Source of the DNA: Dethiobacter alkaliphilus
GTDB taxonomy: Bacteria; Bacillota; Dethiobacteria; DTU022; UBA8154
Length of the DNA: 64,000 nucleotides
Assembly: GCA_016841605.1 (NCBI GenBank)
Contig: JAENYV010000002.1
Span: 62,001 to 126,000 of the forward strand
Direction of reading: 5' to 3'
Each line of letters starts with the position of its first letter. Position 1 is the stretch's first letter. Shown one piece after another: positions 1 through 64,000 of this stretch. A model generated the notes under the pieces. The model worked only from the letters and a program-made list of their open reading frames with translations, was not told where the DNA came from and did not search any database. A program made the translations under genes and the position numbers.

Positions 1-1221
1 TCCGTCTACTTCGGGAGCCTGACCGAAAAACCTTCCATGGAGCATCTTTTTCTTCGGGTCAGAGAAGTCAACCAGTATATCCATCTTTTTGCCCTGCAAT
101 CGGCGATTAAAATTTCGGGACCTTTCCTTTTGTCTGATCATAATTTCCTGCAATCGTCTCCGGGCAACCTGCGTCCCAACCCTGGGACCCTGATCGTAAG
201 CTTTCGTTCTTCTCTCAGGTGAAAAGCGAAAAGTGCCCACCCTTTCAAAAGGGTATTGTTCCAGGAAAGTAAGAAGATTATAGAATTCCTCTTCCCCTTC
301 CCCTGGATAACCTACCATGACGGTAGTTCTGAGCACAGAAGACGGTATCTGTTCCCTGATAGTATGATAGAGCTCTTTAATTTGTTCCGGTGCCGTCTTT
401 CTCCCCATCATGGACAATATTTTTTCATCAATATGCTGAATGGGAATATCCATATATTTACATATATTTTCTTCCTGCGCTATAAGCTTAATTAGCTCAG
501 CCGTAATGCGGGCCGGCTGCGTATACAATAAGCGAATCCACTTTAGACCTTTTATCCGGCTGATGTTCTGCAGCAAAGGGACCAGCATGTACTTTCCGTA
601 ACGATCCTTTCCATACGCAGTAGTATCCTGAGCGATAATATTGATCTCTTTTGCTCCCAGCTTATGTAAAGCTTTTACTTCGGAGATAATATCTTCAAGC
701 GCTTTACTGCGCAGTTTTCCCCGCAGAAAAGGAATCAGACAATATGAACATCTGTTATTGCATCCTTCGGCTATTTTAACGTAAACTGAGTGAGGGGAGC
801 CTGTGATGAAACGATCGTTTTTGGGGTATAGTGGTTTCCCTGTCTTCAGCGGAGGAATATTTTCATTTTGTAAAAAGAGAGGAATTATTGGTGCATGCTT
901 AAACGGCACGATGAGATCGATTTCCGGAATCATCTTCCTTAAGACCGCCTCTGTATAATAGCTTGTCAAACAACCGGTCAGGACAATAGTTTTAAGCTTT
1001 GTTCCGGGCTTGTTCTTGATGCGAACCATTCCTTTAACAGTTTCCAGGGCTTCAAGACGGGCCTCATGCAAAAAGGCGCAGGTATTCACAATTGCTACCT
1101 GTGATTCTTCAGGAACAGAATGAAGAAGATATCCTTCCTTAATAAGGATACCGGCTATTTCTTCGGAATCAACAAAATTTTTTGCACATCCGAGAGACAC
1201 TAAAAAAAACTTTTTCGACAT
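1..1221 (-). CDS. rimO: Ribosomal protein uS12 methylthiotransferase RimO (partial, 3' end off window)
   Basis: Radical-SAM methylthiotransferase that modifies an aspartate of ribosomal protein uS12. An open frame of 407 codons runs from an ATG at 1221 to base 1 without a stop, so the C-terminus is missing. The N-terminal MTTase domain carries three cluster cysteines (about C12, C48, C84). The radical-SAM CX3CX2C motif reads GCNNRCSYC at about residues 153-161. A TRAM-like segment (FNRRLQGKKMDILVDF) sits near the cut. RimO and MiaB are related; the RimO call rests on the LGCAKNFVDSE start and the position after ftsK-rodZ, a common clostridial order. The gene starts 42 bp after the rodZ stop and is probably cotranscribed with it. 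Confidence 0.9.
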   Translation of the reverse strand, partial: MSKKFFLVSLGCAKNFVDSEEIAGILIKEGYLLHSVPEESQVAIVNTCAFLHEARLEALETVKGMVRIKNKPGTKLKTIVLTGCLTSYYTEAVLRKMIPEIDLIVPFKHAPIIPLFLQNENIPPLKTGKPLYPKNDRFITGSPHSVYVKIAEGCNNRCSYCLIPFLRGKLRSKALEDIISEVKALHKLGAKEINIIAQDTTAYGKDRYGKYMLVPLLQNISRIKGLKWIRLLYTQPARITAELIKLIAQEENICKYMDIPIQHIDEKILSMMGRKTAPEQIKELYHTIREQIPSSVLRTTVMVGYPGEGEEEFYNLLTFLEQYPFERVGTFRFSPERRTKAYDQGPRVGTQVARRRLQEIMIRQKERSRNFNRRLQGKKMDILVDFSDPKKKMLHGRFFGQAPEVDG

Positions 1222-1263
1222 ATGGATATTCTCCAGTCAATATTTAGGATTTAGCCGTCATAA

Positions 1264-2100
1264 TTATTCTTTTTTAATAATAATATCAACAGGATTTGTG
1301 GCTTCTTTCCAGTCATTCAGTTCCAAACCGTTTACTTCCAGCCAGGCATACGGCGGATCACCCAGGCGAATCTTCGTCTCCCTGCCGGCCACCGGGAGGG
1401 GTCTTACTTCACCCTGAGTATAAGTATTCTGTTCGATGAAGGCTCCGTCTTCTTCGACTTGATACCAGCATTTGCCGGTAAAGTACAGGATTAGCTCCTT
1501 CTTCTCCACCCCTTTTAACAAATAGACAACTTCTCTTTTATCTGAGGATAATTGAACAAGTTGGGGGGAGGAGTTTTGGGGCTTTTCAGGATTTTCTTCT
1601 CTTCCGGGAGAAGGAATTGTTATTTCCGTTTCTTCCTCCTTTTCACCTTCTTCCTGCGAGCCCTGGGTCAGAACTCCTTGTGAGGGAATTCGTTCATCTC
1701 CGTTTGAATCACCATAGTAACGATACCAGATGCTTCCGCCAAAAATAACAACCAGCAGGATGATCCAGATCAGAGCAACAGCGGGAAAAGACCTCTTTTC
1801 TTTTCCCTGGAACAACTCACTTTTCTGCTCCGCATTTTCTTTCTCGCTCTTTTGCAAAGAAGATTTTTCCTCATTAATTCGTTCGTAATAAGAAAGCAAT
1901 TCCCCGGCATTAATCCCGATGGCATCGGCATAATTACGCAGGGCCCCTTTAATATATACTTTACCGGCAAAACAAGAAAAATCACCTTCTTCAAGAGATT
2001 GCAAAAATCTGACCTGGATTTTGGTTTTCCGGCTAATTTCCTCCAGGCTGATTCCTTTCTCCTGACGTTCCTTTTTAAGTAAAGTACCGATTTCCTGCAA
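1264..2100 (-). CDS. rodZ: RodZ-like cytoskeletal/HTH membrane protein
   Basis: Cell-shape protein family linking MreB to the envelope. An N-terminal HTH_25/Xre-like helix-turn-helix fills about residues 1-75 (LEEISRKTKIQVRFLQSLEE). It is followed by an acidic linker, one membrane span at about 105-125 (ALIWIILLVVIFGGSIW), a low-complexity Glu/Pro-rich linker, and a C-terminal DUF4115 beta domain at about 190-270. The frame stays open to a TTG at 2106, but the TTG at 2100 lies 7 nt after a GGAGG and is preferred. It sits between ftsK and rimO, as in many Clostridia, with short gaps implying one operon. The family also contains uncharacterised membrane HTH proteins, so a role with MreB is inferred. 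Confidence 0.85.
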   Translation of the reverse strand: MQEIGTLLKKERQEKGISLEEISRKTKIQVRFLQSLEEGDFSCFAGKVYIKGALRNYADAIGINAGELLSYYERINEEKSSLQKSEKENAEQKSELFQGKEKRSFPAVALIWIILLVVIFGGSIWYRYYGDSNGDERIPSQGVLTQGSQEEGEKEEETEITIPSPGREENPEKPQNSSPQLVQLSSDKREVVYLLKGVEKKELILYFTGKCWYQVEEDGAFIEQNTYTQGEVRPLPVAGRETKIRLGDPPYAWLEVNGLELNDWKEATNPVDIIIKKE

Positions 2101-2135
2101 AAACAAGCCTCCTTTCTGTCGTCAAAGTTAATTTT

Positions 2136-4457
2136 CTAGTTTTTCGTTCTGATTTTTCCGTCCAGAATGCTCTGAACCTGTTCAGCCCTGACAAGAACCT
2201 GTCTGGGCTTGCTTCCCTCAAATTTTCCGATGATACCAAGTCTCTCCATATCATCAATAATACGTGCAGCTCTGTTATATCCGATGCGAAACCGCCTTTG
2301 GACTAGAGAAATGGAGGCGTGTCCGGTCGTCAAAATTAAGTCAATTGCTTCCGGTAAAAGATTGTCGGTATCTTCCTCCACTACTTCTTCATTTGCTTCC
2401 TCTGTTAAAAAAGAATGTTGATAGAGAGGGCTTTCCTGCTGTTTGATAAAATCAACAACTTTGACTATATCGCTTTCACTCAGAAAAGCGCCCTGAACCC
2501 TTAACATCTTATGCAAACCGATTGGGTGATAAAGCATATCTCCTCGTCCCAGAAGTTTCTCCGCGCCCCCTGTATCCAGGATAGTCCTGGAATCAATTTG
2601 GGAAGAAACAGCAAAGGCAATCCTTGAGGTAATATTTGCCTTAATTAAGCCGGTAATAACATCCACAGATGGACGCTGTGTTGCGATAATCAGATGGATA
2701 CCGGCAGCTCTGGCCATCTGAGATAACCTGACAATGGAATCTTCAACTTCTGAAGGAGCAACCATCATCAGATCAGCAAGCTCATCGATTACAACAACAA
2801 TAAAGGGGAGAGAACCATGAGACTCATTGTATTTGGCAATATCCCGGACACCGCTTTGGGCGAACAATTCATATCTTCTTTCCATTTCCTTAACCATCGC
2901 TCGCAGAGCTAAAGAAGCCTTCTTCGCTTCCGTTACAACCGGAGAAATCAGGTGAGGAATGCCGTTATAAACACTAAGTTCCACAATTTTCGGATCAATC
3001 AATAAAAATTTTACAGCCCATGGAGGTGCTTTAAATAGAATACTGCATAGGATAGAGTTGATGCAAACGCTCTTCCCCGACCCTGTCGAACCGGCCACAA
3101 GGAGATGCGGCATCTTAAGCAAATCAGCAAAAACAGGACCACCGGTAATATCTTTACCCAACCCGGTTATCAGAGGAGAGGTTGAATTCTGAAAAGCGCT
3201 ATCTTCCAGCACCTCCCGGAGATAAACAAGTGATATGATTTTATTGGGAACTTCTATTCCTATTGCCGCTTTTCCCGGAATTGGGGCTTCAATACGGACA
3301 TCGGAAGCAGCAAGATTTAAGGCCAGATCGTCGCTCAGACTGAGTATTTTGCTGACCTTGACACCCGTTTCAGGTTGTATTTCATAGCGGGTCACAGCCG
3401 GGCCGGCCTGCACTTCTTTAATTCTTACTTTTACACCAAAACTTTCAAAGGTATTTTCCAGAGCCCTAGCCCGCTCATGAATAAGTTTCTGCTGTTGATA
3501 ATCCCGCAGCCTGTTTACTTTTGTCAACAGATCCAGGGGAGGCATTTTGTACCCCTCATAAGGTCCGTTATTCTCCACAATAGACTGTGTTATGGAGATG
3601 GGTGTCTCTTTCTCTTTCGTCAAGTGATGATGTGGAACGTTCGTATCCTTATCTTCATCTATCTCCGACTCCGCAGAAATCTCTTCCCGGACATTTGAAT
3701 ATTTTTCCCTGCCGGGAAAGAGAAGCAAGCCGTTTTTTTCTTCTTTATCCTCTTTTTCTCCGGAGTTTTTACTTTCTTCTTCAACCGGTAAGCTAAAATT
3801 AGTGTATTCCTTAATCGTATAGCCGTTTTCTTTAACGGTTTCTTTTTTCTCCTCTACACGGATTAAATTTTTTAAGGAGTTAAAAAGAAAGCCTAAAAAG
3901 TTCCGCACTCCATCCAGTAATTCCAGGAGAGAACTGTTCGTCATTAACAACAGAGCGATTAGACCTAAAGAAATAATAATAATATAACTGCCCAGATCTC
4001 TAAAGAGAAAAAATAAAACCGCGGTCAGTAAAGCCCCTAACAGCCCCCCTCCTTGTTGTAAAAGGCCTAATTCCAACATAGAGTAAAAAATATTTTTCCC
4101 TGCTGTAATCGCCGGTTGCTGCAAAAAAATTCTCAAATGCAGGGAGATAACCAAAATACCAAAAACAATAATCAGACCGATCAGGCGATTTTTTAAATTC
4201 TCTATTTTAAAAGGCCAACAACATCCCAGCGAGACAACAATGAAAAAAAATGGAAGGGCCAGGGCCGCTTCACCCAAAAGTGTCCGGAAAATTAAGTTCA
4301 TCACCGTACCCAACAAGCCTGTCTGTGCGGTAAATTGCAGGCAAACCAGTAAAAACACTGCTGCCGCAATGAATAAAATGGCTTGGACCTGGTTTTTAAT
4401 AGTATCTTTTTTCTTTTGTTTGTTGCTGCTTTTTTTGTTATTTTTTTTTGCTGCCAT
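2136..4457 (-). CDS. ftsK: DNA translocase FtsK/SpoIIIE
   Basis: Membrane-anchored, ATP-driven DNA pump that clears chromosome from the division or sporulation septum. 773 aa: about four membrane spans in residues 25-190, an acidic linker at about 200-290, then the RecA-like motor with Walker A GSTGSGKS at about 456-463 and Walker B FIVVVIDELADLM near 550. The C-terminal gamma winged helix (TTGHASISLVQRRFRIGYNR, about residues 700-720) would read orienting sequences on DNA. An ATG preceded by GAGGTTAAA fixes the start. In a spore former this is the SpoIIIE orthologue; FtsK and SpoIIIE cannot be told apart from sequence alone. It lies 30 bp after uppP and 35 bp before rodZ. Confidence 0.95.
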   Translation of the reverse strand: MAAKKNNKKSSNKQKKKDTIKNQVQAILFIAAAVFLLVCLQFTAQTGLLGTVMNLIFRTLLGEAALALPFFFIVVSLGCCWPFKIENLKNRLIGLIIVFGILVISLHLRIFLQQPAITAGKNIFYSMLELGLLQQGGGLLGALLTAVLFFLFRDLGSYIIIISLGLIALLLMTNSSLLELLDGVRNFLGFLFNSLKNLIRVEEKKETVKENGYTIKEYTNFSLPVEEESKNSGEKEDKEEKNGLLLFPGREKYSNVREEISAESEIDEDKDTNVPHHHLTKEKETPISITQSIVENNGPYEGYKMPPLDLLTKVNRLRDYQQQKLIHERARALENTFESFGVKVRIKEVQAGPAVTRYEIQPETGVKVSKILSLSDDLALNLAASDVRIEAPIPGKAAIGIEVPNKIISLVYLREVLEDSAFQNSTSPLITGLGKDITGGPVFADLLKMPHLLVAGSTGSGKSVCINSILCSILFKAPPWAVKFLLIDPKIVELSVYNGIPHLISPVVTEAKKASLALRAMVKEMERRYELFAQSGVRDIAKYNESHGSLPFIVVVIDELADLMMVAPSEVEDSIVRLSQMARAAGIHLIIATQRPSVDVITGLIKANITSRIAFAVSSQIDSRTILDTGGAEKLLGRGDMLYHPIGLHKMLRVQGAFLSESDIVKVVDFIKQQESPLYQHSFLTEEANEEVVEEDTDNLLPEAIDLILTTGHASISLVQRRFRIGYNRAARIIDDMERLGIIGKFEGSKPRQVLVRAEQVQSILDGKIRTKN

Positions 4458-4487
4458 TTTAACCTCATTATTGTTAAGATAAATTTT

Positions 4488-5282
4488 TTAGAAAAAAAGG
4501 AAATATAAAAGGGAAAAAGCTCCGGCAAACCAGCAATAATACGAAAAATAATGAAATTTACCTTCATTTAAAAACTTAATAAATATTTTTATGGCTAAAA
4601 TCCCCGATAAAAAGGCCAGAACTGCGGCCAAAATGTATAAATAAAGGTATGCCGGAAGCTCCTCCATGTGGAAAATTTCTATCCCTTCCAGGAAAGTGGC
4701 TCCGGCAATAGCCGGCAGAGCCAGTAAAAAAGAATATTTTATGGCGGTCTGCCTTTTTAATCCCTGAAAAAGAGACGCTAAAATAGTTGAACCGGAGCGA
4801 GATATCCCCGGAATAATTGCCGCCCCTTGAAAAAGTCCCACAACTATTCCATCCCAAAGGCTCATCTCTTTCACATTTTTTCCCTGCGGGGATTTGCTTA
4901 TTTTGGCGATTATATGAACGATAAAACCGGTAATCAGCAGCATTAAACTTGTTACGACAGGTTCTTCAAAAAGACCTTTTAAAAACGAACCGAGGAAGAT
5001 TCCAACAACCCCCGTTACAATAGTACCGATGAGTAAAAGAAAAAAGAGTTTCTTTTGTTCGCGGCTTTTGGCCAGACCCTTGAAAAGTGCGACCAGATCA
5101 CCCCAGAAGACAGTTATAATTGACAACATTGTTCCAAAATGGACCAGAACTTCAAATGTAATCCCCTGCTGGGAGATCCCGAAAAGTTGTTGAAAGATAA
5201 CAAGATGTCCCGAGCTGCTCACGGGGAGAAATTCTGTAAAACCCTGCAATAATCCCAGAAAAATCGCTTCTCCCAAACTCAT
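4488..5282 (-). CDS. uppP: Undecaprenyl-diphosphate phosphatase UppP (BacA)
   Basis: Integral membrane enzyme that dephosphorylates undecaprenyl diphosphate, recycling the lipid carrier for peptidoglycan; the family gives bacitracin tolerance. 264 aa, the usual size, with about eight membrane spans. Both family signatures are visible: EFLPVSSSGH near the N-terminus and PGISRSGST in the second half. The ATG at 5282 lies about 10 nt after a GAGGGGG; a TTG two codons upstream is less likely. It works on the pool that UppS (48.8 kb here) supplies. It is followed by ftsK after 30 bp. Confidence 0.93.
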   Translation of the reverse strand: MSLGEAIFLGLLQGFTEFLPVSSSGHLVIFQQLFGISQQGITFEVLVHFGTMLSIITVFWGDLVALFKGLAKSREQKKLFFLLLIGTIVTGVVGIFLGSFLKGLFEEPVVTSLMLLITGFIVHIIAKISKSPQGKNVKEMSLWDGIVVGLFQGAAIIPGISRSGSTILASLFQGLKRQTAIKYSFLLALPAIAGATFLEGIEIFHMEELPAYLYLYILAAVLAFLSGILAIKIFIKFLNEGKFHYFSYYCWFAGAFSLLYFLFF

Positions 5283-5351
5283 TAACAATAACCCCCTCTT
5301 TATATGGGACGACGCTTTAGTTCTTCAGGTTCTTTACTGTTATTTTTTTCT

Positions 5352-6317
5352 TCAAATGCCTAGCTTTTTCCTTCTTGTAAGTTTATCTTTTTGTCCGGCT
5401 ACTATATATTGTAATAAAATTGCATATTTGTCAACTAGAGGTAAAAAAAACGCTGCACCCAACAAATTATAAAGGGCATGAGCATTGGCCACCTGCCTTG
5501 CTACATCCCCTGAGGTCATTTCAGCTATCCGGACGAAAGGATTCCAAAACAGCATAACAAGAAATATGGAACACATATTAAAAAAAAGATGCCCCCAGGC
5601 TACCCTCTTGGCCGCACGTATCGTCCCTATGGCAGCCAGCAGGGATGTTAAACAAGTTCCCAGGTCTGCACCTACAGCTATTGCCAGAGCTTGAGGAAAA
5701 GTTAGGAAGCCTTCTCTCGCCAGAAGGATGACCATTCCAATCGTAACACTGCTGCTCTGAATGATCGCCGCAGCAGTTGTCCCGGTAATAATCCCTTTCC
5801 AGAGAGCTCCGCGGCTGAAAGCAAAAAGCTGCCGAAACAAAACAGTATCTGCTAAAGGGTGCAAAGTTACTATCAATAATTGGATACCACAAAAGAGTAC
5901 CGCAATACTCAGCAATACTTTTCCACCAAACGACCTCTTTAGAAATAACTCCGTAAGTAACAAAATAAAACCGGCAAGCAAAAGGGGAATAATTAAAAAA
6001 CCGGTCTCAATGGAAAAAAGCTGCGAAGTGATCGTCGTACCCAGGTTTGCCCCGATGATAATACTAAGCCCTTGAGTCAGCGTTAAAAAACCGCCGTTAA
6101 TAAAGCCGACGACCATAACCGTTACCAGACTGCTGCTCTGTAAAAAAATAGTTACAATTAAACCGACGAAAAAACCTCTTCCGGGAGTTGATGTAGCTTT
6201 TTTGAGAAGAAGATGAAATCTCCCCCCCGATAACTGGTGCAGGTTACGACTTAAAGCTTTAATTCCAACCAATAAGAGAAGAAGCGCCAGGATAAATTTT
6301 CCTGCAAGAAAGAACAT
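5352..6317 (-). CDS. Na/Pi-cotransporter II-related membrane protein
   Basis: Predicted sodium-coupled phosphate transporter or YjbB/NptA relative. 321 aa of mostly hydrophobic sequence with two inverted halves, each bearing the diagnostic QSSS motif (IFLQSSSLVTVM in the first, AAIIQSSSVTIGM in the second). The bacterial family often has a C-terminal PhoU-like domain of about 200 aa; this protein stops right after the membrane core, so it is the short form. The ATG at 6317 has AAGGGAAAC upstream. It is divergent from tepA across a 119-bp gap and 63 bp from uppP. Phosphate as substrate is inferred from the family. Confidence 0.82.
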   Translation of the reverse strand: MFFLAGKFILALLLLLVGIKALSRNLHQLSGGRFHLLLKKATSTPGRGFFVGLIVTIFLQSSSLVTVMVVGFINGGFLTLTQGLSIIIGANLGTTITSQLFSIETGFLIIPLLLAGFILLLTELFLKRSFGGKVLLSIAVLFCGIQLLIVTLHPLADTVLFRQLFAFSRGALWKGIITGTTAAAIIQSSSVTIGMVILLAREGFLTFPQALAIAVGADLGTCLTSLLAAIGTIRAAKRVAWGHLFFNMCSIFLVMLFWNPFVRIAEMTSGDVARQVANAHALYNLLGAAFFLPLVDKYAILLQYIVAGQKDKLTRRKKLGI

Positions 6318-6436
6318 CCGTTTCCCTTCTTAGGACTTTTTTTATCTTTACCCTAAAAGGCTGCTAAATAGAACTTCTCTCTCATATAATTAAACCTTGT
6401 TGGGGAAAAATAAAAAAAAAGAAAGGGGCAAAAAAC

Positions 6437-7195
6437 TTGAAAAAATATTTTCCTGAAGAACATCTCCAATTTCAGGATCCGCAGGAGAGCCCTGACTTTG
6501 AACAGCCGAAGGAGCAGCCGCCCCAGGAAGAAAAACTGGATAACCTGGAAAAAGTGGGCCAGCTTAACCTCCCTAAGCAGGATAACGATATTTTTATTCT
6601 AACCATTATCGGGCAAATTGAAGGACATCTTGTCCTTCCACCCCAGAATAAAACGACCAAATATGAGCACGTAATCCCCCAGCTTGTCGCTGTAGAACAA
6701 AATCCGCAAATAGAAGGGATACTTCTTATTCTCAATACTGTCGGCGGCGATGTAGAAGCAGGGCTGGCTATCGCGGAAATGGTCAATACTCTTTCAAAAC
6801 CGTCGGTCTCCCTGGTATTGGGTGGCGGACACTCCATCGGGGTTCCGATCGCCATCAGTTGTAATTACAGTATTATTTCTCCCACTGCCACAATGACCAT
6901 TCACCCTATCAGGCTCACCGGCCAGGTTATCGGCATTTTTCAGTTTTTTGAATACCTGGATAAGATGCAGGAAAGAGTCACTGAGTTTGTCAGCAAGCAT
7001 TCGCATGTTTCCAGGGATAAGTTCAAGGAACTCATGTTTAATACCAATCAGCTGGGAAGGGATATCGGAACAGTTCTGATCGGGCAGGAAGCCGTTGATA
7101 TCGGTCTTATCGATGCGGTAGGCGGTCTTTCCGATGCGGTAACCAAGCTGAGAGCACTTATTAAGGAGAAAAAAGAAACAGTGGAGACCCATTAA
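6437..7195 (+). CDS. tepA: TepA/ClpP-like translocation-enhancing serine protease
   Basis: Cytoplasmic ClpP-fold peptidase of the TepA (YmfB) family, linked in Bacillus to preprotein secretion and conserved in spore formers. 252 aa. A charged, Pro/Glu-rich N-terminal tail (about 1-45) precedes the fold. The nucleophile is Ser133 in GGGHSIGVP and the histidine is H156 in TMTIHPIR; an aspartate follows later. The start is a TTG 6 nt after GAAAGGGG. A TATAAT at 6385-6390 could be its -10 box, but the -35 is poor. With ylzJ 22 bp downstream it forms the only plus-strand operon in the window. In Bacillus it lies between rnjB and spoIIIE; here it is flipped. Confidence 0.88.
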
Positions 7196-7217
7196 CCATA
7201 AAAGGAGTGAATCCGGT

Positions 7218-7448
7218 ATGGTGCTTTATACCCCTATTCCCCTGGAAGAAATTTTTCAAGAACAGGACGGAGACAAGAAACCTAACTATGTGCAGATACC
7301 TTTTTCCAGGGGAACAATTGAAGTGGAGCCGACTTCCGCATCCACAGCCAAAATAATACGTCTGATCAGCTCCGATGTGGCCGATTATCTGCATCCCGGC
7401 CTTCAGCCAGGAGTGGAAATAAAATTAAAATGGGAACTAAATATGTAG
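7218..7448 (+). CDS. ylzJ: YlzJ-like small protein
   Basis: Small conserved protein of unknown function found next to tepA and spoIIIE in spore-forming Firmicutes. 76 aa, within the usual 65-80, starting MVLYTPIPLEEIF, a typical YlzJ opening (V-Y-[ST]-P-x-P-x-E-x-I). The ATG follows AAAGGAG with normal spacing. It is cotranscribed with tepA (22-bp gap) and followed by a strong terminator at 7502-7531. No catalytic motif is visible. Confidence 0.8.
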   Translation: MVLYTPIPLEEIFQEQDGDKKPNYVQIPFSRGTIEVEPTSASTAKIIRLISSDVADYLHPGLQPGVEIKLKWELNM

Positions 7449-7501
7449 ATTAACTATTATTCTCGGCCTTCCGCAGGAAGAATACCTAAAAAGAAGTCGT
7501 C

Positions 7502-7531
7502 AAGGGTGGCAAATTTTTGCCACCCTTTTAT
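7502..7531 (+). terminator. Rho-independent terminator of tepA-ylzJ
   Basis: A 12-bp perfect stem (AAGGGTGGCAAA pairing with TTTGCCACCCTT), 2-nt central spacer and a T-rich tail (TTTTATT). It lies 53 bp after the ylzJ stop and ends the plus-strand operon. Confidence 0.9.
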
Positions 7532-7581
7532 TCAAAATCCGGGGGACTTTACAGTCTTATCCGCTCATCTTTTTGATTTAT

Positions 7582-8205
7582 TCAATTGTGCTTAACTGAT
7601 ACCCACTGTATTAATTTAGCTTCCAACAAATTCAAAGCACTGACCAATACTTCAAGACCTTTACGATTTATATGGTTTTCAGTCTCCTTGCCAACATTAA
7701 AATATACATTACCATTTAATGCGCAAATTATTGGAAATACTGTTTTGCAATATAAGGTATTTATTTCATTCCTGAGAGTTTTTGGTTTTTTAATTAAAGT
7801 ACCTATTCTTAATAAATTTGATAACCTACCCATACTTGTCGGCATTTTAGCTCTACCGTGTATAAGTGAAAATTCAAAAGCCCAGTCAAGTATGGAAAAA
7901 GTATAGTTAAAACCTTTAATTTTCAAATAATCGTTCTCTTTGCCTTGTTTTTCGAATGCACTTACTATTTGTCTCTTCATTAACCCTGAATATTTTATCA
8001 TCATTTTTTCGTGAGAACCCAAGAATTCTAAATACAAAAGTGAACTATTTCTTGCTGTCTCTAGTGGGTATATTAAAGTTGGGTAATATCTTCTCCACAA
8101 ACTTGTTCCTACAGAACTATCCCTATATCCCATATTCCAATATGACCAGCCATATTTCCAACCATCTTCTTCCAGATGGAAAGTTTCTATATCGAATTCA
8201 CTCAA
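7582..8205 (-). CDS. Hypothetical protein, unrecognised family
   Basis: 207-aa soluble protein I cannot place in a family. It is rich in aromatic residues at the N-terminus (a W-K-Y-G-W-S-Y-W run near residues 17-24), mostly helical by eye, with no membrane span, signal peptide or cysteine cluster. A TTG at 8205 lies 5 nt after GGGGGGAG and fits better than the upstream ATG at 8235, which has no site. It sits alone, tail-to-tail with tepA-ylzJ and 71 bp after cvfB, at the left edge of the accessory region. Codon use is more AT-rich than its housekeeping neighbours, compatible with recent acquisition. Confidence 0.55.
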   Translation of the reverse strand: MSEFDIETFHLEEDGWKYGWSYWNMGYRDSSVGTSLWRRYYPTLIYPLETARNSSLLYLEFLGSHEKMMIKYSGLMKRQIVSAFEKQGKENDYLKIKGFNYTFSILDWAFEFSLIHGRAKMPTSMGRLSNLLRIGTLIKKPKTLRNEINTLYCKTVFPIICALNGNVYFNVGKETENHINRKGLEVLVSALNLLEAKLIQWVSVKHN

Positions 8206-8275
8206 ATAATCTCCCCCCTGTTTGCCAGGGGGCATAAAAGAGGAAACCCCTGGTCAATCCTCTCCTGGAGATCCG

Positions 8276-9130
8276 CTACGGCTGCGGGATCTTGTTTGAG
8301 AGCTCTATGCCGTCTGAGGTAAATTTTATCTTTCTATCTTTCAACAACCTTCCTACCGCCTTCTTAAAGGCACCCTTACTCATTTTCAATTGCTCTTTGA
8401 TTTTCTCCGGTGAGCTTTTATCATTAAGAAGAAGCAACCCTCCACCCTGCTTTAGCCTTTCCAGAATCAATTCAGCGTCTGTATTCATCTGAATATACGC
8501 TTCTTCCTTTAGGCTTAAATCCAGTTTTCCATCTTCTCTTATCCTGGCCACCCTGGCTTCAATAATGTCACCCACCTTATGGCTGCCATAGAACTCTGTC
8601 TTAGGGATTAATCCGTTAAATATATGGTCTACCGCAACTAGTGCCCCCAAGTTATCGTTTATATCATAAATAATTCCCCGGACCCAATCACCCTTCTTAA
8701 AAGGAGAGTCGATTCTCAAAAAATCATAGATACGCATGGTAGCGCACAACCGGTCGCTTTTATCAATATATAAACCCACTATGTACTCCTGACCTTCTAC
8801 TATTTTCGCGGTTTGCTCCTTAAAGGGTAAAAGCAGGTCCTTTGGTAAACCCCAATCCAAAAATGCTCCGATCCTTAAAACTTGTTTTACCTTAAGGGTC
8901 GCTATCTGGCCAAGGACTATTTTAGGTATTTGGGTTGTAGCTATCATTCTGTCTTCCGAATCCCGATAGATAAATACCTCAATTTCATCCATCTCTTCAG
9001 TCCCTGGCGGCACCTGATTACGGGGCAATAGCACCTCATCCTTTAAATTATCACCCCTTGATCCCAGATACGCCCCTATCGAAGACTTTTTGACTACAAC
9101 CAGGGTCTGAATTTCTCCTAACCTTATCAT
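8276..9130 (-). CDS. cvfB: CvfB/YitL-like S1 RNA-binding protein
   Basis: RNA-binding regulator family (CvfB of Staphylococcus, YitL of Bacillus). 284 aa: three S1-like beta-barrel repeats over about residues 1-210 (for example KVKQVLRIGAFLDWGLPKDL and KVGDIIEARVARIREDGKLD), then a C-terminal winged helix (KEQLKMSKGAFKKAVGRLLK). This matches the known CvfB architecture and length. The ATG follows CTAAGGAGAG. It appears monocistronic, with 385 bp of empty DNA upstream. The virulence-factor role known in staphylococci is not implied here. Confidence 0.87.
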   Translation of the reverse strand: MIRLGEIQTLVVVKKSSIGAYLGSRGDNLKDEVLLPRNQVPPGTEEMDEIEVFIYRDSEDRMIATTQIPKIVLGQIATLKVKQVLRIGAFLDWGLPKDLLLPFKEQTAKIVEGQEYIVGLYIDKSDRLCATMRIYDFLRIDSPFKKGDWVRGIIYDINDNLGALVAVDHIFNGLIPKTEFYGSHKVGDIIEARVARIREDGKLDLSLKEEAYIQMNTDAELILERLKQGGGLLLLNDKSSPEKIKEQLKMSKGAFKKAVGRLLKDRKIKFTSDGIELSNKIPQP

Positions 9131-9515
9131 TGTGTTTACTCTCCTTAGAATGTAGATACACTTTATAATTTATCACGAACCCTTACTGTTAATGCCAAGT
9201 ATATTTAAAAACGGGAGGACTACCGTCCGTCGTTTTATTTCTTACCAGTCAAAAAAACAGCGATCCCTCTGACGAAAAAGAACCCTGGCAGACCCTCGGT
9301 CAAAAATTATTAGGGTAAAAAAAAGCCGTTCGAGAAAGATAGACCCTATTTTACATTTAGGGTTAAATTATAAGTATTTATAATCACTTTGGCTGACATT
9401 AAAAAGTTTAACCCCATAAGTCCAAACAGTACAACTAATTCATCAGAATCATCAAATCCAATGTTCAGGGTATCACCCCCCCCTTGAATCCATCATAGTA
9501 TTTTTATGTGAGCAG
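9131..9515. other. 385-bp non-coding interval
   Basis: No convincing ORF, RNA gene or repeat. It holds the cvfB leader and promoter region at its left end and a weak dyad around 9212-9240 (AAAACG ... CGTTTT flanking GGAC ... GTCC) without a T-tail. A short C-run at 9474-9484 ends the interval. Its right end is the 3' flank of the EFR1-type gene. Otherwise featureless, low-complexity AT-rich DNA. Confidence 0.5.
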
Positions 9516-10334
9516 CTACCTACCGAAAGGACCAGCGATATCACTGCTGTTAATCTCAGGATGATGATATCTCCGTATCTTAATTTTGCCTGTTCCTAAC
9601 TGCACAGCTTCCCGGGGGCACCATTGTATACAGGCAAAGCACCCGGTGCAGTCTTCACCCCAGCAAGGCTTTTTGTCCTGTATGCTAACATTGCCTACAG
9701 GGCAGACTCGGCTGCACGTTTTGCACCCGGTGCAGGCATCATTAACCGAAAAAGCCAATGAGTTCCAACCATATCTGGCAACATGCAGCAGAAAAGGGAT
9801 AAGAGGCTTCATCACCCTGAGAAACAATCCGTTAAGCAGCATTCCTGTTAAAACTGAACGGGTTTCAACAGGATGAGTTTCATGATTGCCAATAATAGTG
9901 GCAATCGAGCTAATCCGCTCCTTCCAGGCGGCAAGCACTTTTTTATTATGTGCTTCTGAAAAAAGGGAATTACCTACTGCATTATGGGGCATCATAACGG
10001 CAAAACCCGCATGCAGTATTATTCCCCGCTTTGCCAGCAGCAGACTGAATTTTTTCAGGCATTTAAGAGGGTTAATTCCGTAAGTGCATACAGCAAACAC
10101 ATACTTGTCTTCAAGTCCTTCAAATTTTTCAATAAAGGCCTCAACAAATTTCGGCGCTTTGAAGTCATATACCGGAAAAACAAAACCAACCGCATCCGCT
10201 GTGCTGTTGATATGTTCTTTATCCTTCAGGGATGCCATGGAGATTAACACAGCATTTATCTTATCGGCAATATCCCTGGCGGCAGCAAGTGAATTACCCG
10301 TCCCGGAAAACCAGAAAATTTCAGTTTTGCCCAT
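9516..10334 (-). CDS. EFR1-family flavodoxin/ferredoxin fusion protein
   Basis: Predicted electron-transfer protein. 272 aa: an N-terminal flavodoxin-like FMN domain with the phosphate loop FSGTGNSLAAA at about residues 9-19, and a C-terminal 2[4Fe-4S] ferredoxin with two CxxCxxCxxxCP-type motifs (CTGCKTCSRVCP and CTGCFACIQWCP) at about 200-240. This is the EFR1-family ferrodoxin layout, common in Clostridia. The ATG has CGGAGGTTATCCA upstream. No obvious partner enzyme is adjacent; the next gene (a methyltransferase) is 91 bp upstream. The partner reaction is unknown. Confidence 0.85.
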   Translation of the reverse strand: MGKTEIFWFSGTGNSLAAARDIADKINAVLISMASLKDKEHINSTADAVGFVFPVYDFKAPKFVEAFIEKFEGLEDKYVFAVCTYGINPLKCLKKFSLLLAKRGIILHAGFAVMMPHNAVGNSLFSEAHNKKVLAAWKERISSIATIIGNHETHPVETRSVLTGMLLNGLFLRVMKPLIPFLLHVARYGWNSLAFSVNDACTGCKTCSRVCPVGNVSIQDKKPCWGEDCTGCFACIQWCPREAVQLGTGKIKIRRYHHPEINSSDIAGPFGR

Positions 10335-10425
10335 TGGATAACCTCCGATTTACCTTCTATTTCCTCTACTTGCGCTCTCTCCTCATCCAGTCGTATTAGA
10401 TGTATAACTTCTCCATTATTATTGG

Positions 10426-11184
10426 TCACTTCAAACTGTCCCCGCTTATCATAGGTTTCCTCCCGCCAAACAGTGCGATTTCGAATACCTTAAAATAACA
10501 ATCAACATCACCAAACCCAATTTCGCGCAACCATTCGCACTGTTTTTCAACCGGCGCCAGTTTATTTACTCCAATATCTTCTCTGTTATACCACTCCTCA
10601 GCAACTTCTTGCCTCGTTTTTCCGATACCATTTCGATCATACATATTATACAAAGAATCAATAAAATAGTCATCAAATAAGAAACTTACCCGATCAGTAG
10701 ATGATGATACCTGGTCCAGATTTAAAAATAATCCGCCAGGCATTAATAATTTAAAAATATCGGAATAAATTTCCATCTTCTTTTTATCAGTTTGATGATG
10801 AATTGAAAAGCCGGAAATAATGATACTGAACAGCCCTTTGGTTTTCACCATTTCAGTCCACCGACTTTCGCCGAAATCAAAAAGAACAAAATCCAAGTTC
10901 TCACTGTACTTTGCAAGTTTATTTCTGGCGGCCTGAATCATAGGCTCAGAAATATCCAACAACACGGCCTCAGTATTTGCATATTGCTGTAAAATGGAAG
11001 CTGCTAGAATTCCATCCCCACATCCAAGGTCCATAATTCTTTCCACTTTAATATTACACCCGTCAATAATCCTTAGTATTAGTTCAATCTGTTCCTTAGC
11101 CAAAGGAATCGCTCCGCGCACACCGGAAAGATATTTCTCAGTAAGCTCCGTTTCCTTCCATATGTCATAATCCATATTAGGCAT
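10426..11184 (-). CDS. Class I SAM-dependent methyltransferase
   Basis: 252-aa Rossmann-fold methyltransferase. Motif I is IMDLGCGDGILAAS at about residues 55-68, followed by an acidic ribose-binding position in AVLLDISEP and motif IV around LFSIIISGFSIHHQ. The GFSIHHQ element resembles the 'SxxxHH' loop seen in ubiquinone/tRNA-type methyltransferases. Substrate cannot be deduced. The start ATG follows AAGGGAGG. It is unrelated in detail to the methyltransferase at 12.8 kb, so the two are not a tandem duplication. Confidence 0.8.
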   Translation of the reverse strand: MPNMDYDIWKETELTEKYLSGVRGAIPLAKEQIELILRIIDGCNIKVERIMDLGCGDGILAASILQQYANTEAVLLDISEPMIQAARNKLAKYSENLDFVLFDFGESRWTEMVKTKGLFSIIISGFSIHHQTDKKKMEIYSDIFKLLMPGGLFLNLDQVSSSTDRVSFLFDDYFIDSLYNMYDRNGIGKTRQEVAEEWYNREDIGVNKLAPVEKQCEWLREIGFGDVDCYFKVFEIALFGGRKPMISGDSLK

Positions 11185-11313
11185 TGATAGTTTCCTCCCT
11201 TATGGCAACTTACTTATAAGCCTACGATTTTCATCTTCTTGGGGGTGATAATACCTTGATTGATGGTAACTTCAAACCTTTATAGAGGCTCATATAGTAC
11301 AGCTAAATGCTTA

Positions 11314-11631
11314 TTATTTTGAACACTTAATTAGTTTAAATCCGGAAATTATGCAGAGAACAAGAAGCAAGCCTAACCTAACCCAATCCATACAGAGCCA
11401 AAACCATCCGCCACATACAAGGACAGGAGAAGAGCCGTATTCATCTGCATATACACCCAAATTCCAAAATAACTTTAAAGAAATGACTAAAGAGATTAAG
11501 CTCAAAACAAAAATTACTATGTTGAGTCCTTTTTTTTCTAGATTTATTTCTTTTCCTGTTCTTTTAAAGTAAATCACAGTAAAATAAATACATAAACCTA
11601 GTAATATTAAACAAATAAAAATTACAGGCAT
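11314..11631 (-). CDS. Small three-span membrane protein
   Basis: 105-aa protein with three likely membrane helices (about residues 3-22, 36-58 and 84-101) and a Trp/Gly-rich loop between the second and third. No family recognised. An ATG with GGTGG just upstream starts it, and it follows vgb after 45 bp, so the two may be cotranscribed. It is typical of small, poorly conserved accessory membrane proteins. Confidence 0.55.
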   Translation of the reverse strand: MPVIFICLILLGLCIYFTVIYFKRTGKEINLEKKGLNIVIFVLSLISLVISLKLFWNLGVYADEYGSSPVLVCGGWFWLCMDWVRLGLLLVLCIISGFKLIKCSK

Positions 11632-11676
11632 ATATCCACCACCTAATTTAAAAGCTCATCTAAGTATCCGTCACGA

Positions 11677-12561
11677 TTAATAAATTAACTGCCCTATTTT
11701 GTTTGACTCCTCAGCAAACCAAATCGCTCCGTCTGGTCCAAACACAAGTCCATGGGGCTCAGAATTCAATGTTGGGATTGCATATTCAGTAATTCCTCCC
11801 CGAAGTGTAATGCGACCAATTTGGTTTCCTCCCCACTCTGTAAACCAGAGTTCTCTTTCTTTTCCTGATACAATTGCATGTGGTTTAGCATTTATTGTCG
11901 GCAATGGGAACTCAAGAATTTCCCCCAAGGTTGTAATCCTACCTATTTTGTTACCAGCTATTTCTACAAACCATAATGCTCCGTCAGGACCATTTGCAAT
12001 TCCGACTGGACCAGAAGCGGTGGTGGGAATGGAGCAATCCGTAATCTCTCCAGAAGTAGTTATCCTCCCTATTTTGTTTCTTTGATTTTCTGTAAACCAA
12101 AGTGCCCCATCAGGTCCTGCAACAATCATTGAAGGAAAGGACGCTTCTTCAGGCAAATTATATTCCGTTACTTCTCCATTAAGAGTAATTCTTCCTATTT
12201 TATTACCTGTAATTTCTGTAAACCAAAATGCTCTATCAGATCCTAAAGTTATTCCATAAGGACCGGAGTTAGCAGTAGGAAGAATATATTCAGTAACTTT
12301 ACCATCTATCGTAACCTTACCGATCTTATTGGACTTATATTCTGTAAACCACAAGTCTCCCTCAATTCCTTTTACAATAATTGAAATTCCTGCATCTTTA
12401 GTTGGAAGCGGATATTCACTTATTTGTCCATCTATTGTAATTCTTCCTATCCTATTCCCTTTATTTTCTGTAAACCATATCTCCTCATCGGGCCCTAAAG
12501 TTATTCCATAGGGTCCTGATTCAGGAATTGGCAGGCTATATTCATTTATTTTTACATTCAC
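11677..12561 (-). CDS. vgb: Virginiamycin B lyase (streptogramin B lyase) homologue
   Basis: Seven-bladed beta-propeller lyase family that linearises type B streptogramins. 294 aa, built from seven 42-residue repeats (core WFTExxxNKIGRIT..G.ITEY.LPT). Counting from the GTG start, the residues known to matter in staphylococcal Vgb fall at identical numbers: Y18, H228 (KPHAI), E268 and H270 (SEPHG), E284 (WFAEE). Many Vgb-like propellers lack these, so an active lyase is plausible. GTG at 12561 lies 9 nt after AAAGGAG. Antibiotic cleavage is inferred; other substrates are possible. It may be cotranscribed with the small membrane protein downstream. Confidence 0.85.
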
Positions 12562-12774
12562 ATCATATAACTCCTTTCTGGGTTAGGAATAAAAAAAACT
12601 TTTCTTCTAAGGAATCATGAAAATTATTTTAAGACTATTTATTGATAAGCAATCTCATTATTTGAACTGGTGAGAATTTATATTTAATAAAGGCGACATA
12701 TTTAAGCTTCCCATTTTAGATATACCTGTCTAGAGCCTAGATTGTCAAGTATTCTTGCTATCTCATCTCTATTT

Positions 12775-13620
12775 CTATTGTTTCTTCGCTATAACAGCAA
12801 ATTCAGTGGCTTTCCGGTCAAATAGTGAGCCTGCAACATCCGAGTAAAAAGTATCAACCGTAAAACCGCACTCCACAAACTCTCTCTCAAGCGCCTCGGG
12901 GCTAAAATATTGCAACCAGTTATATATCGTTCGTGTACGTAATTTCTCAATAATTGTATATTTATCAAGGACTACCTTCTCGTTTTCGTATTTGAACGTA
13001 TTTAAGAAACCGTAATACTTAATTGGAGACCAGAACCCATTTAATAGATTAACTTCATATATTGCTGTTTCTTCTCGTTGTTCAAAGGCTGTCAACGAAT
13101 ACACATCAAGAAGAACAGAACCTCCAGGTACCAGGATTTTGTTGAACTTATTAAGCATTATTTTTCTTTGTGCAGGACTAAGGGCACAGAAATCGCACAT
13201 GATCATCAGAATTAGATTAAAGCGAACTTTCGTTTCAAATTCCAGGTAGTTCCGAGTAACATAACTAATTGATAATCCTTCACCGGTTGCGACTTCTTGC
13301 GCGTACTTAATTGATCTAGACGAGAAGTCTATACCTGTCACAGCCGCCTGCCTTTGAGCCAGCCTCTTCGTATACAGGCCCGGCCCACACCCGAAGTCGG
13401 CAATTTTCGTCCCCATTTCCACGTTAAAATGAGAAGCGATCCATTCGACCGAACGATCAATAAAAGCTGCATTCCGGGACGAAACGTCAATATTCTCATT
13501 TAGGTGAAACGAGAGCATCTGCTCTGATGTATATTCTTCCGTCCACAAATCACTTGCTGTGTAAAACTCGAATGGCTCAGGACGAATGTTAATTTTTTCA
13601 AGCTCCTCAAACATTTCCAT
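12775..13620 (-). CDS. Class I SAM-dependent methyltransferase
   Basis: 281-aa methyltransferase. Motif I is IADFGCGPGLYTKRLA at about residues 92-107, followed by VTGIDFSSRSIKYA (motif II) and LILMIMCDFCAL (motif IV). A C-terminal extension (FKYENEKVVLDKYTIIEK onward) resembles the beta-rich substrate cap of small-molecule methyltransferases. ATG at 13620 follows GAGGGGGC. It stands alone between vgb and the QueG-like gene with about 200 bp on either side. Substrate unknown. Confidence 0.8.
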   Translation of the reverse strand: MEMFEELEKINIRPEPFEFYTASDLWTEEYTSEQMLSFHLNENIDVSSRNAAFIDRSVEWIASHFNVEMGTKIADFGCGPGLYTKRLAQRQAAVTGIDFSSRSIKYAQEVATGEGLSISYVTRNYLEFETKVRFNLILMIMCDFCALSPAQRKIMLNKFNKILVPGGSVLLDVYSLTAFEQREETAIYEVNLLNGFWSPIKYYGFLNTFKYENEKVVLDKYTIIEKLRTRTIYNWLQYFSPEALEREFVECGFTVDTFYSDVAGSLFDRKATEFAVIAKKQ

Positions 13621-13819
13621 TAATAATAAGCCCCCTCTGTTCAGAACTTTTTACCTCAAAAAATCTATTGTCTATTTGTATACCAATATGAGTATGAGGC
13701 AACTTAAACGAATATAGCTTAATTTAGAAAATGCGACATACGACAGTTAAGAAAAAACTTAACAACCCTGCATTTTATAATTCAATTGATTAAGTATTTT
13801 ATTCTGGATAACTGCAAAA

Positions 13820-14632
13820 TTATAGTCCTACTGGGCAGGATAATTCGCAGTTTCTGCAGTGCTTGAACAAGCAAACCATTTCATCGGTTGGTTTATGAAG
13901 GACTCTTACACCCCTCTTTCTTGCAACTTGCTTGTCTCTTTCCATTTGATCGTTGCATTTTAGGCGGTTGTAGGTGCCGGTTTTGCCGGGAAGAAATTCC
14001 TGACCTATTTCTTCGAGAGAGTAGATCATTTCATCAAAGGCACCTTGAGGGCATTCCTTCATGCAGTACCCTTCACAACCGGAACATGGGTCAAACACCA
14101 GGGGGCCTGTTGAAACTAATTCGATGTTGACTATTAGCGCACGAAGCCTGACCCTCGGCCCGTATTCAGGGGTTATTAAGAGGTTGTTAAGACCTATAGA
14201 GCCAAGCCCCGCCATAACAGCTGCGTCTTTTAAATAAATTCCACCCTTTTCAATAAAATAGGGTACATTGTACGTCTTCACTCCTATATAGTTGCTTTTT
14301 AGCCATTTAATAAGATTATTATTGATTGCAATAAGCCTCTGGTTTCCTGGCGTCGAATGCTTTTCATACCGCCAATCCAATTCCGGCTTATCTTCAGGGT
14401 GAGAAACAGCGATCACGATAACACTTCTGCCATCTTCAGGCAGCAAATTTTCTCCTGATTCAAAACTATCTTCTCTTCGCCCCACTTCAATTTGAGGTAT
14501 TTTAAAATCTGCTCTTAAGGAAGGACATCCCTTTATTTCGTTAAGGTCAGCAATCCCGGTTGCATCTGCTCCAAGCTCCCTTGCTTTTCTTAATATAGCT
14601 GATGATAAGTTTAACTTATCATTATTTTTCAT
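13820..14632 (-). CDS. QueG-like 4Fe-4S reductase-family protein
   Basis: 270-aa protein related to the C-terminal and central parts of epoxyqueuosine reductase and to reductive-dehalogenase-like iron-sulfur proteins. Two clusters are evident: CSGCEGYCMKECP at about residues 187-199 and CLFKHCRNCELSCP at the extreme C-terminus. The middle carries the family element KDAAVMAGLGSIGLNNLLI. It is shorter than QueG (about 380 aa), lacks the HEAT-like tail and ends at the second cluster, so a queuosine role is unlikely. The start ATG follows AAAAGGAGATT. A cobalamin-binding function cannot be shown from sequence. Confidence 0.75.
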   Translation of the reverse strand: MKNNDKLNLSSAILRKARELGADATGIADLNEIKGCPSLRADFKIPQIEVGRREDSFESGENLLPEDGRSVIVIAVSHPEDKPELDWRYEKHSTPGNQRLIAINNNLIKWLKSNYIGVKTYNVPYFIEKGGIYLKDAAVMAGLGSIGLNNLLITPEYGPRVRLRALIVNIELVSTGPLVFDPCSGCEGYCMKECPQGAFDEMIYSLEEIGQEFLPGKTGTYNRLKCNDQMERDKQVARKRGVRVLHKPTDEMVCLFKHCRNCELSCPVGL

Positions 14633-14800
14633 AGACGGAATCTCCTTTTACACAATTTAAATAGCCAATGGCTTACGTTCCATTATCGACATTAGTGGTA
14701 CTTCAGCGTGCCAGGGCTGCAGGCATAAAAATATTCATCGCTATTACTGTAATAATGATAATCCTTAACAATTTTGATTGAAGCACTTAAAACACCCCGG

Positions 14801-15541
14801 CTATAAAATGAGCGAAAAGCCCCAGCCGTTCCATTTCCACAAGGTAACTTTTTTCTCTCCGGGATCAGAGTAACTGCCCTCCACAACTACCAATTCGTTT
14901 TCGCCGTCGCGGTTAAGGTCCATAAGGACGGCCCGGTAGTTCGGACGGTCCAGGTTTGACGACTGCCACACAGGTCTGAAAGTGCCCCTTTCCAGTTTAA
15001 AGATGAAGAGATGGTTTTTAACGGCGGGATTATCCTCTTCCACCCAAAAGGGCTTAAGGTGACCAAAGCTTCCCTCTTTCCAGACCAAAAGGTTTAGCTC
15101 GAGGTTGCCGTCGTTATTGGTGTCACCCGGAAAGAAATAATCCACCCACCACTCATCCGGTGACTGCCAGATAGTACGGGAATCTGCAGATACCGTTATC
15201 TTTCCGTCGCGCAAAGTATATTCTTCCGGCTTGCCGTCCCCGTCCAGATCCAATTCCCGGCTTTGTACCAGCCGGTATTCCTGCAAGGGCTTTTGGGTCC
15301 GGGGTACATACTGCTCCCCTGCTGCGAAGACCTCTTTTTGGCTGTCCCAAACCGGAAGTTCCTCCACCGCTACCGGACAAGAAGTCTCTTCCATTTCCGG
15401 GAGCTTCATGCGGGCCTCTCTGAAGGCTGTGATGTCATGAATTTCCCCGCTTCCGCTGTGCTGCTGCGGAGCAAGTACACCGAAGCAGCACAGCAGCCCA
15501 GCGATCAGCAGGAGGGTCAGTACCCGCAGGGAGAGTTTCAT
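14801..15541 (-). CDS. Secreted FG-GAP/VCBS-type repeat protein
   Basis: About 246 aa. The start is placed at the ATG at 15541 because it overlaps the DUF3160 stop (ATGA) and opens a clean signal peptide (MKLSLRVLTLLLIAGLLCC); the frame extends 23 codons further without sense. Three Asp-rich calcium-type loops are visible: DLDGDGKPEEY, GDTNNDGNLEL and DLNRDGENELVVV, typical of FG-GAP/VCBS beta-propeller repeats. Three such repeats are too few for a full propeller. It is translationally coupled to the DUF3160 lipoprotein, so the two probably act together outside the membrane. Function unknown. Confidence 0.72.
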   Translation of the reverse strand: MKLSLRVLTLLLIAGLLCCFGVLAPQQHSGSGEIHDITAFREARMKLPEMEETSCPVAVEELPVWDSQKEVFAAGEQYVPRTQKPLQEYRLVQSRELDLDGDGKPEEYTLRDGKITVSADSRTIWQSPDEWWVDYFFPGDTNNDGNLELNLLVWKEGSFGHLKPFWVEEDNPAVKNHLFIFKLERGTFRPVWQSSNLDRPNYRAVLMDLNRDGENELVVVEGSYSDPGEKKVTLWKWNGWGFSLIL

Positions 15542-17718
15542 GGGGCGATAAAGATCTCGGTCCATTGAGCCGGAGACGGCGCCTCTTCCGAGTCCAGCCT
15601 CTCTTGCCACTTTTTGTCCGTAAGACGATCTTCCATGAGCCAGGGAAATTCGTAGTGTGAGTAGACACCGCCCCGGGCAATTCTTAGGCTGCCGTCAACA
15701 GGCACCACAGCGTATATATCAAAAATATGCCCCGTCGCCTCTTGCATGACATAACCCTCGACGTTTGTGGCCACATCGGTCACCAGAGCCGCCGGGTTTT
15801 CGGCGATAGCTGACCTGTGGTCCACACCTTTATCCCGCAGGGCCTCCAGCCAAAAATGCTCCAGCTGCCCTCCATATGAACGGATCAAGTCATATTCCTC
15901 GTCAGTAAGCGGGATATCGGAAAGTTGCTTCTCTGATATTGTCTTTAAAGAGAGGGCCAGCTGCTCCAGCCGCTCCAGGCTTTCCCGGTCCGTCTGCTCC
16001 AAAAGGTTCCGGGACGAAAGCCCCTCCCGCGTCATCTTCACCAGCGCGGCCAGGCGGGCATAGAGATGCGGATTTGGCTCCACGTACCCACGATCATCCA
16101 CCCTGTCCATACCGCCACCCATTTCAGCATAAACCTGTTTGGCATAAAGAATAGTATCATGCTTAAGCTCGGTCCAGCTGGACAGATATGTATTTAAGTT
16201 TTTTCTGGTCCAGGCTTTGCCGTGCATAAAGGAGGGGTATCCTTCCCCCTTCTCTCCAAGTAAGGATTCAAGGGTATAAAGCCAGCCCCAGTACAGGTTC
16301 TGAATCCAGTTTTCTTTATCCAGGCCGGCGATGTATTCCCGCAGTTTATTCATGTTCTCCGGGTAGCCCTTGTAGTCCGTTTCCCCCTCCGCCTCCAGGA
16401 TGGCGTAAGCTTCCTCGGAGCCCATGGCAGCGGGGATATCCAGCGCCCTGGGCAACATTCTTCTCTCATCCGCGCTGTTTTCTTTCACTTCACGGTAAAC
16501 CAGCCGCTGAAAAATGGAGGCATCCAGGGTAAAGCGCTGCCCCATCAAGCGAAAACCCATAATTTCTCTCTGGCGGTCCGGTTGTATCTCCTCCTCCATA
16601 ATAGGGACTGAGTTTATAAGCGGAGGTTCTAAATCTGCCGCGGCATCCATAAAGGCCTCCCATTTATCTCCGCCGGAGGCGATCTCCTCAAGCTCCGCGC
16701 CGTCATGGTAGATCTCTTCCAGCAGCTCTTGGTACTGTAAAAAGGATAGGTCGTCGCTCTTACCCACAAAAAAGCAGGTGGGCTGGTATATTCTATCCCA
16801 TTTTTGTCCGTTATCCCCTTCGGCAAGAGCCAGGGTAATCAAAACTGCGGATTTTGTTTCATCTTCACTCTTAAGCCGGAAAGTCATTCTTCCGTACCAC
16901 ATCATGGTCTTAAAATAAGACTGCAACAGTTCGTCATCATCATAATGGCCCCGGGGAATGTACTGGGAGTAATCCTCCTTTAAAGCCTCCTGCCACGATA
17001 AATCTTGCCCCATATTCATGAGGGGAGAGGGCTGGAGATCGGCGCGGCTTTCAATAAGGGCAAGTTCTTCTTCCACTTCTTTCTTAACCTGTCCGGGAAT
17101 GGACATTTTCGGGTCCAAAAGCCTTCCCGCCACGGCAAAAAAGCCCAGGTTTCTTTTGGCGGCGTTCTCCCAGCCGGTTCCCTTGAGCTCAGCGTACTGC
17201 CTTTCGCTTACGGAGAGCATGGAGGCGGTGAGTTCTTTTAACTCCGGTGCCAGCTTTTCCTTTTCCGTAACCCGGAGCAGGTGGTCAAAAAACAGATGGT
17301 AGTTATGTAACATTGAATCGGTGGTAATAAAACTGGGAACCGGCTCATAGCGGTTCATTTCATAGAGCATGAAAAACTCCCTGTTTGAGCCGGGAACCAC
17401 AACAAACCCATTTTCTACCAACAACCGCTCCGCTTCCGGAGATAACCTGAACATATCCCGGTTGGTAACATTGCTCAATCCGGGTTCCACCTCATAGGGC
17501 TTTACTGCCGGAGTAAAGTCTAACGGCTCCTCTGCATAAGCAGCAAACCCCAGGTCCAGGGCCAACGGGGAAAAAACATTCTCTCCAGCCGGACCTTGCT
17601 CCACTTCTCCGGTCTGACCTTGTTCATATTGTTCGCTGTCCCCGCCGCAACCCGCCACAGCAGTGAAAAGAAGCAGTATACAGACAGCCCAGGTAAAAAA
17701 CTTCTTTCTCTTTGGCAC
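15538..17718 (-). CDS. DUF3160-family lipoprotein
   Basis: 726-aa exported lipoprotein. The signal peptide ends in a lipobox (TAVAGCGGD, Cys at about residue 24), so the mature protein is anchored outside the cytoplasmic membrane. The body is a DUF3160-like helical domain (SFITTDSMLHNYHLFFDHLL is the characteristic opening at about residues 129-148), rich in Glu and Trp. No catalytic motif is known. It starts with GTG at 17718, 10 nt after AAAGGAGG; a promoter lies at 17825-17853. It is coupled by ATGA overlap to the FG-GAP-type gene. A role in polymer or envelope handling is only a guess. Confidence 0.82.
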   Translation of the reverse strand: MPKRKKFFTWAVCILLLFTAVAGCGGDSEQYEQGQTGEVEQGPAGENVFSPLALDLGFAAYAEEPLDFTPAVKPYEVEPGLSNVTNRDMFRLSPEAERLLVENGFVVVPGSNREFFMLYEMNRYEPVPSFITTDSMLHNYHLFFDHLLRVTEKEKLAPELKELTASMLSVSERQYAELKGTGWENAAKRNLGFFAVAGRLLDPKMSIPGQVKKEVEEELALIESRADLQPSPLMNMGQDLSWQEALKEDYSQYIPRGHYDDDELLQSYFKTMMWYGRMTFRLKSEDETKSAVLITLALAEGDNGQKWDRIYQPTCFFVGKSDDLSFLQYQELLEEIYHDGAELEEIASGGDKWEAFMDAAADLEPPLINSVPIMEEEIQPDRQREIMGFRLMGQRFTLDASIFQRLVYREVKENSADERRMLPRALDIPAAMGSEEAYAILEAEGETDYKGYPENMNKLREYIAGLDKENWIQNLYWGWLYTLESLLGEKGEGYPSFMHGKAWTRKNLNTYLSSWTELKHDTILYAKQVYAEMGGGMDRVDDRGYVEPNPHLYARLAALVKMTREGLSSRNLLEQTDRESLERLEQLALSLKTISEKQLSDIPLTDEEYDLIRSYGGQLEHFWLEALRDKGVDHRSAIAENPAALVTDVATNVEGYVMQEATGHIFDIYAVVPVDGSLRIARGGVYSHYEFPWLMEDRLTDKKWQERLDSEEAPSPAQWTEIFIAP

Positions 17719-17824
17719 GAAGCCATTCCTCCTTTATACGAAAAGCTGCTTTTTTATAAATAGACGGTGTAATTATAAAAAAGTTTTATATAGAATAAGA
17801 AGTGCTTTCTCATACTATAGTGCT

Positions 17825-17853
17825 CGTATAACATATCTTTTTGTTATATTCAA
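17825..17853 (-). promoter_or_regulatory. Sigma-A-type promoter for DUF3160 operon
   Basis: Minus-strand TTGAAT (-35, 17848-17853), 17-nt spacer, TATACG (-10, 17825-17830). The start point would give a leader of about 100 nt before the GTG at 17718. The spacer region also contains the short dyad ATAAC...GTTAT. Confidence 0.5.
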
Positions 17854-17907
17854 GATGGCCGGTTTACTAAATAATAACGGAATTAACAAGAGATTCTTGA
17901 AAAATTT

Positions 17908-20900
17908 TTAACGTGTCCCGAAATTCTTCAAGATTGTTTCAATTTCTCCTGCACTCATGGGTTTATAAAAATAATAACCCTGGATCTCGTCACACATCCG
18001 TTGGCTTAAAAATTCAAGCTGAGTATCCGTTTCCACCCCTTCGGCAATAACTTTTAGCTTCAGGCTTTTGGCCAGATGGATCATAACCTGTAAAATTGCT
18101 TCATCCTTATTGTTGGCTGAGATGCCGTGCACAAACTGCATGGCCATTTTTATCCGGTCAATGGGCAGCATCTTTAACCGGCTTAGAGACGAATACTCGG
18201 TGCCGAAGTCGTCAATGGCAATGGTCACGCCAAGCTTCTTCAGTTCACTTAACACGCTGACAATAAAGTCAGCCTCTTTGATAACAGTGCTTTCAGTTAT
18301 TTCCAGTTCAAGATGTTCCGGCTTTAATCCTGTTTACCTGAGAGCATTTTCCACGACGCCGACCAGGTTTGGGTTTCTAAACTGTTCAACAGATAAATTA
18401 ACAGCCATGCGGACAGGGGGGAGTCCCATATCCTGCCAGACCTTGTTTTGATGACAGGCTGTGCGGATTACCCACTCGCCAATGGGATTGATCAGGCCGG
18501 CTTGTTCGGCCAAGGGGATAAACAAGCCCGGCGAAATCATACCCTGGGTCGGATGCTTCCAGCGAATCAATGCTTCCAGACCAATAATTTTTTTTGTAAT
18601 AACGCTAACCTGCGGCTGGTAGTACAGCAATAACTCATTGCGTTCCTGTGCCCGGTACAGGCTGTTCGTGAGCTGCATTTTTTTCAAAACGTCTTCTTTC
18701 ATGACCGGAGAACAAAAGGCAGACCGATTCTTGCCCTGCTCCTTAGCGGAGTACATCGCCAGGTCGGCATTTTTGATCAATGTTTCGGCCTCTTCCCCGT
18801 CCTCCGGATAGACAGCGATACCTGCACTGGCAGTGATAAAAAATTCTTCGTCTTGAACAATTACGGGTTGTTCAAAAGCTTTCATTATATTTTTTACAAT
18901 TTTTTGGATATCTTTTCTCCGGGGGATCTGAGCAAGCATGATCAAAAACTCATCGCCCCCGAAACGTGAGACAGTATCATATTTTCGCACACGCGCGGAA
19001 AGTTTTTGCGCCACTTCCTTTAAAAGCTCGTCCCCCCCTTCGTGGCCCATAGTGTCGTTGACGGCTTTAAATGAATCAAGGTCTAAAAAAATAACGCCGA
19101 TAAATTTTTCTGTCCGCTTGGCCAGGTAGATAGCTTGATGCAGGCGATTCCTTAACAGTATACGGTTGGGCAATCCCGTCAGAGGATCATAATATGCCAT
19201 ATAGTTGATTTCTTTCTCTGCCTCCACCTTTGCCAGTGCGTCTGCCGAGAGGTTTGCCAATATTGTGAGCATATTCAGATAATCATTCCGCCAGTTTTTC
19301 AAGGATTTCAGGGAGTCAAATACGAGAAAACCCATTAGTTTCCCTTTATTTGTCACAGGAATGGAGATCAGTGACTGAATCTGCTGCTTTTTAAGCAGCT
19401 CCTTTTCCTGACCGGCTTCAGGAGGAAGCATATCTACGTCTGTAATAAGCACCACACCATTGTTTTGACTTTGCTCCATCCACCGGGAAAAAAAGTCGGT
19501 GGGAATATCCTCAATGATATTGACGGCTGATTCAATACCGTCGTTGCACCATTCATGAGCATATACCATTTTCTTCTGTCCCTTGGAAAATAGTAAAAGA
19601 TAAGCGCGGTCAACCTGGTAATGTTCTCCGCTCAACTGCAGCATTTGCTTAATTTTTTCATCAAGGTTTGATGAGTTCAAGGTGACAAAAGCAGTTGAAA
19701 TCTGAGAGATCATCTTCTGGAACCTGATTTGCTCATCGTTTTCTTTCAGCCGTTCGATGTAAACACGGTTAACATGAAAGGCCAGCCAGATAACAATCCC
19801 CAAGATACCAATTCTGCCAAGATGATCAGCTCCGCTAACCTGGACCATCAGCGTGGGAGCTTTGAGCCATACAGCGATCTGCGTCAGTATGACGGCAATA
19901 GTTAGTATAACGATCATTCGCCGTTTGCTAAAAACGACCGACAGAATCACAAAGATAAAAGGTACCGCCCATACGGTAATAGCGGCATATTCAAGAAAGC
20001 TCAACGTAATAAAGGGAATTGAAAAGGTTAAGACGAAAATCGAAATTATATCTTTATAATCATCCTGTATTTTCAACTGCTGAACAAAATGTACGGCAAT
20101 ACCCATAAGGAAAAGGGAGATGCTGAAAAACCCTGCGGAGCTCAATGGAGCTTGATCAATAAAATAGTTTGCGATAAAATATAACATGCTGCCCAGGATA
20201 AAGGACAGAGTCAGATACTGATAGATCCTTTTACGGGTGGCTTCACTTAAGATTTCGCCTGTTTCCGGTGTCCGGCTCATTTTATCGGGAATCATTAAAT
20301 CATAACGTTTGATGGCATAAAAAATTGTTGTTATCGGTATCAGGATAATCACGGGACCCATCTGGGGAACATTGGCCGGCAGGTATGTACTAAAGATGAT
20401 GTCGGTCATCGATCCCAGTAAAAGAGCAGTTATGAACGAAGCTGCCAGCAGATACGCCTGTTTCTTTTTTCCTCTCTCCAACACACTTCTTCCCCATTGT
20501 CGTATGAGCCATACGCCTGTAATGGTAAAACCTGCATAATAAATATTGAAGAACCAATCCCATAGATTATTTACGGAGACATTAATCCATCCTGCAGAGG
20601 TATTTACCAGGTTATACTGACCGGTTGCCAGGTCGCTGTACAGAGAAAAAGCAAAGACGATTAACGCGGCAGGCAAATACAACATTAAATAGACCCACAC
20701 TTTTTTTACTATTCTGTTTTTTTCTGTCAAAATCAGAATAAAGTGCAGCAGGATGCTGTACATGGTTCCCCAACCAAAGACAGACACCCGGCGCCAGAAT
20801 AAAACCGTCTCATAATCCGGTGCTGAGTTAGCAATGGAAAAGGCAAATGACCAGACACATAAGGCCAGACAGAGGAGAAAGAAAACACGATTTATCAATG

Positions 20901-20997
20901 CTTTGGTGTTAAGAACAAGGATGTAGATCCCAAAGAAGAAATAGATGGCAAAGGCAACAAAAAAAAACAGGGAAAAGTAGAACGGTAAAATGTTCAT
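17908..20997 (-). pseudogene. 7TM-GAF-GGDEF-EAL cyclic-di-GMP protein, EAL interrupted by in-frame stop
   Basis: Membrane c-di-GMP enzyme. Order: about seven membrane spans of a histidine-kinase 7TM-like sensor (residues 1-230), further hydrophobic segments, a GAF-like region (about 420-590), GGDEF (FGGDEF intact), then EAL (EALIRWKHP). At 18334-18336 a TAA splits EAL in the same frame: ...VVENALR, stop, TGLKPEHLELEITES..., and the remaining 142 codons stay open to 17908. One base change (for example GAA to TAA) explains it. The KID element of EAL is changed to KMA, so phosphodiesterase activity may already have been lost. The truncated product still has an intact cyclase domain. ATG at 20997 follows AAAGGAG. 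Confidence 0.85.
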
Positions 20998-21112
20998 GTC
21001 GTGCTCCTTTCATCCATCTCACTGACTGCAAAGGTCAACCTTTTCCAACTTATATTATATTTTACAGTTCTTTTCCAGTTCTTTAGAGGAAAAATATTCT
21101 GCTCATTTACAA

Positions 21113-22477
21113 CTATCCCTCTGACCGCCACTCCTGCCCATTAACGGAATTATAGCCCAAAAAAACATCGGACGGTTTGTCTTGTAAATATACTTGCCGG
21201 TAATTCTTTCTCTTTTTTGCTTCTTCATAGAAGCTCGCTGCTTCCTTTCGGCAGGAGGAACACGCGGTAAAAGGAACAGAAATACATAAGGCTTTTCCGT
21301 CGCTCAATCCGTAACCATGGTTTACTTCTGTATCTATGGCCAGGTAACCTGGACAGTTGTCGCAAATCCTGAGTTTTTCCACCTGCTCTTCAATAAATCC
21401 GTCGGTATCGTAGAAGATCCTTTTTACCCGTTCATAATAGTTGCCTTTAATGAGCTTTGGATTCGGCAAGGCCTGATCACGCTTTTCCCATTGCTGGAGA
21501 AGGGAGTTGACCATCCGGTGGATATAACCGGTCAAATCTGAGCTTTCCCTAAAAGTCTGCAAGTCAGGTTCACGGACGTAACTATAGTCAAGTCCCGCCA
21601 ATGCCAGGATAATCCCCATATTTACATACGGCAGAGCAGTTTCAATGGCATAGCCCCCCTCCAGCACGGCCAGGTCCGGACGCAGTTTCTCCGTCAGCCT
21701 GGCATATCCCTGAGCAGTAACCTTCATGCTGCCAAGCGGGTCGGTATAATGGTTGTCCTGGCCCGCGGAATTTACAATAAAATCCGGCTTAAAATCACTC
21801 AGGATGGGCAGGATGAGATTGTCTAGGATATATAACATGCTTTCGTCGGTCGTTCCGAGAGGTAAAGGAATATTCAGAGTGCGGGCATAGGCTGTGGGAC
21901 CACCCAGTTCATCTGCGAAACCGGTCCCGGGGAAAATGGTACGCCCGTCCTGGTGGAAAGATATGAAGAGAACATCCGGGTCGTGCCAGAAAATATCCTG
22001 GGTTCCGTCACCATGGTGAACATCCGTATCAATAATGGCCACGCGCTTGATGCCGTGACGCCGGCGCAAGTAATCGACCATGATTGCTTCATTGTTGATA
22101 TTACAAAAACCGCGGTTACCGTGAACCACCCTCATAGCGTGATGGCCCGGAGGCCTGACCAGAGCAAAGCCGTTTTTCAACCGTCCGGAGACTATCTCAT
22201 CTGCCAGGAGAATCGCCGCTCCCGCTGCGATCAGGTGCGCCTCGGTAACCCGGTCCTCCACACGTGGCACACAGAATTGCGTCATGGCAATGTCATGCGT
22301 TTTTGCCAGAACAGAAACGTATTCCGATATTTGCGGAAGGTCCATGATCCCCTCTTCAAAAATTTGGTCACGGGTATAAAGAAGACGTTCCTCCCTTTCA
22401 GGATGTGTGGGAGAAATAGCCCAGTCAAAAGCGGGAAAGAAGATTAATCCGGTCTTTTTATCGCTGGAGTTTCGCAT
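21113..22477 (-). CDS. Class II histone-deacetylase-like amidohydrolase with C-terminal zinc ribbon
   Basis: 454 aa. Residues about 1-330 are an arginase/HDAC-fold zinc amidohydrolase: RPPGHHA, the DTDVHHGDGTQ metal motif, the second aspartate ligand in AGQDNHYTDPLG and the catalytic Tyr in EGGYA are all present. Bacterial relatives deacetylate polyamines, acetoin-pathway enzymes or small amides. About residues 370-420 add a CxxC...CxxC ribbon (CDNCPGY and CSSCRKEA), unusual for the family. It begins 2 bp after the hyuA-like stop, so the two are tightly coupled. Substrate unknown; the pairing suggests a small-molecule amide route rather than protein deacetylation. Confidence 0.85.
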   Translation of the reverse strand: MRNSSDKKTGLIFFPAFDWAISPTHPEREERLLYTRDQIFEEGIMDLPQISEYVSVLAKTHDIAMTQFCVPRVEDRVTEAHLIAAGAAILLADEIVSGRLKNGFALVRPPGHHAMRVVHGNRGFCNINNEAIMVDYLRRRHGIKRVAIIDTDVHHGDGTQDIFWHDPDVLFISFHQDGRTIFPGTGFADELGGPTAYARTLNIPLPLGTTDESMLYILDNLILPILSDFKPDFIVNSAGQDNHYTDPLGSMKVTAQGYARLTEKLRPDLAVLEGGYAIETALPYVNMGIILALAGLDYSYVREPDLQTFRESSDLTGYIHRMVNSLLQQWEKRDQALPNPKLIKGNYYERVKRIFYDTDGFIEEQVEKLRICDNCPGYLAIDTEVNHGYGLSDGKALCISVPFTACSSCRKEAASFYEEAKKRKNYRQVYLQDKPSDVFLGYNSVNGQEWRSEG

Positions 22478-22479
22478 AT

Positions 22480-24156
22480 TTATTTACCCCCCATCTTAAT
22501 TGGAACGGCTATGCCTCGTGAAGTCTGAACGGTCAGGTCATACAAACGGCCGACAGTATTCCAGCCCCTGATCATATTAAATACTTCCTGATGTGTAACT
22601 TCAATTTCTTCCGGACTTACCTCCAGGCCGTATTCTGCAGCCTTGTCGAGCAGTTTTTCCCTGGCCAGTTCCAGCGCTTTCCCTTCGTTAAATGAACGCC
22701 TATCGATTTTTCCTTGAAAACCGTCTTCTCGGATATGATAGTAACCCTGTTCGGTATCGGCCCGCAAGCTTATCTGCAACGTGGGTTTGGCCACTGCGGC
22801 CCCGATAGCGTTAGCTACCGGCGCGTAAGGCGGTATTATCGCTTGACAACCCAGTTCAGAGGCAATACGCGGGATAAAACCCTCCGATCCTCCACCTACT
22901 CCGACAACGATGGAAGGGGAAACTTTCCTCTTCTGCAGCAGTTCCCAAATACGGTAAGCAGGCTCCTGTTCCCATTCCAGAAACATTTTTTTAACTTCCG
23001 CGGTTATGCTCTTTACCACCAGGCTCATTACTTTTTCGGCTGTCTCAACGGCACTCATACCGAGAGGAGTACCCAGGCTCTCCATCGCCTCCCTGGCTTT
23101 GCCTTCATCCCCCAACCCGGTCAGGTCCAGGACCCGCAGGGCATCGGTTGGAGTCGGTACCGGCCCGCCCAGACAATAAGCAGGGCCAAGCCTTTCCGGG
23201 CGAAAAACGATTTCATCTCCGACACGCTCCAGGATGCTGTCACCGCCCACAGGGACCGATTTAACAGCCAGGGTACGAACCTGCGTAAGTTGCCCCTCTA
23301 CCCTGGCACCCTTGGCGGAAAGTAAAGGCTGCCCGTTTAAAATCAAGGAGATGTCTGTCGTGGTACCACCGATATCTATTGCTACTTCCGTCAGATCCGG
23401 GGAGGTCAGGGACTGTACTCCCACAGTGCTTGCCGCAGGTCCGGAAAAAATGGTTTCCACCGGCAGTTCTACGGAATGTTTCAACGGTAAAGTCCCTGTA
23501 TCGGCTTTTAAAATAAAAACTTCCGCCGTTATTTCTCTCTTGGCCAGCGCCTGACGGACGGAATTTACAAAATTGCTGTAAGGCTCTCTTGTCGCGCAGG
23601 TAAGAAAGGTCGTCACCACACGCCTGGGAAAATTAAGCTGAGGACCGGCCTGGAACCCCAGCTCCACCTGCCAGTCAGGATATTTTTCTTTAATAATCTC
23701 CGCGACCTGTTTCTCGTGAGAGCTGTTACGGGGAGAGAATTTCCCGATGATTCCGACCTTTTTAAATCCCTTTGTTGCCAAACGGGTCAGCGTTTCCTCA
23801 ATCTCCTTTTCATTTAAAGATACTATTTCCCTGCCACGGTAATCGATCGCGCCGGAAAGGATGCATACTTCAGTTTTAAAGTCATACAGCTTATGGCTCA
23901 GACCGGGCCCGGGAATCAACAGCAAGGCCACTTTGTCGTATTTTTGTCCGGCGATAAGGTTAGTGATCACCGTAGTACTGAAAACAATTCTTTTTAAGTC
24001 CCGGATATCAACATCCTGCAGGACAATATCGAGTGCTTCCAGAATGGATTCCAACAGATCCGTTTTGGTCGGTATTTTTGCGGTGGTAAGTATTTGCCCA
24101 TTATGCAAAAGAACCGCATCGGTAAAAGTACCCCCCACATCTACACCAACATACAT
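22480..24156 (-). CDS. Hydantoinase/oxoprolinase-family ATPase (HyuA/AcxA-like)
   Basis: 558-aa ASKHA-fold ATPase of the hydantoinase A/oxoprolinase/acetone carboxylase beta family. Visible motifs: phosphate-1 VDVGGTFTDAVLL at the N-terminus, a second VAIDIGGTTTDISLI near residue 270, and GVGGGSEGF near 425. The usual partner HyuB (alpha subunit) is absent; the neighbour is the HDAC-like enzyme instead. The ATG at 24156 is preferred over 24174 because AAGGAGGGGG precedes it by 4 nt. Substrates in this family include 5-oxoproline, hydantoins and acetone, none of which can be assigned here. It follows mscS by 26 bp. Confidence 0.82.
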   Translation of the reverse strand: MYVGVDVGGTFTDAVLLHNGQILTTAKIPTKTDLLESILEALDIVLQDVDIRDLKRIVFSTTVITNLIAGQKYDKVALLLIPGPGLSHKLYDFKTEVCILSGAIDYRGREIVSLNEKEIEETLTRLATKGFKKVGIIGKFSPRNSSHEKQVAEIIKEKYPDWQVELGFQAGPQLNFPRRVVTTFLTCATREPYSNFVNSVRQALAKREITAEVFILKADTGTLPLKHSVELPVETIFSGPAASTVGVQSLTSPDLTEVAIDIGGTTTDISLILNGQPLLSAKGARVEGQLTQVRTLAVKSVPVGGDSILERVGDEIVFRPERLGPAYCLGGPVPTPTDALRVLDLTGLGDEGKAREAMESLGTPLGMSAVETAEKVMSLVVKSITAEVKKMFLEWEQEPAYRIWELLQKRKVSPSIVVGVGGGSEGFIPRIASELGCQAIIPPYAPVANAIGAAVAKPTLQISLRADTEQGYYHIREDGFQGKIDRRSFNEGKALELAREKLLDKAAEYGLEVSPEEIEVTHQEVFNMIRGWNTVGRLYDLTVQTSRGIAVPIKMGGK

Positions 24157-24182
24157 TGTTCCCCCTCCTTGCATTTTAGTAG

Positions 24183-25358
24183 TTAAAGCCTGCCGTTTTC
24201 AATGTTATCTCCCAACTGACGAACATCTCCGGACTGATGAACAGCACTATTTTCCCCATTTTTCGTCCTATTTAATTCCAGGGGCGTTTCCAGGTAAAGA
24301 CTGCGGCTTGGGAAAGCAACGGAGACCCCCTCTCTTTCCAATATTTCCATTATACTAAAGTTAATCTCTTCCTTTATCTTTAAAAATTCCCCCCAATTTG
24401 TGGTGATAGTAAAAAAATAAAGGAATATGTCCAGACTGCTTTCGTTAAAACGTTCAAAATGTACAAAAATTGTCTCTTGATGCACCCCCGGATGATTTTC
24501 CAGCAACTCCCGAATCAGTTGCACACATTTTTTCAGTTTTGCCGGCGGAGTAGTGTAGGTTACCCCCAGGTAAAAGTTAATGCGGCGTTTGCCCATACGT
24601 GTCCAGTTTGTAATCGGTTCATCAGCCAGTTTTGCATTGGGCACGGAAACTAAAGAGTGTGCAAATCCTCTGATCTTCGTACTTCTAAACGTAATATCCT
24701 CCACTGTTCCCTCCACGCTGGGAGTTGAAATCCAGTCTCCGATGGTAAAAGGCTTGTCGGTAATGATTATTATTCCGCCGAAAATATTGGATAGAGCATC
24801 TTGCGCTGCCAGGGCCACGGCCAGGCCGCCCAGCCCCAACCCCGCGATCAGGCCGCTGACCTCATAACCCCACTCCTGTGCAATAACACTCAAAGCCAGC
24901 GCAATAATGACCACCTTCAACACTTTGCTCAAAAAAGGGATCAGAATACGATCAACCTGCAAACCGAGCTTTTGGGCCGTGCCTTCGTGGAGAATTGTTC
25001 CTGACAGGTTGTACAAACCCCAGGTAACAAGAACAATTAGAGCGACTCGTAAAAATTTGAGCAGGAGATAATTCTGATAAGAAGTAAGGGGCAGGATCGT
25101 CAAAGCAAAATAAATGCTCAGAATAATAAAGAGCATACCAAGAGGGCCTTCAAAAGCGAGCAAAAAATTTGTGTCGATATCTGTCGCGGATTTGTGCGCA
25201 AGCTTAAGAAGTAGTTTAAAAAAGTAGCGGGTAAAAACCCTTCTTAAGAAGAGAAAGAACAAAAAAATAAAAACAGCCGCGACAATTTTCATCCACCAGA
25301 TATTTGTTAAGATAATAAATACCTGCATTAACTCTTCCAGTATAATCCATCCTTTCAT
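24183..25358 (-). CDS. MscS-family mechanosensitive channel
   Basis: Small-conductance mechanosensitive channel protecting against osmotic downshock. About 391 aa: four or five membrane spans (about 1-160), the pore helix with alternating Gly/Ala (GLIAGLGLGGLAVALAAQDAL at about 180-200), then the beta and alpha/beta vestibule domains with the family element GDWISTPSVEGTVEDITFRS. The frame stays open to 25439 but abuts the rnj terminator, so a start at 25358 (TAGGGTT upstream) or 25328 (GGAAGAG upstream) is more likely. It precedes hyuA by 26 bp and may be the first gene of mscS-hyuA-HDAC. Confidence 0.87.
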   Translation of the reverse strand: MKGWIILEELMQVFIILTNIWWMKIVAAVFIFLFFLFLRRVFTRYFFKLLLKLAHKSATDIDTNFLLAFEGPLGMLFIILSIYFALTILPLTSYQNYLLLKFLRVALIVLVTWGLYNLSGTILHEGTAQKLGLQVDRILIPFLSKVLKVVIIALALSVIAQEWGYEVSGLIAGLGLGGLAVALAAQDALSNIFGGIIIITDKPFTIGDWISTPSVEGTVEDITFRSTKIRGFAHSLVSVPNAKLADEPITNWTRMGKRRINFYLGVTYTTPPAKLKKCVQLIRELLENHPGVHQETIFVHFERFNESSLDIFLYFFTITTNWGEFLKIKEEINFSIMEILEREGVSVAFPSRSLYLETPLELNRTKNGENSAVHQSGDVRQLGDNIENGRL

Positions 25359-25442
25359 TAACCCTATTTTACCAGTTAGCTCCTCTGTATGCAAGAGGAC
25401 ATAACAAGCCGCCTCTTCCCAAACAGATAACCTTTTCATCCG

Positions 25443-25488
25443 TACAAAAGGATGCCCTTTCCGCCACAGGGAAAGGGCATCCTTTTGT
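25443..25488 (-). terminator. Rho-independent terminator of rnj
   Basis: A perfect 20-bp stem (arm TACAAAAGGATGCCCTTTCC, loop of 6 nt) 9 bp after the rnj stop. T-rich flanks on both sides allow bidirectional action. Confidence 0.88.
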
Positions 25489-25496
25489 AATCATTT

Positions 25497-27179
25497 TTAC
25501 ACTTCCATGATAATAGGTAAAATCATTGGTTTTCTTCCGGTTTTCTCCCATAGAAATTTTCCCATGGACTCTTTAATACTGTTTTTTATAGTCTGCCAAT
25601 CGCTCACCTTTTTGCTCAACAAGCTATCAATGACTGAACCGACAATCTCCCTGGCTTCATCCAGCAGTTCCTCTGATTCCTTGACATAAACGAACCCCCT
25701 GGAAACAATATCGGGACCTGATAATAATACTTTCTCTTTGCTGTCGATGGCGATAACAACAATAAATATACCGTCTTTGGATAAGACCTTCCGATCCCTT
25801 AAAACAACGTTCCCCACATCACCAATTCCCAGACCGTCAATAAAAACCGCACCGGCCTGTACATTGGATATTATTTTGCCCTGGGATGAGGAGAACTCCA
25901 TCACTGTTCCATTTTCCACGATAAAAATATTTTCCTTTTTAATGCCTATTTTTTCCGCCAGGGCGGCATGATGAATCAGGTGACGATATTCTCCGTGAAC
26001 CGGAATTAAATATTTTGGACGAAGCAGGTTCAACATTAACTTGAGTTCTTCCTGACTTCCGTGGCCTGATACGTGGACACCGGTTACTCCTTCATAAATT
26101 ACCTTTGCACCCCGACGAAAAAGATTATCAATCGTACGGTGGACCAGTTTTTCATTCCCAGGGATGGGAGTTGCCGCGATGACAACAGTATCTTCCGGCA
26201 TAATTTCCAGTTTGCGATGATTGGAGTTCGCCAGCCTGGCAAGGGCGGATAACGGTTCCCCCTGAGTCCCGGTCGTCAGGACAACAATTTTTTCCCGGGG
26301 AATCTTTTTCACATCCTCTACGTCTACTAATATCTCGTCAGGAATATGCAGGTAACCCAGTTCTCGGGCAATTTCCACGACATTGACCATACTCCAGCCG
26401 TCTACAGCAATTTTTCGATCGGCAAAACTGGCCGCATTGACAATTTGTTGAATCCGATGAACATTGGAGGCAAATGTAACAATGATAATTCTTCCTTTGG
26501 CTGAAAAGAAAATTTCATTTAATGTTTCCCCGACTTCCTTTTCGGAATGGGTATAACCCTGTCGTTCAGCATTTGTACTGTCGGAGAGAGCGACAAGAAC
26601 TCCTTCCCTCCCCACATCCGCGAGAAGATCAAACTGGGTAACATTTCCCAGGACAGGAGTGTGATCAAATTTAAAATCGCTGGTATAGACGACATTACCC
26701 GCCGGCGTTCTTAAAATAACTCCCACAGAATCCGGTATACTGTGATTGGTAGAAAAGAAACTTAAGTTCACAGAACCGATCATAATACTTTCCCCCGCAT
26801 GTATTTCCTGCAGAGAAGTCTGGTTTAATAAACCGCACTCTTCCAGTTTTATTTTTAAAAGGCCCAAGGTTAACCGGGTACCGTAGATAGGTACATTAAT
26901 ACGGGGAAGAACATAAGGAAGTGATCCGATATGATCCTCATGTCCATGGGTCAAAATAATTGCTTTTATTTTGTTCTTATTTTCGAGGAGATAGGTTATA
27001 TCGGGGATAACCATATCTACGCCGAGCATTTCATCTTCCGGAAATTTTAAGCCTGCATCGAGAACGATAATCTCCTGATTATATTGCATCACAAACATAT
27101 TTTTCCCAATTTCCCCTACACCGCCCAGGGGAATAATTTGAATTTTGTTGCGACTACTCTTTCCTTTTTCTTTCCGCAA
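25497..27179 (-). CDS. rnj: Ribonuclease J
   Basis: Metallo-beta-lactamase/beta-CASP ribonuclease with endonuclease and 5'-3' exonuclease activity, central to mRNA decay and rRNA maturation in Firmicutes. 560 aa, standard length. The zinc motif HGHEDH lies at residues 78-83; the beta-CASP element GTQGEPLSALARLA and the conserved HVSGHGSQEELKLML follow. In this synteny position (after dapA) Bacillus has rnjB, but RNase J1 and J2 cannot be told apart here. The start is TTG at 27179 with GAGAGGTG about 11 nt upstream. It has its own promoter at 27237-27265. Confidence 0.93.
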   Translation of the reverse strand: MRKEKGKSSRNKIQIIPLGGVGEIGKNMFVMQYNQEIIVLDAGLKFPEDEMLGVDMVIPDITYLLENKNKIKAIILTHGHEDHIGSLPYVLPRINVPIYGTRLTLGLLKIKLEECGLLNQTSLQEIHAGESIMIGSVNLSFFSTNHSIPDSVGVILRTPAGNVVYTSDFKFDHTPVLGNVTQFDLLADVGREGVLVALSDSTNAERQGYTHSEKEVGETLNEIFFSAKGRIIIVTFASNVHRIQQIVNAASFADRKIAVDGWSMVNVVEIARELGYLHIPDEILVDVEDVKKIPREKIVVLTTGTQGEPLSALARLANSNHRKLEIMPEDTVVIAATPIPGNEKLVHRTIDNLFRRGAKVIYEGVTGVHVSGHGSQEELKLMLNLLRPKYLIPVHGEYRHLIHHAALAEKIGIKKENIFIVENGTVMEFSSSQGKIISNVQAGAVFIDGLGIGDVGNVVLRDRKVLSKDGIFIVVIAIDSKEKVLLSGPDIVSRGFVYVKESEELLDEAREIVGSVIDSLLSKKVSDWQTIKNSIKESMGKFLWEKTGRKPMILPIIMEV

Positions 27180-27236
27180 TAAAAAATAACACCTCTCTTA
27201 TCAAGTATTTTCCGCCGCTCAGCTTCTATTACTTGT

Positions 27237-27265
27237 ATTATACTTGATTCCTTTTCTAAAGGCAA
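27237..27265 (-). promoter_or_regulatory. Sigma-A-type promoter for rnj
   Basis: Minus-strand TTGCCT (-35, 27260-27265), 17-nt spacer, TATAAT (-10, 27237-27242). It starts immediately downstream of the dapA terminator, separating the two genes. Confidence 0.65.
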
Positions 27266-27304
27266 ACAGGAGAAAAGCGCCCTTCTCTTCCTGGGCGCTT
27301 TTCT
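27266..27304 (-). terminator. Rho-independent terminator of dapA
   Basis: A 12-bp perfect stem (AGAAAAGCGCCC with GGGCGCTTTTCT, 10-nt loop) 32 bp after the dapA stop, with a T-rich 3' arm on the minus strand. Confidence 0.85.
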
Positions 27305-27335
27305 CTGTCTGATGAAGCTTTAAGAGCCGCTGAGT

Positions 27336-28217
27336 TTAAAATGTATAACGGTCAAGGACATTTTTTAAGCTTCCGGACAGATTTTCCGGCAAGGAGATTA
27401 AAGGTAGCCGGGGCTCTCCCACATTCATCCCGCAAAGATTCAAGGCAGCTTTTAACGGAACAGGATTTGTGGTAATAAATAAAGCTTTAAAGAGGGGCAT
27501 GAGATTTTGGTGCATTTGAACTGCTTTTTGTATATCCCGGTTAAAAAAGGCCTCTATCATTTCCTTAATTTCCAAACCGGCAAGGTGAGAAGCAATACTG
27601 ACCACTCCACATCCGCCGGCACTTAAAATCGGAAGTGTCATGGAATCATCACCACTGTAGACAAAAAAGTCGTCCGGAGTATCTGCACAGATAGCTGTTA
27701 TTTGTTCCAAGTCTCCACTTGCCTCTTTAATGGCGACAATATTATCAATTTCAGCAAGACGCAAGGTCGTCTCTGCCTGTAGATTAACTCCTGTTCTGCC
27801 GGGAACGTTATAAAGCATGATGGGAAGTTTTACTGCGCCGGCTATTTGTTTAAAATGACGGTATAACCCTTCCTGGGGAGGTTTATTATAATATGGTGTA
27901 ACGAGCATAAACCCATCAATACCCGTCTTTTCTGCTTTTCGGCATAACTCAATTGCTGATCTTGTACAGTTCCCCCCTGTCCCGACCAGGACTTTAGCCC
28001 TTCCTCCGGAAACATTGGCGACAATCTTAAACAGGTTTAACTTCTCCTCTTCGGAGAGAACAGGAGACTCCCCGGTTGTCCCGGCGACTACCAAACTGTC
28101 TGAACCTTTCTGCAGCAAAATTTCGACCAGTTCTTCAACCTTTTGATAATCTATCTCAAGGTCAGAATTAAAAGGCGTTATCATTGCAGTAACCAAAGGG
28201 CCAAAAAACGAGCGCAA
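27336..28217 (-). CDS. dapA: 4-Hydroxy-tetrahydrodipicolinate synthase
   Basis: Condenses pyruvate with aspartate semialdehyde, the first committed step to lysine, meso-diaminopimelate and spore dipicolinate. 294 aa, the family norm. The Schiff-base lysine is in VAIKEASGD, the catalytic tyrosine in MLYNVPGRTG, and the GTTGE substrate motif is near residue 45. The open frame reaches 28301, but TTG at 28217 has GGGAGG 7 nt upstream and gives the standard N-terminus. A good promoter lies at 28251-28279, so dapA can be expressed apart from dpaAB. Confidence 0.94.
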   Translation of the reverse strand: MRSFFGPLVTAMITPFNSDLEIDYQKVEELVEILLQKGSDSLVVAGTTGESPVLSEEEKLNLFKIVANVSGGRAKVLVGTGGNCTRSAIELCRKAEKTGIDGFMLVTPYYNKPPQEGLYRHFKQIAGAVKLPIMLYNVPGRTGVNLQAETTLRLAEIDNIVAIKEASGDLEQITAICADTPDDFFVYSGDDSMTLPILSAGGCGVVSIASHLAGLEIKEMIEAFFNRDIQKAVQMHQNLMPLFKALFITTNPVPLKAALNLCGMNVGEPRLPLISLPENLSGSLKNVLDRYTF

Positions 28218-28250
28218 AACTATAACCTCCCTTACCTGGATAATGTATTC

Positions 28251-28279
28251 ATTATAGCAAAGCTTTTTGTTTTTATCAA
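28251..28279 (-). promoter_or_regulatory. Sigma-A-type promoter for dapA
   Basis: Minus-strand TTGATA (-35, 28274-28279), exactly 17-nt spacer, TATAAT (-10, 28251-28256). It lies 34 bp before the dapA TTG and is the best promoter match in the window together with the dut promoter. Confidence 0.75.
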
Positions 28280-28310
28280 ACCATACAATACACAGAATCA
28301 ATAATTATTT

Positions 28311-28901
28311 CTACAATTCATGGGAAACCAGCAGGGGTTGCAGTTGTTCCCTCCGTAAAGCACTCTCTGCCGCTGGGAAGAGCAGGTCCATTTTTGACAT
28401 TAAGGAATTTGGCTTAAGTATAGGATCATCCTGTCCGAAAGGAACTATAAAAATATTTTTTGCTACCAGCAAAACACCGATATTTCTTGCATTTAGACCC
28501 AGTCCGTCATTTGTCGCTATAGCCAAAAGGACCGGCCTCTGGTTTCTCAGGTGCGATTTAACGGCCATTAAAACCGTAGTATCTGTAATACCATTGGCCA
28601 GTTTGGCCAGAGTATTTCCTGTACAGGGGGCAACAATAATCAGGTCAAAAAGCTTTTGTGGACCAACCGGTTCAGCATCAATAATGTTCTGAATAATCGT
28701 CCTGCCGGTACTCTCCTGCAATCTGTTTTTAACAACCCTTGCCTCTCCAAAACGTGTATCATTTAAATCAACAGCAGGAGATATAATGGGAGTAATAACC
28801 GCACCTGCTGTAATTAACCTTTGAATTTGCGGGAACACTTGATCGATTGTGCAGTGAGAACCAGTTAAAGCCAGGCCAATCTGAATTCCCTGTAAACTCA
28901 A
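28311..28901 (-). CDS. dpaB: Dipicolinate synthase subunit B
   Basis: Flavoprotein-fold partner of DpaA making dipicolinic acid for the spore core. 196 aa, matching SpoVFB. The FMN-type loop LTGSHCTIDQVFPQI is at the N-terminus, with CTGNTLAKLANGITD later. An ATG at 28919 overlaps the dpaA stop, but the AGGAGG inside that stretch lies 8 nt before a TTG at 28901, giving an N-terminus (SLQGIQIGLALTGSHC) like that of known SpoVFB. It is coupled to dpaA. Unlike Bacillus, asd and dapG do not follow. Confidence 0.92.
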   Translation of the reverse strand: MSLQGIQIGLALTGSHCTIDQVFPQIQRLITAGAVITPIISPAVDLNDTRFGEARVVKNRLQESTGRTIIQNIIDAEPVGPQKLFDLIIVAPCTGNTLAKLANGITDTTVLMAVKSHLRNQRPVLLAIATNDGLGLNARNIGVLLVAKNIFIVPFGQDDPILKPNSLMSKMDLLFPAAESALRREQLQPLLVSHEL

Positions 28902-28915
28902 TTTTCTTTCCCTCC

Positions 28916-29803
28916 TCATAGATATTTTTTAATCAGTTCCGGATAAACCCGAGACAGAATTCTTCCCGCAGTTTTTGGAGCAACTTTACCCGGCAAGCCG
29001 GGAAGAACAGCTGTCTTTATATTGAGTCTCTCTGCCACAGCAAAATCTACCCCATAGGGAAACGAAGCAATATCTATAATTACTGTTGAACTTTTGATAC
29101 GATAAAGAATTTCAGCATCCACAACCAGAGCAGGTATTGTATTAAAAATAATATCAGCAAAGGAAATCTTTTCAGCAAGCTGCCCAATAGGCACGGGAGT
29201 TAAGCTCATGGCCTCAATCCAGGCCAGGACTTCCGGCCTGCGCGCCGCGACGCTTACCTCCGCGCCCAGGGCCTTTAAAGTTAAAGCCAGTAATTTCCCG
29301 CATCTGCCAAAGCCAAGAACAAAGCTTTGGCTTTTGTGTATGGTTATATCAGTATATTCAATAGCTGCCTTAATGGCCCCCTCAGCTGTAGGGATAGCAT
29401 TAAGAGTGGAAATTTCATCTAATTTACTTGTTTCACAGATAAGAACTCCATGACTTGCAAAGAGCTCTTTTAAAGAAGGATGAAGATGTCCGGCAAGAAA
29501 TATTGTCCCCGGGTTAAAGGCTCGCAGTATTGTTAAATTATTTATAGAAATTTTATCTGAGGAATAAGGCGCATAAATTACTCCATCCGCATCGATCCCG
29601 GCAAGGGGAGTTATCACAATTTTTGCATCAAGTATTGATTCCACCAGATTTTCGGCAACAATTATTTCGTTTAAATATTCATACTTTTCAAAACCAAAGA
29701 TTGACGCCTTTGCACCCGCTTTCTTCAGGTGGAAAAACAATTCTGCTTCTCTTTTATCCCCGCCAATGATTAAAATATTCATATCTCGTAAGAAAGCGTG
29801 CAT
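28916..29803 (-). CDS. dpaA: Dipicolinate synthase subunit A
   Basis: NAD(P)-dependent Rossmann-fold oxidoreductase forming dipicolinate from 4-hydroxy-tetrahydrodipicolinate in the mother cell. 295 aa. N-terminal IIGGDKREAELFFHLKKAG, then a second nucleotide-binding loop VLGFGRCGKLLALTLKALG at about residues 162-180, both typical of SpoVFA. ATG at 29803 follows GGTGGAG. This pair is direct evidence for an endospore former. In Bacillus it is sigma-K controlled; I did not find a clear sigma-K box upstream. Confidence 0.93.
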   Translation of the reverse strand: MHAFLRDMNILIIGGDKREAELFFHLKKAGAKASIFGFEKYEYLNEIIVAENLVESILDAKIVITPLAGIDADGVIYAPYSSDKISINNLTILRAFNPGTIFLAGHLHPSLKELFASHGVLICETSKLDEISTLNAIPTAEGAIKAAIEYTDITIHKSQSFVLGFGRCGKLLALTLKALGAEVSVAARRPEVLAWIEAMSLTPVPIGQLAEKISFADIIFNTIPALVVDAEILYRIKSSTVIIDIASFPYGVDFAVAERLNIKTAVLPGLPGKVAPKTAGRILSRVYPELIKKYL

Positions 29804-29901
29804 TTAACTCCACCTCTCCCGAAATGATCTTTAAAAAACAATATTGGTTCCCTTATTCAGGCATTCTTAAAAATTCAAATGCCAAACCCTTCTTTTACAC
29901 C

Positions 29902-29936
29902 GACTCCTGACTCTATATTCCCGACTTCCGACTTTT
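29902..29936. repeat. Degenerate 7-bp repeat array
   Basis: Five consecutive heptamers on the plus strand: GACTCCT, GACTCTA, TATTCCC, GACTTCC, GACTTTT. They match the arrays at 49678-49747 and 51329-51349. The array lies in the 248-bp gap between dpaA and the stress-type gene. Confidence 0.6.
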
Positions 29937-30004
29937 TGAGAATTTGAGCTTACTTATGTTATGAATAATTTGATAATGGTGTGAAGGATTACCGGGATTA
30001 CGAA

Positions 30005-30032
30005 TAAAAAAACGCGCCGTCGCCGGCGCGTT
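30005..30032 (-). terminator. Rho-independent terminator of the stress-type gene
   Basis: A 9-bp GC-rich stem (AACGCGCCG with CGGCGCGTT, 4-nt loop) followed on the minus strand by a T-run, 20 bp after the stop at 30052. Confidence 0.9.
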
Positions 30033-30051
30033 AAATAGTGCTTTTTCCTTT

Positions 30052-30558
30052 CTAATATGTTTCTACATCTTCAGCCCCAAAACGTTTTAAAACAGATGAC
30101 ACTTTCGAAGTTTCATCCTCGGTTGCTTTAAGGGTAACAAGAATATCGCCTTTTTTTACTCTCTCTTCATAATGGCGGCCTCTTTCTTCCGGAATGCCGA
30201 AGTCAACAAGGCCTCCCACCAGACCTCCACCGACAATTCCGGTTAAAAAAGCAGCCAGAGGACCGGCAGCGATAATCGGACCGACACCGGGTATTAAGAG
30301 AGCTCCTGCTCCAGCCAACAGACCGGCGATACCTCCGATCGTTCCGCCTGTTAACGCTCCGTCGCCGACATTTTGCTCGCTCATGGTGAAACCTTGGTTT
30401 TCACCCCCGCCGGCTTCATCCTGCCCGCTTCCGCCTTTATTATCCCTGGCAATAAGGGATATCTCTCTTTCATCAAACCCTTGACGTTTAAGCTCGTTAA
30501 TTGCTTCTTTTGCTCTTTCTTCATTACGAAAAACACCGACAACTGCTTTTGCTGCCAT
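30052..30558 (-). CDS. General stress protein 17M-like/glycine-zipper protein
   Basis: 168 aa. The N-terminal domain (AVVGVFRNEERAKEAINELK, about residues 4-23) resembles the heat-induced YflT/general stress protein 17M domain. The middle is a Gly/Ala-rich glycine-zipper stretch (about 70-125; GGTIGGIAGLLAGAGALLIP) that may insert in or associate with membranes. A short C-terminal alpha/beta unit (KGDILVTLKATEDETSKVSS) resembles the same family. The ATG at 30558 has AAGGAGG 10 nt upstream; the frame upstream of it is fortuitous. Role in stress is inferred from the family only. Confidence 0.75.
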   Translation of the reverse strand: MAAKAVVGVFRNEERAKEAINELKRQGFDEREISLIARDNKGGSGQDEAGGGENQGFTMSEQNVGDGALTGGTIGGIAGLLAGAGALLIPGVGPIIAAGPLAAFLTGIVGGGLVGGLVDFGIPEERGRHYEERVKKGDILVTLKATEDETSKVSSVLKRFGAEDVETY

Positions 30559-30669
30559 TAGCTCGATGCCTCCTTCGTTGAATTTTACTATAAAGGTATT
30601 ATTTCCTACTCTTTTCCTTCTATACGGCACCGGCAAAAACAGCTTTAGTTTTTCTGGTTAGGGGAAAAA

Positions 30670-31125
30670 TCAAAACGAGCCTGTATGACCAAAACCTCCG
30701 TCGCCACGGGAAGAAGGCGGCAGTTCTTCCACCTGAACCAGCTTAACTGCGGGAAGAGCGTGGATGATAAGCTGAGCGATTCTTTCTCCTCTTTTAATAT
30801 GATAGTTTTGTGCACCCAGGTTAATTAAAAGAACTTTTATCTCACCCCGGTAGTCGGCATCGATTGTCCCGGGTGAATTTAAAAGCGTAATCCCATGTTT
30901 AAAAGCAAGGCCGCTTCTTGGACGCACCTGGGCTTCAAACCCCGGCGGAATAGCCATTTTTATCCCGGTCGGAACAAGAATGAATTCACCCGGCTTTACG
31001 ACAACCTCATTTTCTACAGCAGCAAAAATATCCATCCCTGAGGCTTCCTCGCTCATAAAACGCGGCAAGGGAAGGTCTCCGGCATGGTCAAGTTTCTTGA
31101 TTAAAATATGAACTGTTTCCGACAT
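30670..31125 (-). CDS. dut: dUTP pyrophosphatase
   Basis: Trimeric dUTPase hydrolysing dUTP to dUMP and diphosphate, keeping uracil out of DNA and feeding thymidylate synthesis. 151 aa. All five motifs are present: ASGMDIFA (1), PRSGLAFKHG (2), GTIDADYRGE (3), RGERIAQLII (4) and the C-terminal SSRGDGGFGHTG (5). ATG at 31125. A near-consensus promoter at 31171-31199 drives it. Confidence 0.95.
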   Translation of the reverse strand: MSETVHILIKKLDHAGDLPLPRFMSEEASGMDIFAAVENEVVVKPGEFILVPTGIKMAIPPGFEAQVRPRSGLAFKHGITLLNSPGTIDADYRGEIKVLLINLGAQNYHIKRGERIAQLIIHALPAVKLVQVEELPPSSRGDGGFGHTGSF

Positions 31126-31170
31126 TATGCCACCACCCTGTCAAAATTTTGCGCTGTTTCAGCTTAGCCA

Positions 31171-31199
31171 AGTATAATGCTCCTGCCTTTCTTTGTCAA
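31171..31199 (-). promoter_or_regulatory. Sigma-A-type promoter for dut
   Basis: Minus-strand TTGACA (-35, 31194-31199, consensus), 17-nt spacer, TATACT (-10, 31171-31176). The distance to the dut ATG at 31125 is 45 bp. Confidence 0.75.
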
Positions 31200-31217
31200 C
31201 AGAGCAGTATTCAGCAT

Positions 31218-32051
31218 TTAATCCCATATTTCGACAACCAGGTGGTAGCCGTACGATGATGATTTGATCAGTATAAAGCCATCGGTATTATTCCTAAATT
31301 TAAAATCAAGATAATTGGAAACTGTGGCGTCTTTACCACGGGGAACATAACCAACCGGACGGCTATGGGGGAATCTTTCAACAACCTGGAGTTCTGCGTT
31401 TAAGACAGCATTATAAAGGGTTGTGGAAACCTGGCACACTCCTCCTCCATATCCGGGAATTACCGTTCCACCGACAATAATAGGTGCCAGCTTATATCCT
31501 CTTTCCGGTTCCCTTGGCCCGGTTGCCCCATTAAAGGAAAATACCTCTCCGGGTGCGAGGAGATAATTATGAAGCGACTGGGCGGCAAGCCTGATATTCT
31601 CACCTCTACCGCCATTTCCGAAGCCCGTTGCATAAGAGCCTCTTCTGTGTGAAATATTCCGTAAAATATCTCCTGTTATCTCGGGATCCAGAGTAACTAA
31701 AACAGGCTGGTGCATGGTTTGCGGTTTTGAATTCATAATCAGGTCTACGGTTGCCCGGACATCTATTATTTCTCCGTATTGTTCCGGCAGGATCTCTCCG
31801 GAAAGGGGATCCAGATACGCATTACGGGGCCTGGTCATAAAATCACGGTTTAAGGACTCAACAACAAACAGGACTTCTTCTTCAAGTTTCCTCTCCATGG
31901 GGATATCCGCCAGGAAAACGCCCGCAGGAACACCGTATTTTAACCTCATATAACTTTCTCGTATATTTACCGTCAGACAGCCTGACACAAAAAGTAAGGC
32001 AAGCACAAGAAGGGTTGTTCCTTTAATTGTCAGTATTGTTATTTTTTTCAT
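31218..32051 (-). CDS. VanW-family lipoprotein
   Basis: 277 aa. The N-terminus is a lipoprotein signal peptide (LALLFVSGC lipobox, Cys at about 25). The C-terminal half is a VanW domain, recognised by FSFNGATGPREPERGY and GYGGGVCQVSTTLYNAVLNA. VanW proteins occur in vancomycin-resistance operons and more widely in Clostridia; function is unknown, and nothing here suggests glycopeptide resistance. The start overlaps the upstream deacetylase stop (ATGA), so it is cotranscribed with the two NodB-like genes; an envelope role is likely. Confidence 0.82.
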   Translation of the reverse strand: MKKITILTIKGTTLLVLALLFVSGCLTVNIRESYMRLKYGVPAGVFLADIPMERKLEEEVLFVVESLNRDFMTRPRNAYLDPLSGEILPEQYGEIIDVRATVDLIMNSKPQTMHQPVLVTLDPEITGDILRNISHRRGSYATGFGNGGRGENIRLAAQSLHNYLLAPGEVFSFNGATGPREPERGYKLAPIIVGGTVIPGYGGGVCQVSTTLYNAVLNAELQVVERFPHSRPVGYVPRGKDATVSNYLDFKFRNNTDGFILIKSSSYGYHLVVEIWD

Positions 32052-33088
32052 TTTTCCAGTATACCGGCAAAATTCAAAGGAGGATTTTGAGGGCTTAAAA
32101 GTTCCTGCATGGTCACAACGGCAAGACCTTTATTTTTAATGAGGGGGATTGCTTCCTTTAAAAAGAGAACAGTATCGCCTGTAGGATGCATGAGCACGAC
32201 GGCTCCCTCATGAATCTTCTCCGTCACCCTTTCATGCATTTTTTCCACGCCGGGATTCATCCAATCCACAGTATCCAGCGTCCATAAAACCGTTCTCATC
32301 CTCAGGCGGGAGACGGTTTCCAAAACAAGGGGGTTATACTCACCTTTATGGGGAGTAAAGTAATGGGTAGCCTCTCCGGTCACATCAAGAATAAGGTTAT
32401 TAACTTCCTCCAGACCGCTTTGTATCTCTGCTGCCGTCAATTCCGTATAAACCACGCTGTCTGTATGTCCATGATTAGCCAGAAGGTGTCCCCTGTGAAA
32501 AATTTCTTCCATAAGTTCAACATTTTTCTGCGCCCAGTTTCCCACAACGAAAAAGGTACCGGAGACATCCTCCGCATCGAGGATATCAAGAATAGGCTTA
32601 ATGTATTCCGATCCCCACGCCACATTAATCATGAAAGAAATTTGCTTTTTGGCCGGATTTCCTTGCCTGATCACGGCTGAGGGATAGTCGGCGAGACTAA
32701 TTTGCGGCATAATGGGCTCATAAAAAGGCTCAACATTTTCTCCAGGCCCGGCAGACATCAGTTTATTGATCGTTTCCAGTTCACTAATCCGATATCCCCA
32801 AATTTCCGGAACAATGGTGTTCTCCAGGGAGTTAAAGGCCGCATTAGCAGGATTAATCTGCCATTCCACAAATTTAGCCGCAAAAATTTCTTCGATTTGC
32901 TCTCTGGTATTTCCCCCCAATTCTTCTCCCATAAAAAGAACACCCGGTTCGACCCGGTTAAGAGACCGGTAAAGGGGTTTTTTCCAAAAGTAAAGGCCTC
33001 CCAGCACGAGGAGAAAAAGAAGGAAAAAGGTTATTGTTTTCCTCCCTCTTTTTGAACCCAAAAAGATTACAAACATTTTTTCTTTCAC
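32048..33088 (-). CDS. NodB-like polysaccharide deacetylase, catalytic residues degenerate
   Basis: 346 aa with an N-terminal membrane anchor (about residues 15-33) and a NodB homology domain from about 145. The usual TFDDGP motif is replaced by SFMINVAWGSE, so both aspartates are missing. The HxxxH zinc motif is reduced to NHGHTD, with Asp in place of the second His. The later LWTLDTVDW and LMHPTGD elements remain recognisable. Loss of the catalytic base and a metal ligand points to a non-enzymatic or altered role. Its start overlaps the preceding NodB-like gene (ATGA). It occupies the place of Bacillus ylxY, downstream of pnp. Confidence 0.82.
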   Translation of the reverse strand: MKEKMFVIFLGSKRGRKTITFFLLFLLVLGGLYFWKKPLYRSLNRVEPGVLFMGEELGGNTREQIEEIFAAKFVEWQINPANAAFNSLENTIVPEIWGYRISELETINKLMSAGPGENVEPFYEPIMPQISLADYPSAVIRQGNPAKKQISFMINVAWGSEYIKPILDILDAEDVSGTFFVVGNWAQKNVELMEEIFHRGHLLANHGHTDSVVYTELTAAEIQSGLEEVNNLILDVTGEATHYFTPHKGEYNPLVLETVSRLRMRTVLWTLDTVDWMNPGVEKMHERVTEKIHEGAVVLMHPTGDTVLFLKEAIPLIKNKGLAVVTMQELLSPQNPPLNFAGILEK

Positions 33089-33779
33089 CTTCCCCTTAAG
33101 CTAATTATTTCACCCGGTGAGCCGATTACATACCCTTTCCATTTTAAATAGCTTATAATCTCCGGAAGATTTTCCCGGATATGCGGGGAAGAAGTATGGA
33201 AAAGAATAACTGCTCCATCATGCAGGCGCTCTTCGAGGCGGGAAATAATCAGTTCACCTTCATAGTTAGAAAGCATTAAGGTGTTGATGCTCCACAAGAG
33301 AGTTAAACAACCATACTCTCCGGCAAGACTGATCATTCTGGGATTATATTCTCCAAATGGTGGTCGAAAAAATGCAGGTCGGTAGTTCAATTCCTCCATG
33401 CTTACTTGATTAAAACCTTGAATTTCCGCTACAACTTCTTCCTCCGGAAGAAACAAAAGCTTACGGTGGGAGTAAGAATGGTTGCCGAGATAATGACCTG
33501 AAAGAATAATTTTCAGGGCCTCATCCGGGTATTTTTTTATCCATTCTCCGGTTGCAAAAAAAACAGCTGTAATCTCATTGGCTTCAAGGATTTGCAAGAT
33601 ATCTTCTATTGGCTCATTTTCCCAGAGGATGTTAAAAGTAAAATACACACTTTCCTTCGCTTTTTCCACCTGGAAGACCGGTTCAGGAGGATAGGAAGCT
33701 CTGGTCGGTAAAGAGAGAGTAATGATAAAAAAACCGAAAACAGCCACAATTAAACTTAAAAAAAAAGAGGCTTTTTCAT
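33085..33779 (-). CDS. NodB-like polysaccharide deacetylase with apparent frameshift in the signal peptide
   Basis: The domain runs from about residue 30. HSYSH (zinc ligands) and RPPFGEYNPR are intact, but TFDDGP is replaced by TFNILWENE, and the late Asp motif reads WSINT, so activity is doubtful. The continuous frame starts at a GTG (33747) with no ribosome site. The real start appears to be ATG at 33779, with AGAGAGG 8-10 nt upstream, opening MKKPLFF. A run of nine T (minus strand, 33758-33766) then breaks the frame; one extra T would restore a normal signal peptide (MKKPLFFLSLIVAVFGFF). This is a homopolymer sequencing error, a recent mutation or phase variation. Confidence 0.75.
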
Positions 33780-33824
33780 TGTTTAAACCTCTCTTTGAGT
33801 TTTATATTTAATTATTATTACAGT

Positions 33825-33847
33825 TAAAGGGGAGATATTCCCCTTTA
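33825..33847 (-). terminator. Hairpin after pnp
   Basis: A 9-bp stem (TAAAGGGGA with TCCCCTTTA, 5-nt loop) 38 bp after the pnp stop. The minus-strand tail is AU-rich but not a clean T-run, so it may be a partial terminator or an RNA-stability hairpin between pnp and the deacetylase genes. Confidence 0.55.
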
Positions 33848-33884
33848 CACAGTAAATTTTTCAAGTGTTGCAGCATGCCCAGGT

Positions 33885-36056
33885 TTATTTCCTGCTGAAC
33901 CTGTTGTGCCTGTGCCTGGAGGGAGTTCCCCCTTCGACACGGACTCTGCCCCTTTCCTCTTCCTTAATCTCCGGCGTGCTTCCCGGCGGCAGGGCATCCT
34001 TTCGGGAAAGATTAATTCTGCCTTTTTCGTCGATATCGAGGACTTTAACCATGACCTGGTCTCCGACTTTAACCACATCTTCCGTCCTGTTCACTCTGGT
34101 TCTATCCAGATGTGAAATATGAATAAGCCCTTCTTTGCCCGGAAGTATTTCGGCAAAAGCACCATACTTTTCCGTTCTGGTTACCTTCGCCAGGTAAATC
34201 CGGCCGGGTTCCACGTCGGCAGTCAATGTCTCAATAATCTCCTGCGCTTTCTGTGCCGCACCGGCATCTAAAGCAACGATAAAAATCTTGCCGTCCGACT
34301 CAATATTTATATCCACACCGGTTTCACTAATAATCCGGTTAATTACTTTACCGCCCGGACCTATAACATCGCGAATTTTATCCGTACTGATCTGCATTGT
34401 AAAGATACGGGGCGCATAGTCTGATAAATGAGGCCTTGGGACGCCGATGGCTTCACTCATCTTTCCCATGATATATAAGTATCCTTCCCTGGCTTTTTCC
34501 AGGGCTTTCTTCAATATTTCACGGGATAAACCTTTAATTTTAATATCCATTTGCAGGGCAGTAATACCGTTCATTGTCCCGGCAACTTTAAAATCCATAT
34601 CTCCCAGGAAATCTTCGATTCCCTGGATATCGGAAAGAATAGCGATATCATCCTCTTCTTTAATTAGACCCATAGCAATACCGGCAACCGGAGTTTTAAT
34701 AGGAACACCGGCATCCATCAGAGAGAGGGATGATGCGCAGACACTGCCCATGGAGGTCGATCCGTTGGATTCAAGGACTTCCGATACCAGACGAATTGTA
34801 TACGGAAATTCATCTTCATTGGGAATTACGGCAGAAAGTGCTCTTTCCGCCAGGGCACCATGGCCTATCTCTCTTCTTCCCGGCCCCCGCATAAATCCGG
34901 TCTCCCCAACACTGTACGGGGGAAAGTTATAATGGTGCATAAAGCGTTTGGATTCTTCCAGACCAAGTCCGTCCAAAATCTGCATATCCCGCAAAGCTCC
35001 CAAAGTACAAATATTAAGAACCTGGGTCTGCCCTCTGGTAAAAAGACCTGATCCGTGTGTCCTTCTAAATAACCCGACTTCAGATGTAATGGGTCTTATT
35101 TCATCCCATGATCTTCCGTCAGGACGGACCCCGTCTTTTAGGATCATGGAGCGGAGGGTCGTTTTAATATATTTGCTTAAGATTTCTTTAACTTCAGTTT
35201 CACGCTCCGGGTAAAGCTCAGCAAAATGTGCAAGCGTTTCTTCTTTTGCTTGCTCTAAAGCATACTCTCTCTCTAACTTTTCTTCTACTTGGAAGGCACT
35301 TTTAATTTTTTCTCCACAAAAATCCTGCACTTCACGGCTGAGCTCGGGAGCTGTTTCCACAACCTGAAATTCCATTTTTTCCCGGCCGACCTTCTCGACC
35401 ATTTCTTTTTGCAGACGGATAATATCTTTGATTGCTTCGTGACCGGCTAAAATAGCCTCGAGGATCTGTTCCCCCGGGACTTCTTTGGCTCCCGCTTCAA
35501 TCATCAGAATAGCCTCTTCCGTCCCCGCAACTACCAGGTTGAGAGTGCTGGACTCGCTCTGCTCAACAGTTGGATTTATGACCGGCAAGCCGTTAACCAA
35601 TCCCACACTAACAGCCGCAACCGGACCGGCAAAAGGAATTTTTGAGATCGAAAGTGCGGCAGAAGCACCGATAATGGCCAGAGGCTCCGGGACGCAATCT
35701 TGATCAATAGAGAAGACAGTAGTAACGATATGGATAGCATTTCTAAACTTTTGCGGGAAAAGGGGTCTGAGGGGCCTATCAGTCAATCTGTCTGCCAGGA
35801 TAGCCTTTTCCGTCGGACGTCCCTCCCTTTTAATAAAACCGCCGGGTATCCGTCCAACAGCATAAAGCCTCTCTTCAAAATCGACAGTTAACGGTAAAAA
35901 GTCAGCCCCTTCCCGAGGTTCATCAGCAACGGTTGCCGTTACTAAAAGTGTTGTATCACCATAACGAACCATTACGGAACCACTTGCTTGTTTGGCTACT
36001 TTTCCAGTTTCTAAAGTAAGCAGCCTGCCGGCTACTTCGACTTGAAATACCTCCAA
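33885..36056 (-). CDS. pnp: Polyribonucleotide nucleotidyltransferase
   Basis: Phosphorolytic 3'-5' exoribonuclease of RNA decay. About 723 aa: two RNase PH domains with a helical linker (about 1-550), a KH domain ([20 protein letters not shown]) and a C-terminal S1 domain ([20 protein letters not shown]). Conserved [16 protein letters not shown] and the FMDGG-like SLMDAGVP active-site region are intact. The open frame begins at a TTG at 36065; the TTG at 36056 is better placed, 10 nt after AGGAGG. It follows rpsO by 46 bp, the near-universal rpsO-pnp pairing. Confidence 0.95.
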
Positions 36057-36102
36057 AAATAACAAACCTCCTTTTAAACAGAAAACCTGGAATTAGCCTC
36101 AC

Positions 36103-36372
36103 CTATTTTCTCAAGCTTAATTTTTGAAGAATATTTCTATACCTTTCCGGGCTTTTGTTCCGTAAATAATTCAACAATCCTCTTCTTTTTCCGACCATCT
36201 TTAACAGTCCTCGACGTGAGTGAAAATCCTTTTTGTGTTCTTTCAGATGCTCTGTCAACTGGCTGATCCGTTTTGTCAACATGGCAATTTGGACCTCCGG
36301 AGAACCTGTATCATTGTTGTGGGTCCTGTGCTCTTGAATAATATCATTCTTGGCCTGATTTGATAATACCAT
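36103..36372 (-). CDS. rpsO: 30S ribosomal protein S15
   Basis: 89-aa primary 16S rRNA binding protein of the small subunit. The sequence is canonical ([33 protein letters not shown]). The ATG at 36372 with AGGGAGGTG upstream gives the standard N-terminus; the frame extends 16 codons further without sense. A promoter lies at 36421-36449. S15 autoregulation through its leader is known in other bacteria; the short leader here does not show an obvious mimic. Confidence 0.97.
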
Positions 36373-36420
36373 CCGGCTCACCTCCCTTAATATACGATAA
36401 TTCCCTGTTGGGTCAAGCAA

Positions 36421-36449
36421 ATTCTATCATATCCCCGGTGCTTTGTAAA
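36421..36449 (-). promoter_or_regulatory. Sigma-A-type promoter for rpsO-pnp
   Basis: Minus-strand TTTACA (-35, 36444-36449), 17-nt spacer, TAGAAT (-10, 36421-36426). A second possible pair (TTGACC, 16 nt, TATATT) lies closer, but its start would fall on the ribosome binding site. Confidence 0.6.
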
Positions 36450-36476
36450 CATAGGCACCGCCACAGCCAGGCGACT

Positions 36477-37433
36477 TTAAATGAATATTTTTTTGTATTT
36501 CGTGTCGATAAGTTCTCTGGCCCGTTTCTCGTCAGCCCGGATCTGTTTTACCAAAAGCCCGGCCTCTGAAAATTTCTTTTCTCTTCTAATTTTGTTCAAA
36601 AACTTCAAAGTTAATTCTTCACCATAAATATCCCCGCTAAAATCCAGAAGGTAAACCTCAATGACAATTTCCTCGCTTTGAGTAAATGTGGGCTTTTTCC
36701 CGATGTTCGTTAAAGAAAAAAATTTTTTCTCTCCCCATACGGCCAAAGTCAGGTATACACCGTTGTCCGGTAGAAGTAACCCGGACGATACTTCCAGGTT
36801 TGCCGTCGGATACCCCAGATGCCTCCCGCGAGCTTCCCCGTGAACTACTCTGCCTGTCCTGGTGAAAAAATTACCCAGATAAAAAGAAGCTTCGGCCACG
36901 TCACCTTTCGCGATCAGTTCACGGATTAATGAACTGCTGACAACCTCATCGCCAATCATAACCGGCGGCATAATCTCCACATGAAAGCCTAATTCCTCGC
37001 TCCAATTTAACAAATCACCCGGAGTACCTCTCCCCTGAGCCCCAAATGAATAATCATAACCGACAATAATCTCCGCCACATTTAAATATCCAACGAGATA
37101 TTCCTTCACAAAGTTGTAAGGAGAAATATTGGAGAATACTGGTGTAAAATCTTCAATAATCAGATAATCCATCCCCCATTGCTCCAGGATCTTTGCTCTT
37201 TCCGTTACCGTGGAAAGAAGTAAAAGGCCGGATTGGGGAAAAAGAACATTTACGGGATGGGGATCCAGGAGAAGAACGGCACTCTTCAAGTTTTTTTCTG
37301 CGGCTAACTGCCCGGCCCTGTCGATAATTCTTTTGTGGGCTAGATGCAAACCGTCAAAATTACCAAGAGCAATGACCAATCCCGCTTGATCTTTTACTAA
37401 AGAAAAATTCTCGGCTCCATTTATTATTTCCAT
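36477..37433 (-). CDS. ribF: Bifunctional riboflavin kinase/FAD synthetase
   Basis: Makes FMN and FAD from riboflavin. 318 aa, standard. The N-terminal FMN adenylyltransferase domain shows GNFDGLHLAHKRII (HxGH-like) and VGYDYSFGAQGRGTP; the C-terminal kinase domain starts around residue 185 with GRHLGYPTANLE. ATG at 37433, a weak GGTGAG site, 14 bp after the truB stop. It belongs to the nusA-infB-rbfA-nrnA-truB-ribF train. Confidence 0.94.
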   Translation of the reverse strand: MEIINGAENFSLVKDQAGLVIALGNFDGLHLAHKRIIDRAGQLAAEKNLKSAVLLLDPHPVNVLFPQSGLLLLSTVTERAKILEQWGMDYLIIEDFTPVFSNISPYNFVKEYLVGYLNVAEIIVGYDYSFGAQGRGTPGDLLNWSEELGFHVEIMPPVMIGDEVVSSSLIRELIAKGDVAEASFYLGNFFTRTGRVVHGEARGRHLGYPTANLEVSSGLLLPDNGVYLTLAVWGEKKFFSLTNIGKKPTFTQSEEIVIEVYLLDFSGDIYGEELTLKFLNKIRREKKFSEAGLLVKQIRADEKRARELIDTKYKKIFI

Positions 37434-37447
37434 AATCTCACCAACAA

Positions 37448-38377
37448 TTAGAAAGACTTTAAAACTTTTTCCGGCTTTAGATAAAATAGATTTCCTTCGC
37501 CTTTCTTCCAGCGGGCCAACAAGCTAAAAATACTTTGTTTAGTATAAACCGGCAGTACTGTTTCGTCAACGGGTTTCGGCAACACTTGTCCATATTTCTC
37601 TAATAATCCGTAATAAGCAAGAAACCGCCCCTGGCATAATTCGTGGACTTCGGTCTCATCCAAAAAGAGTTTTTCCCTTTCCTGAAAAAGATAATCAAGT
37701 GGGAGAAGAAGTTCCTTAATCTTATTATCGCGGGGTGAATCCCCCAGCTGTTCCATTGTATATGCATCTTGCAGAGAAAAAAAACCGACCTGTTTTCTTA
37801 ATAAAAAAGACATATGTCCTCCGCACTCCAGAAAATCCCCTATCTGGGAGCAGAGTGTACGGATATAGGTGCCTTTTGAACATTTGACCTCAAAAAGAAC
37901 TCTGGAAGGAGGATAAAATTCCAGCAAATTTAATGAGTAGATAAAAACTTTTCTTGGCGTACGTTCCACATTTTTCCCTGCACGGGCATACTGGTATAAT
38001 TTCTTTCCTTTTTGTTTTACTGACGAATACATGGGAGGGGTCTGCCGGATTTCTCCTTGAAAAAGTTTAAATACTTTTTCAATATCCTGAACCGAAAAAT
38101 CCGGGATTTCTTTTCTCCCGATAATTCTCCCGGAAGAATCCTCCGTATCGGTTGTAATCCCCAGTTGCAACTCTGCCCTGTAGAGCTTGGAGAATTCTAG
38201 AAGATAAGAAGAAAGCTTCGTCGCTTTACCCAGGAGCAACGGCAGCACACCGGCAGCGTCAGGATCGAGAGTCCCTCCGTGACCGGTTTTTACAGCAGGG
38301 ACCAGTTCTCTGACTTTTTGCACAACATCGTGAGAAGTCATACCGGGAGGTTTTAATATATTTAAAAAGCCGTCCAT
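37448..38377 (-). CDS. truB: tRNA pseudouridine-55 synthase
   Basis: Converts U55 of the tRNA T-loop to pseudouridine. 309 aa. The nucleophilic aspartate is D38 in HGGTLDPDAAGVLPLLLG, followed by the family KxxSxYLL and GTYIRTLCSQIG elements and a C-terminal PUA-like region. Its start is 1 bp from the nrnA stop, with AAGGGG before the ATG, so the two are coupled. Confidence 0.95.
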   Translation of the reverse strand: MDGFLNILKPPGMTSHDVVQKVRELVPAVKTGHGGTLDPDAAGVLPLLLGKATKLSSYLLEFSKLYRAELQLGITTDTEDSSGRIIGRKEIPDFSVQDIEKVFKLFQGEIRQTPPMYSSVKQKGKKLYQYARAGKNVERTPRKVFIYSLNLLEFYPPSRVLFEVKCSKGTYIRTLCSQIGDFLECGGHMSFLLRKQVGFFSLQDAYTMEQLGDSPRDNKIKELLLPLDYLFQEREKLFLDETEVHELCQGRFLAYYGLLEKYGQVLPKPVDETVLPVYTKQSIFSLLARWKKGEGNLFYLKPEKVLKSF

Positions 38378-38378
38378 T

Positions 38379-39359
38379 TTACCCCTTGTAAGAATTATTA
38401 TTAGAAGCGAGCAACTCCGCTACTTTTTGGATAACCATTGTTTCTATTTGATCCGGTTTTCCCGTAAGAGAACACCCGGCAGCGCGAGGATGTCCTCCAC
38501 CGCCAAGGGTAAAGGCTACGGAAGAAATGTCGACTGTTTTGGATCTGAAACCGACCTTGGTTTCTCCGCTTAAAGTATGATGGAAAAAGACTCCGGCCTC
38601 AACGCCGCGAATATTCTTGGCATAATTGATATAACCTTCAAGTTCGGAAGGTTTGACACCATAACCGGCAAGCTTTTTTTCATCCACGCTCATCCAGGCT
38701 ATTTTCCCGGTCTGATCCATTTTCAATGTTTGCAGACAATCCCTGAGAAGTGCTAAAGAGGGGAGCGATATCTCGTCAAAAATCTTCATGCTGACAAAAG
38801 ACGGGTTGACCCCCTTTTCTAGCAGTTTTCCGGCAATATACATCGTTTGAGGAGATGTGTTCTCATATTTAAAAGAGCCTGTATCGGAGGCCAGCGCAAT
38901 ATAGAGAAACAGGCTCATCTCTTCGGTAAGTTCAAGTTGCAGCTCCTGGATTAACCTGTAGATAATCTCCCCTGTTGCAGCAGCAGTCGGATCAATCAGA
39001 TGATAATCTCCAAATCCGACATTTGTTCCGTGGTGATCAATATTAACAATTTCGTCCAGCTTTAAAACATCCTCTTTCATGTAATCCAGCCGTTCCATGT
39101 CGCTGCAGTCAAGAATAAAAGCCAGTGTAGGGATATTTCCGGGCGGGATAAAAACGCTGGAAATACTTATATTCGGTATAAATGCATATTTGGGAGGAAT
39201 AGCATCGGGGCAGAAAAACGTAACTCTTTTTCCTTTTTGCTCCAAAGCCCTCCCCCAGGCCAGTGAAGAACCGATAGCATCTCCGTCAGGCCTGATATGA
39301 GTTAAGATATAAATTTGTTGATATCTCTTAAGAAGAGACTCCAGATCAACTTGGGTCAT
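38379..39359 (-). CDS. nrnA: DHH/DHHA1 phosphoesterase NrnA
   Basis: Oligoribonuclease (nanoRNase) and pAp phosphatase, finishing RNA decay and sulfur-assimilation by-product removal. 326 aa. Motifs in order: THIRPDGDAIGSS, DCSDMERL, the NIDHHGTN DHH signature and the DHHA1 GGGGHPRAAG near the C-terminus. Starts within the rbfA stop (ATGA overlap). Confidence 0.94.
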   Translation of the reverse strand: MTQVDLESLLKRYQQIYILTHIRPDGDAIGSSLAWGRALEQKGKRVTFFCPDAIPPKYAFIPNISISSVFIPPGNIPTLAFILDCSDMERLDYMKEDVLKLDEIVNIDHHGTNVGFGDYHLIDPTAAATGEIIYRLIQELQLELTEEMSLFLYIALASDTGSFKYENTSPQTMYIAGKLLEKGVNPSFVSMKIFDEISLPSLALLRDCLQTLKMDQTGKIAWMSVDEKKLAGYGVKPSELEGYINYAKNIRGVEAGVFFHHTLSGETKVGFRSKTVDISSVAFTLGGGGHPRAAGCSLTGKPDQIETMVIQKVAELLASNNNSYKG

Positions 39360-39724
39360 TCTTTCTTTTCATCTCCTGCCCCAGGGTTTAATGTTCGCAA
39401 AACGTCATTGATATGGGCACCGTATTCCAGAGAACGATCAAGACGAAATTCCACCTCCGGTACATGACGCAACCTGATTCTCTTGCCCAACTCTAAACGA
39501 ACAAAACCGGAAGCCTTAGACAATATTTTTAGAATATCTTCCTGTTCGTCATTACTACCAAAAATACTCACATAAATTTTGGCAAAACTCAGATCCCTGG
39601 ACACTTCCACATCCGTTATACTGGTCATCTTAACCAACCCGGGATCTTTAATTTCCAGGCGGAGAATATCGCTAACTTCTTCTTTAATCCTTTCAGCAAC
39701 TCTTTGGGTCCTTTGTTTTGACAT
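39356..39724 (-). CDS. rbfA: Ribosome-binding factor A
   Basis: KH-fold factor in late 30S maturation and 16S rRNA 5'-end processing. 122 aa with RVAERIKEEVSDILRLEIKD at the N-terminus and the typical RHVPEVEFRLDRSLEYG. The ATG at 39724 follows AAGGAGGG. It lies between infB (27 bp upstream) and nrnA (overlap). Confidence 0.95.
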   Translation of the reverse strand: MSKQRTQRVAERIKEEVSDILRLEIKDPGLVKMTSITDVEVSRDLSFAKIYVSIFGSNDEQEDILKILSKASGFVRLELGKRIRLRHVPEVEFRLDRSLEYGAHINDVLRTLNPGAGDEKKE

Positions 39725-39751
39725 CAGGATACCCTCCTTAAGCAGATATTT

Positions 39752-41875
39752 CTACTGAGTCACTTTCCGGAAAATAAAGGACTCCAGGATATCGATCTCT
39801 CTCAGGTCATTAAAATTCTCCAATAAAATACCGCATTCAAATCCGCTGGCTACCTCTTTTACATCATCTTTAAAACGTTTGAGAGATTCTATTTTACCTT
39901 CATGGACAACCTTGCCGTCGCGGATTACACGAATACCTGCATTGCGGTTAATAGTCCCGTCCAGCACATATGAACCGGCCACAGTTCCCAATTTGGAAAC
40001 TTTAAAGATATGCCGTATTTCCGCCTGTCCCAGAACTACTTCTTCATATTCCGGTTCCAGCATTCCATTAATGGCAGCTTTGACATCTTCAATGATCTCA
40101 TAAATTACCCGGTAAAGACGTAAATCAACCTCTTCTTTATCCGCCAGCTTTCTGGCATTGACTTCAGGCCGGACATTAAAACCGATGATAATGGCATTTG
40201 ATGTTGAAGCGAGCATTATGTCTGATTCAGTAATTGCCCCCACACCAGTGTGAATGATTTTAATTCTTACTTTCTCACTTTCAATTTTTAAAAGGGAATC
40301 CTTCAGCGCTTCTGCAGAGCCCTGAACATCGGCTTTAATAATAATATTTAAATCAACTTCCGTTTCCTGTGCCTGTTTAAAAAGATCTTCTAGAGATACT
40401 TTTTGCGCTTTGCGCAGGGTTGCCTCCCGAAGTTTCTCTCCCCTTTTAGCAGCGATCTGCTTAACTAATTTTTCATCTTTTACGATCATAAAATTATCTC
40501 CGGCCTGGGGAACATCAGTAAGACCCAGAATTTCCACGGGAGTAGACGGATCCGCTTTTTTCATTCTTTTGCCTTTATCGTCGAGCAATGCCCTTATCTT
40601 GCCGTAAATCGTCCCACAGATAATGGGATCACCTATCTTCATTGCCCCGTCTTGAATAAGAACCGTAGCTACCGGGCCTCTTCCCTTATCAAGCTTAGCC
40701 TCAATAACCGACCCTCTGGCCGGTCGCGAGTAATCTGCTTTGAGTTCAGCCATCTCCGCCACTAACAAGATCATCTCGAGTAGATCTTCCACACCCTCAC
40801 CTTTCAGGGCACTGACGGGTACACAAATAGTATCCCCACCCCACTCTTCAGGTATCAAACCTACCTCGCTTAATTGCTGTTTAACTTTGTCCAAATTGGC
40901 GTTCGGCTTATCAATTTTATTGATCGCGACAATAATCTGAACTCCCGCGGCTTTGACATGGTTGACGGCTTCGATTGTTTGCGGCATTACGCCATCATCC
41001 GCCGCGACAACAAGAACTGCAATGTCTGTTACCTGAGCCCCCCTGGCACGCATCGCTGTAAAGGCTTCGTGTCCCGGTGTATCGAGAAAAACAATTTTTT
41101 TACCGTTTATTTCCACCGTACAGGCTCCGATATGCTGTGTAATCCCGCCGGCTTCCGAAGCGATAACATTGGTTTGCCGTATGGAATCAAGAAGTGAAGT
41201 TTTTCCGTGGTCCACATGCCCCAGGACTGTTACAACCGGAGGTCTTAACCGAAACTGCCTGCCCTCTTTGTCTTCCTCGCCCTCTTCGAGGCTCAGCAGT
41301 TCCTGCTCATCGGGATCGGGTTTCAATTCAAACTTTATCCCATATTCTTCCGCTAAAATAGCCAGAGTATCCTCATCCAAAGGTTGATTAATATTAGAAA
41401 TTATTCCCATTTCTAATAATTTACCCAATATTTGGGAAGGCTGTACATTTAACCTTCCCGCTAATTCACCAACAGTTACTCTACCTTCGAGATGCAGCGC
41501 TTCATCAGGTTTTACTTTTTTCTCCAAAGCAGCTTTCGCAGCTTTTTTAGCTTTACGACTTTCTTTTATAAATTTCGGTTTTTTTTCTGCTTTTCCTTTG
41601 CCCGCCTCAGCAGCTCTCTTTTCTTGAGCAGCCGGTAAAGCTTTTGCATCCTTTTTCTTTTCAGGCGTATTTTTTTCTAATTTATCGACAGATTCATCTT
41701 TCGCGGGTGTTTTTTCGCCTTTTGTCAGGACTTCCATCACCCGCTTGGCCTCTTCTTCCCCCATTGTACTCATATGATTTTTAACATCAACATGCAGTTC
41801 TTGAAGAACTGTAATTAATTTTTTACTATTAATCCCCAATTCTTTAGCCAGCTCGTAAACTCTTACTTTTCCCAT
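39752..41875 (-). CDS. infB: Translation initiation factor IF-2
   Basis: GTPase that places fMet-tRNA on the 30S subunit. 707 aa, at the short end for Firmicutes, the saving being in the Lys/Ala-rich linker (about 50-130). IF2_N domains start the protein ([20 protein letters not shown]). The G domain has [18 protein letters not shown] and NKID, then domains II, III and IV. GGAGGTG before the ATG at 41875. It follows rnpM with a 54-bp gap, too small for the ylxQ (L7Ae-type) gene found here in Bacillus. Confidence 0.96.
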
Positions 41876-41929
41876 ACACTACACCTCCATTTGTTTAACC
41901 TCCTTGATTTGTCAAGAAATAAGCAGCAA

Positions 41930-42199
41930 TTACCTGTTTTCCAGTTGTTCTTTTAAAGCAGCAATTATATGTTCGGGTATGGGACTTTCCAAACTTTTTA
42001 CCAGCCCTTTCCCTTTAATGGCTTTTTTCAGGCAATCGGCTGAAGGGCAAATATAAGCGCCTCTTCCTGCTTTTTTTCCGGTAAAATCCAACTCGATCTC
42101 CCCTTGAGGAGTTCGAACCACTCTGATCAGTTCTTTTTTTGGCCTTGATTCACGACACCCCATACACATTCTCAGCGGCAGCTTACGTTTCCGGAGCAT
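41930..42199 (-). CDS. rnpM: RNase P modulator RnpM (YlxR)
   Basis: Small basic RNA-binding protein, described in Bacillus as a modulator of RNase P. 89 aa with the family signature CMGCRESRPKKELIRVVR, then GRGAYICPSADCLKKA. Cysteines at about 12, 15, 51 and 56 form the pattern. It begins directly after the nusA stop without a gap, so translation is coupled. Confidence 0.92.
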   Translation of the reverse strand: MLRKRKLPLRMCMGCRESRPKKELIRVVRTPQGEIELDFTGKKAGRGAYICPSADCLKKAIKGKGLVKSLESPIPEHIIAALKEQLENR

Positions 42200-43372
42200 T
42201 TAAATCCCTTCTTTATCCAAAATATTTTCACCTGTATCGCTGCCGGCCTTGTCAGTCGGTTCGTCTAAGGCCTCTTCCGATTCTTCCGGGGGAACACTGC
42301 TGTTTCCTTCCTGAATATTTTTTTTACGAGCTATTTTTTCCAGGTAGCTGGATTCACTGATAATATCTATTTTCCATCCGGATAGTTTGGCTGCCAGGCG
42401 AACATTCTGTCCTTCTTTGCCGATAGCCAGTGAAAGCTGATAATCCGGAACAATCACCAAAGCAGATTTGTTTTCAGGATTGGTCTCTACTTTAATTGTT
42501 TTGGCCGGACTAAGAGTACTGGCAATAAAGATCTCGGATTCCTCATTCCACTCAATAATATCAATCTTTTCACCTTTTAATTCATTAACAATGGCCTGAA
42601 CCCTGGAACCCCTGGGACCGACGCATGCACCTACCGGATCCACATCCTTTTTATGAGAATAAACGGCAATTTTAGACCTGTTTCCCGGTTCACGAACAAC
42701 ACCTTTTACCTCAATAATACCGTTATAAATTTCCGGGACCTCCAGTTCAAACAAACGTCTTAAAAGCCCCGGATGAGTCCTGGAAATAAAAATTTGCGGT
42801 CCTTTGGTAGTTTTTTTAACTTCAAGAATAAACGCCTTTATCCTGTCACCCTGCTGATAATTCTCATGGGGAATTTGTTCGGCCGGGGCCAGGATGGCCT
42901 CCGTTTTTCCTAAATTTATAATGGCATTTTTATGCTCGAAACGATGAACTACACCAGTTATAATATCCTCTTCACGGTCGATAAATTCTTCATATATCAT
43001 TTCCCGTTCCGCTTCGCGAATGCGTTGAATGACAACCTGTTTTGCTGTCTGCGCGGCGATTCTCCCAAAATTTTTGGGGGTAACCTCCACCTCCAGAATA
43101 TCTCCATTCTCACAGCGCGGGTTGCTCAAGCGTGCTTTGTCCAGATGAATTTCCTGCTGCGGGTTTGTTACTTTTTCCACGACATCCATACAGGAATAAA
43201 CTTTAATTTCTCCCGTCTCTTTTTCAATATTGACTCTGACATTATGAGCAGAATTGAAATTTCGTTTATATGCGGAAATTAAGGCTGCTTCGATTGCCTC
43301 AAACAAAGTTTCTTTTTTAATACCTTTTTCTTTTTCAATAGCTTCCAGCGCCAGCATAAAATCCTGATTCAC
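42200..43372 (-). CDS. nusA: Transcription termination/antitermination factor NusA
   Basis: RNA polymerase-binding factor of pausing and termination. 390 aa: N-terminal polymerase-binding domain (about 1-125), S1 (GVVHRFEHKNAIINLGKTEA), KH1/KH2 (VGACVGPRGSRVQAIVNELKG; LAIGKEGQNVRLAAKLSGW). An acidic, disordered C-terminal tail of about 45 residues replaces the AR repeats of enterobacteria, as in Firmicutes. GTG start overlapping the rimP stop. Confidence 0.96.
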   Translation of the reverse strand: MNQDFMLALEAIEKEKGIKKETLFEAIEAALISAYKRNFNSAHNVRVNIEKETGEIKVYSCMDVVEKVTNPQQEIHLDKARLSNPRCENGDILEVEVTPKNFGRIAAQTAKQVVIQRIREAEREMIYEEFIDREEDIITGVVHRFEHKNAIINLGKTEAILAPAEQIPHENYQQGDRIKAFILEVKKTTKGPQIFISRTHPGLLRRLFELEVPEIYNGIIEVKGVVREPGNRSKIAVYSHKKDVDPVGACVGPRGSRVQAIVNELKGEKIDIIEWNEESEIFIASTLSPAKTIKVETNPENKSALVIVPDYQLSLAIGKEGQNVRLAAKLSGWKIDIISESSYLEKIARKKNIQEGNSSVPPEESEEALDEPTDKAGSDTGENILDKEGI

Positions 43373-43845
43373 CTTTTACTCCCCCCTTTTTTATAGCAGA
43401 GGTTAGCTTTAACAATGTCCTGCAAAGAAATTTCAATTTCCTCTTTTCCCATTATTAAAAGCAGCCTGTCTTCCCGAACCTCTCCCAGGGTACCTGTAAA
43501 ATTTTTGGAACCATTTATCTTATTTGCTGTTTTAATTTTAGCTTCTTCACCCTGAAATCTTAAGAAGTCTTTCTTTTTCTTCAACGGTCTTTCGATCCCC
43601 GGCGAAGACACTTCCAACATATAACTGGAAGGAACAGGATCATGCAAATCCAGAAGTTCTCCTAACGATTTGCTCACCAGCTCACAATCATCCAGGGTAA
43701 CCCCCTCCGGTTTGTCGATATAAACTATAAGATGTGATCCTCCCCTGGAAGTTTTTAATTCCACTCCAACCAGTTCCATTCCCAATTCTTCGACAGAGCG
43801 TGTAGCCAGCTCTTCAACTTGACCCATAACTTTCTTCCTGTCCAT
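43369..43845 (-). CDS. rimP: Ribosome maturation factor RimP
   Basis: Factor for 30S assembly. The open frame is 205 codons, but the family is about 150 aa and homology begins at MDRKKVMGQVEEL; the ATG at 43845 (GAAGGGA upstream) gives 158 aa. Conserved YMLEVSSPGIERPLKKKKDF is present in the middle, with an SH3-like C-terminal domain. The discarded upstream codons run through the hairpin at 43883-43907. It heads the rimP-nusA-rnpM-infB operon. Confidence 0.94.
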   Translation of the reverse strand: MDRKKVMGQVEELATRSVEELGMELVGVELKTSRGGSHLIVYIDKPEGVTLDDCELVSKSLGELLDLHDPVPSSYMLEVSSPGIERPLKKKKDFLRFQGEEAKIKTANKINGSKNFTGTLGEVREDRLLLIMGKEEIEISLQDIVKANLCYKKGGSKR

Positions 43846-43882
43846 ATTCCCTTCGACATCTCCTTGGCATCCTTTAAGAATA

Positions 43883-43907
43883 AAGAGTGGGGAAAAAACC
43901 CACTCTT
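43883..43907 (-). promoter_or_regulatory. Hairpin in the rimP leader
   Basis: A 9-bp stem (AAGAGTGGG with CCCACTCTT, 7-nt loop rich in U) starting 38 bp before the rimP ATG. A tail of U is missing, so it is not a clear terminator; it could be a leader structure controlling the nusA operon, which is autoregulated in other bacteria. Confidence 0.5.
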
Positions 43908-43982
43908 CGCGCCGAACTACTTTTAATTCTAACGAACAGGATAATTCTATCATATCCTTCTTATGTATGCAAGTTAAGGTCA

Positions 43983-44633
43983 TCACTTTAATTTACTTAA
44001 GGCATTTACTCTGGTTAGGTACTTGATAATCTCCCAGTACATTTTCATTCTTGCCGCCATTCCTTTCCAAACACCAAGTTTCTCTTCTTTCATTACATGG
44101 GACATATCCCGGAGGATAACTTCTTTCACAGTGATTTTCGACGATTCCATGAAACGATTCAAAGCAACCTCCACACCAAAACGCGCCACATCAAGATCGG
44201 AAATTTGTTCCAGCAAGAAAAACTTTAAAGCTCTTTGTCCGGAAAGATAGGGTGCCATTTTTTGGGCCAGGTCCGTGGCAATTCTCCCCTTTTCAAAAAT
44301 ACCGATAGTCATATCCGCTTCATTGCTGGTTACCGGTTGAAGAAGATTATAAACATGCGTGGGGGTCAAACCAAGTAAATCAGCATCAAGAAATAGAACG
44401 ACATCTGCCTTCACACTGTCAAGACCTGCTTTTAAAGCTCCCCCTTTTCCCCGGTTCTCTCGCAGTTCCACAACTTCCACATCATAGCTCCGGGCAACCT
44501 GAACCGTATTATCGGTTGAACCGTCGCTGACAACAATAATTTTTTTAACAAGAGAAACCTCTTTTAGTACAGCTAAAACTTCTCCGATTGTTTTTTCCTC
44601 GTTGTAAGCCGGGATAATGGCCATTACATCCAT
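43983..44633 (-). CDS. Family 2 glycosyltransferase
   Basis: 216-aa GT-A fold enzyme without membrane spans. Visible: IIPAYNEEKTIGEVLAVL, the VSDGSTDNT nucleotide-sugar motif, RENRGKGGALKAGL and the metal-binding FLDADLLGL. The size and layout match DPM/glucosyl-3-phosphoglycerate-type cytosolic GT2 proteins; the sugar and acceptor are unknown. It lies between ispG and rimP, whose genes usually sit next to proS or polC rather than a glycosyltransferase, so it looks inserted into the block. ATG start 30 bp after the ispG stop. Confidence 0.82.
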   Translation of the reverse strand: MDVMAIIPAYNEEKTIGEVLAVLKEVSLVKKIIVVSDGSTDNTVQVARSYDVEVVELRENRGKGGALKAGLDSVKADVVLFLDADLLGLTPTHVYNLLQPVTSNEADMTIGIFEKGRIATDLAQKMAPYLSGQRALKFFLLEQISDLDVARFGVEVALNRFMESSKITVKEVILRDMSHVMKEEKLGVWKGMAARMKMYWEIIKYLTRVNALSKLK

Positions 44634-44663
44634 ACATTGTCCTCCGTTTTTCCTGCCTTAGTT

Positions 44664-45728
44664 CTAAGAAAATTTTGAAGCAGCCAGCTCTTCAATTTCA
44701 TGCAAAAATACCTCTTCCAGTTTTCTCAGGGGAACCTTCTTGAAAAAAACACCTTCTTTAAAAAGGATGGCCTCCTCTCCCGCCCCGGAAACCCCCAAAT
44801 GAGCTTCCCTGGCTTCCCCGGGTCCGTTAACGGGACAACCCATTACGGCAATTTTTAGGGGAACTGTTACGTTTTTACAGAGCGCCTCGACTTTATTAAC
44901 TAATCCGATGAGATCAATTTTGCACCTGGCACATGTGGGGCAGGAGATAATTTCAGGTCCAAATGTCCTCTGTCCTGTTGCCTGCAAAATTTCTTTCGCG
45001 GCAGAAATCTCCTCCACCGGGTCGCCTGTTAAGGAAACCCGTATTGTATCACCGATACCTTTCAGTAAAAGTGAGCCGATGCCAATGGAAGATTTGATTA
45101 CTCCCTTTAAACCTTTTCCGGCTTCAGTCACTCCCACATGCAACGGGTAAGAAATTCTTGAAGCAATTTTTTCGTAAGCTTCCACTGTAGAAGAAACACT
45201 GGTTGTTTTTAAAGAGAGAACAATAGCGGTAAAGGATTTATTTTCCAGATAATCAATAGTTTTAAGAGTGGACTCCACCAGGGCTTCAGAGATCCTCCCT
45301 TCATATTTGGCTAAAAAACTTTTTTCCACTGAACCGGAATTTACCCCAATACGCAGGGGAACACCCCGTTCTTTTGCAGCATCAACAATACGTTCAAGGT
45401 TTTTTACTCCTCCCAGCGTACCCGGGTTAATCCTGACCTTGTCCACACCCTGATTAATGGCCGAAACAGCCAGTTTATAATTAAAATGAATATCTGCAAT
45501 AAGAGGTATGGATATATTTTTTTTAATAGTTCCAAGGGACATCGCGGCAGCTTCGTCAGGAACGGCAACCCTGACGAGTTCACAACCTGCTTCCACAAGC
45601 CTGTGAATCTGTTCCAACGTCGCTCCCACATCGCTCGTATCCGTATTGGTCATGGACTGAATGGAAACCTGAGCATCACCACCCACGGCGACGTCACCAA
45701 CCATAACGGAAATAGATTTTCTCTTCAT
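44664..45728 (-). CDS. ispG: 4-Hydroxy-3-methylbut-2-enyl diphosphate synthase
   Basis: [4Fe-4S] enzyme of the MEP isoprenoid pathway, converting MEcPP to HMBPP with ferredoxin or flavodoxin electrons. 354 aa. The cluster ligands are in SCPTCARCKID and GCPVNGPGEA. The N-terminal TIM barrel begins VGDVAVGGDAQVSIQSMTNTD. ATG at 45728 after a GGAGG. Together with dxr and uppS it makes the isoprenoid supply module. Confidence 0.96.
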   Translation of the reverse strand: MKRKSISVMVGDVAVGGDAQVSIQSMTNTDTSDVGATLEQIHRLVEAGCELVRVAVPDEAAAMSLGTIKKNISIPLIADIHFNYKLAVSAINQGVDKVRINPGTLGGVKNLERIVDAAKERGVPLRIGVNSGSVEKSFLAKYEGRISEALVESTLKTIDYLENKSFTAIVLSLKTTSVSSTVEAYEKIASRISYPLHVGVTEAGKGLKGVIKSSIGIGSLLLKGIGDTIRVSLTGDPVEEISAAKEILQATGQRTFGPEIISCPTCARCKIDLIGLVNKVEALCKNVTVPLKIAVMGCPVNGPGEAREAHLGVSGAGEEAILFKEGVFFKKVPLRKLEEVFLHEIEELAASKFS

Positions 45729-45751
45729 TTAATAGCGCCTCCAAGGTTTTC

Positions 45752-46768
45752 TTACAAATTAAGCCGGGTAATATCTTGAAAAGCAATAAAGATCATGAGA
45801 AGAATAAGAACAGTAAAACCGATAAAATGAATAAAACCCTCTTTTTTCGGATCTACCGGTCTGCCTCTAATCCCTTCAACGAGTAAAAAGACTAACCTTC
45901 CTCCGTCCAGGGCAGGTATGGGCAGCAGATTGATAATCCCCAGATTAATACTGATAACCGCTGTCAATGTAAAAAGATTGCTTATCCCTTCCTGCATAAC
46001 ATCACCGATAACGCTGACAATTCCAATCGGTCCGGCCACATCCGCGGGTATAATGCGCATGATCATTTGGTAAAAGCCCACAAAGATCATCTTAATCCAA
46101 AAAAAGAAATAGTTAAAACCGAGCATAATCGAAGAGAAAAAATCATATTTTTCGTAAACAGGAGCAATACCGATTAAGCCCCGCCCATCGGCTTCTTCAG
46201 GAACAACGGACAGAAAAAAATCTTGCTCATCTCTTTGCACCTGAATAGTAATTTCTTTTTCCGGACTGGAGCTGATTTTAGAAACCACACTGTTCCAGTC
46301 GTTCATCTTAACCCCGTCAATAGCCACGATAAGATCGTTTTCCTGCATCCCCGCCTCAAAGGCACGGCTTTGCGGAACAACCTTACCCACCCTCGGGGAA
46401 TCCGTCACGGGAACTCCGAGTAATAAAAAAAATACCAGAGCGAAAAGGACAATCGCCAGTAAGAAATTCATCGCGGAGCCTGCCACGAGGACGCCAAAAC
46501 GTTTGGCCAGCGGTTTCTCCTGAAAATTTCCCTCTTGCGGCAGGTCGTCCGGGTCTTCTCCCAGCATGCGGCAGAAACCTCCCAGGGGAAAGAGACGAAG
46601 CGTATAGCGGGTCTCCCCTTTTTCCCAGGAAAATAATTCTTTTCCAAAGCCGAGGGCAAATTCCAGAACACGAATTTTGGCCCATTTGGCGACCCAAAAG
46701 TGACCAAGTTCATGAACAAAAATAAGCAACCCGAAGATAATAATGGAAGCGATAATTGTTCCCAGCAT
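45752..46768 (-). CDS. rseP: RIP zinc metalloprotease RseP/RasP
   Basis: Intramembrane site-2 protease, cutting anti-sigma factors and leftover signal peptides. 338 aa. The zinc motif HELGH is at about residues 19-23, a PDZ domain lies at about 120-200, and the second signature NLLPIPALDGGRL is near residue 275. Four membrane spans. Starts after AAAGGAG directly behind dxr. Confidence 0.94.
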   Translation of the reverse strand: MLGTIIASIIIFGLLIFVHELGHFWVAKWAKIRVLEFALGFGKELFSWEKGETRYTLRLFPLGGFCRMLGEDPDDLPQEGNFQEKPLAKRFGVLVAGSAMNFLLAIVLFALVFFLLLGVPVTDSPRVGKVVPQSRAFEAGMQENDLIVAIDGVKMNDWNSVVSKISSSPEKEITIQVQRDEQDFFLSVVPEEADGRGLIGIAPVYEKYDFFSSIMLGFNYFFFWIKMIFVGFYQMIMRIIPADVAGPIGIVSVIGDVMQEGISNLFTLTAVISINLGIINLLPIPALDGGRLVFLLVEGIRGRPVDPKKEGFIHFIGFTVLILLMIFIAFQDITRLNL

Positions 46769-47941
46769 TTACAATTCTCCTTTTTTTATCTTAGGGAATA
46801 TCCTTATTGTTTCTTCCCTGGCCCAGCGATCAGCATCAAGTATGTCAAAAAATCCCGGAACAGGTATAACGGTATGCCTGTTCATAACTTCTTCTAAAAG
46901 CAAAGGAATCTGCAAAAAAGATATTTCTCCCTGCAAAAAGCTCTCCACAGCCAGTTCATTTGCCGCATTGAGAACAGCCGGCAAAGTTCCCCCTTTTCTC
47001 CCTGCATAATAAGCCAATTCCAGACAGGAAAAATTTTCCTTGTCCGGAGGAAGAAATGTAAGAGCAGACTTACCCTCCCACTGAAGGTGCGTAAAGTTGT
47101 TTCCCCATCTCTCCGGGTAACTGAGCGCATATTGAATGGGAAACAACATACTGGGAAGACTCATTTGCGCCAGAAGCGAACCGTCAATAAAGTGCACCAT
47201 GGAATGGACGATACTTTCGGGATGAACTACAACTTCGATTTGCTCAAAGTTCAAGTCAAAAAGCCAGCGAGCTTCTATTACTTCGAACCCTTTATTCATT
47301 AATGTAGCCGAGTCAACGGTTACCTTTGCACCCATCGTCCAGTTGGGATGTTTAAGGGCTTGGGCCGCATTCACATGCTGCAGTTCATCTCTGCTCAAAC
47401 CGAGGAATGGGCCGCCTGAAGCGGTTAAAATCACTTTTTTTACTTCTCTTGCCCTGCCGCTGTGAAGACATTGAAAAAGAGCGGAATGTTCACTATCAAT
47501 AGGTAAAATAGCCATCCCTTTCTCCGCGGCTTTTTTCATAACCAGTTCACCACCGGCAACAAGCGTTTCCTTATTGGCGAGAGCAACTGTTTTCCCTTCC
47601 TCCAGGGCCGAAAGCGTTGGCTTCAGGCCGCTAAACCCTACCAGTGCGACAACAATAAGCCCGGCTTCAGGCCACATGGAAAGTTCATTTATTCCATTTT
47701 CTCCTGATAAGACTTTGACAGGCAGATCATAAAGCCTCCTTGTTATTTCCCGGGCTTTTTCCGGATTCTTCACAGCTATGACATCCGGTTTAAATATTCT
47801 GACCTGCTTTTCCAGAAGATCAATGTTATTGTTGGCGGAAAGTCCGACCACTCGAAATCTGTCCGGAAACTGTTCTATAACCTGAAGTGTTTGTGTCCCG
47901 ATAGAACCTGTCGAACCCAAAATAATTATGCCGCGTTTCAT
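46769..47941 (-). CDS. dxr: 1-Deoxy-D-xylulose-5-phosphate reductoisomerase
   Basis: Second MEP-pathway enzyme, NADPH-dependent, the target of fosmidomycin. 390 aa. N-terminal NADPH loop GSTGSIGTQTL, then NKETLVAGG and the metal/substrate element PIDSEHSALFQC. TVDSATLMNKGFEVIEA completes the active site. ATG after AAGGAGGACAT; the rseP ATG follows its stop immediately. Confidence 0.96.
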   Translation of the reverse strand: MKRGIIILGSTGSIGTQTLQVIEQFPDRFRVVGLSANNNIDLLEKQVRIFKPDVIAVKNPEKAREITRRLYDLPVKVLSGENGINELSMWPEAGLIVVALVGFSGLKPTLSALEEGKTVALANKETLVAGGELVMKKAAEKGMAILPIDSEHSALFQCLHSGRAREVKKVILTASGGPFLGLSRDELQHVNAAQALKHPNWTMGAKVTVDSATLMNKGFEVIEARWLFDLNFEQIEVVVHPESIVHSMVHFIDGSLLAQMSLPSMLFPIQYALSYPERWGNNFTHLQWEGKSALTFLPPDKENFSCLELAYYAGRKGGTLPAVLNAANELAVESFLQGEISFLQIPLLLEEVMNRHTVIPVPGFFDILDADRWAREETIRIFPKIKKGEL

Positions 47942-47978
47942 ATGTCCTCCTTGGTTCCATTATATCATACAATAAAAA

Positions 47979-48779
47979 TTAAATTAAATAATGGAGATAA
48001 ATATAAAAAAACGGAGCTGTAAAAAGAAGGCTGTCAAAACGGTCCAGTATCCCTCCATGTCCTGGAAGAAGGTTACCGGAGTTTTTTGCCCCAACACTCC
48101 TTTTCAGGGCTGACTGGCTCAAATCACCCAATATCCCTAATAAACCGCTAAAAAGGCCGAGCAAAGCTCCTCCCTGCCAACTGAGATAAGGAAGTGGGGA
48201 AAAAAACATAAGCGCCGAACCCAGCAGGGTACTTCCTGCTAATCCTGCCATAGCCCCTTCCACAGTTTTTCTGGGGCTGATTCCTGGTGCCAGAGGTCTT
48301 TTACCTATTTTGCGGCCGACTAAATAAGCAAATACATCTGCAGCCCAAATAACAAAAAATAAGAAAATTGTTAAGAAGAAACCATCGGGTAAAAGACGAA
48401 TTGCCAGTAAAAAACCGGCCAAGCCTCCAGTATATATTATACCCCATAAGGTTACGGCAGATTCCCAATATTTAACTTTGCCTTGAGAAAAAACGGGTAA
48501 AAGGCTTAAAGAGGCAAAAAAAAGCATCCAGAGCGTTTTAATTAACAACAAATTGGACTGATAAACAGCAAGCAAAGCTAGAGGGATAAAGAGATAACCC
48601 GCCAATTCAAAAGGCTTCCAACCCCCTTTTTTAACCAGGGCAAAATATTCTCTGACACCAAGGAGGGAAAGAGCCAGGATGAAGAGGCCATACCAATACT
48701 GTCCCAGGTAGGCGAAGAGAAGAAGTACCGGTATCCCAGCCAGCGCTGTTAGAGCTCTGGTTTTTAACACGCTGCTCAC
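47979..48779 (-). CDS. cdsA: Phosphatidate cytidylyltransferase
   Basis: Integral membrane enzyme making CDP-diacylglycerol, precursor of all anionic phospholipids. 266 aa with about eight spans. The family signature near the C-terminus, SALKRSVGAKNSGNLLPGHG followed by GILDRFDS, is complete. GTG start at 48779 with a weak site (GGACGG). It lies between uppS and dxr in the common Firmicute order. Confidence 0.95.
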   Translation of the reverse strand: MSSVLKTRALTALAGIPVLLLFAYLGQYWYGLFILALSLLGVREYFALVKKGGWKPFELAGYLFIPLALLAVYQSNLLLIKTLWMLFFASLSLLPVFSQGKVKYWESAVTLWGIIYTGGLAGFLLAIRLLPDGFFLTIFLFFVIWAADVFAYLVGRKIGKRPLAPGISPRKTVEGAMAGLAGSTLLGSALMFFSPLPYLSWQGGALLGLFSGLLGILGDLSQSALKRSVGAKNSGNLLPGHGGILDRFDSLLFTAPFFYIYLHYLI

Positions 48780-48831
48780 CGTCCGTCCGGTAAAAATTTA
48801 AGCGTTTAACTATCGACTTTCCCTGTAAATA

Positions 48832-49611
48832 CTAAATACTGCTACGTACTTTCTTTTTAATACTTCCGAACCGTCTTTCTCTTCCCTGATAATCCACGAT
48901 GGCACGGTAAAAATGTTCTCTTTTAAAGTCGGGCCATAACGTTTTTGTAAACCATAACTCCGTATAAGCAAGCTGCCAGAGCATAAAGTTACTAATCCTT
49001 ACTTCCCCGCTGGGACGAATTAATAGATCCGGATCCGGAAGATTTGATGTATAAAGATGCCGGGAAAGCAATTCTTCCGTTATATCGTCTTCCTGATACC
49101 GGCCCTCTTGAACCAGGGATAGAATCTTTTTAAAAGCTCTGACAATTTCCGACCGGGCACCATAGTTCACGGCAAAATTTAAAACCATCCCCGTATTACC
49201 CGCGGTTTCTATCAATGCTTTTTCCATTGCATCCCTTGTTCTTTGCGGAAGTTGGCTGAGATCACCCGCAGCCCGGATTTTGATATTTTTTTCCATTAAT
49301 CGGGCCAACTCTTTTTTCAGGTATTCCTCCGGCAAACGCATTAAAAATTCGACTTCCAGAGATGGTCTTTTCCAATTCTCCGTAGAAAAAGCATAAAGGG
49401 ATAAGGCGCGGATTCCCAGTTCGTGGGCACAGGTTACCATTTCTATCAGCGTATCCATCCCCTTCTTATGCCCGGCAATTCTGGGCAGTCCCCGTTTCCT
49501 GGCCCACCTTCCGTTTCCATCCATAATAATTGCTATATGAAAGGGAAGTTTGTCTCTTTTTATTTGTTTAAGGAGTTCGAATTCTTTTGTTAGTTTTTCC
49601 TTATTTTGCAT
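48832..49611 (-). CDS. uppS: Undecaprenyl diphosphate synthase
   Basis: Cis-prenyltransferase making the C55 lipid carrier. About 259 aa from the ATG at 49611 (GAAGGTGATC upstream); the frame extends 18 codons further, into a C-run hairpin, without homology. Motifs: AIIMDGNGRWARKRG with the catalytic Asp, FSTENWKRP, and the C-terminal DLLIRPSGEVRISNFMLWQ. Substrate farnesyl or geranylgeranyl diphosphate comes from the MEP pathway. Confidence 0.95.
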   Translation of the reverse strand: MQNKEKLTKEFELLKQIKRDKLPFHIAIIMDGNGRWARKRGLPRIAGHKKGMDTLIEMVTCAHELGIRALSLYAFSTENWKRPSLEVEFLMRLPEEYLKKELARLMEKNIKIRAAGDLSQLPQRTRDAMEKALIETAGNTGMVLNFAVNYGARSEIVRAFKKILSLVQEGRYQEDDITEELLSRHLYTSNLPDPDLLIRPSGEVRISNFMLWQLAYTELWFTKTLWPDFKREHFYRAIVDYQGRERRFGSIKKKVRSSI

Positions 49612-49677
49612 GTGATCACCTTCAAGTATAAATAGACCCCCATTTGGGGGATAGCACTCGGGCATAAGTTAAATATC

Positions 49678-49747
49678 GAAAGTCAAAAGTTGGAAGTCTT
49701 TTTCTAACCCTGGACTTTAGACTTTCGACCTTCGACTTTCGACTGAA
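49678..49747. repeat. Inverted pair of degenerate 7-bp repeat arrays
   Basis: Left array (49678-49698): GAAAGTC, AAAAGTT, GGAAGTC. Right array (49713-49747), inverted: GACTTTA, GACTTTC, GACCTTC, GACTTTC, GACTGAA. The two can pair into an imperfect hairpin across a 14-nt spacer. The right array encodes the last nine codons and the stop of the small PASTA-like gene, so the repeat has extended or replaced its 3' end. The same heptad family occurs at 29902 and 51329. Confidence 0.65.
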
Positions 49748-49959
49748 CAATCGGCAGCAATAATAAGCTCAATGATATTGTCCCCAATTTCGGTCTGTTT
49801 CAAAACACGATAAAAAGAAGGAGAAAGGTGACGGCCGCTATCTCCTCTTCCCGAAGGAGGAGCAGTCTTTTGTAGAGAATAATTCACTTTCATTTTTTTT
49901 AAAATATTCATCGCTTCATCAAGTCGATAAGCGGTTAAATCAGGAAAAATCTCACTCAT
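49717..49959 (-). CDS. Small PASTA-like hypothetical protein
   Basis: 80 aa between frr and uppS. The start (FPDLTAYRLDEAMNILKKMK) follows the PASTA-domain consensus of a Pro-Asp-Leu-x-G/A turn and a helix with E-A-xxx-L, then a central beta segment (YRVLKQTEIGDNIIELIIAA). It lacks a signal peptide, so an extracellular role is unlikely. The last nine residues (SVESRRSKV) come from the 7-bp repeat array and are probably not part of the ancestral protein. The family is not one I can name. Confidence 0.6.
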   Translation of the reverse strand: MSEIFPDLTAYRLDEAMNILKKMKVNYSLQKTAPPSGRGDSGRHLSPSFYRVLKQTEIGDNIIELIIAADCSVESRRSKV

Positions 49960-49991
49960 ATTTTAACCCCGTATCATTTATAACACTAAAC

Positions 49992-51349
<1,358 letters not shown>

Positions 51350-51393
51350 TTACTATTTCCCTTTTATATAACATCAATTCATTTCTCTTACTG

Positions 51394-52140
51394 CTAAAGC
51401 ATGACCATTCCACCATCAATGCCGATGGTTTGTCCTGTTATGAAGCCGGATTCATCAGAAGCAAGAAAAACAATGGTGGGACCGATTTCCTCCGGTCCGG
51501 CAAATCTTCCTAGAGGCATTCGCTCAAGATATTTATCTTTAAAGCGCGGATCATGGGCAATAAGTTTGGTCATATCCGTATCAGCCATGGGAGCGATCGT
51601 ATTGACCCTGATTCCAAAACGTGCCAGTTCCTTGGCTGCCGATTTTGTCAGGGCATGAACACCACCCTTGGCCGCAGCATAATTAACCTGACCTATCGTA
51701 CCCAGGAGAGCCTCTGAGGATGTCACATTGATAATTGACCCACTTTCTTGCGACATCATTATTTTAGAGACCGCTTGCAAGCAAAAAAAAGTGCCTGAAA
51801 GATTGACCCTAATGACTTCATCCCATTCTTCGGGTGTCAATTTCCAGAGCATCGCTGTTTTGCATACCCCTGCGTTATTAAAAAGAATATCAATCCTGGG
51901 AAAAAACGCAGCAGCTTCTTCAACCATCGCCTCAACCTGTTCCTTTTCCCCTACGTCTACTCGTTTGACAAGCACTTTTCGCCCCAAATCCTTGACTTCC
52001 TGCACTACCACATCCTCTTCCTGCAGGTTTTTGCTTACCAGCACAAGATCAGCACCCTCTCCGGCCAGTGCCAGGGCAACTGCCTTGCCAATACCTCGAC
52101 GGGCTCCGGTAACAATGGCAACTTTTCCTTTTAATCGCAC
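51394..52140 (-). CDS. Short-chain dehydrogenase/reductase (FabG-like)
   Basis: NAD(P)-dependent classical SDR, 248 aa. Cofactor loop TGARRGIG at about residues 9-16, NNAG, catalytic Ser in NVTSSEALLG and YxxxK in NYAAAKGG. The C-terminal MDxx-type tail ends SGFITGQTIGIDGG. A 3-oxoacyl reductase role is one option, but the family is broad and no acyl-carrier genes are adjacent. The second GTG (52140) is preferred because GGGGG lies 8 nt upstream. It follows fakA (96-bp gap) and precedes pyrH. Confidence 0.8.
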   Translation of the reverse strand: MRLKGKVAIVTGARRGIGKAVALALAGEGADLVLVSKNLQEEDVVVQEVKDLGRKVLVKRVDVGEKEQVEAMVEEAAAFFPRIDILFNNAGVCKTAMLWKLTPEEWDEVIRVNLSGTFFCLQAVSKIMMSQESGSIINVTSSEALLGTIGQVNYAAAKGGVHALTKSAAKELARFGIRVNTIAPMADTDMTKLIAHDPRFKDKYLERMPLGRFAGPEEIGPTIVFLASDESGFITGQTIGIDGGMVML

Positions 52141-52236
52141 TTTTCGCACCCCCTACCGCAAAGACCGAATAATAGTAATAATTGTATTCACCGTTAAAGC
52201 ACAAAATCCTGCTGTCGAAAAAATATTAAACTTAAT

Positions 52237-53976
52237 TTATTCCAGTGAAAAAAGATAATAATAAAGCGGTTGGCCTCCGTAATGCAGTTCAACTTCCAAA
52301 GAAGGATACTCTGTCTCTATTTTCCCTACAAGTTGATCGGCCTGAGAAGAAGTTATTTCCCGGCCGTAAAAAAGCGAAAGTATTTCCTCTTCGCCGGTGA
52401 ACATTGCTTTAATGAGATCTGCCGTTGTCCCGTTGACGGTTTTACCTTGAGCAAGCAATTCACCGTCGGAAAGTCCGATAATATTGTCTTTCTTAACCTG
52501 GATATTGTTAATTCGTGCATCTCTGACAGCAAAAGTTACCTCTCCCGTTTTTACCTGCCGGGCTCTTTGATACATTTCGACATGATTTTGGGAAAGGGAG
52601 ACAGCCGGGTCAAAAGCCAGTAACGCGGCAAGCCCCTGCGGCAAACTTCTGGTATCTACCACCACAACTTCTTTTTCTACCAACTTGACGGCCTGTTCGG
52701 CAGCAAGTCGGATATTATTATTATTGGGAAGAACAATAATCATTTCGGAAGGAAGACTTTGGATAGCTTCGACAATATCCTCCACAGAGGGGTTCATACT
52801 CTGCCCCCCGGCAATTATTTTATGCGCACCCATACCGGTAAAAATATCAGTTAGTCCATCACCGGAAGAAATAGCTACAATACCGATTTGATCAGCCAAA
52901 AGGGGAACAGCTACTCCCGAAGTCCTTTCCGTATTCTCCGCACCTTTCAGGTTCTTTTCCCCGGAACGGCTCCCCCAACGGGTTTTTATAAACTGATCAT
53001 TCATATTGTCAATTTTTATATCGTGAATACTTCCCCTTTGCAAACATATCTGCAGGATCCGGCCCGGATCGGCAGTATGAATGTGGACTTTCACAATCTC
53101 CTTTTCTCCGGCAACCAGGAGAGACTCACCCAACTTTCCCAGTTCACTCCGAATTTTCTTGACAGAAAGCCCCTTGCCTTTAATCAACAATTCTGTACAA
53201 TAAGGATAACGCTCGTCAAACTCTTCCGTCAGGTTAGCCGCGGCTTCATCCCTGAAAATACCTCCGTCTCCCGGAGTTCTTCTTTCCGGCTCTTTTAAAG
53301 ACGAACCCTGCGTAAGCTCAATTGTTTCTAATTCATGTGAAGCGTTCTTGAGCAGACTTTGCAGACATCCTTCCAGAAAGACAATCAAACCCAGGCCGCC
53401 TGCATCAACCACTCCCGCTTCTTTTAGGGCGGGCAACAGCTCCGGAGTCCGGTCCAGTGCCCTTTTCCCGCTCTCCAAAGCAATTTGAAAAAGCCCGATA
53501 AAATTTAAAGAACTCTGAATAGCTTCCCTGCTTCCCCTGGCAATTTCCCTGGCAACAGTAAGGATTGTTCCTTCAATTGGTCTGGAAACTGCATTATAAG
53601 CGTAGACAATTCCATATTGAAAAGCCCTTCCAACTTCATAAAGATTAGCTTCATCCTTCCCGGCAAGCCCCCGGGCTATCCCCCGGAAAAGCTGGGAAAA
53701 AATGACCCCCGAATTCCCCCTCGCCCCCATTAAGGAACTCCGGGCCGCAATACCGGCAACTTCCCCGATTGACCTTGAGCTTACAGACAAAAGTTCACCT
53801 GCGGCAGCTTTTAACGTTAGACTCATATTGGTCCCCGTATCACCATCCGGAACAGGAAAAACATTCAGATCATTGATGGATTCTTTATGCTGCTCAAAAT
53901 AGTCGCACGCTTCCAAAATCATATGCCGTAAATCTTCACCCTGAAGGGTAAAAATGTTTTCTCGTTTTTCGCTCAT
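52237..53976 (-). CDS. fakA: Fatty acid kinase ATP-binding subunit FakA (DAK2/YloV)
   Basis: Catalytic subunit of fatty acid kinase, phosphorylating fatty acids held by a DegV-type FakB for phospholipid synthesis. 579 aa: an N-terminal DhaL domain with VPDGDTGTNMSLTLKAA (about residues 43-59), a middle domain with the cysteine/histidine pocket, and a C-terminal DegV-like domain (VDTRSLPQGLAALLAFDPA). Length and order match YloV/FakA. ATG start after a GGAGC. A DegV/FakB gene lies 41 bp upstream, so the two subunits are encoded together. Confidence 0.93.
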   Translation of the reverse strand: MSEKRENIFTLQGEDLRHMILEACDYFEQHKESINDLNVFPVPDGDTGTNMSLTLKAAAGELLSVSSRSIGEVAGIAARSSLMGARGNSGVIFSQLFRGIARGLAGKDEANLYEVGRAFQYGIVYAYNAVSRPIEGTILTVAREIARGSREAIQSSLNFIGLFQIALESGKRALDRTPELLPALKEAGVVDAGGLGLIVFLEGCLQSLLKNASHELETIELTQGSSLKEPERRTPGDGGIFRDEAAANLTEEFDERYPYCTELLIKGKGLSVKKIRSELGKLGESLLVAGEKEIVKVHIHTADPGRILQICLQRGSIHDIKIDNMNDQFIKTRWGSRSGEKNLKGAENTERTSGVAVPLLADQIGIVAISSGDGLTDIFTGMGAHKIIAGGQSMNPSVEDIVEAIQSLPSEMIIVLPNNNNIRLAAEQAVKLVEKEVVVVDTRSLPQGLAALLAFDPAVSLSQNHVEMYQRARQVKTGEVTFAVRDARINNIQVKKDNIIGLSDGELLAQGKTVNGTTADLIKAMFTGEEEILSLFYGREITSSQADQLVGKIETEYPSLEVELHYGGQPLYYYLFSLE

Positions 53977-54017
53977 TTTACTGCTCCATGAAATTATTTA
54001 ATTATTTAAGAAAACGG

Positions 54018-54854
54018 CTATTCCTGCAGAAAGGCAAGCCCAACAACACCGGGACCTGCATGTGTCCCGATGACCGGGCTGAGGTCAAAGATTACCGATC
54101 TTATTCCCGGCAAACGTTCTTCAATAAGATTTTTTAAAGTAACGACGGTTTCTTCCGCTTCCGCCTGCAGGATAGCCACTTCTTGTATCCCTTCCGTTTT
54201 TTCCGGAAGTTCATCGACAATTCTTTTTAAAGCTTTTTTCATAGTTCTTACTTTATCAAAAACATCAACTTTCCCATTTTTAACCATCAAAACCGGTTTT
54301 ATTTGTAATATGGTACCAAGGAGTGCCTGAGCACCCCCGATTCTGCCCCCTTTTTTTAAATATTCCAAAGTTGCTGGTACAAAATAAATTTTAATTTTCT
54401 TTTTAAGCTTTTCCAACATCGTCGTGATCTCATCTCTGCTTTTCCCTTCTTTTATTGCCTTTGCCGCAGCGGTAACCAGCATGGCCAATCCGGCGGAAGT
54501 AGAACAGGAATCCACCACAGAAATTGAATCGGAAGCAAGCATTTTTTTTGCAGATGCAGCACTTTCAACAGTTCCGCTCATTCCTGAAGAGATATGAATA
54601 GAGATAACCTCATCTCCATTTTTTATTATACTCTCGTAAGCCTTGACAAAATCACCCGGCGACGGCTGAGAAGTAAAAGGCAGTTTGGACGATTGCCTTA
54701 TTTTAGCAAAAAAAACTTTATTCTCTATACTCCCATCGATGATAATCTCATCAGAAAAGTTTACATAAAGTGGAACAACTTTGATCTTATACTCGTCCAG
54801 CTTCTCTTGCGGCAAAAAAGCGGTTGAGTCGGTAACAATACGGATCTCGGCCAT
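54018..54854 (-). CDS. DegV-family fatty-acid-binding protein (FakB)
   Basis: 278 aa EDD-fold protein that presents bound fatty acid to FakA. VTDSTAFLP at the start, ISIHISSGMSGTVESAASA in the first domain, SVVDSCSTSAGLAMLV, then the C-terminal GTHAGPGVVGLAFL. The ATG at 54854 after AGGAGG is preferred; 18 upstream codons are not conserved. The pairing with fakA supports a FakB role. Acyl-chain preference cannot be read from sequence. Confidence 0.9.
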   Translation of the reverse strand: MAEIRIVTDSTAFLPQEKLDEYKIKVVPLYVNFSDEIIIDGSIENKVFFAKIRQSSKLPFTSQPSPGDFVKAYESIIKNGDEVISIHISSGMSGTVESAASAKKMLASDSISVVDSCSTSAGLAMLVTAAAKAIKEGKSRDEITTMLEKLKKKIKIYFVPATLEYLKKGGRIGGAQALLGTILQIKPVLMVKNGKVDVFDKVRTMKKALKRIVDELPEKTEGIQEVAILQAEAEETVVTLKNLIEERLPGIRSVIFDLSPVIGTHAGPGVVGLAFLQE

Positions 54855-55020
54855 AAGAATCCTCCTAAGACAGTAAAATATAATGCTAAAATTCTTCTTT
54901 ATTTTCATAAACCCTTTATTAATAATAATTAATTTATACTCTTTTTTTATTATTCCCCTGACCTACTGTGTTCATTTAACCCTATTATACTCATTAAATT
55001 TATATACGGTATTATATATA

Positions 55021-55059
55021 GACAATGCCGGCTCCGGATTTCCCGGAGCCGGCATTGTC
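55021..55059 (-). terminator. Hairpin after the MoaD/ThiS gene
   Basis: A perfect 17-bp GC-rich stem (arm GACAATGCCGGCTCCGG, 5-nt loop) 21 bp after the MoaD-like stop. The minus-strand tail is TATATATAATA, AT-rich but not a pure T-run; still the probable end of the transcript. Confidence 0.7.
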
Positions 55060-55080
55060 AGGCATCCCTATTTTTTTATT

Positions 55081-55359
55081 TTACCCCCCCGCCATGTACA
55101 CCATAAAAAGAAGCTGATCGGAATTTTTCACCTTGGTTTTTTTGTCTTCCGGCCAGGAGAGGCGCCTGCCATTAAGGCTAATATGATAAATATAATCGAT
55201 TGTTCCGTCAGGATAGAATATTTCATCTTTTAGTTTCGGATAAAGCCTGAGCAGTTCTTCCATTACCTTTTCAAAAGTATTAAAAGAAGTATCCAGAACT
55301 ACCGATGACGTACCGGTGACTTCTTTCAAAGCAGACATAAATTTTACTGTAATCCCCAA
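55081..55359 (-). CDS. MoaD/ThiS-like sulfur-carrier protein
   Basis: Ubiquitin-fold small protein, 92 aa, ending in the diagnostic Gly-Gly (VYMAGG) on which MoaD and ThiS carry a thiocarboxylate. The beta-grasp opening ITVKFMSALKEVTG and the later SLNGRRLSW fit MoaD. The frame starts at an ATG at 55374, but the GGGGGAG inside it lies 6 nt before a TTG at 55359, the likely start. It follows had after 170 bp and an inverted repeat. It may supply sulfur to a molybdo- or tungstopterin; AOR-family aromatic-pathway enzymes need such a cofactor. No activating E1 or moaE is adjacent. Confidence 0.75.
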   Translation of the reverse strand: MGITVKFMSALKEVTGTSSVVLDTSFNTFEKVMEELLRLYPKLKDEIFYPDGTIDYIYHISLNGRRLSWPEDKKTKVKNSDQLLFMVYMAGG

Positions 55360-55462
55360 ACTTTTCTCCCCCATTTTTATGCGGCTGCTCTTCTTATATA
55401 TATTGGCATTGGTGTTAAATTATCTGCATGTAAATGTGTTTCCAAATCGGGCATACGTTTAA

Positions 55463-55490
55463 TAAGAGGGCCGCTCTAGCGGCCCTCTTA
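55463..55490. terminator. Inverted repeat after had, likely terminator
   Basis: A 13-bp perfect stem (TAAGAGGGCCGCT with its complement, 2-nt loop), 40 bp after the had stop. The plus-strand side has TTTTT and the minus-strand side TTATTAAA, so it may act both ways. Confidence 0.65.
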
Positions 55491-55529
55491 TTTTTCCCAA
55501 CAAAAAGTATTCTTAATACAGAGGGTTAA

Positions 55530-56597
55530 TTAAAAATCGGGGGTAAGGACAATTCGCTTCGTCAGCTTACCGGCGTGGGATTCTTCAAAAGCTTTCTCAA
55601 TCTGGCTCATGGGCCTGACATCAACAAAGGGTTCCAGCTTAATTTTGCCTTCTAAAACCATATTGAGAACATCTTTATAATATTTGGGCAGGCATCCCCA
55701 TGTCCCGATTATTTCCGCATCAAAAGCCATCAGGCGGGAAAGCATGTATTCTACCTTATGCATTCCGTAGCCGACAACAAGCAATTTCCCCACAAAGGAA
55801 AGCAGTTCCAGGCCAATTTCCTGCCCTGCCTTGCTACCTGTGCATTCAAAAATCTTCCAACCATAACCCGGCAGACCTTTTTCCTTGCAGTAGGCACGGT
55901 ACTCGTTTCTGATGTCTTTAATACTTTTATCCAGTGTGCTAATTGCCTTCGTTGCGCCATAACTTAAAGAGCGCTCCAGTTTTTCCTTATTCCTGGCGAT
56001 AGTAATTACTTCCTTGGCACCCAGGGCTGCTGCAATCTGAGTCATATGAACGCCGAGACCACCAGTACCACCGGTAATAATAACATGGTCGCCTTCTTTT
56101 AAATCGGCACGCATTGCTGCCTGATAGGGGGAAGTAATGGCATCCGCGATAACCGACATATACTCCAGGGGCATCCCTTTGCGGTCTTCAATAAAACAGA
56201 GATCTTCCGACGGAACCGGAATATGGGAAGAAAATCCGCCGTAAATACCCATGCTGTTGCCGGGCATCTTTTGTTTCAGGCAGCGGTTACCCCGTCCTGA
56301 AGCACAAATCTCACAATTGTTGCAAGGCATAACCGCGGGGATAATAACCTCTTTGCCGATTAAAGAGGCGTCACCCGCCACTATTGTCCCGCTGACCTCG
56401 TGTCCCAGGGTTAGCGGGGGCTTATTGACTGTCGGAACACCATCAAAATAGTATCCCACGTCAGTATGACAAACGCCGCAACCGGCCACCTCAACCAGTA
56501 CTTCTCCGGGCTTTAACTCAGGAACATCGATGGATGTGCGCTCCAGTTTACCGGGTTCTACCATTTGCCAGGTATCAATCTTTGTCGGTACACTCAT
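55530..56597 (-). CDS. had: 6-Hydroxycyclohex-1-ene-1-carbonyl-CoA dehydrogenase
   Basis: Zinc-dependent, NAD-linked dehydrogenase oxidising 6-hydroxycyclohexene-carbonyl-CoA in the anaerobic benzoyl-CoA pathway, the step before ring opening. 355 aa. Catalytic zinc ligands C40 and H66 (GCGVCHTD, GHE); structural zinc cysteines C92, C95, C98, C106; Rossmann loop GGTGGLGVH near residue 160. Length and the whole layout match the Had family (about 349 aa) rather than general alcohol dehydrogenases, and the dch gene 50 bp upstream makes the call firm. ATG after AAGGAGG. Shared promoter at 57479-57507. Confidence 0.85.
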   Translation of the reverse strand: MSVPTKIDTWQMVEPGKLERTSIDVPELKPGEVLVEVAGCGVCHTDVGYYFDGVPTVNKPPLTLGHEVSGTIVAGDASLIGKEVIIPAVMPCNNCEICASGRGNRCLKQKMPGNSMGIYGGFSSHIPVPSEDLCFIEDRKGMPLEYMSVIADAITSPYQAAMRADLKEGDHVIITGGTGGLGVHMTQIAAALGAKEVITIARNKEKLERSLSYGATKAISTLDKSIKDIRNEYRAYCKEKGLPGYGWKIFECTGSKAGQEIGLELLSFVGKLLVVGYGMHKVEYMLSRLMAFDAEIIGTWGCLPKYYKDVLNMVLEGKIKLEPFVDVRPMSQIEKAFEESHAGKLTKRIVLTPDF

Positions 56598-56647
56598 AAT
56601 ATATGCCTCCTTGTGAAAATTATAAATATTTTAAATATATCTTAAAA

Positions 56648-57412
56648 TTATTTCCCTTGCCAGACAGGCTTACGTTTTTCCATAAACGCCTTTAACCCTT
56701 CAACCGCATCTGCCGTTTTCATCAGTTCGTCAAGATAAATGCTGTCAATTGCTTTAAGACCGTCTTCAAAACTCTTACCCATCCCTGCGCGCGCTGCCTT
56801 TTTGGTCATAGCAAGAACAACAGGGCTTTGCTTGGTAAATTTCTTCAAAAACTCATCTACCCCTTCGGCAAGACCATCTACCGGAAGGACTTTATTAACC
56901 AGACCAAGCTTCTCAGCCGTAGCAGCATCAAAAACATCGCCGCTGAGAAGATACTCCATCGCTTTTGGCCAGGAAACAAGACGGGGAAGTACATAACAAG
57001 CAACAGGCGGGAAAACACCGACGTTTATTTCAGGCTGACCGAATTTGGCTTTTTCCGAGGCGATAACCATATCGCAGTAAAGCACAACTTCGTAGCCTCC
57101 ACCGAGTGCTGCCCCGTTTACCACACCGACAATGGGCTTATCCATATCGTCCATCGCGGCAAAAAGGCGGTCAAAAACATCTATCATCGAACCGACTTTG
57201 TCCGGCGTATGGTCGGCCACATCAACACCGGCAGAGAAGGCCTTACCCTCGGCATCAACCACCACTACTCCTCCGGCCTCTCCCTTTGCCCATTTAAAAG
57301 CTTCGATCATCTCTTCCATCATAGTGATGGTTAATACGTTAAGGGGAGGGCGGTTTAATGTTATTCTGACAATACCCTCCTCACTTGATGTTTTAAGAAA
57401 TTCAAAGGCCAA
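56648..57412 (-). CDS. dch: Cyclohexa-1,5-diene-1-carbonyl-CoA hydratase
   Basis: Crotonase-fold hydratase adding water to the cyclic dienoyl-CoA formed by benzoyl-CoA reduction. 254 aa, matching the dienoyl-CoA hydratase family (about 251). Oxyanion-hole segments FSAGVDVADH and GAALGGGYEV are present, and the family stretch INVGVFPPVACYVLPRLV replaces the usual enoyl-CoA hydratase site. It lacks the paired glutamates of standard enoyl hydratases, as expected for Dch. TTG start at 57412 with AGGGGTG upstream. First gene of dch-had. Confidence 0.85.
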   Translation of the reverse strand: MAFEFLKTSSEEGIVRITLNRPPLNVLTITMMEEMIEAFKWAKGEAGGVVVVDAEGKAFSAGVDVADHTPDKVGSMIDVFDRLFAAMDDMDKPIVGVVNGAALGGGYEVVLYCDMVIASEKAKFGQPEINVGVFPPVACYVLPRLVSWPKAMEYLLSGDVFDAATAEKLGLVNKVLPVDGLAEGVDEFLKKFTKQSPVVLAMTKKAARAGMGKSFEDGLKAIDSIYLDELMKTADAVEGLKAFMEKRKPVWQGK

Positions 57413-58012
57413 GGTTTATCACCCCTAAGATCTTCCTCTCGGAAGAGAATTAAAGAAGCAGGTGCCTTCGTATCAATTTAGATATTCTCCCTCTCGCAGA
57501 AAGTCAACTGTAAAAAGGTATAACGATCCGCCATAGATCAAGGAAAACACCGGCCTCATTTTTAGCTTTTCAAACGAAACTGTTAAGGCTAACTCTCAGC
57601 ACAAAATATTTTAATTATGGGTAAGAAAACTAGATTACTTTCTGTGACTGCATTAAAGAATTCTGTTGTATCGGTTCGCCTCCATCATCTTGTTATTTTT
57701 TTTTCTTAAGTAAAAAACGATTTTAAATTATTTACCAAATTAACTCCTGAGAATACAATTACTAAACCGTTAAATACGAAACCTTCTTGTTTACTTTCAT
57801 TTTAGCTGTTTCTAGGTTGTCCCCACCCCCTTTAATAAAATGCTCCCTTTACCTTCAATTTAAGCTCTTTAAAGGTATCTAGAGGCAGTGTACCTGGGTT
57901 TTAAAAGCTTCCGATAGTTAGATGTCTGCGGGAAACCGTCTCTTTATTTTACCACGAATGCTTGATTGCTTCAAGTGCGCATACTTTCCGGCAGAAAAGA
58001 GTGCGCTTTATA
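57413..58012. other. 600-bp non-coding interval upstream of dch
   Basis: Between the bzdQ-like stop and dch. No coding region. It holds the dch promoter (57479-57507), a small leader hairpin (TCTTCC...GGAAGA at 57430-57445), a run of T/A around 57690-57715, and an imperfect direct repeat with AGTGCGC about 58 kb. I see no clear binding site for a known regulator. The length suggests additional control of dch-had separate from the ligase/reductase genes upstream. Confidence 0.55.
57479..57507 (-). promoter_or_regulatory. Sigma-A-type promoter for dch-had
   Basis: Minus-strand TTGACT (-35, 57502-57507), 17-nt spacer, TATCTA (-10, 57479-57484), giving a leader of about 60 nt before the dch TTG. 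Confidence 0.6.
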
Positions 58013-58903
58013 TCAATACTGCCTATTCTTGCCCTTCTTTTCGGCCAGTGCTTTGGCGAAAAGCGCTGCTCCCAGGGCACCCGCAATTTGGGTATCATAC
58101 CTGGGCCTGAGAGCTTTGATTCCCAGCACTTTCTCGATCCGGCCGACTACACCCGCGTTTTTGGCGATTCCACCGGTAATGGCGAAATCTTCTTCCATTC
58201 CTGCCCGCTTCAGCAGTGATACAACACGGTTCGCCATGGCCAAGCAATAGGCAGCCAGCACTTTCTCCGTGCTCCAGCCGGAACGTAACAGGCCAATCGC
58301 CTCAGATTTGGCAAAGACAACACAAGTGCTGCTGACCGGTTCGGGTTCTTCTTCGACTTGCAGCGATCTTGGGCCAACTTCGCTGATAGGGATCCCTAGG
58401 ATATTGGAAAAAACTTCCATGCCGCGTCCGGTACCTGCAGCACATTTATCGTTCATCAGAAAGGAAAGAACTTTACCTTTATCGTTACAATGAATGACTT
58501 TACAGTCCTGTCCGCCCATATCCAGGATAGTCCGCACTGTGGGGCCATATATGAAGTTGGCGCCGCGAGCATGACAGGCAATCTCGGTAATGGCACGATC
58601 TGCAAAGGGTACGTTGACCCGTCCATAGCCGGTCCCTATTTTAAAGTCTAGATCATCCAGGGTCATCCCGGTTCCTTCCATAGCCAGGTTTGCCGCGTTC
58701 AGAGCACTGTTGGAACTGTCGGACCCTGTCCGCATGCTGGAGTAGGCGTACAGTTCGCCGTCGCACATAATCACAGCCTGAGAGCTGACGGAACCTATGT
58801 CTACCCCCAGGGCAATAACTTGAGCCTGTTTCCAGTCTATATCAGGACTATTCCACCTGATTTCTTCCCATTTTCGGGATGATTCTATCTTTTGTTCAAC
58901 CAT
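58013..58903 (-). CDS. bzdQ: BzdQ-type ATPase/activator subunit of benzoyl-CoA reductase
   Basis: ASKHA-fold, [4Fe-4S]-bearing ATPase that would drive electrons into benzoyl-CoA reductase. 296 aa. Phosphate loop GVDIGSVSSQAVI at about residues 33-45, GTGYGRVNVPFADRAITEI, TILDMGGQDCK, and the two cluster cysteines in NDKCAAGTGRG and SSTCVVFAKSE. The 30-residue N-terminal extension and these motifs recall Azoarcus BzdQ; the general 2-hydroxyacyl-CoA dehydratase activators are shorter (about 260). It follows its partner ATPase by 37 bp. The catalytic BzdN/BzdO-type subunits are not in the window. Subtype inferred from memory of the family. Confidence 0.72.
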   Translation of the reverse strand: MVEQKIESSRKWEEIRWNSPDIDWKQAQVIALGVDIGSVSSQAVIMCDGELYAYSSMRTGSDSSNSALNAANLAMEGTGMTLDDLDFKIGTGYGRVNVPFADRAITEIACHARGANFIYGPTVRTILDMGGQDCKVIHCNDKGKVLSFLMNDKCAAGTGRGMEVFSNILGIPISEVGPRSLQVEEEPEPVSSTCVVFAKSEAIGLLRSGWSTEKVLAAYCLAMANRVVSLLKRAGMEEDFAITGGIAKNAGVVGRIEKVLGIKALRPRYDTQIAGALGAALFAKALAEKKGKNRQY

Positions 58904-58940
58904 TAAACAATTCCACCGCTTTTGTATTTTTTGGGGCTGA

Positions 58941-59720
58941 TTACCCGACTGCTTTTTCAGCCGCTACGAGAGCTGCTCCCAGAGCGCACAGGTATTCCGG
59001 TTTTTCATCGTCTACTAATAATTTTACAGCAAGGTCTTCTTCCAGGGCTGCAATAAAGCCTTTATTCCTGGCTACGCCACCGATTAGAGCCATTTCTTTT
59101 TGCATGCCGACGCGGCGAACCATGGACGAGATACGGCCGGCCATGGCTTTGTGAATAGATTTGGCAATTTCCGGTTTGGGAACCCTGGCATGAATCAGGG
59201 AGATAACCTCGGATTCTGCAAAAACGACACATTGTGCCTTCATATCCACCGCTTTTTCGGCTAACAGAGCAAGTGGGCCCATCTCTTCCAGTTGTACTTC
59301 CAGAATACGGCTTATTGATTCCACAAAAGAACCGGCTCCGGCCGCACATTTCTCGTTAACGGCAAAATCGATAACTCTACCGTCTTCGTCTATTTTAAGG
59401 GCTCTTCCTCCTTCCGCCCCCACGTCGGCAATGGTCCGTGCTGTGGGAAAAATTTTCCGGGTACCCCTGGCCGCGGCACTGATATCGGTAATGGTGCCGC
59501 CGGCAAAGCCCACTTCATCCCGGCCGGCTCCGGTAGCTATAATGTTTCTAACGTCGAATTTTGCTATCCCAACTTTGGAAAGAGCCTGGTTAAAAGCGTC
59601 TTCCGCTGCTTTTTTCTGATCAAAGCCGCTGTTTTCAATTGCGTAAGACAGTATTTCACTGTCTTTGAGAATCAATACTTTTGTAAATCTATTACCTGCA
59701 TCTACTCCCGCTGTAATCAT
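58941..59720 (-). CDS. BzdP-type/CoA-dehydratase-activator ATPase
   Basis: Second BadF/BadG/HgdC-family ATPase, 259 aa, the size of HgdC and BzdP. Motifs parallel the neighbour: GVDAGNRFTKVLI at the start, TGAGRDEVGFAGG, TIADVGAEGGR, and cluster cysteines in NEKCAAGAGSF and AQCVVFAESE. Two different activators side by side match the PQ pair of an ATP-dependent aromatic reductase better than a single dehydratase activator, which is a homodimer. ATG after GGGAG. It is 139 bp from paaK, with an inverted repeat between. Confidence 0.68.
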   Translation of the reverse strand: MITAGVDAGNRFTKVLILKDSEILSYAIENSGFDQKKAAEDAFNQALSKVGIAKFDVRNIIATGAGRDEVGFAGGTITDISAAARGTRKIFPTARTIADVGAEGGRALKIDEDGRVIDFAVNEKCAAGAGSFVESISRILEVQLEEMGPLALLAEKAVDMKAQCVVFAESEVISLIHARVPKPEIAKSIHKAMAGRISSMVRRVGMQKEMALIGGVARNKGFIAALEEDLAVKLLVDDEKPEYLCALGAALVAAEKAVG

Positions 59721-59814
59721 TTTTTCTTATCTCCCATGTCCTGCTTATCCTAACTTTACTAAAATTAAATATACTTGAAAACCACTTAAGAGTATAGAAG
59801 CAAGGTTAAAAAAG

Positions 59815-59864
59815 AGTGATTTATGGATTAACCCTTTCAGCTGAACTCATCTATCCAAATCACT
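59815..59864. repeat. Inverted repeat at the end of paaK
   Basis: AGTGATTTATGGAT and ATCCAAATCACT pair with one 2-nt bulge across a 24-nt loop; the second arm covers the paaK stop. There is no T-run beside it. It may protect the transcript end or partly terminate before the ATPase genes. Confidence 0.45.
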
Positions 59865-61155
59865 CACGTTCATCTCTGACCCTGATTGCTTTACCCTCGA
59901 ACCTGGAGAGAGCGCCGATGGGTTTAAGGTCTACTTTACAGGTAATTTCCAGATAGCTATGCAGTTCTTTTTCCACTTGTGCAACAAAGGTATTATCAAT
60001 CTGCACCCCCTGAACAGGTTCAACTTCTACCTTCAGCGTATGAAGCCCTTTATTATCACCCACCACAAGCTGCCAATTTTCACTTAACTCAGGATGCTGC
60101 AAAAGAACGTATTCAACCTGGCTGGGAAAAACATTTGTTCCACTGACAAGAAGCATATCATCAACCCGGCCTAAAAACCGGATTATGCGCGGGTGAGTTC
60201 GACCGCATTCACAGGTATCAAAGCTAACGATAACCCTATCACCCGTTCGGTAGCGCAAGATGGGCATTGCTTCGAAACTGAGGTTGGTTATGACCAGTTC
60301 ACCCGGTTTACCTGCTTCCACGTCTTCCAAAGTTTCCGGGTCCAAAACTTCTAATAAAAAATGATCTCCCCAGAGATGGATACCATTAATACTTTCACAA
60401 TCCATACCTATCGGACCGCCCACCTCCGTAAGTCCGTAACAGACTCTCATACCCCCGCCATGGGCTTTGTAACCGAGTCGCTCATCTATTCTCTGTCTTA
60501 ACTCATCTGAACAAGGCTCACCACCATGAAACCCCAGTCTTAATTTTAAATCTTTCACCGGATCAATACCCCGTTCAATAGCTATCTCCGCAATATATGC
60601 AGCATAGGATGGAGTTCCCGTAAAAACTGTCGTGCTCCACTCCTGCATCAATCTCAATTGCCGTTCGGTACCTCCGGAACTGGTAGGAATTACCTTTGCA
60701 CCGACACGCTCAAGTCCGTAATGAAAGCCGAAACCACCGGTAAAAAGTCCATAGCCATGAGCTTGTTGCACGATATCGCTTTTTTTAAGCCCACCCGCTA
60801 CAAAATTTCTCGCCATACACTCCGCCCAAACATCCAGGTCGTTTTTCGTATATATCATCGGAGTCGGGACACCTGTTGTACCGGAGGTCATGTGAATACG
60901 AACGACCTCATCCCAGTTTCCCGACATCAATCCCAGAGGATAATTTTCCCGCAGATCTTTTTTAAAAGTATAAGGAGCTTTTTTAATGTCTTCCCAATTT
61001 TTAATATCATCCGGTGTCACACCGATTTCGTCAAATCGGTTTTTATAAAACGCATTTCCATATATCCGCTTAACCTGTTTTTTGAACTTCTCCAACTGGA
61101 CTTCTTTTAATTGATCCTGGGGCATTGTTTCCCAATGTTCGTTATAGAATAGCAC
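59860..61155 (-). CDS. paaK: Phenylacetate-CoA ligase
   Basis: AMP-forming ligase activating phenylacetate or a related aryl acid. 431 aa, the PaaK norm. P-loop TSGTTGVPTPMIYT at about residues 91-104, the PaaK-specific HGYGLFTGGFGFHYG, the adenylation segment CYGLTEVGGPIG and the C-terminal FEGKAIRVRD. PaaK-like enzymes also use indoleacetate, 4-hydroxyphenylacetate or benzoate, so the acid is not certain; iorAB nearby favours arylacetates. GTG start with AAAGGAG upstream. Confidence 0.85.
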   Translation of the reverse strand: MLFYNEHWETMPQDQLKEVQLEKFKKQVKRIYGNAFYKNRFDEIGVTPDDIKNWEDIKKAPYTFKKDLRENYPLGLMSGNWDEVVRIHMTSGTTGVPTPMIYTKNDLDVWAECMARNFVAGGLKKSDIVQQAHGYGLFTGGFGFHYGLERVGAKVIPTSSGGTERQLRLMQEWSTTVFTGTPSYAAYIAEIAIERGIDPVKDLKLRLGFHGGEPCSDELRQRIDERLGYKAHGGGMRVCYGLTEVGGPIGMDCESINGIHLWGDHFLLEVLDPETLEDVEAGKPGELVITNLSFEAMPILRYRTGDRVIVSFDTCECGRTHPRIIRFLGRVDDMLLVSGTNVFPSQVEYVLLQHPELSENWQLVVGDNKGLHTLKVEVEPVQGVQIDNTFVAQVEKELHSYLEITCKVDLKPIGALSRFEGKAIRVRDERE

Positions 61156-61322
61156 TTAAAGACCGCTCCTTTAATAATATTTTTTTCCCAAGGTTAAAAG
61201 CTCCTGATTATTAATTAGAAATTTAAGCTGCAATCCCTTCTTTTTTCGGATAAAGATAAAACAATTTTTGACATGTTTTTATTAAATAACAAAAACATCC
61301 TCAGACTTTTTACACCAGGAAC

Positions 61323-61354
61323 AAAAAAAGGGCTGCCTGAATATCAGACAACCC
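61323..61354 (-). terminator. Rho-independent terminator of the iorAB-ligase operon
   Basis: An 11-bp stem with G-U pairs (minus-strand GGGTTGTCTGA with TCAGGCAGCCC, 4-nt loop) followed by seven T, 68 bp after the ligase stop. It separates the iorAB-ligase unit from paaK. Confidence 0.8.
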
Positions 61355-61422
61355 CTTCTTGCACCCAAAAAAGCGGAGCTACTTTATTTTCCTATTAGCA
61401 ATTTTTCGCTGTAGTTTTATTA

Positions 61423-63042
61423 TTAGGCCGTAGCAATTTCTTTTTTGCCGATGTATTTTTCCCGCAGCTTCGGTTTATCAATTTTTCCGGTCCCATTGCG
61501 AAGAACATCGCTGAAAATAATTTTCTCCGGCCATTTATATTTCGCCAGCCCATACTGAGCGCAAAAATCAACCACTTCTTTTTCTTCCATTGTTTCCTCC
61601 GGATGTACCTGCACAATAGCCATGGCTATCTCAACCAATCGCTCATGAGGATACCCTATTACAGCCACATCGGCAATTTTCGGATTGCGCCGCAGAACAT
61701 CCTCAATCTCCACCGGAAAAATGTTTTCCCCACCGCGGATGATAAGATCTTTTTTCCTGTCCACAATGTAGATGTAACCTTCTTCATCCGCTTTTACCAG
61801 GTCTCCGGTATAAAGCCAGCCGTCTTTAACGGTAATTGCCGTCATTTCAGGATTTCTAAAGTATTCCTTCATATTTCTTGCTCCGCGCAGGATAAGTTCT
61901 CCGACTTCTCCTACAGGTACATCTTTCCCTTTTTCATCCACAATCCCGGCTTCCACATTAAAGGTCGGCTTACCGATAGAACCGGGCTTGCTTAGCACAT
62001 CCCCATCGTAAAGATTGATTAATCCTCCGCCTCCGCCTTCTGTAATACCGTAAATATTACCGGTTTTAAAGGGGAGAATTCTTTTCATATCCTCAAAAAG
62101 TGCGAAAGGGACCGGCTGGGCACCGATAACAATACTTCCGGTAACATGTGAAAAATCGTAATTATTAATATCAATAACTCTTTTTTTAATTGCGTTCACA
62201 GAATCGGACATAGTTGGAACAGTAACCCAGCCATTGTTGACTTTTTCTTCACAGATCGTATCCAGTAAATAATTCGGCTTATTTAGTTCCAACAGAATAA
62301 TAATCTTTCCGCCGGCAAGGTAAGAGGGAAAAGATAAAAAGAAACTTCCGCTATGATAAAACGGATGCGGCGCCAGATATATGGTCTCTTGACCTTCGCA
62401 GTAGGTCAGGGCATTGCCGATACCGATCTGGTAAAGAGTATCATGAGACTGGCAAACGGGTTTCGGAGGGCCTGTCGTTCCGGAGGTAAACATGAGTTCC
62501 GCGGGAGCATCTTTCTCTACATCAATCAGAATATCCGCCGGATTACCTGTTTTGATAATATGATCATAAGAAGTCATTCCCTCGGGAACATTATCTCCGA
62601 GACAGATATAAGAACAAATACTCTCCATTTCTTTTTTAATAGGTTCGACTTTTGGTAAAAAACCTTCACTTAAAATAAATGCCTTGGGATTGCAGGCATC
62701 AGCAGCATACTTAATATCTGCAGAGGCAAAGCGAAAATTAAGGGGAACAGCTACCGCGCCGATTCTTAAAATGGCATGGAATGTTATTACCCATTCCAGG
62801 CTGTTCATCTGCAGGTGCAGAACAAAATCATCTTTTTTTACTCCCATCTTCTCCTGCAGATAATTAGCCACCTTATTTGTCTCTTCATTGAACTTTTTCC
62901 AGGTCAGCGCCCTTCTTATTTTTTCAGAAGGCTTTAATTCTACGAGAAATTCCTTATCAGGATACTTCTTGGCATTGATAATTCCAAACCGGGCAAAATT
63001 CACTCTTCTCTTAACCTCCTCAGTTGATAATACGGTTTTCAT
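61423..63042 (-). CDS. AMP-forming acyl-CoA synthetase
   Basis: 539-aa class I adenylate-forming ligase. Motifs: TSGTTGPPKPVCQSHD (P-loop), IYGITEGGGGG (adenine binding), WLYTGDLVKADEEGYIYIVD and RGGENIFPVEIED (hinge), and the catalytic lysine in GTGKIDKPKLRE. It resembles medium- and long-chain acyl-CoA ligases; the gene context (iorAB upstream, paaK downstream) suggests an aryl or dicarboxylic acid, but the acid cannot be read from sequence. ATG with CTGGAG directly upstream. 19 bp after iorB, so in the same transcript. Confidence 0.8.
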   Translation of the reverse strand: MKTVLSTEEVKRRVNFARFGIINAKKYPDKEFLVELKPSEKIRRALTWKKFNEETNKVANYLQEKMGVKKDDFVLHLQMNSLEWVITFHAILRIGAVAVPLNFRFASADIKYAADACNPKAFILSEGFLPKVEPIKKEMESICSYICLGDNVPEGMTSYDHIIKTGNPADILIDVEKDAPAELMFTSGTTGPPKPVCQSHDTLYQIGIGNALTYCEGQETIYLAPHPFYHSGSFFLSFPSYLAGGKIIILLELNKPNYLLDTICEEKVNNGWVTVPTMSDSVNAIKKRVIDINNYDFSHVTGSIVIGAQPVPFALFEDMKRILPFKTGNIYGITEGGGGGLINLYDGDVLSKPGSIGKPTFNVEAGIVDEKGKDVPVGEVGELILRGARNMKEYFRNPEMTAITVKDGWLYTGDLVKADEEGYIYIVDRKKDLIIRGGENIFPVEIEDVLRRNPKIADVAVIGYPHERLVEIAMAIVQVHPEETMEEKEVVDFCAQYGLAKYKWPEKIIFSDVLRNGTGKIDKPKLREKYIGKKEIATA

Positions 63043-63061
63043 CTCCAGGCTCCCGGGATCG

Positions 63062-63649
63062 TTACGATATAATTAAAGCCCGACCGGCCAGGAACGCTTT
63101 TTTATTCAGCTCTAAAAATTTTTCGGGCACCAGGCGCTGAATAACTTTCATCCAGACCTCCTCCGCACCGCCCAACAAATTGGAGACAGCACCCAACAAA
63201 ACGACTCCAACCATCGCGGGATTGCCGAGTTCTCCGGCTATCCCGGTCCCTTCAATCCAAATTACACGCCCCCCGGCACCTTTTAACAGGGATTCGATTT
63301 CTTGTTCGGAGGGATATTTTGCTTTGCCCAGATTTACTGCGGGTGGAGGAATCCGGTAGCGGTTTATCAACACTACGGTACCCTCTTTTAAATACAAAGG
63401 CCAACGAGCCGCTTCCAACATCTCAAAGCCTAAAAGGTAGTCGGCTTGTCCCTGTTCCACCAGCGGGGCATAGACTTTCTCGCCCCAGCGAACATGGCTT
63501 TCCACTGTACCTCCTCGCTGGGCCATACCGTGTACTTCGGATTTTTTTACGTCATATCCCAGTTCCAGACCTACTTCCGCCAATATGTTGCTGGCTAGAA
63601 TGGTACCCTGGCCACCCACTCCAGCCATTAAAATGTCAATTTTTTTCAC
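63062..63649 (-). CDS. iorB: Indolepyruvate:ferredoxin oxidoreductase beta subunit
   Basis: Gamma-domain subunit of the TPP enzyme that oxidatively decarboxylates arylpyruvates to arylacetyl-CoA with ferredoxin. 195 aa. The start is GTG at 63649 (AAGGAGG 8 nt upstream; an ATG much further upstream runs through iorA and is false). GVGGQGTILASNIL and EVHGMAQRGGTVESHVRWG are the family signatures. It follows iorA after 50 bp. Works in amino-acid fermentation or, in reverse, in arylpyruvate synthesis. Confidence 0.9.
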   Translation of the reverse strand: MKKIDILMAGVGGQGTILASNILAEVGLELGYDVKKSEVHGMAQRGGTVESHVRWGEKVYAPLVEQGQADYLLGFEMLEAARWPLYLKEGTVVLINRYRIPPPAVNLGKAKYPSEQEIESLLKGAGGRVIWIEGTGIAGELGNPAMVGVVLLGAVSNLLGGAEEVWMKVIQRLVPEKFLELNKKAFLAGRALIIS

Positions 63650-63699
63650 CCTGCAGGCCTCCTTTGTTCTTTTATTTATTATTTCTAACTCCCGTGCAG

Positions 63700-64000
63700 T
63701 TACCGGGCAATGATCGCTTCGGCAGGGCATACCTGGACGCAAAGACCACAGCCGTTGCACAAGATGGGATCTATTGTTACATAGTCTTCTTCCTGCATAA
63801 GGGGCGAACAACCCAGCTCAAGACAGGTACCGCAGTTTACACAGAGTTCCGGGTCTATTTGGGGAGCCGTTCTTTTTTCTTTGGCGTAAAGAACGCAGGG
63901 GCGCCGGGCTATGATAACGGAGGGTTTGCCGCTTTCCAGGTGATCTTCCAGAGTTTTCGCCAGGCCGTCAAGATCATAAGGATCACAGATATCGACTTTT
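63700..64000 (-). CDS. iorA: Indolepyruvate:ferredoxin oxidoreductase alpha subunit (partial, 5' end off window)
   Basis: C-terminal 99 codons only. They contain the 2[4Fe-4S] ferredoxin-like domain of IorA: CVNCGTCLELGCSPL and CNGCGLCVQVCP, ending EAIIAR. Immediately upstream is the end of the pyrimidine-binding domain (GLAKTLEDHLESGKPSVIIA). The first cluster shows the CxxCxxC...C spacing of IorA, which differs from standard ferredoxins. Coupled to iorB. Confidence 0.88.
   Translation of the reverse strand, partial: KVDICDPYDLDGLAKTLEDHLESGKPSVIIARRPCVLYAKEKRTAPQIDPELCVNCGTCLELGCSPLMQEEDYVTIDPILCNGCGLCVQVCPAEAIIAR

Follow-up and report, generated by a model that had tools for sequence, protein, structure and literature searches.

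A conserved gene pair encoding a short HyuA-type ATPase and a ribbon-bearing HDAC-fold hydrolase in anaerobic Bacillota and methanogens

A gene for a short HyuA-type ATPase and a gene for an HDAC-fold hydrolase with an additional C-terminal ribbon domain lie next to each other in Dethiobacter alkaliphilus, and the two genes share their inheritance, transfer and loss. The pairing of these two known folds is maintained in about 40% of a 348-genome sample of this phylum and also in methanogens; it occurs in a large share of anaerobic bacteria and in some methanogenic archaea. The parts themselves are already known; what is new is the pairing. No family model naming either protein was matched, and literature searches on hydantoinase and HDAC returned no description of the pair, in agreement with an earlier, sequence-only reading of this DNA, which knew of none. 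The pairing is best read as an obligate two-gene module. Tentatively, we propose that within this module an HDAC-type zinc deacylase takes HyuB's place and acts with HyuA, and that it deacylates short acyl-amines, likely protein lysines, in anaerobes.

The pair lies within a stretch of 64,000 nucleotides of D. alkaliphilus DNA, referred to here as the window (Table 1). Both open reading frames are present as the sequence-only reading had described them, an HDAC-fold enzyme 2 bp from a lone HyuA, and a G-rich, ribosome-binding-like stretch ahead of the HDAC start overlaps the end of hyuA. By Pfam, the tested neighbours of the pair in the window are MscS and GGDEF/EAL proteins rather than HyuB; the sole other HyuA of the genome is a classical HyuA-HyuB fusion on a different contig. 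The mscS gene, which ends 26 bp upstream of hyuA, had been thought perhaps to belong to the same transcript. As a member of the conserved unit it is rejected: inspection of other loci (L036-L135) gave no mscS hit close to the pair, and the linkage is local. The terminator-like stem is probably the upstream border of the local transcript.

Table 1. Features of the gene pair and its surroundings in the window
Feature	Position	Strand	Basis
First gene, 558 aa: short HyuA-type ASKHA ATPase	22480..24156	-	PF05378 and PF01968 over cut-off
Second gene, 454 aa: HDAC-fold amidohydrolase carrying a zinc-ribbon-like domain at its C terminus	21113..22477	-	PF00850
Ribbon domain at the C terminus (final 121 codons) with C372 C375 C406 C409	21116..21478	-	Cysteine conservation
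2-bp spacer, hyuA stop to HDAC start	22478..22479	-	Sequence
mscS, local neighbour outside conserved unit	24183..25439	-	Pfam
Terminator-like stem, 20 pairs, between RNase J and mscS	25443..25489		Consensus scan only

Conservation of the arrangement is wider than the sequence-only reading had supposed. In the phylum sample the ribbon domain is present in 141 of the 348 genomes and the HyuA subfamily in 139; 137 genomes have both, and in 134 of these the genes are adjacent, on the same strand and in the same order. A survey of the class (75 genomes) found HyuA in 21 genomes and the HDAC in 22, with all 21 falling within those 22. HyuA is directly upstream in each of the 80 named loci fetched, from Syntrophomonas to Methanosarcina. 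Because of these conservation counts, the adjacency cannot be put down to chance, and the outcome that would have spoken against the original observation, an adjacency unique to this genome with unconserved ribbon cysteines, did not occur. The distance matrix of HyuA correlates with that of the HDAC at r=0.89 (n=100 pairs; highest value under permutation, 0.19). Decay is also shared: one genome (G647) holds only a ribbon remnant, located between mutS and mutL, and another (G578) has a single ORF made of the start of HyuA and the end of the HDAC. Speaking against the module, G684 has the genes on opposite strands, ~3 kb apart. The 24 archaeal ribbon-form pairs form one clade, with one bacterial MAG inside it, nested among Bacillota, in line with transfer of the two genes as one. 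Neither protein matches a PADLOC anti-phage defence model, and on this count a known defence system was rejected.

The HDAC gene product matches PF00850 over the cut-off (E=1.4e-69), and its AlphaFold2 model (pLDDT 89.8, pTM 0.92) has the arginase/deacetylase fold. Kdac1, HDAH and HDAC6 are the closest solved folds, and the predicted core (residues 4-334) compares with Acinetobacter Kdac1 at a Z of 39.8; the VIA comparison covers about residues 1-336 only. Residues H112, H113, D150, D152, H154, D241 and Y276, which we take to be the Asp/His/Asp zinc ligands, the His-His pair and the catalytic Tyr seen in HDAC structures, are invariant in 100 of 100 aligned pairs. The enzyme shares with the bacterial HDAH/Kdac1 and class II HDAC deacylases of PF00850 the fold, the seven catalytic residues, and the RPP and EGGY motifs (RPPGHH and EGGY in full), but differs from them in its C-terminal ribbon, an invariant Q240-D241-N242-H243 stretch and a constant HyuA partner. 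At the gatekeeper place the window enzyme has PLG, and by our own reading of the alignment (n=100) this position is Leu in 93 sequences and Ile in 7. Passages of a 2024 survey associate RPPGHH, EGGY and a Leu gatekeeper with short-chain deacetylases rather than with polyamine or long-chain deacylases (PMC11532494). According to the same passages, polyamine deacetylases (the acetylpolyamine amidohydrolases of cluster 4, in the same superfamily) have a gatekeeper Glu (PEG) or a PIS motif, and in long-chain deacylases of the HDAC11 and VcHdaH type RPP is replaced and EGGY becomes XGGY with a small X (PMC11532494). The Leu/Ile gatekeeper does not fit an acetylpolyamine enzyme, nor do the retained RPPGHH and EGGY motifs fit a long-chain deacylase. 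From these motifs we infer that the substrates would be short-acyl and non-polyamine, most simply acyl-lysine in proteins.

The added CxxC...CxxC ribbon, already remarked upon from the window sequence, is a conserved domain. The AlphaFold2 model shows the C-terminal part (about residues 334-454) as a confidently folded domain, and all four ribbon cysteines are kept in 78/78 long forms and in 96/96 ribbon forms of the 100-pair alignment. No Pfam family is matched over the cut-off; the zinc-ribbon matches are weak, and among them is a weak likeness to nucleic-acid zinc ribbons. In the phylum sample nearly all matches to the domain are in HDAC-length frames. The few short frames opened are contig ends or remnants, and none of the frames opened showed the ribbon on its own; within that set a free-standing or shared domain is rejected. 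An acetone-carboxylase gamma-like zinc subunit was considered as the source of the ribbon, but Pfam and PDB sequence searches gave no such match, and at the sequence level this origin was rejected. Counting against the module as proposed, six archaeal genomes carry a ribbon-less relative. HyuA is adjacent to it in four of them, so the two genes can be paired without the ribbon; in the other two (G209 and G219) the HDAC and HyuA are on separate contigs.

In the ATPase, the Hydantoinase_A and Hydant_A_N domains both score over the cut-off (PF01968, E=1.7e-42; PF05378, E=8.1e-34). Hydant_A_C, which Pfam finds in the genome's classical HyuA-HyuB fusion, is absent from this short protein. The AlphaFold2 model has a pLDDT of 90, and the top Foldseek matches of this predicted structure are N-methylhydantoinase (9h03), acetone carboxylase beta, Apc and caprolactamase. 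The gene thus resembles those of the HyuA/HyuB enzymes (5-oxoprolinase, caprolactamase CapAB, N-methylhydantoinase, and acetone and acetophenone carboxylase) in its N-terminal and core domains, its ASKHA fold and its position next to a metal hydrolase. However, the partner is an HDAC-fold enzyme instead of HyuB, and NCBIfam scores fall far short of those required for the named families (89 of 1000 bits). K139, R179, K217, D219 and the tested residues of the DIGGTTTD motif are invariant (n=100 aligned pairs), and alignment with solved HyuA-type structures shows no counterpart of the K139 and K217/D219 stretches. Both proteins of the pair retain full active-site motifs.

In the proposed module the two gene products would cooperate, the HDAC-fold zinc hydrolase occupying HyuB's position. 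The HDAC would strip short acyl groups off amines, most likely protein lysines; the ribbon may aid binding of the substrate protein or of HyuA, and HyuA would spend ATP on activation, gating or pre-processing of the substrate. The module might provide deacylation in anaerobes with abundant reactive acyl-CoAs, superseding the ordinary HDAH of their relatives; regulatory deacylation, as for the AcuC-type deacetylases of the same superfamily, is the nearest proposed role. Deacylation of the HDAC type does not require ATP, so this proposal does not account for HyuA. It is also countered by the many contexts of the pair that are unrelated to acyl metabolism, and a position between mutS and mutL, seen in 32/80 named loci, does not obviously fit metabolic deacylation. 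In addition, the invariant K139, K217 and D219 hint at a specific small substrate, which would argue against a protein deacylase. We consider it less likely than not that the pair is an unnamed ATP-coupled deacylase system, widespread in anaerobic Bacillota and handed as a unit to methanogens, in which a HyuA kinase phosphorylates or energises the substrate and the ribbon-bearing HDAC hydrolyses it, making amide removal ATP-dependent; we know of no ATP-dependent HDAC-type deacylase. The sequence-only reading had suggested ATP-driven activation or ring opening of an amide followed by zinc-dependent deacylation. In this small-molecule route HyuA would use ATP to phosphorylate an amide such as a lactam or hydantoin, and the HDAC would cleave the resulting activated or ring-opened compound, as housekeeping repair or salvage of a cyclic amide formed spontaneously; we rate it as somewhat unlikely. 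The fold neighbours of HyuA (caprolactamase, N-methylhydantoinase, and acetone and acetophenone carboxylase) act in this way on lactams or ketones, HyuB, the hydrolase of those systems, would be swapped for another metal hydrolase, the family-specific invariant residues, R179 included, suggest a dedicated ligand, and a PF01979 amidohydrolase adjoins the pair at one locus (L198). However, no transporter or catabolic gene is consistently found beside the pair among the loci examined, and this HyuA lacks both Hydant_A_C and HyuB and matches the named enzymes only far under their cut-offs.

The mutS-mutL position, which belongs to a miaB-mutS-mutL-miaA-spoVK locus and recurs in 7/20 divergent loci, raises the idea that the pair serves mismatch repair or position-37 tRNA modification, for example through removal of acyl groups from a repair protein or from a modified base, and that the ribbon binds nucleic acid, as its weak profile likeness would allow. 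In the archaeal phylum sample, mutL is present in 26/26 ribbon-form genomes versus 0/6 ribbon-less ones (background, 223/295), but this split is probably one between two clades, and so mutL may merely mark lineage. We regard such a role as improbable: the window genome, the methanogen loci and 13/20 divergent loci have other contexts, and at mutS-mutL the pair may be a passenger. The methanogen neighbours (AdoMet synthetase at L091, a phosphorylase at L077 and a histidine kinase at L105 in Methanosarcina) do not recur across lineages. Weak matches of HyuA to profiles of acyl-CoA dehydratase activase and other ASKHA activators, together with its conserved ATP motifs, would suit a regulatory or chaperone-like protein that loads metal into the HDAC or switches it, with no substrate chemistry. 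This, too, is quite improbable, since the best matches are catalytic HyuA enzymes and the ordinary HDAH of the same order copes without such a partner. Genes that share an operon frequently have nothing to do with one another, and this may hold for mutS, mutL and miaA beside the pair, but co-occurrence across contexts and domains and joint loss make it very improbable that these are two functionally separate enzymes merely sharing an operon.

Syntrophs such as Syntrophomonas wolfei have abundant acyl-lysine marks, and passages of the paper describing them name only a sirtuin as a candidate eraser (PMC9676460). The pair is present in S. wolfei subsp. methylbutyratica and in S. zehnderi (L124 and L134), and under the proposed deacylase module it is a concrete candidate eraser of these marks; if its ATP use is confirmed, it would represent a new way of driving deacylation. 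Replacement of the ordinary HDAH by the pair is supported by a survey of 71 genomes of the order, in which ordinary HDAH was found in 37 and the ribbon form in 21, and no genome had both. The chance of this exclusion would be 1.7e-9 if genomes were independent, which they are not, and thus the statistic is inflated. The ordinary HDAH gene lies in a dnaE-pfkA-pyk-thioesterase context, and one genus shows both states, ordinary HDAH and ribbon form.

In the window, the stop codon of hyuA, which encodes a short HyuA-type ATPase and is present without hyuB, lies 2 bp from the start codon of an HDAC-fold gene, just as the sequence-only reading had described. Each of the two genes is preceded by a G-rich stretch resembling a ribosome-binding site. 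The pair adjoins mscS and lies away from mutS and mutL; the interval between the RNase J gene and mscS contains a terminator-like stem of 20 pairs. Elsewhere in this genome, the one other HyuA is a HyuA-HyuB fusion that contains Hydant_A_C and is present on a different contig, and a second HDAC is a smaller, 257-aa frame.

Features of the window at and near the pair
Feature	Position	Strand	Observation
mscS	24183-25439	minus	ORF in window
hyuA	22480-24156	minus	Hydant_A_N and Hydantoinase_A present, Hydant_A_C absent
HDAC-type gene	21113-22477	minus	PF00850
GGDEF/EAL protein	18334-20997	minus	EAL match stops halfway (profile 2-108 of 236)
Frame next to GGDEF/EAL gene	17908-18255	minus	Resembles remainder of EAL domain
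DUF3160 protein	15538-17718	minus	Large, lipoprotein-like, function unknown; full-length match, E=2.7e-235

The GGDEF/EAL gene and the frame beside it probably represent a frameshift or a broken gene.

HyuA and the HDAC consistently occur as a gene pair, and the active-site motifs of both are complete. The adjacency and the fusion of the HDAC to its ribbon (a C-terminal, zinc-ribbon-like CxxC/CxxC domain with C372, C375, C406, and C409), for which a search in other genomes had been suggested, are both found elsewhere. Among the best 80 of 526 confirmed relatives, taken from named genomes (Pelotomaculum, Desulfotomaculum, Desulfotruncus, Thermincola, Syntrophomonas, Methanothrix, Methanosarcina, Syntrophobacterales, and others), HyuA is directly upstream of the HDAC in all 80. 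At L078, L083, L103, and L119 this position was read from coordinates, and at L127 a closer look at the locus confirmed it. HyuA is partial, at a contig end or frame break, in several of these loci (e.g. L061, L095, L117, L120), and in L110 it is broken and spread over three frames. Within the order, a close HDAC is present in 21 of 71 genomes (that of the window plus 20 at 55-78% identity, one partial); HyuA lies directly upstream in 19 of the 20, and the remaining locus starts at the HDAC. A survey of 75 genomes of the class (completeness at least 85; E<=1e-80 for HDAC, E<=1e-40 for HyuA) gives HDAC in 22 and HyuA in 21, all within the 22; in the one HDAC genome with no HyuA match, the HDAC lies at the beginning of its contig.

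At the scale of the phylum (348 genomes, completeness at least 90), profile searches match the ribbon in 141 genomes, HyuA (E<=1e-80) in 139, and both in 137. In 134 of these 137, the two are on one contig and one strand in the order HyuA then HDAC; the median distance separating the HyuA and ribbon matches is ~1024 bp. As for the exceptions, HyuA lies beside an HDAC cut off by the contig end in G640 and G477, short or cut contigs account for G601, G676, and G495, the pair is divided between two contigs in G082, and the genes are on opposite strands in G684. Two further elements are what is left of decayed pairs: in G647 (L214:3255-3488), a ribbon fragment of 78 aa flanked by mutS and mutL, and in G578 (L212:4432-5379), a single frame fusing the beginning of HyuA to the end of the HDAC. 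Among weaker ribbon matches, 20 of 20 loci examined, including the weakest whole ones, contain an HDAC with HyuA upstream.

Across 100 pairs, 4 of them ribbon-less archaeal forms, HDAC residues H112, H113, D150, D152, H154, D241, and Y276 are invariant, as are Q240, N242, and H243 and, in HyuA, K139, R179, K217, and D219; the four ribbon cysteines are kept in all 96 ribbon forms. AlphaFold2 models of HyuA (pLDDT 90.0, pTM 0.86) and the HDAC (pLDDT 89.8, pTM 0.92) include a well-predicted, beta-rich domain past HDAC residue 334. The HDAC core is closest in fold to Kdac1, HDAH, and HDAC6 (8szu_A: Z 39.8, rmsd 2.3, 323 residues).

The sequence-only reading did not know the pairing as a described system, and no paper on it was found in a search of open-access journal articles. 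NCBIfam contains no family for the paired HDAC and gives only far sub-threshold matches to HyuA; no Pfam model exceeds its cut-off over the ribbon.

HDAC-fold enzymes carry out zinc-dependent hydrolysis of N-acyl amides, and HyuA enzymes use ATP. The earlier proposal, in which HyuA activates a lactam, hydantoin, or other amide with ATP and the HDAC hydrolyzes the activated or opened product, can be set beside the nearest folds of the HyuA model in Foldseek, which are N-methylhydantoinase, acetone carboxylase, acetophenone carboxylase, and caprolactamase; we consider this route rather unlikely. The paired HDACs contain RPPGHH, EGGY, and a Leu at the gatekeeper position. According to PMC11532494, RPP and EGGY motifs accompany short acyl chains and a Glu gatekeeper accompanies polyamines; that paper does not mention hydantoin, a zinc ribbon, or a C-terminal domain. 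The paired HDAC would then be a short-chain lysine deacylase, partnered by an ATPase. Acyl-lysine as the substrate is a possibility raised by habitat: S. wolfei contains many acyl-lysines, for which the candidate eraser named in the consulted passages of PMC9676460 is a sirtuin.

Ordinary HDAHs, the distant HDAC type of ~355 aa, are present in 37 of the 71 genomes of the order, the ribbon form in 21, neither in 13, and both in none; HyuA was directly upstream of the distant type in 0 of 9 loci examined. The probability of such exclusion by chance is 1.7e-9 if genomes are independent, although they share ancestry. With that caution, the exclusion suggests that the two forms overlap in function. 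Genus g10 contains both states, in different species. Positions 242-243 are Ala-Tyr in ordinary HDAHs of the order (4 sequences). The ordinary gene adjoins a pyruvate kinase gene in 14 of 14 loci (by similarity; by Pfam in L174, where the order is dnaE-pfkA-pyk-thioesterase-HDAH). Throughout L168-L181 it follows pyruvate kinase, often with a 4HBT thioesterase as well; this dnaE-pfkA-pyk context is a conserved setting for a deacylase.

The mutS-pair-mutL arrangement occurs in 32 of the 80 named loci and in 7 of 20 divergent loci; mutS and/or mutL are nearby in 37 of the 80. In one Pelotomaculum, the order is miaB, ylbF, mutS, hyuA, HDAC, mutL, a methyltransferase gene, miaA, spoVK, and in L063 and L121 the pair is inside the miaB-miaA locus without flanking mutS/mutL. 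In methanogen and other divergent loci, the only recurring neighbor found was a MurB-type gene, upstream of the pair in 3 of 13 (L196, L205, L206; Pfam run on L206). In one genome, the next gene after the HDAC, with the same orientation, encodes an ADP-forming acyl-CoA synthetase (L197:5055-7235); lysine acylation often regulates enzymes of this class.

HyuA and HDAC distance matrices correlate (r=0.89). In the HyuA, HDAC, and joint trees, a single group unites the 24 ribbon-form archaeal pairs and also includes one bacterial MAG, L135. When the joint tree is rooted, by assumption, on ribbon-less archaeal forms, this group is nested in Bacillota beside L108 (supports 0.944 and 0.998), with one backbone node unsupported (0.012); given that root and node, the topology is consistent with methanogens having acquired the unit as a whole from a bacterium. 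The pairs of MAGs L063 and L135, labelled Armatimonadetes and Gaiellales, cluster with Desulfotomaculum relatives and methanogens, respectively, reflecting either misbinning or transfer.

Among 295 genomes of the Methanotrichaceae phylum (E<=1e-80), 32 contain the HDAC: 26 ribbon forms and 6 shorter ones (362-399 aa). Two of the shorter forms carry a flag for a TAA within the matched frame. HyuA adjoins the short HDAC in 4 of the 6 and is on a different contig in 2. mutL is present in 26 of 26 ribbon-form genomes versus 0 of 6 ribbon-less ones (background 223/295); since this split probably reflects two lineages, the association is a lead only. A polyferredoxin gene with many 4Fe-4S motifs follows one ribbon-less pair (L158:5039-6103), and a gene of the same size follows those of L156 and L161 (355-360 aa across the three). 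A Methanosarcina genome (G097; L163-L165) contains several paralogues of a ~650-aa HyuA-like protein, some in tandem, and one pair of these adjoins a pyruvoyl-dependent arginine decarboxylase gene.
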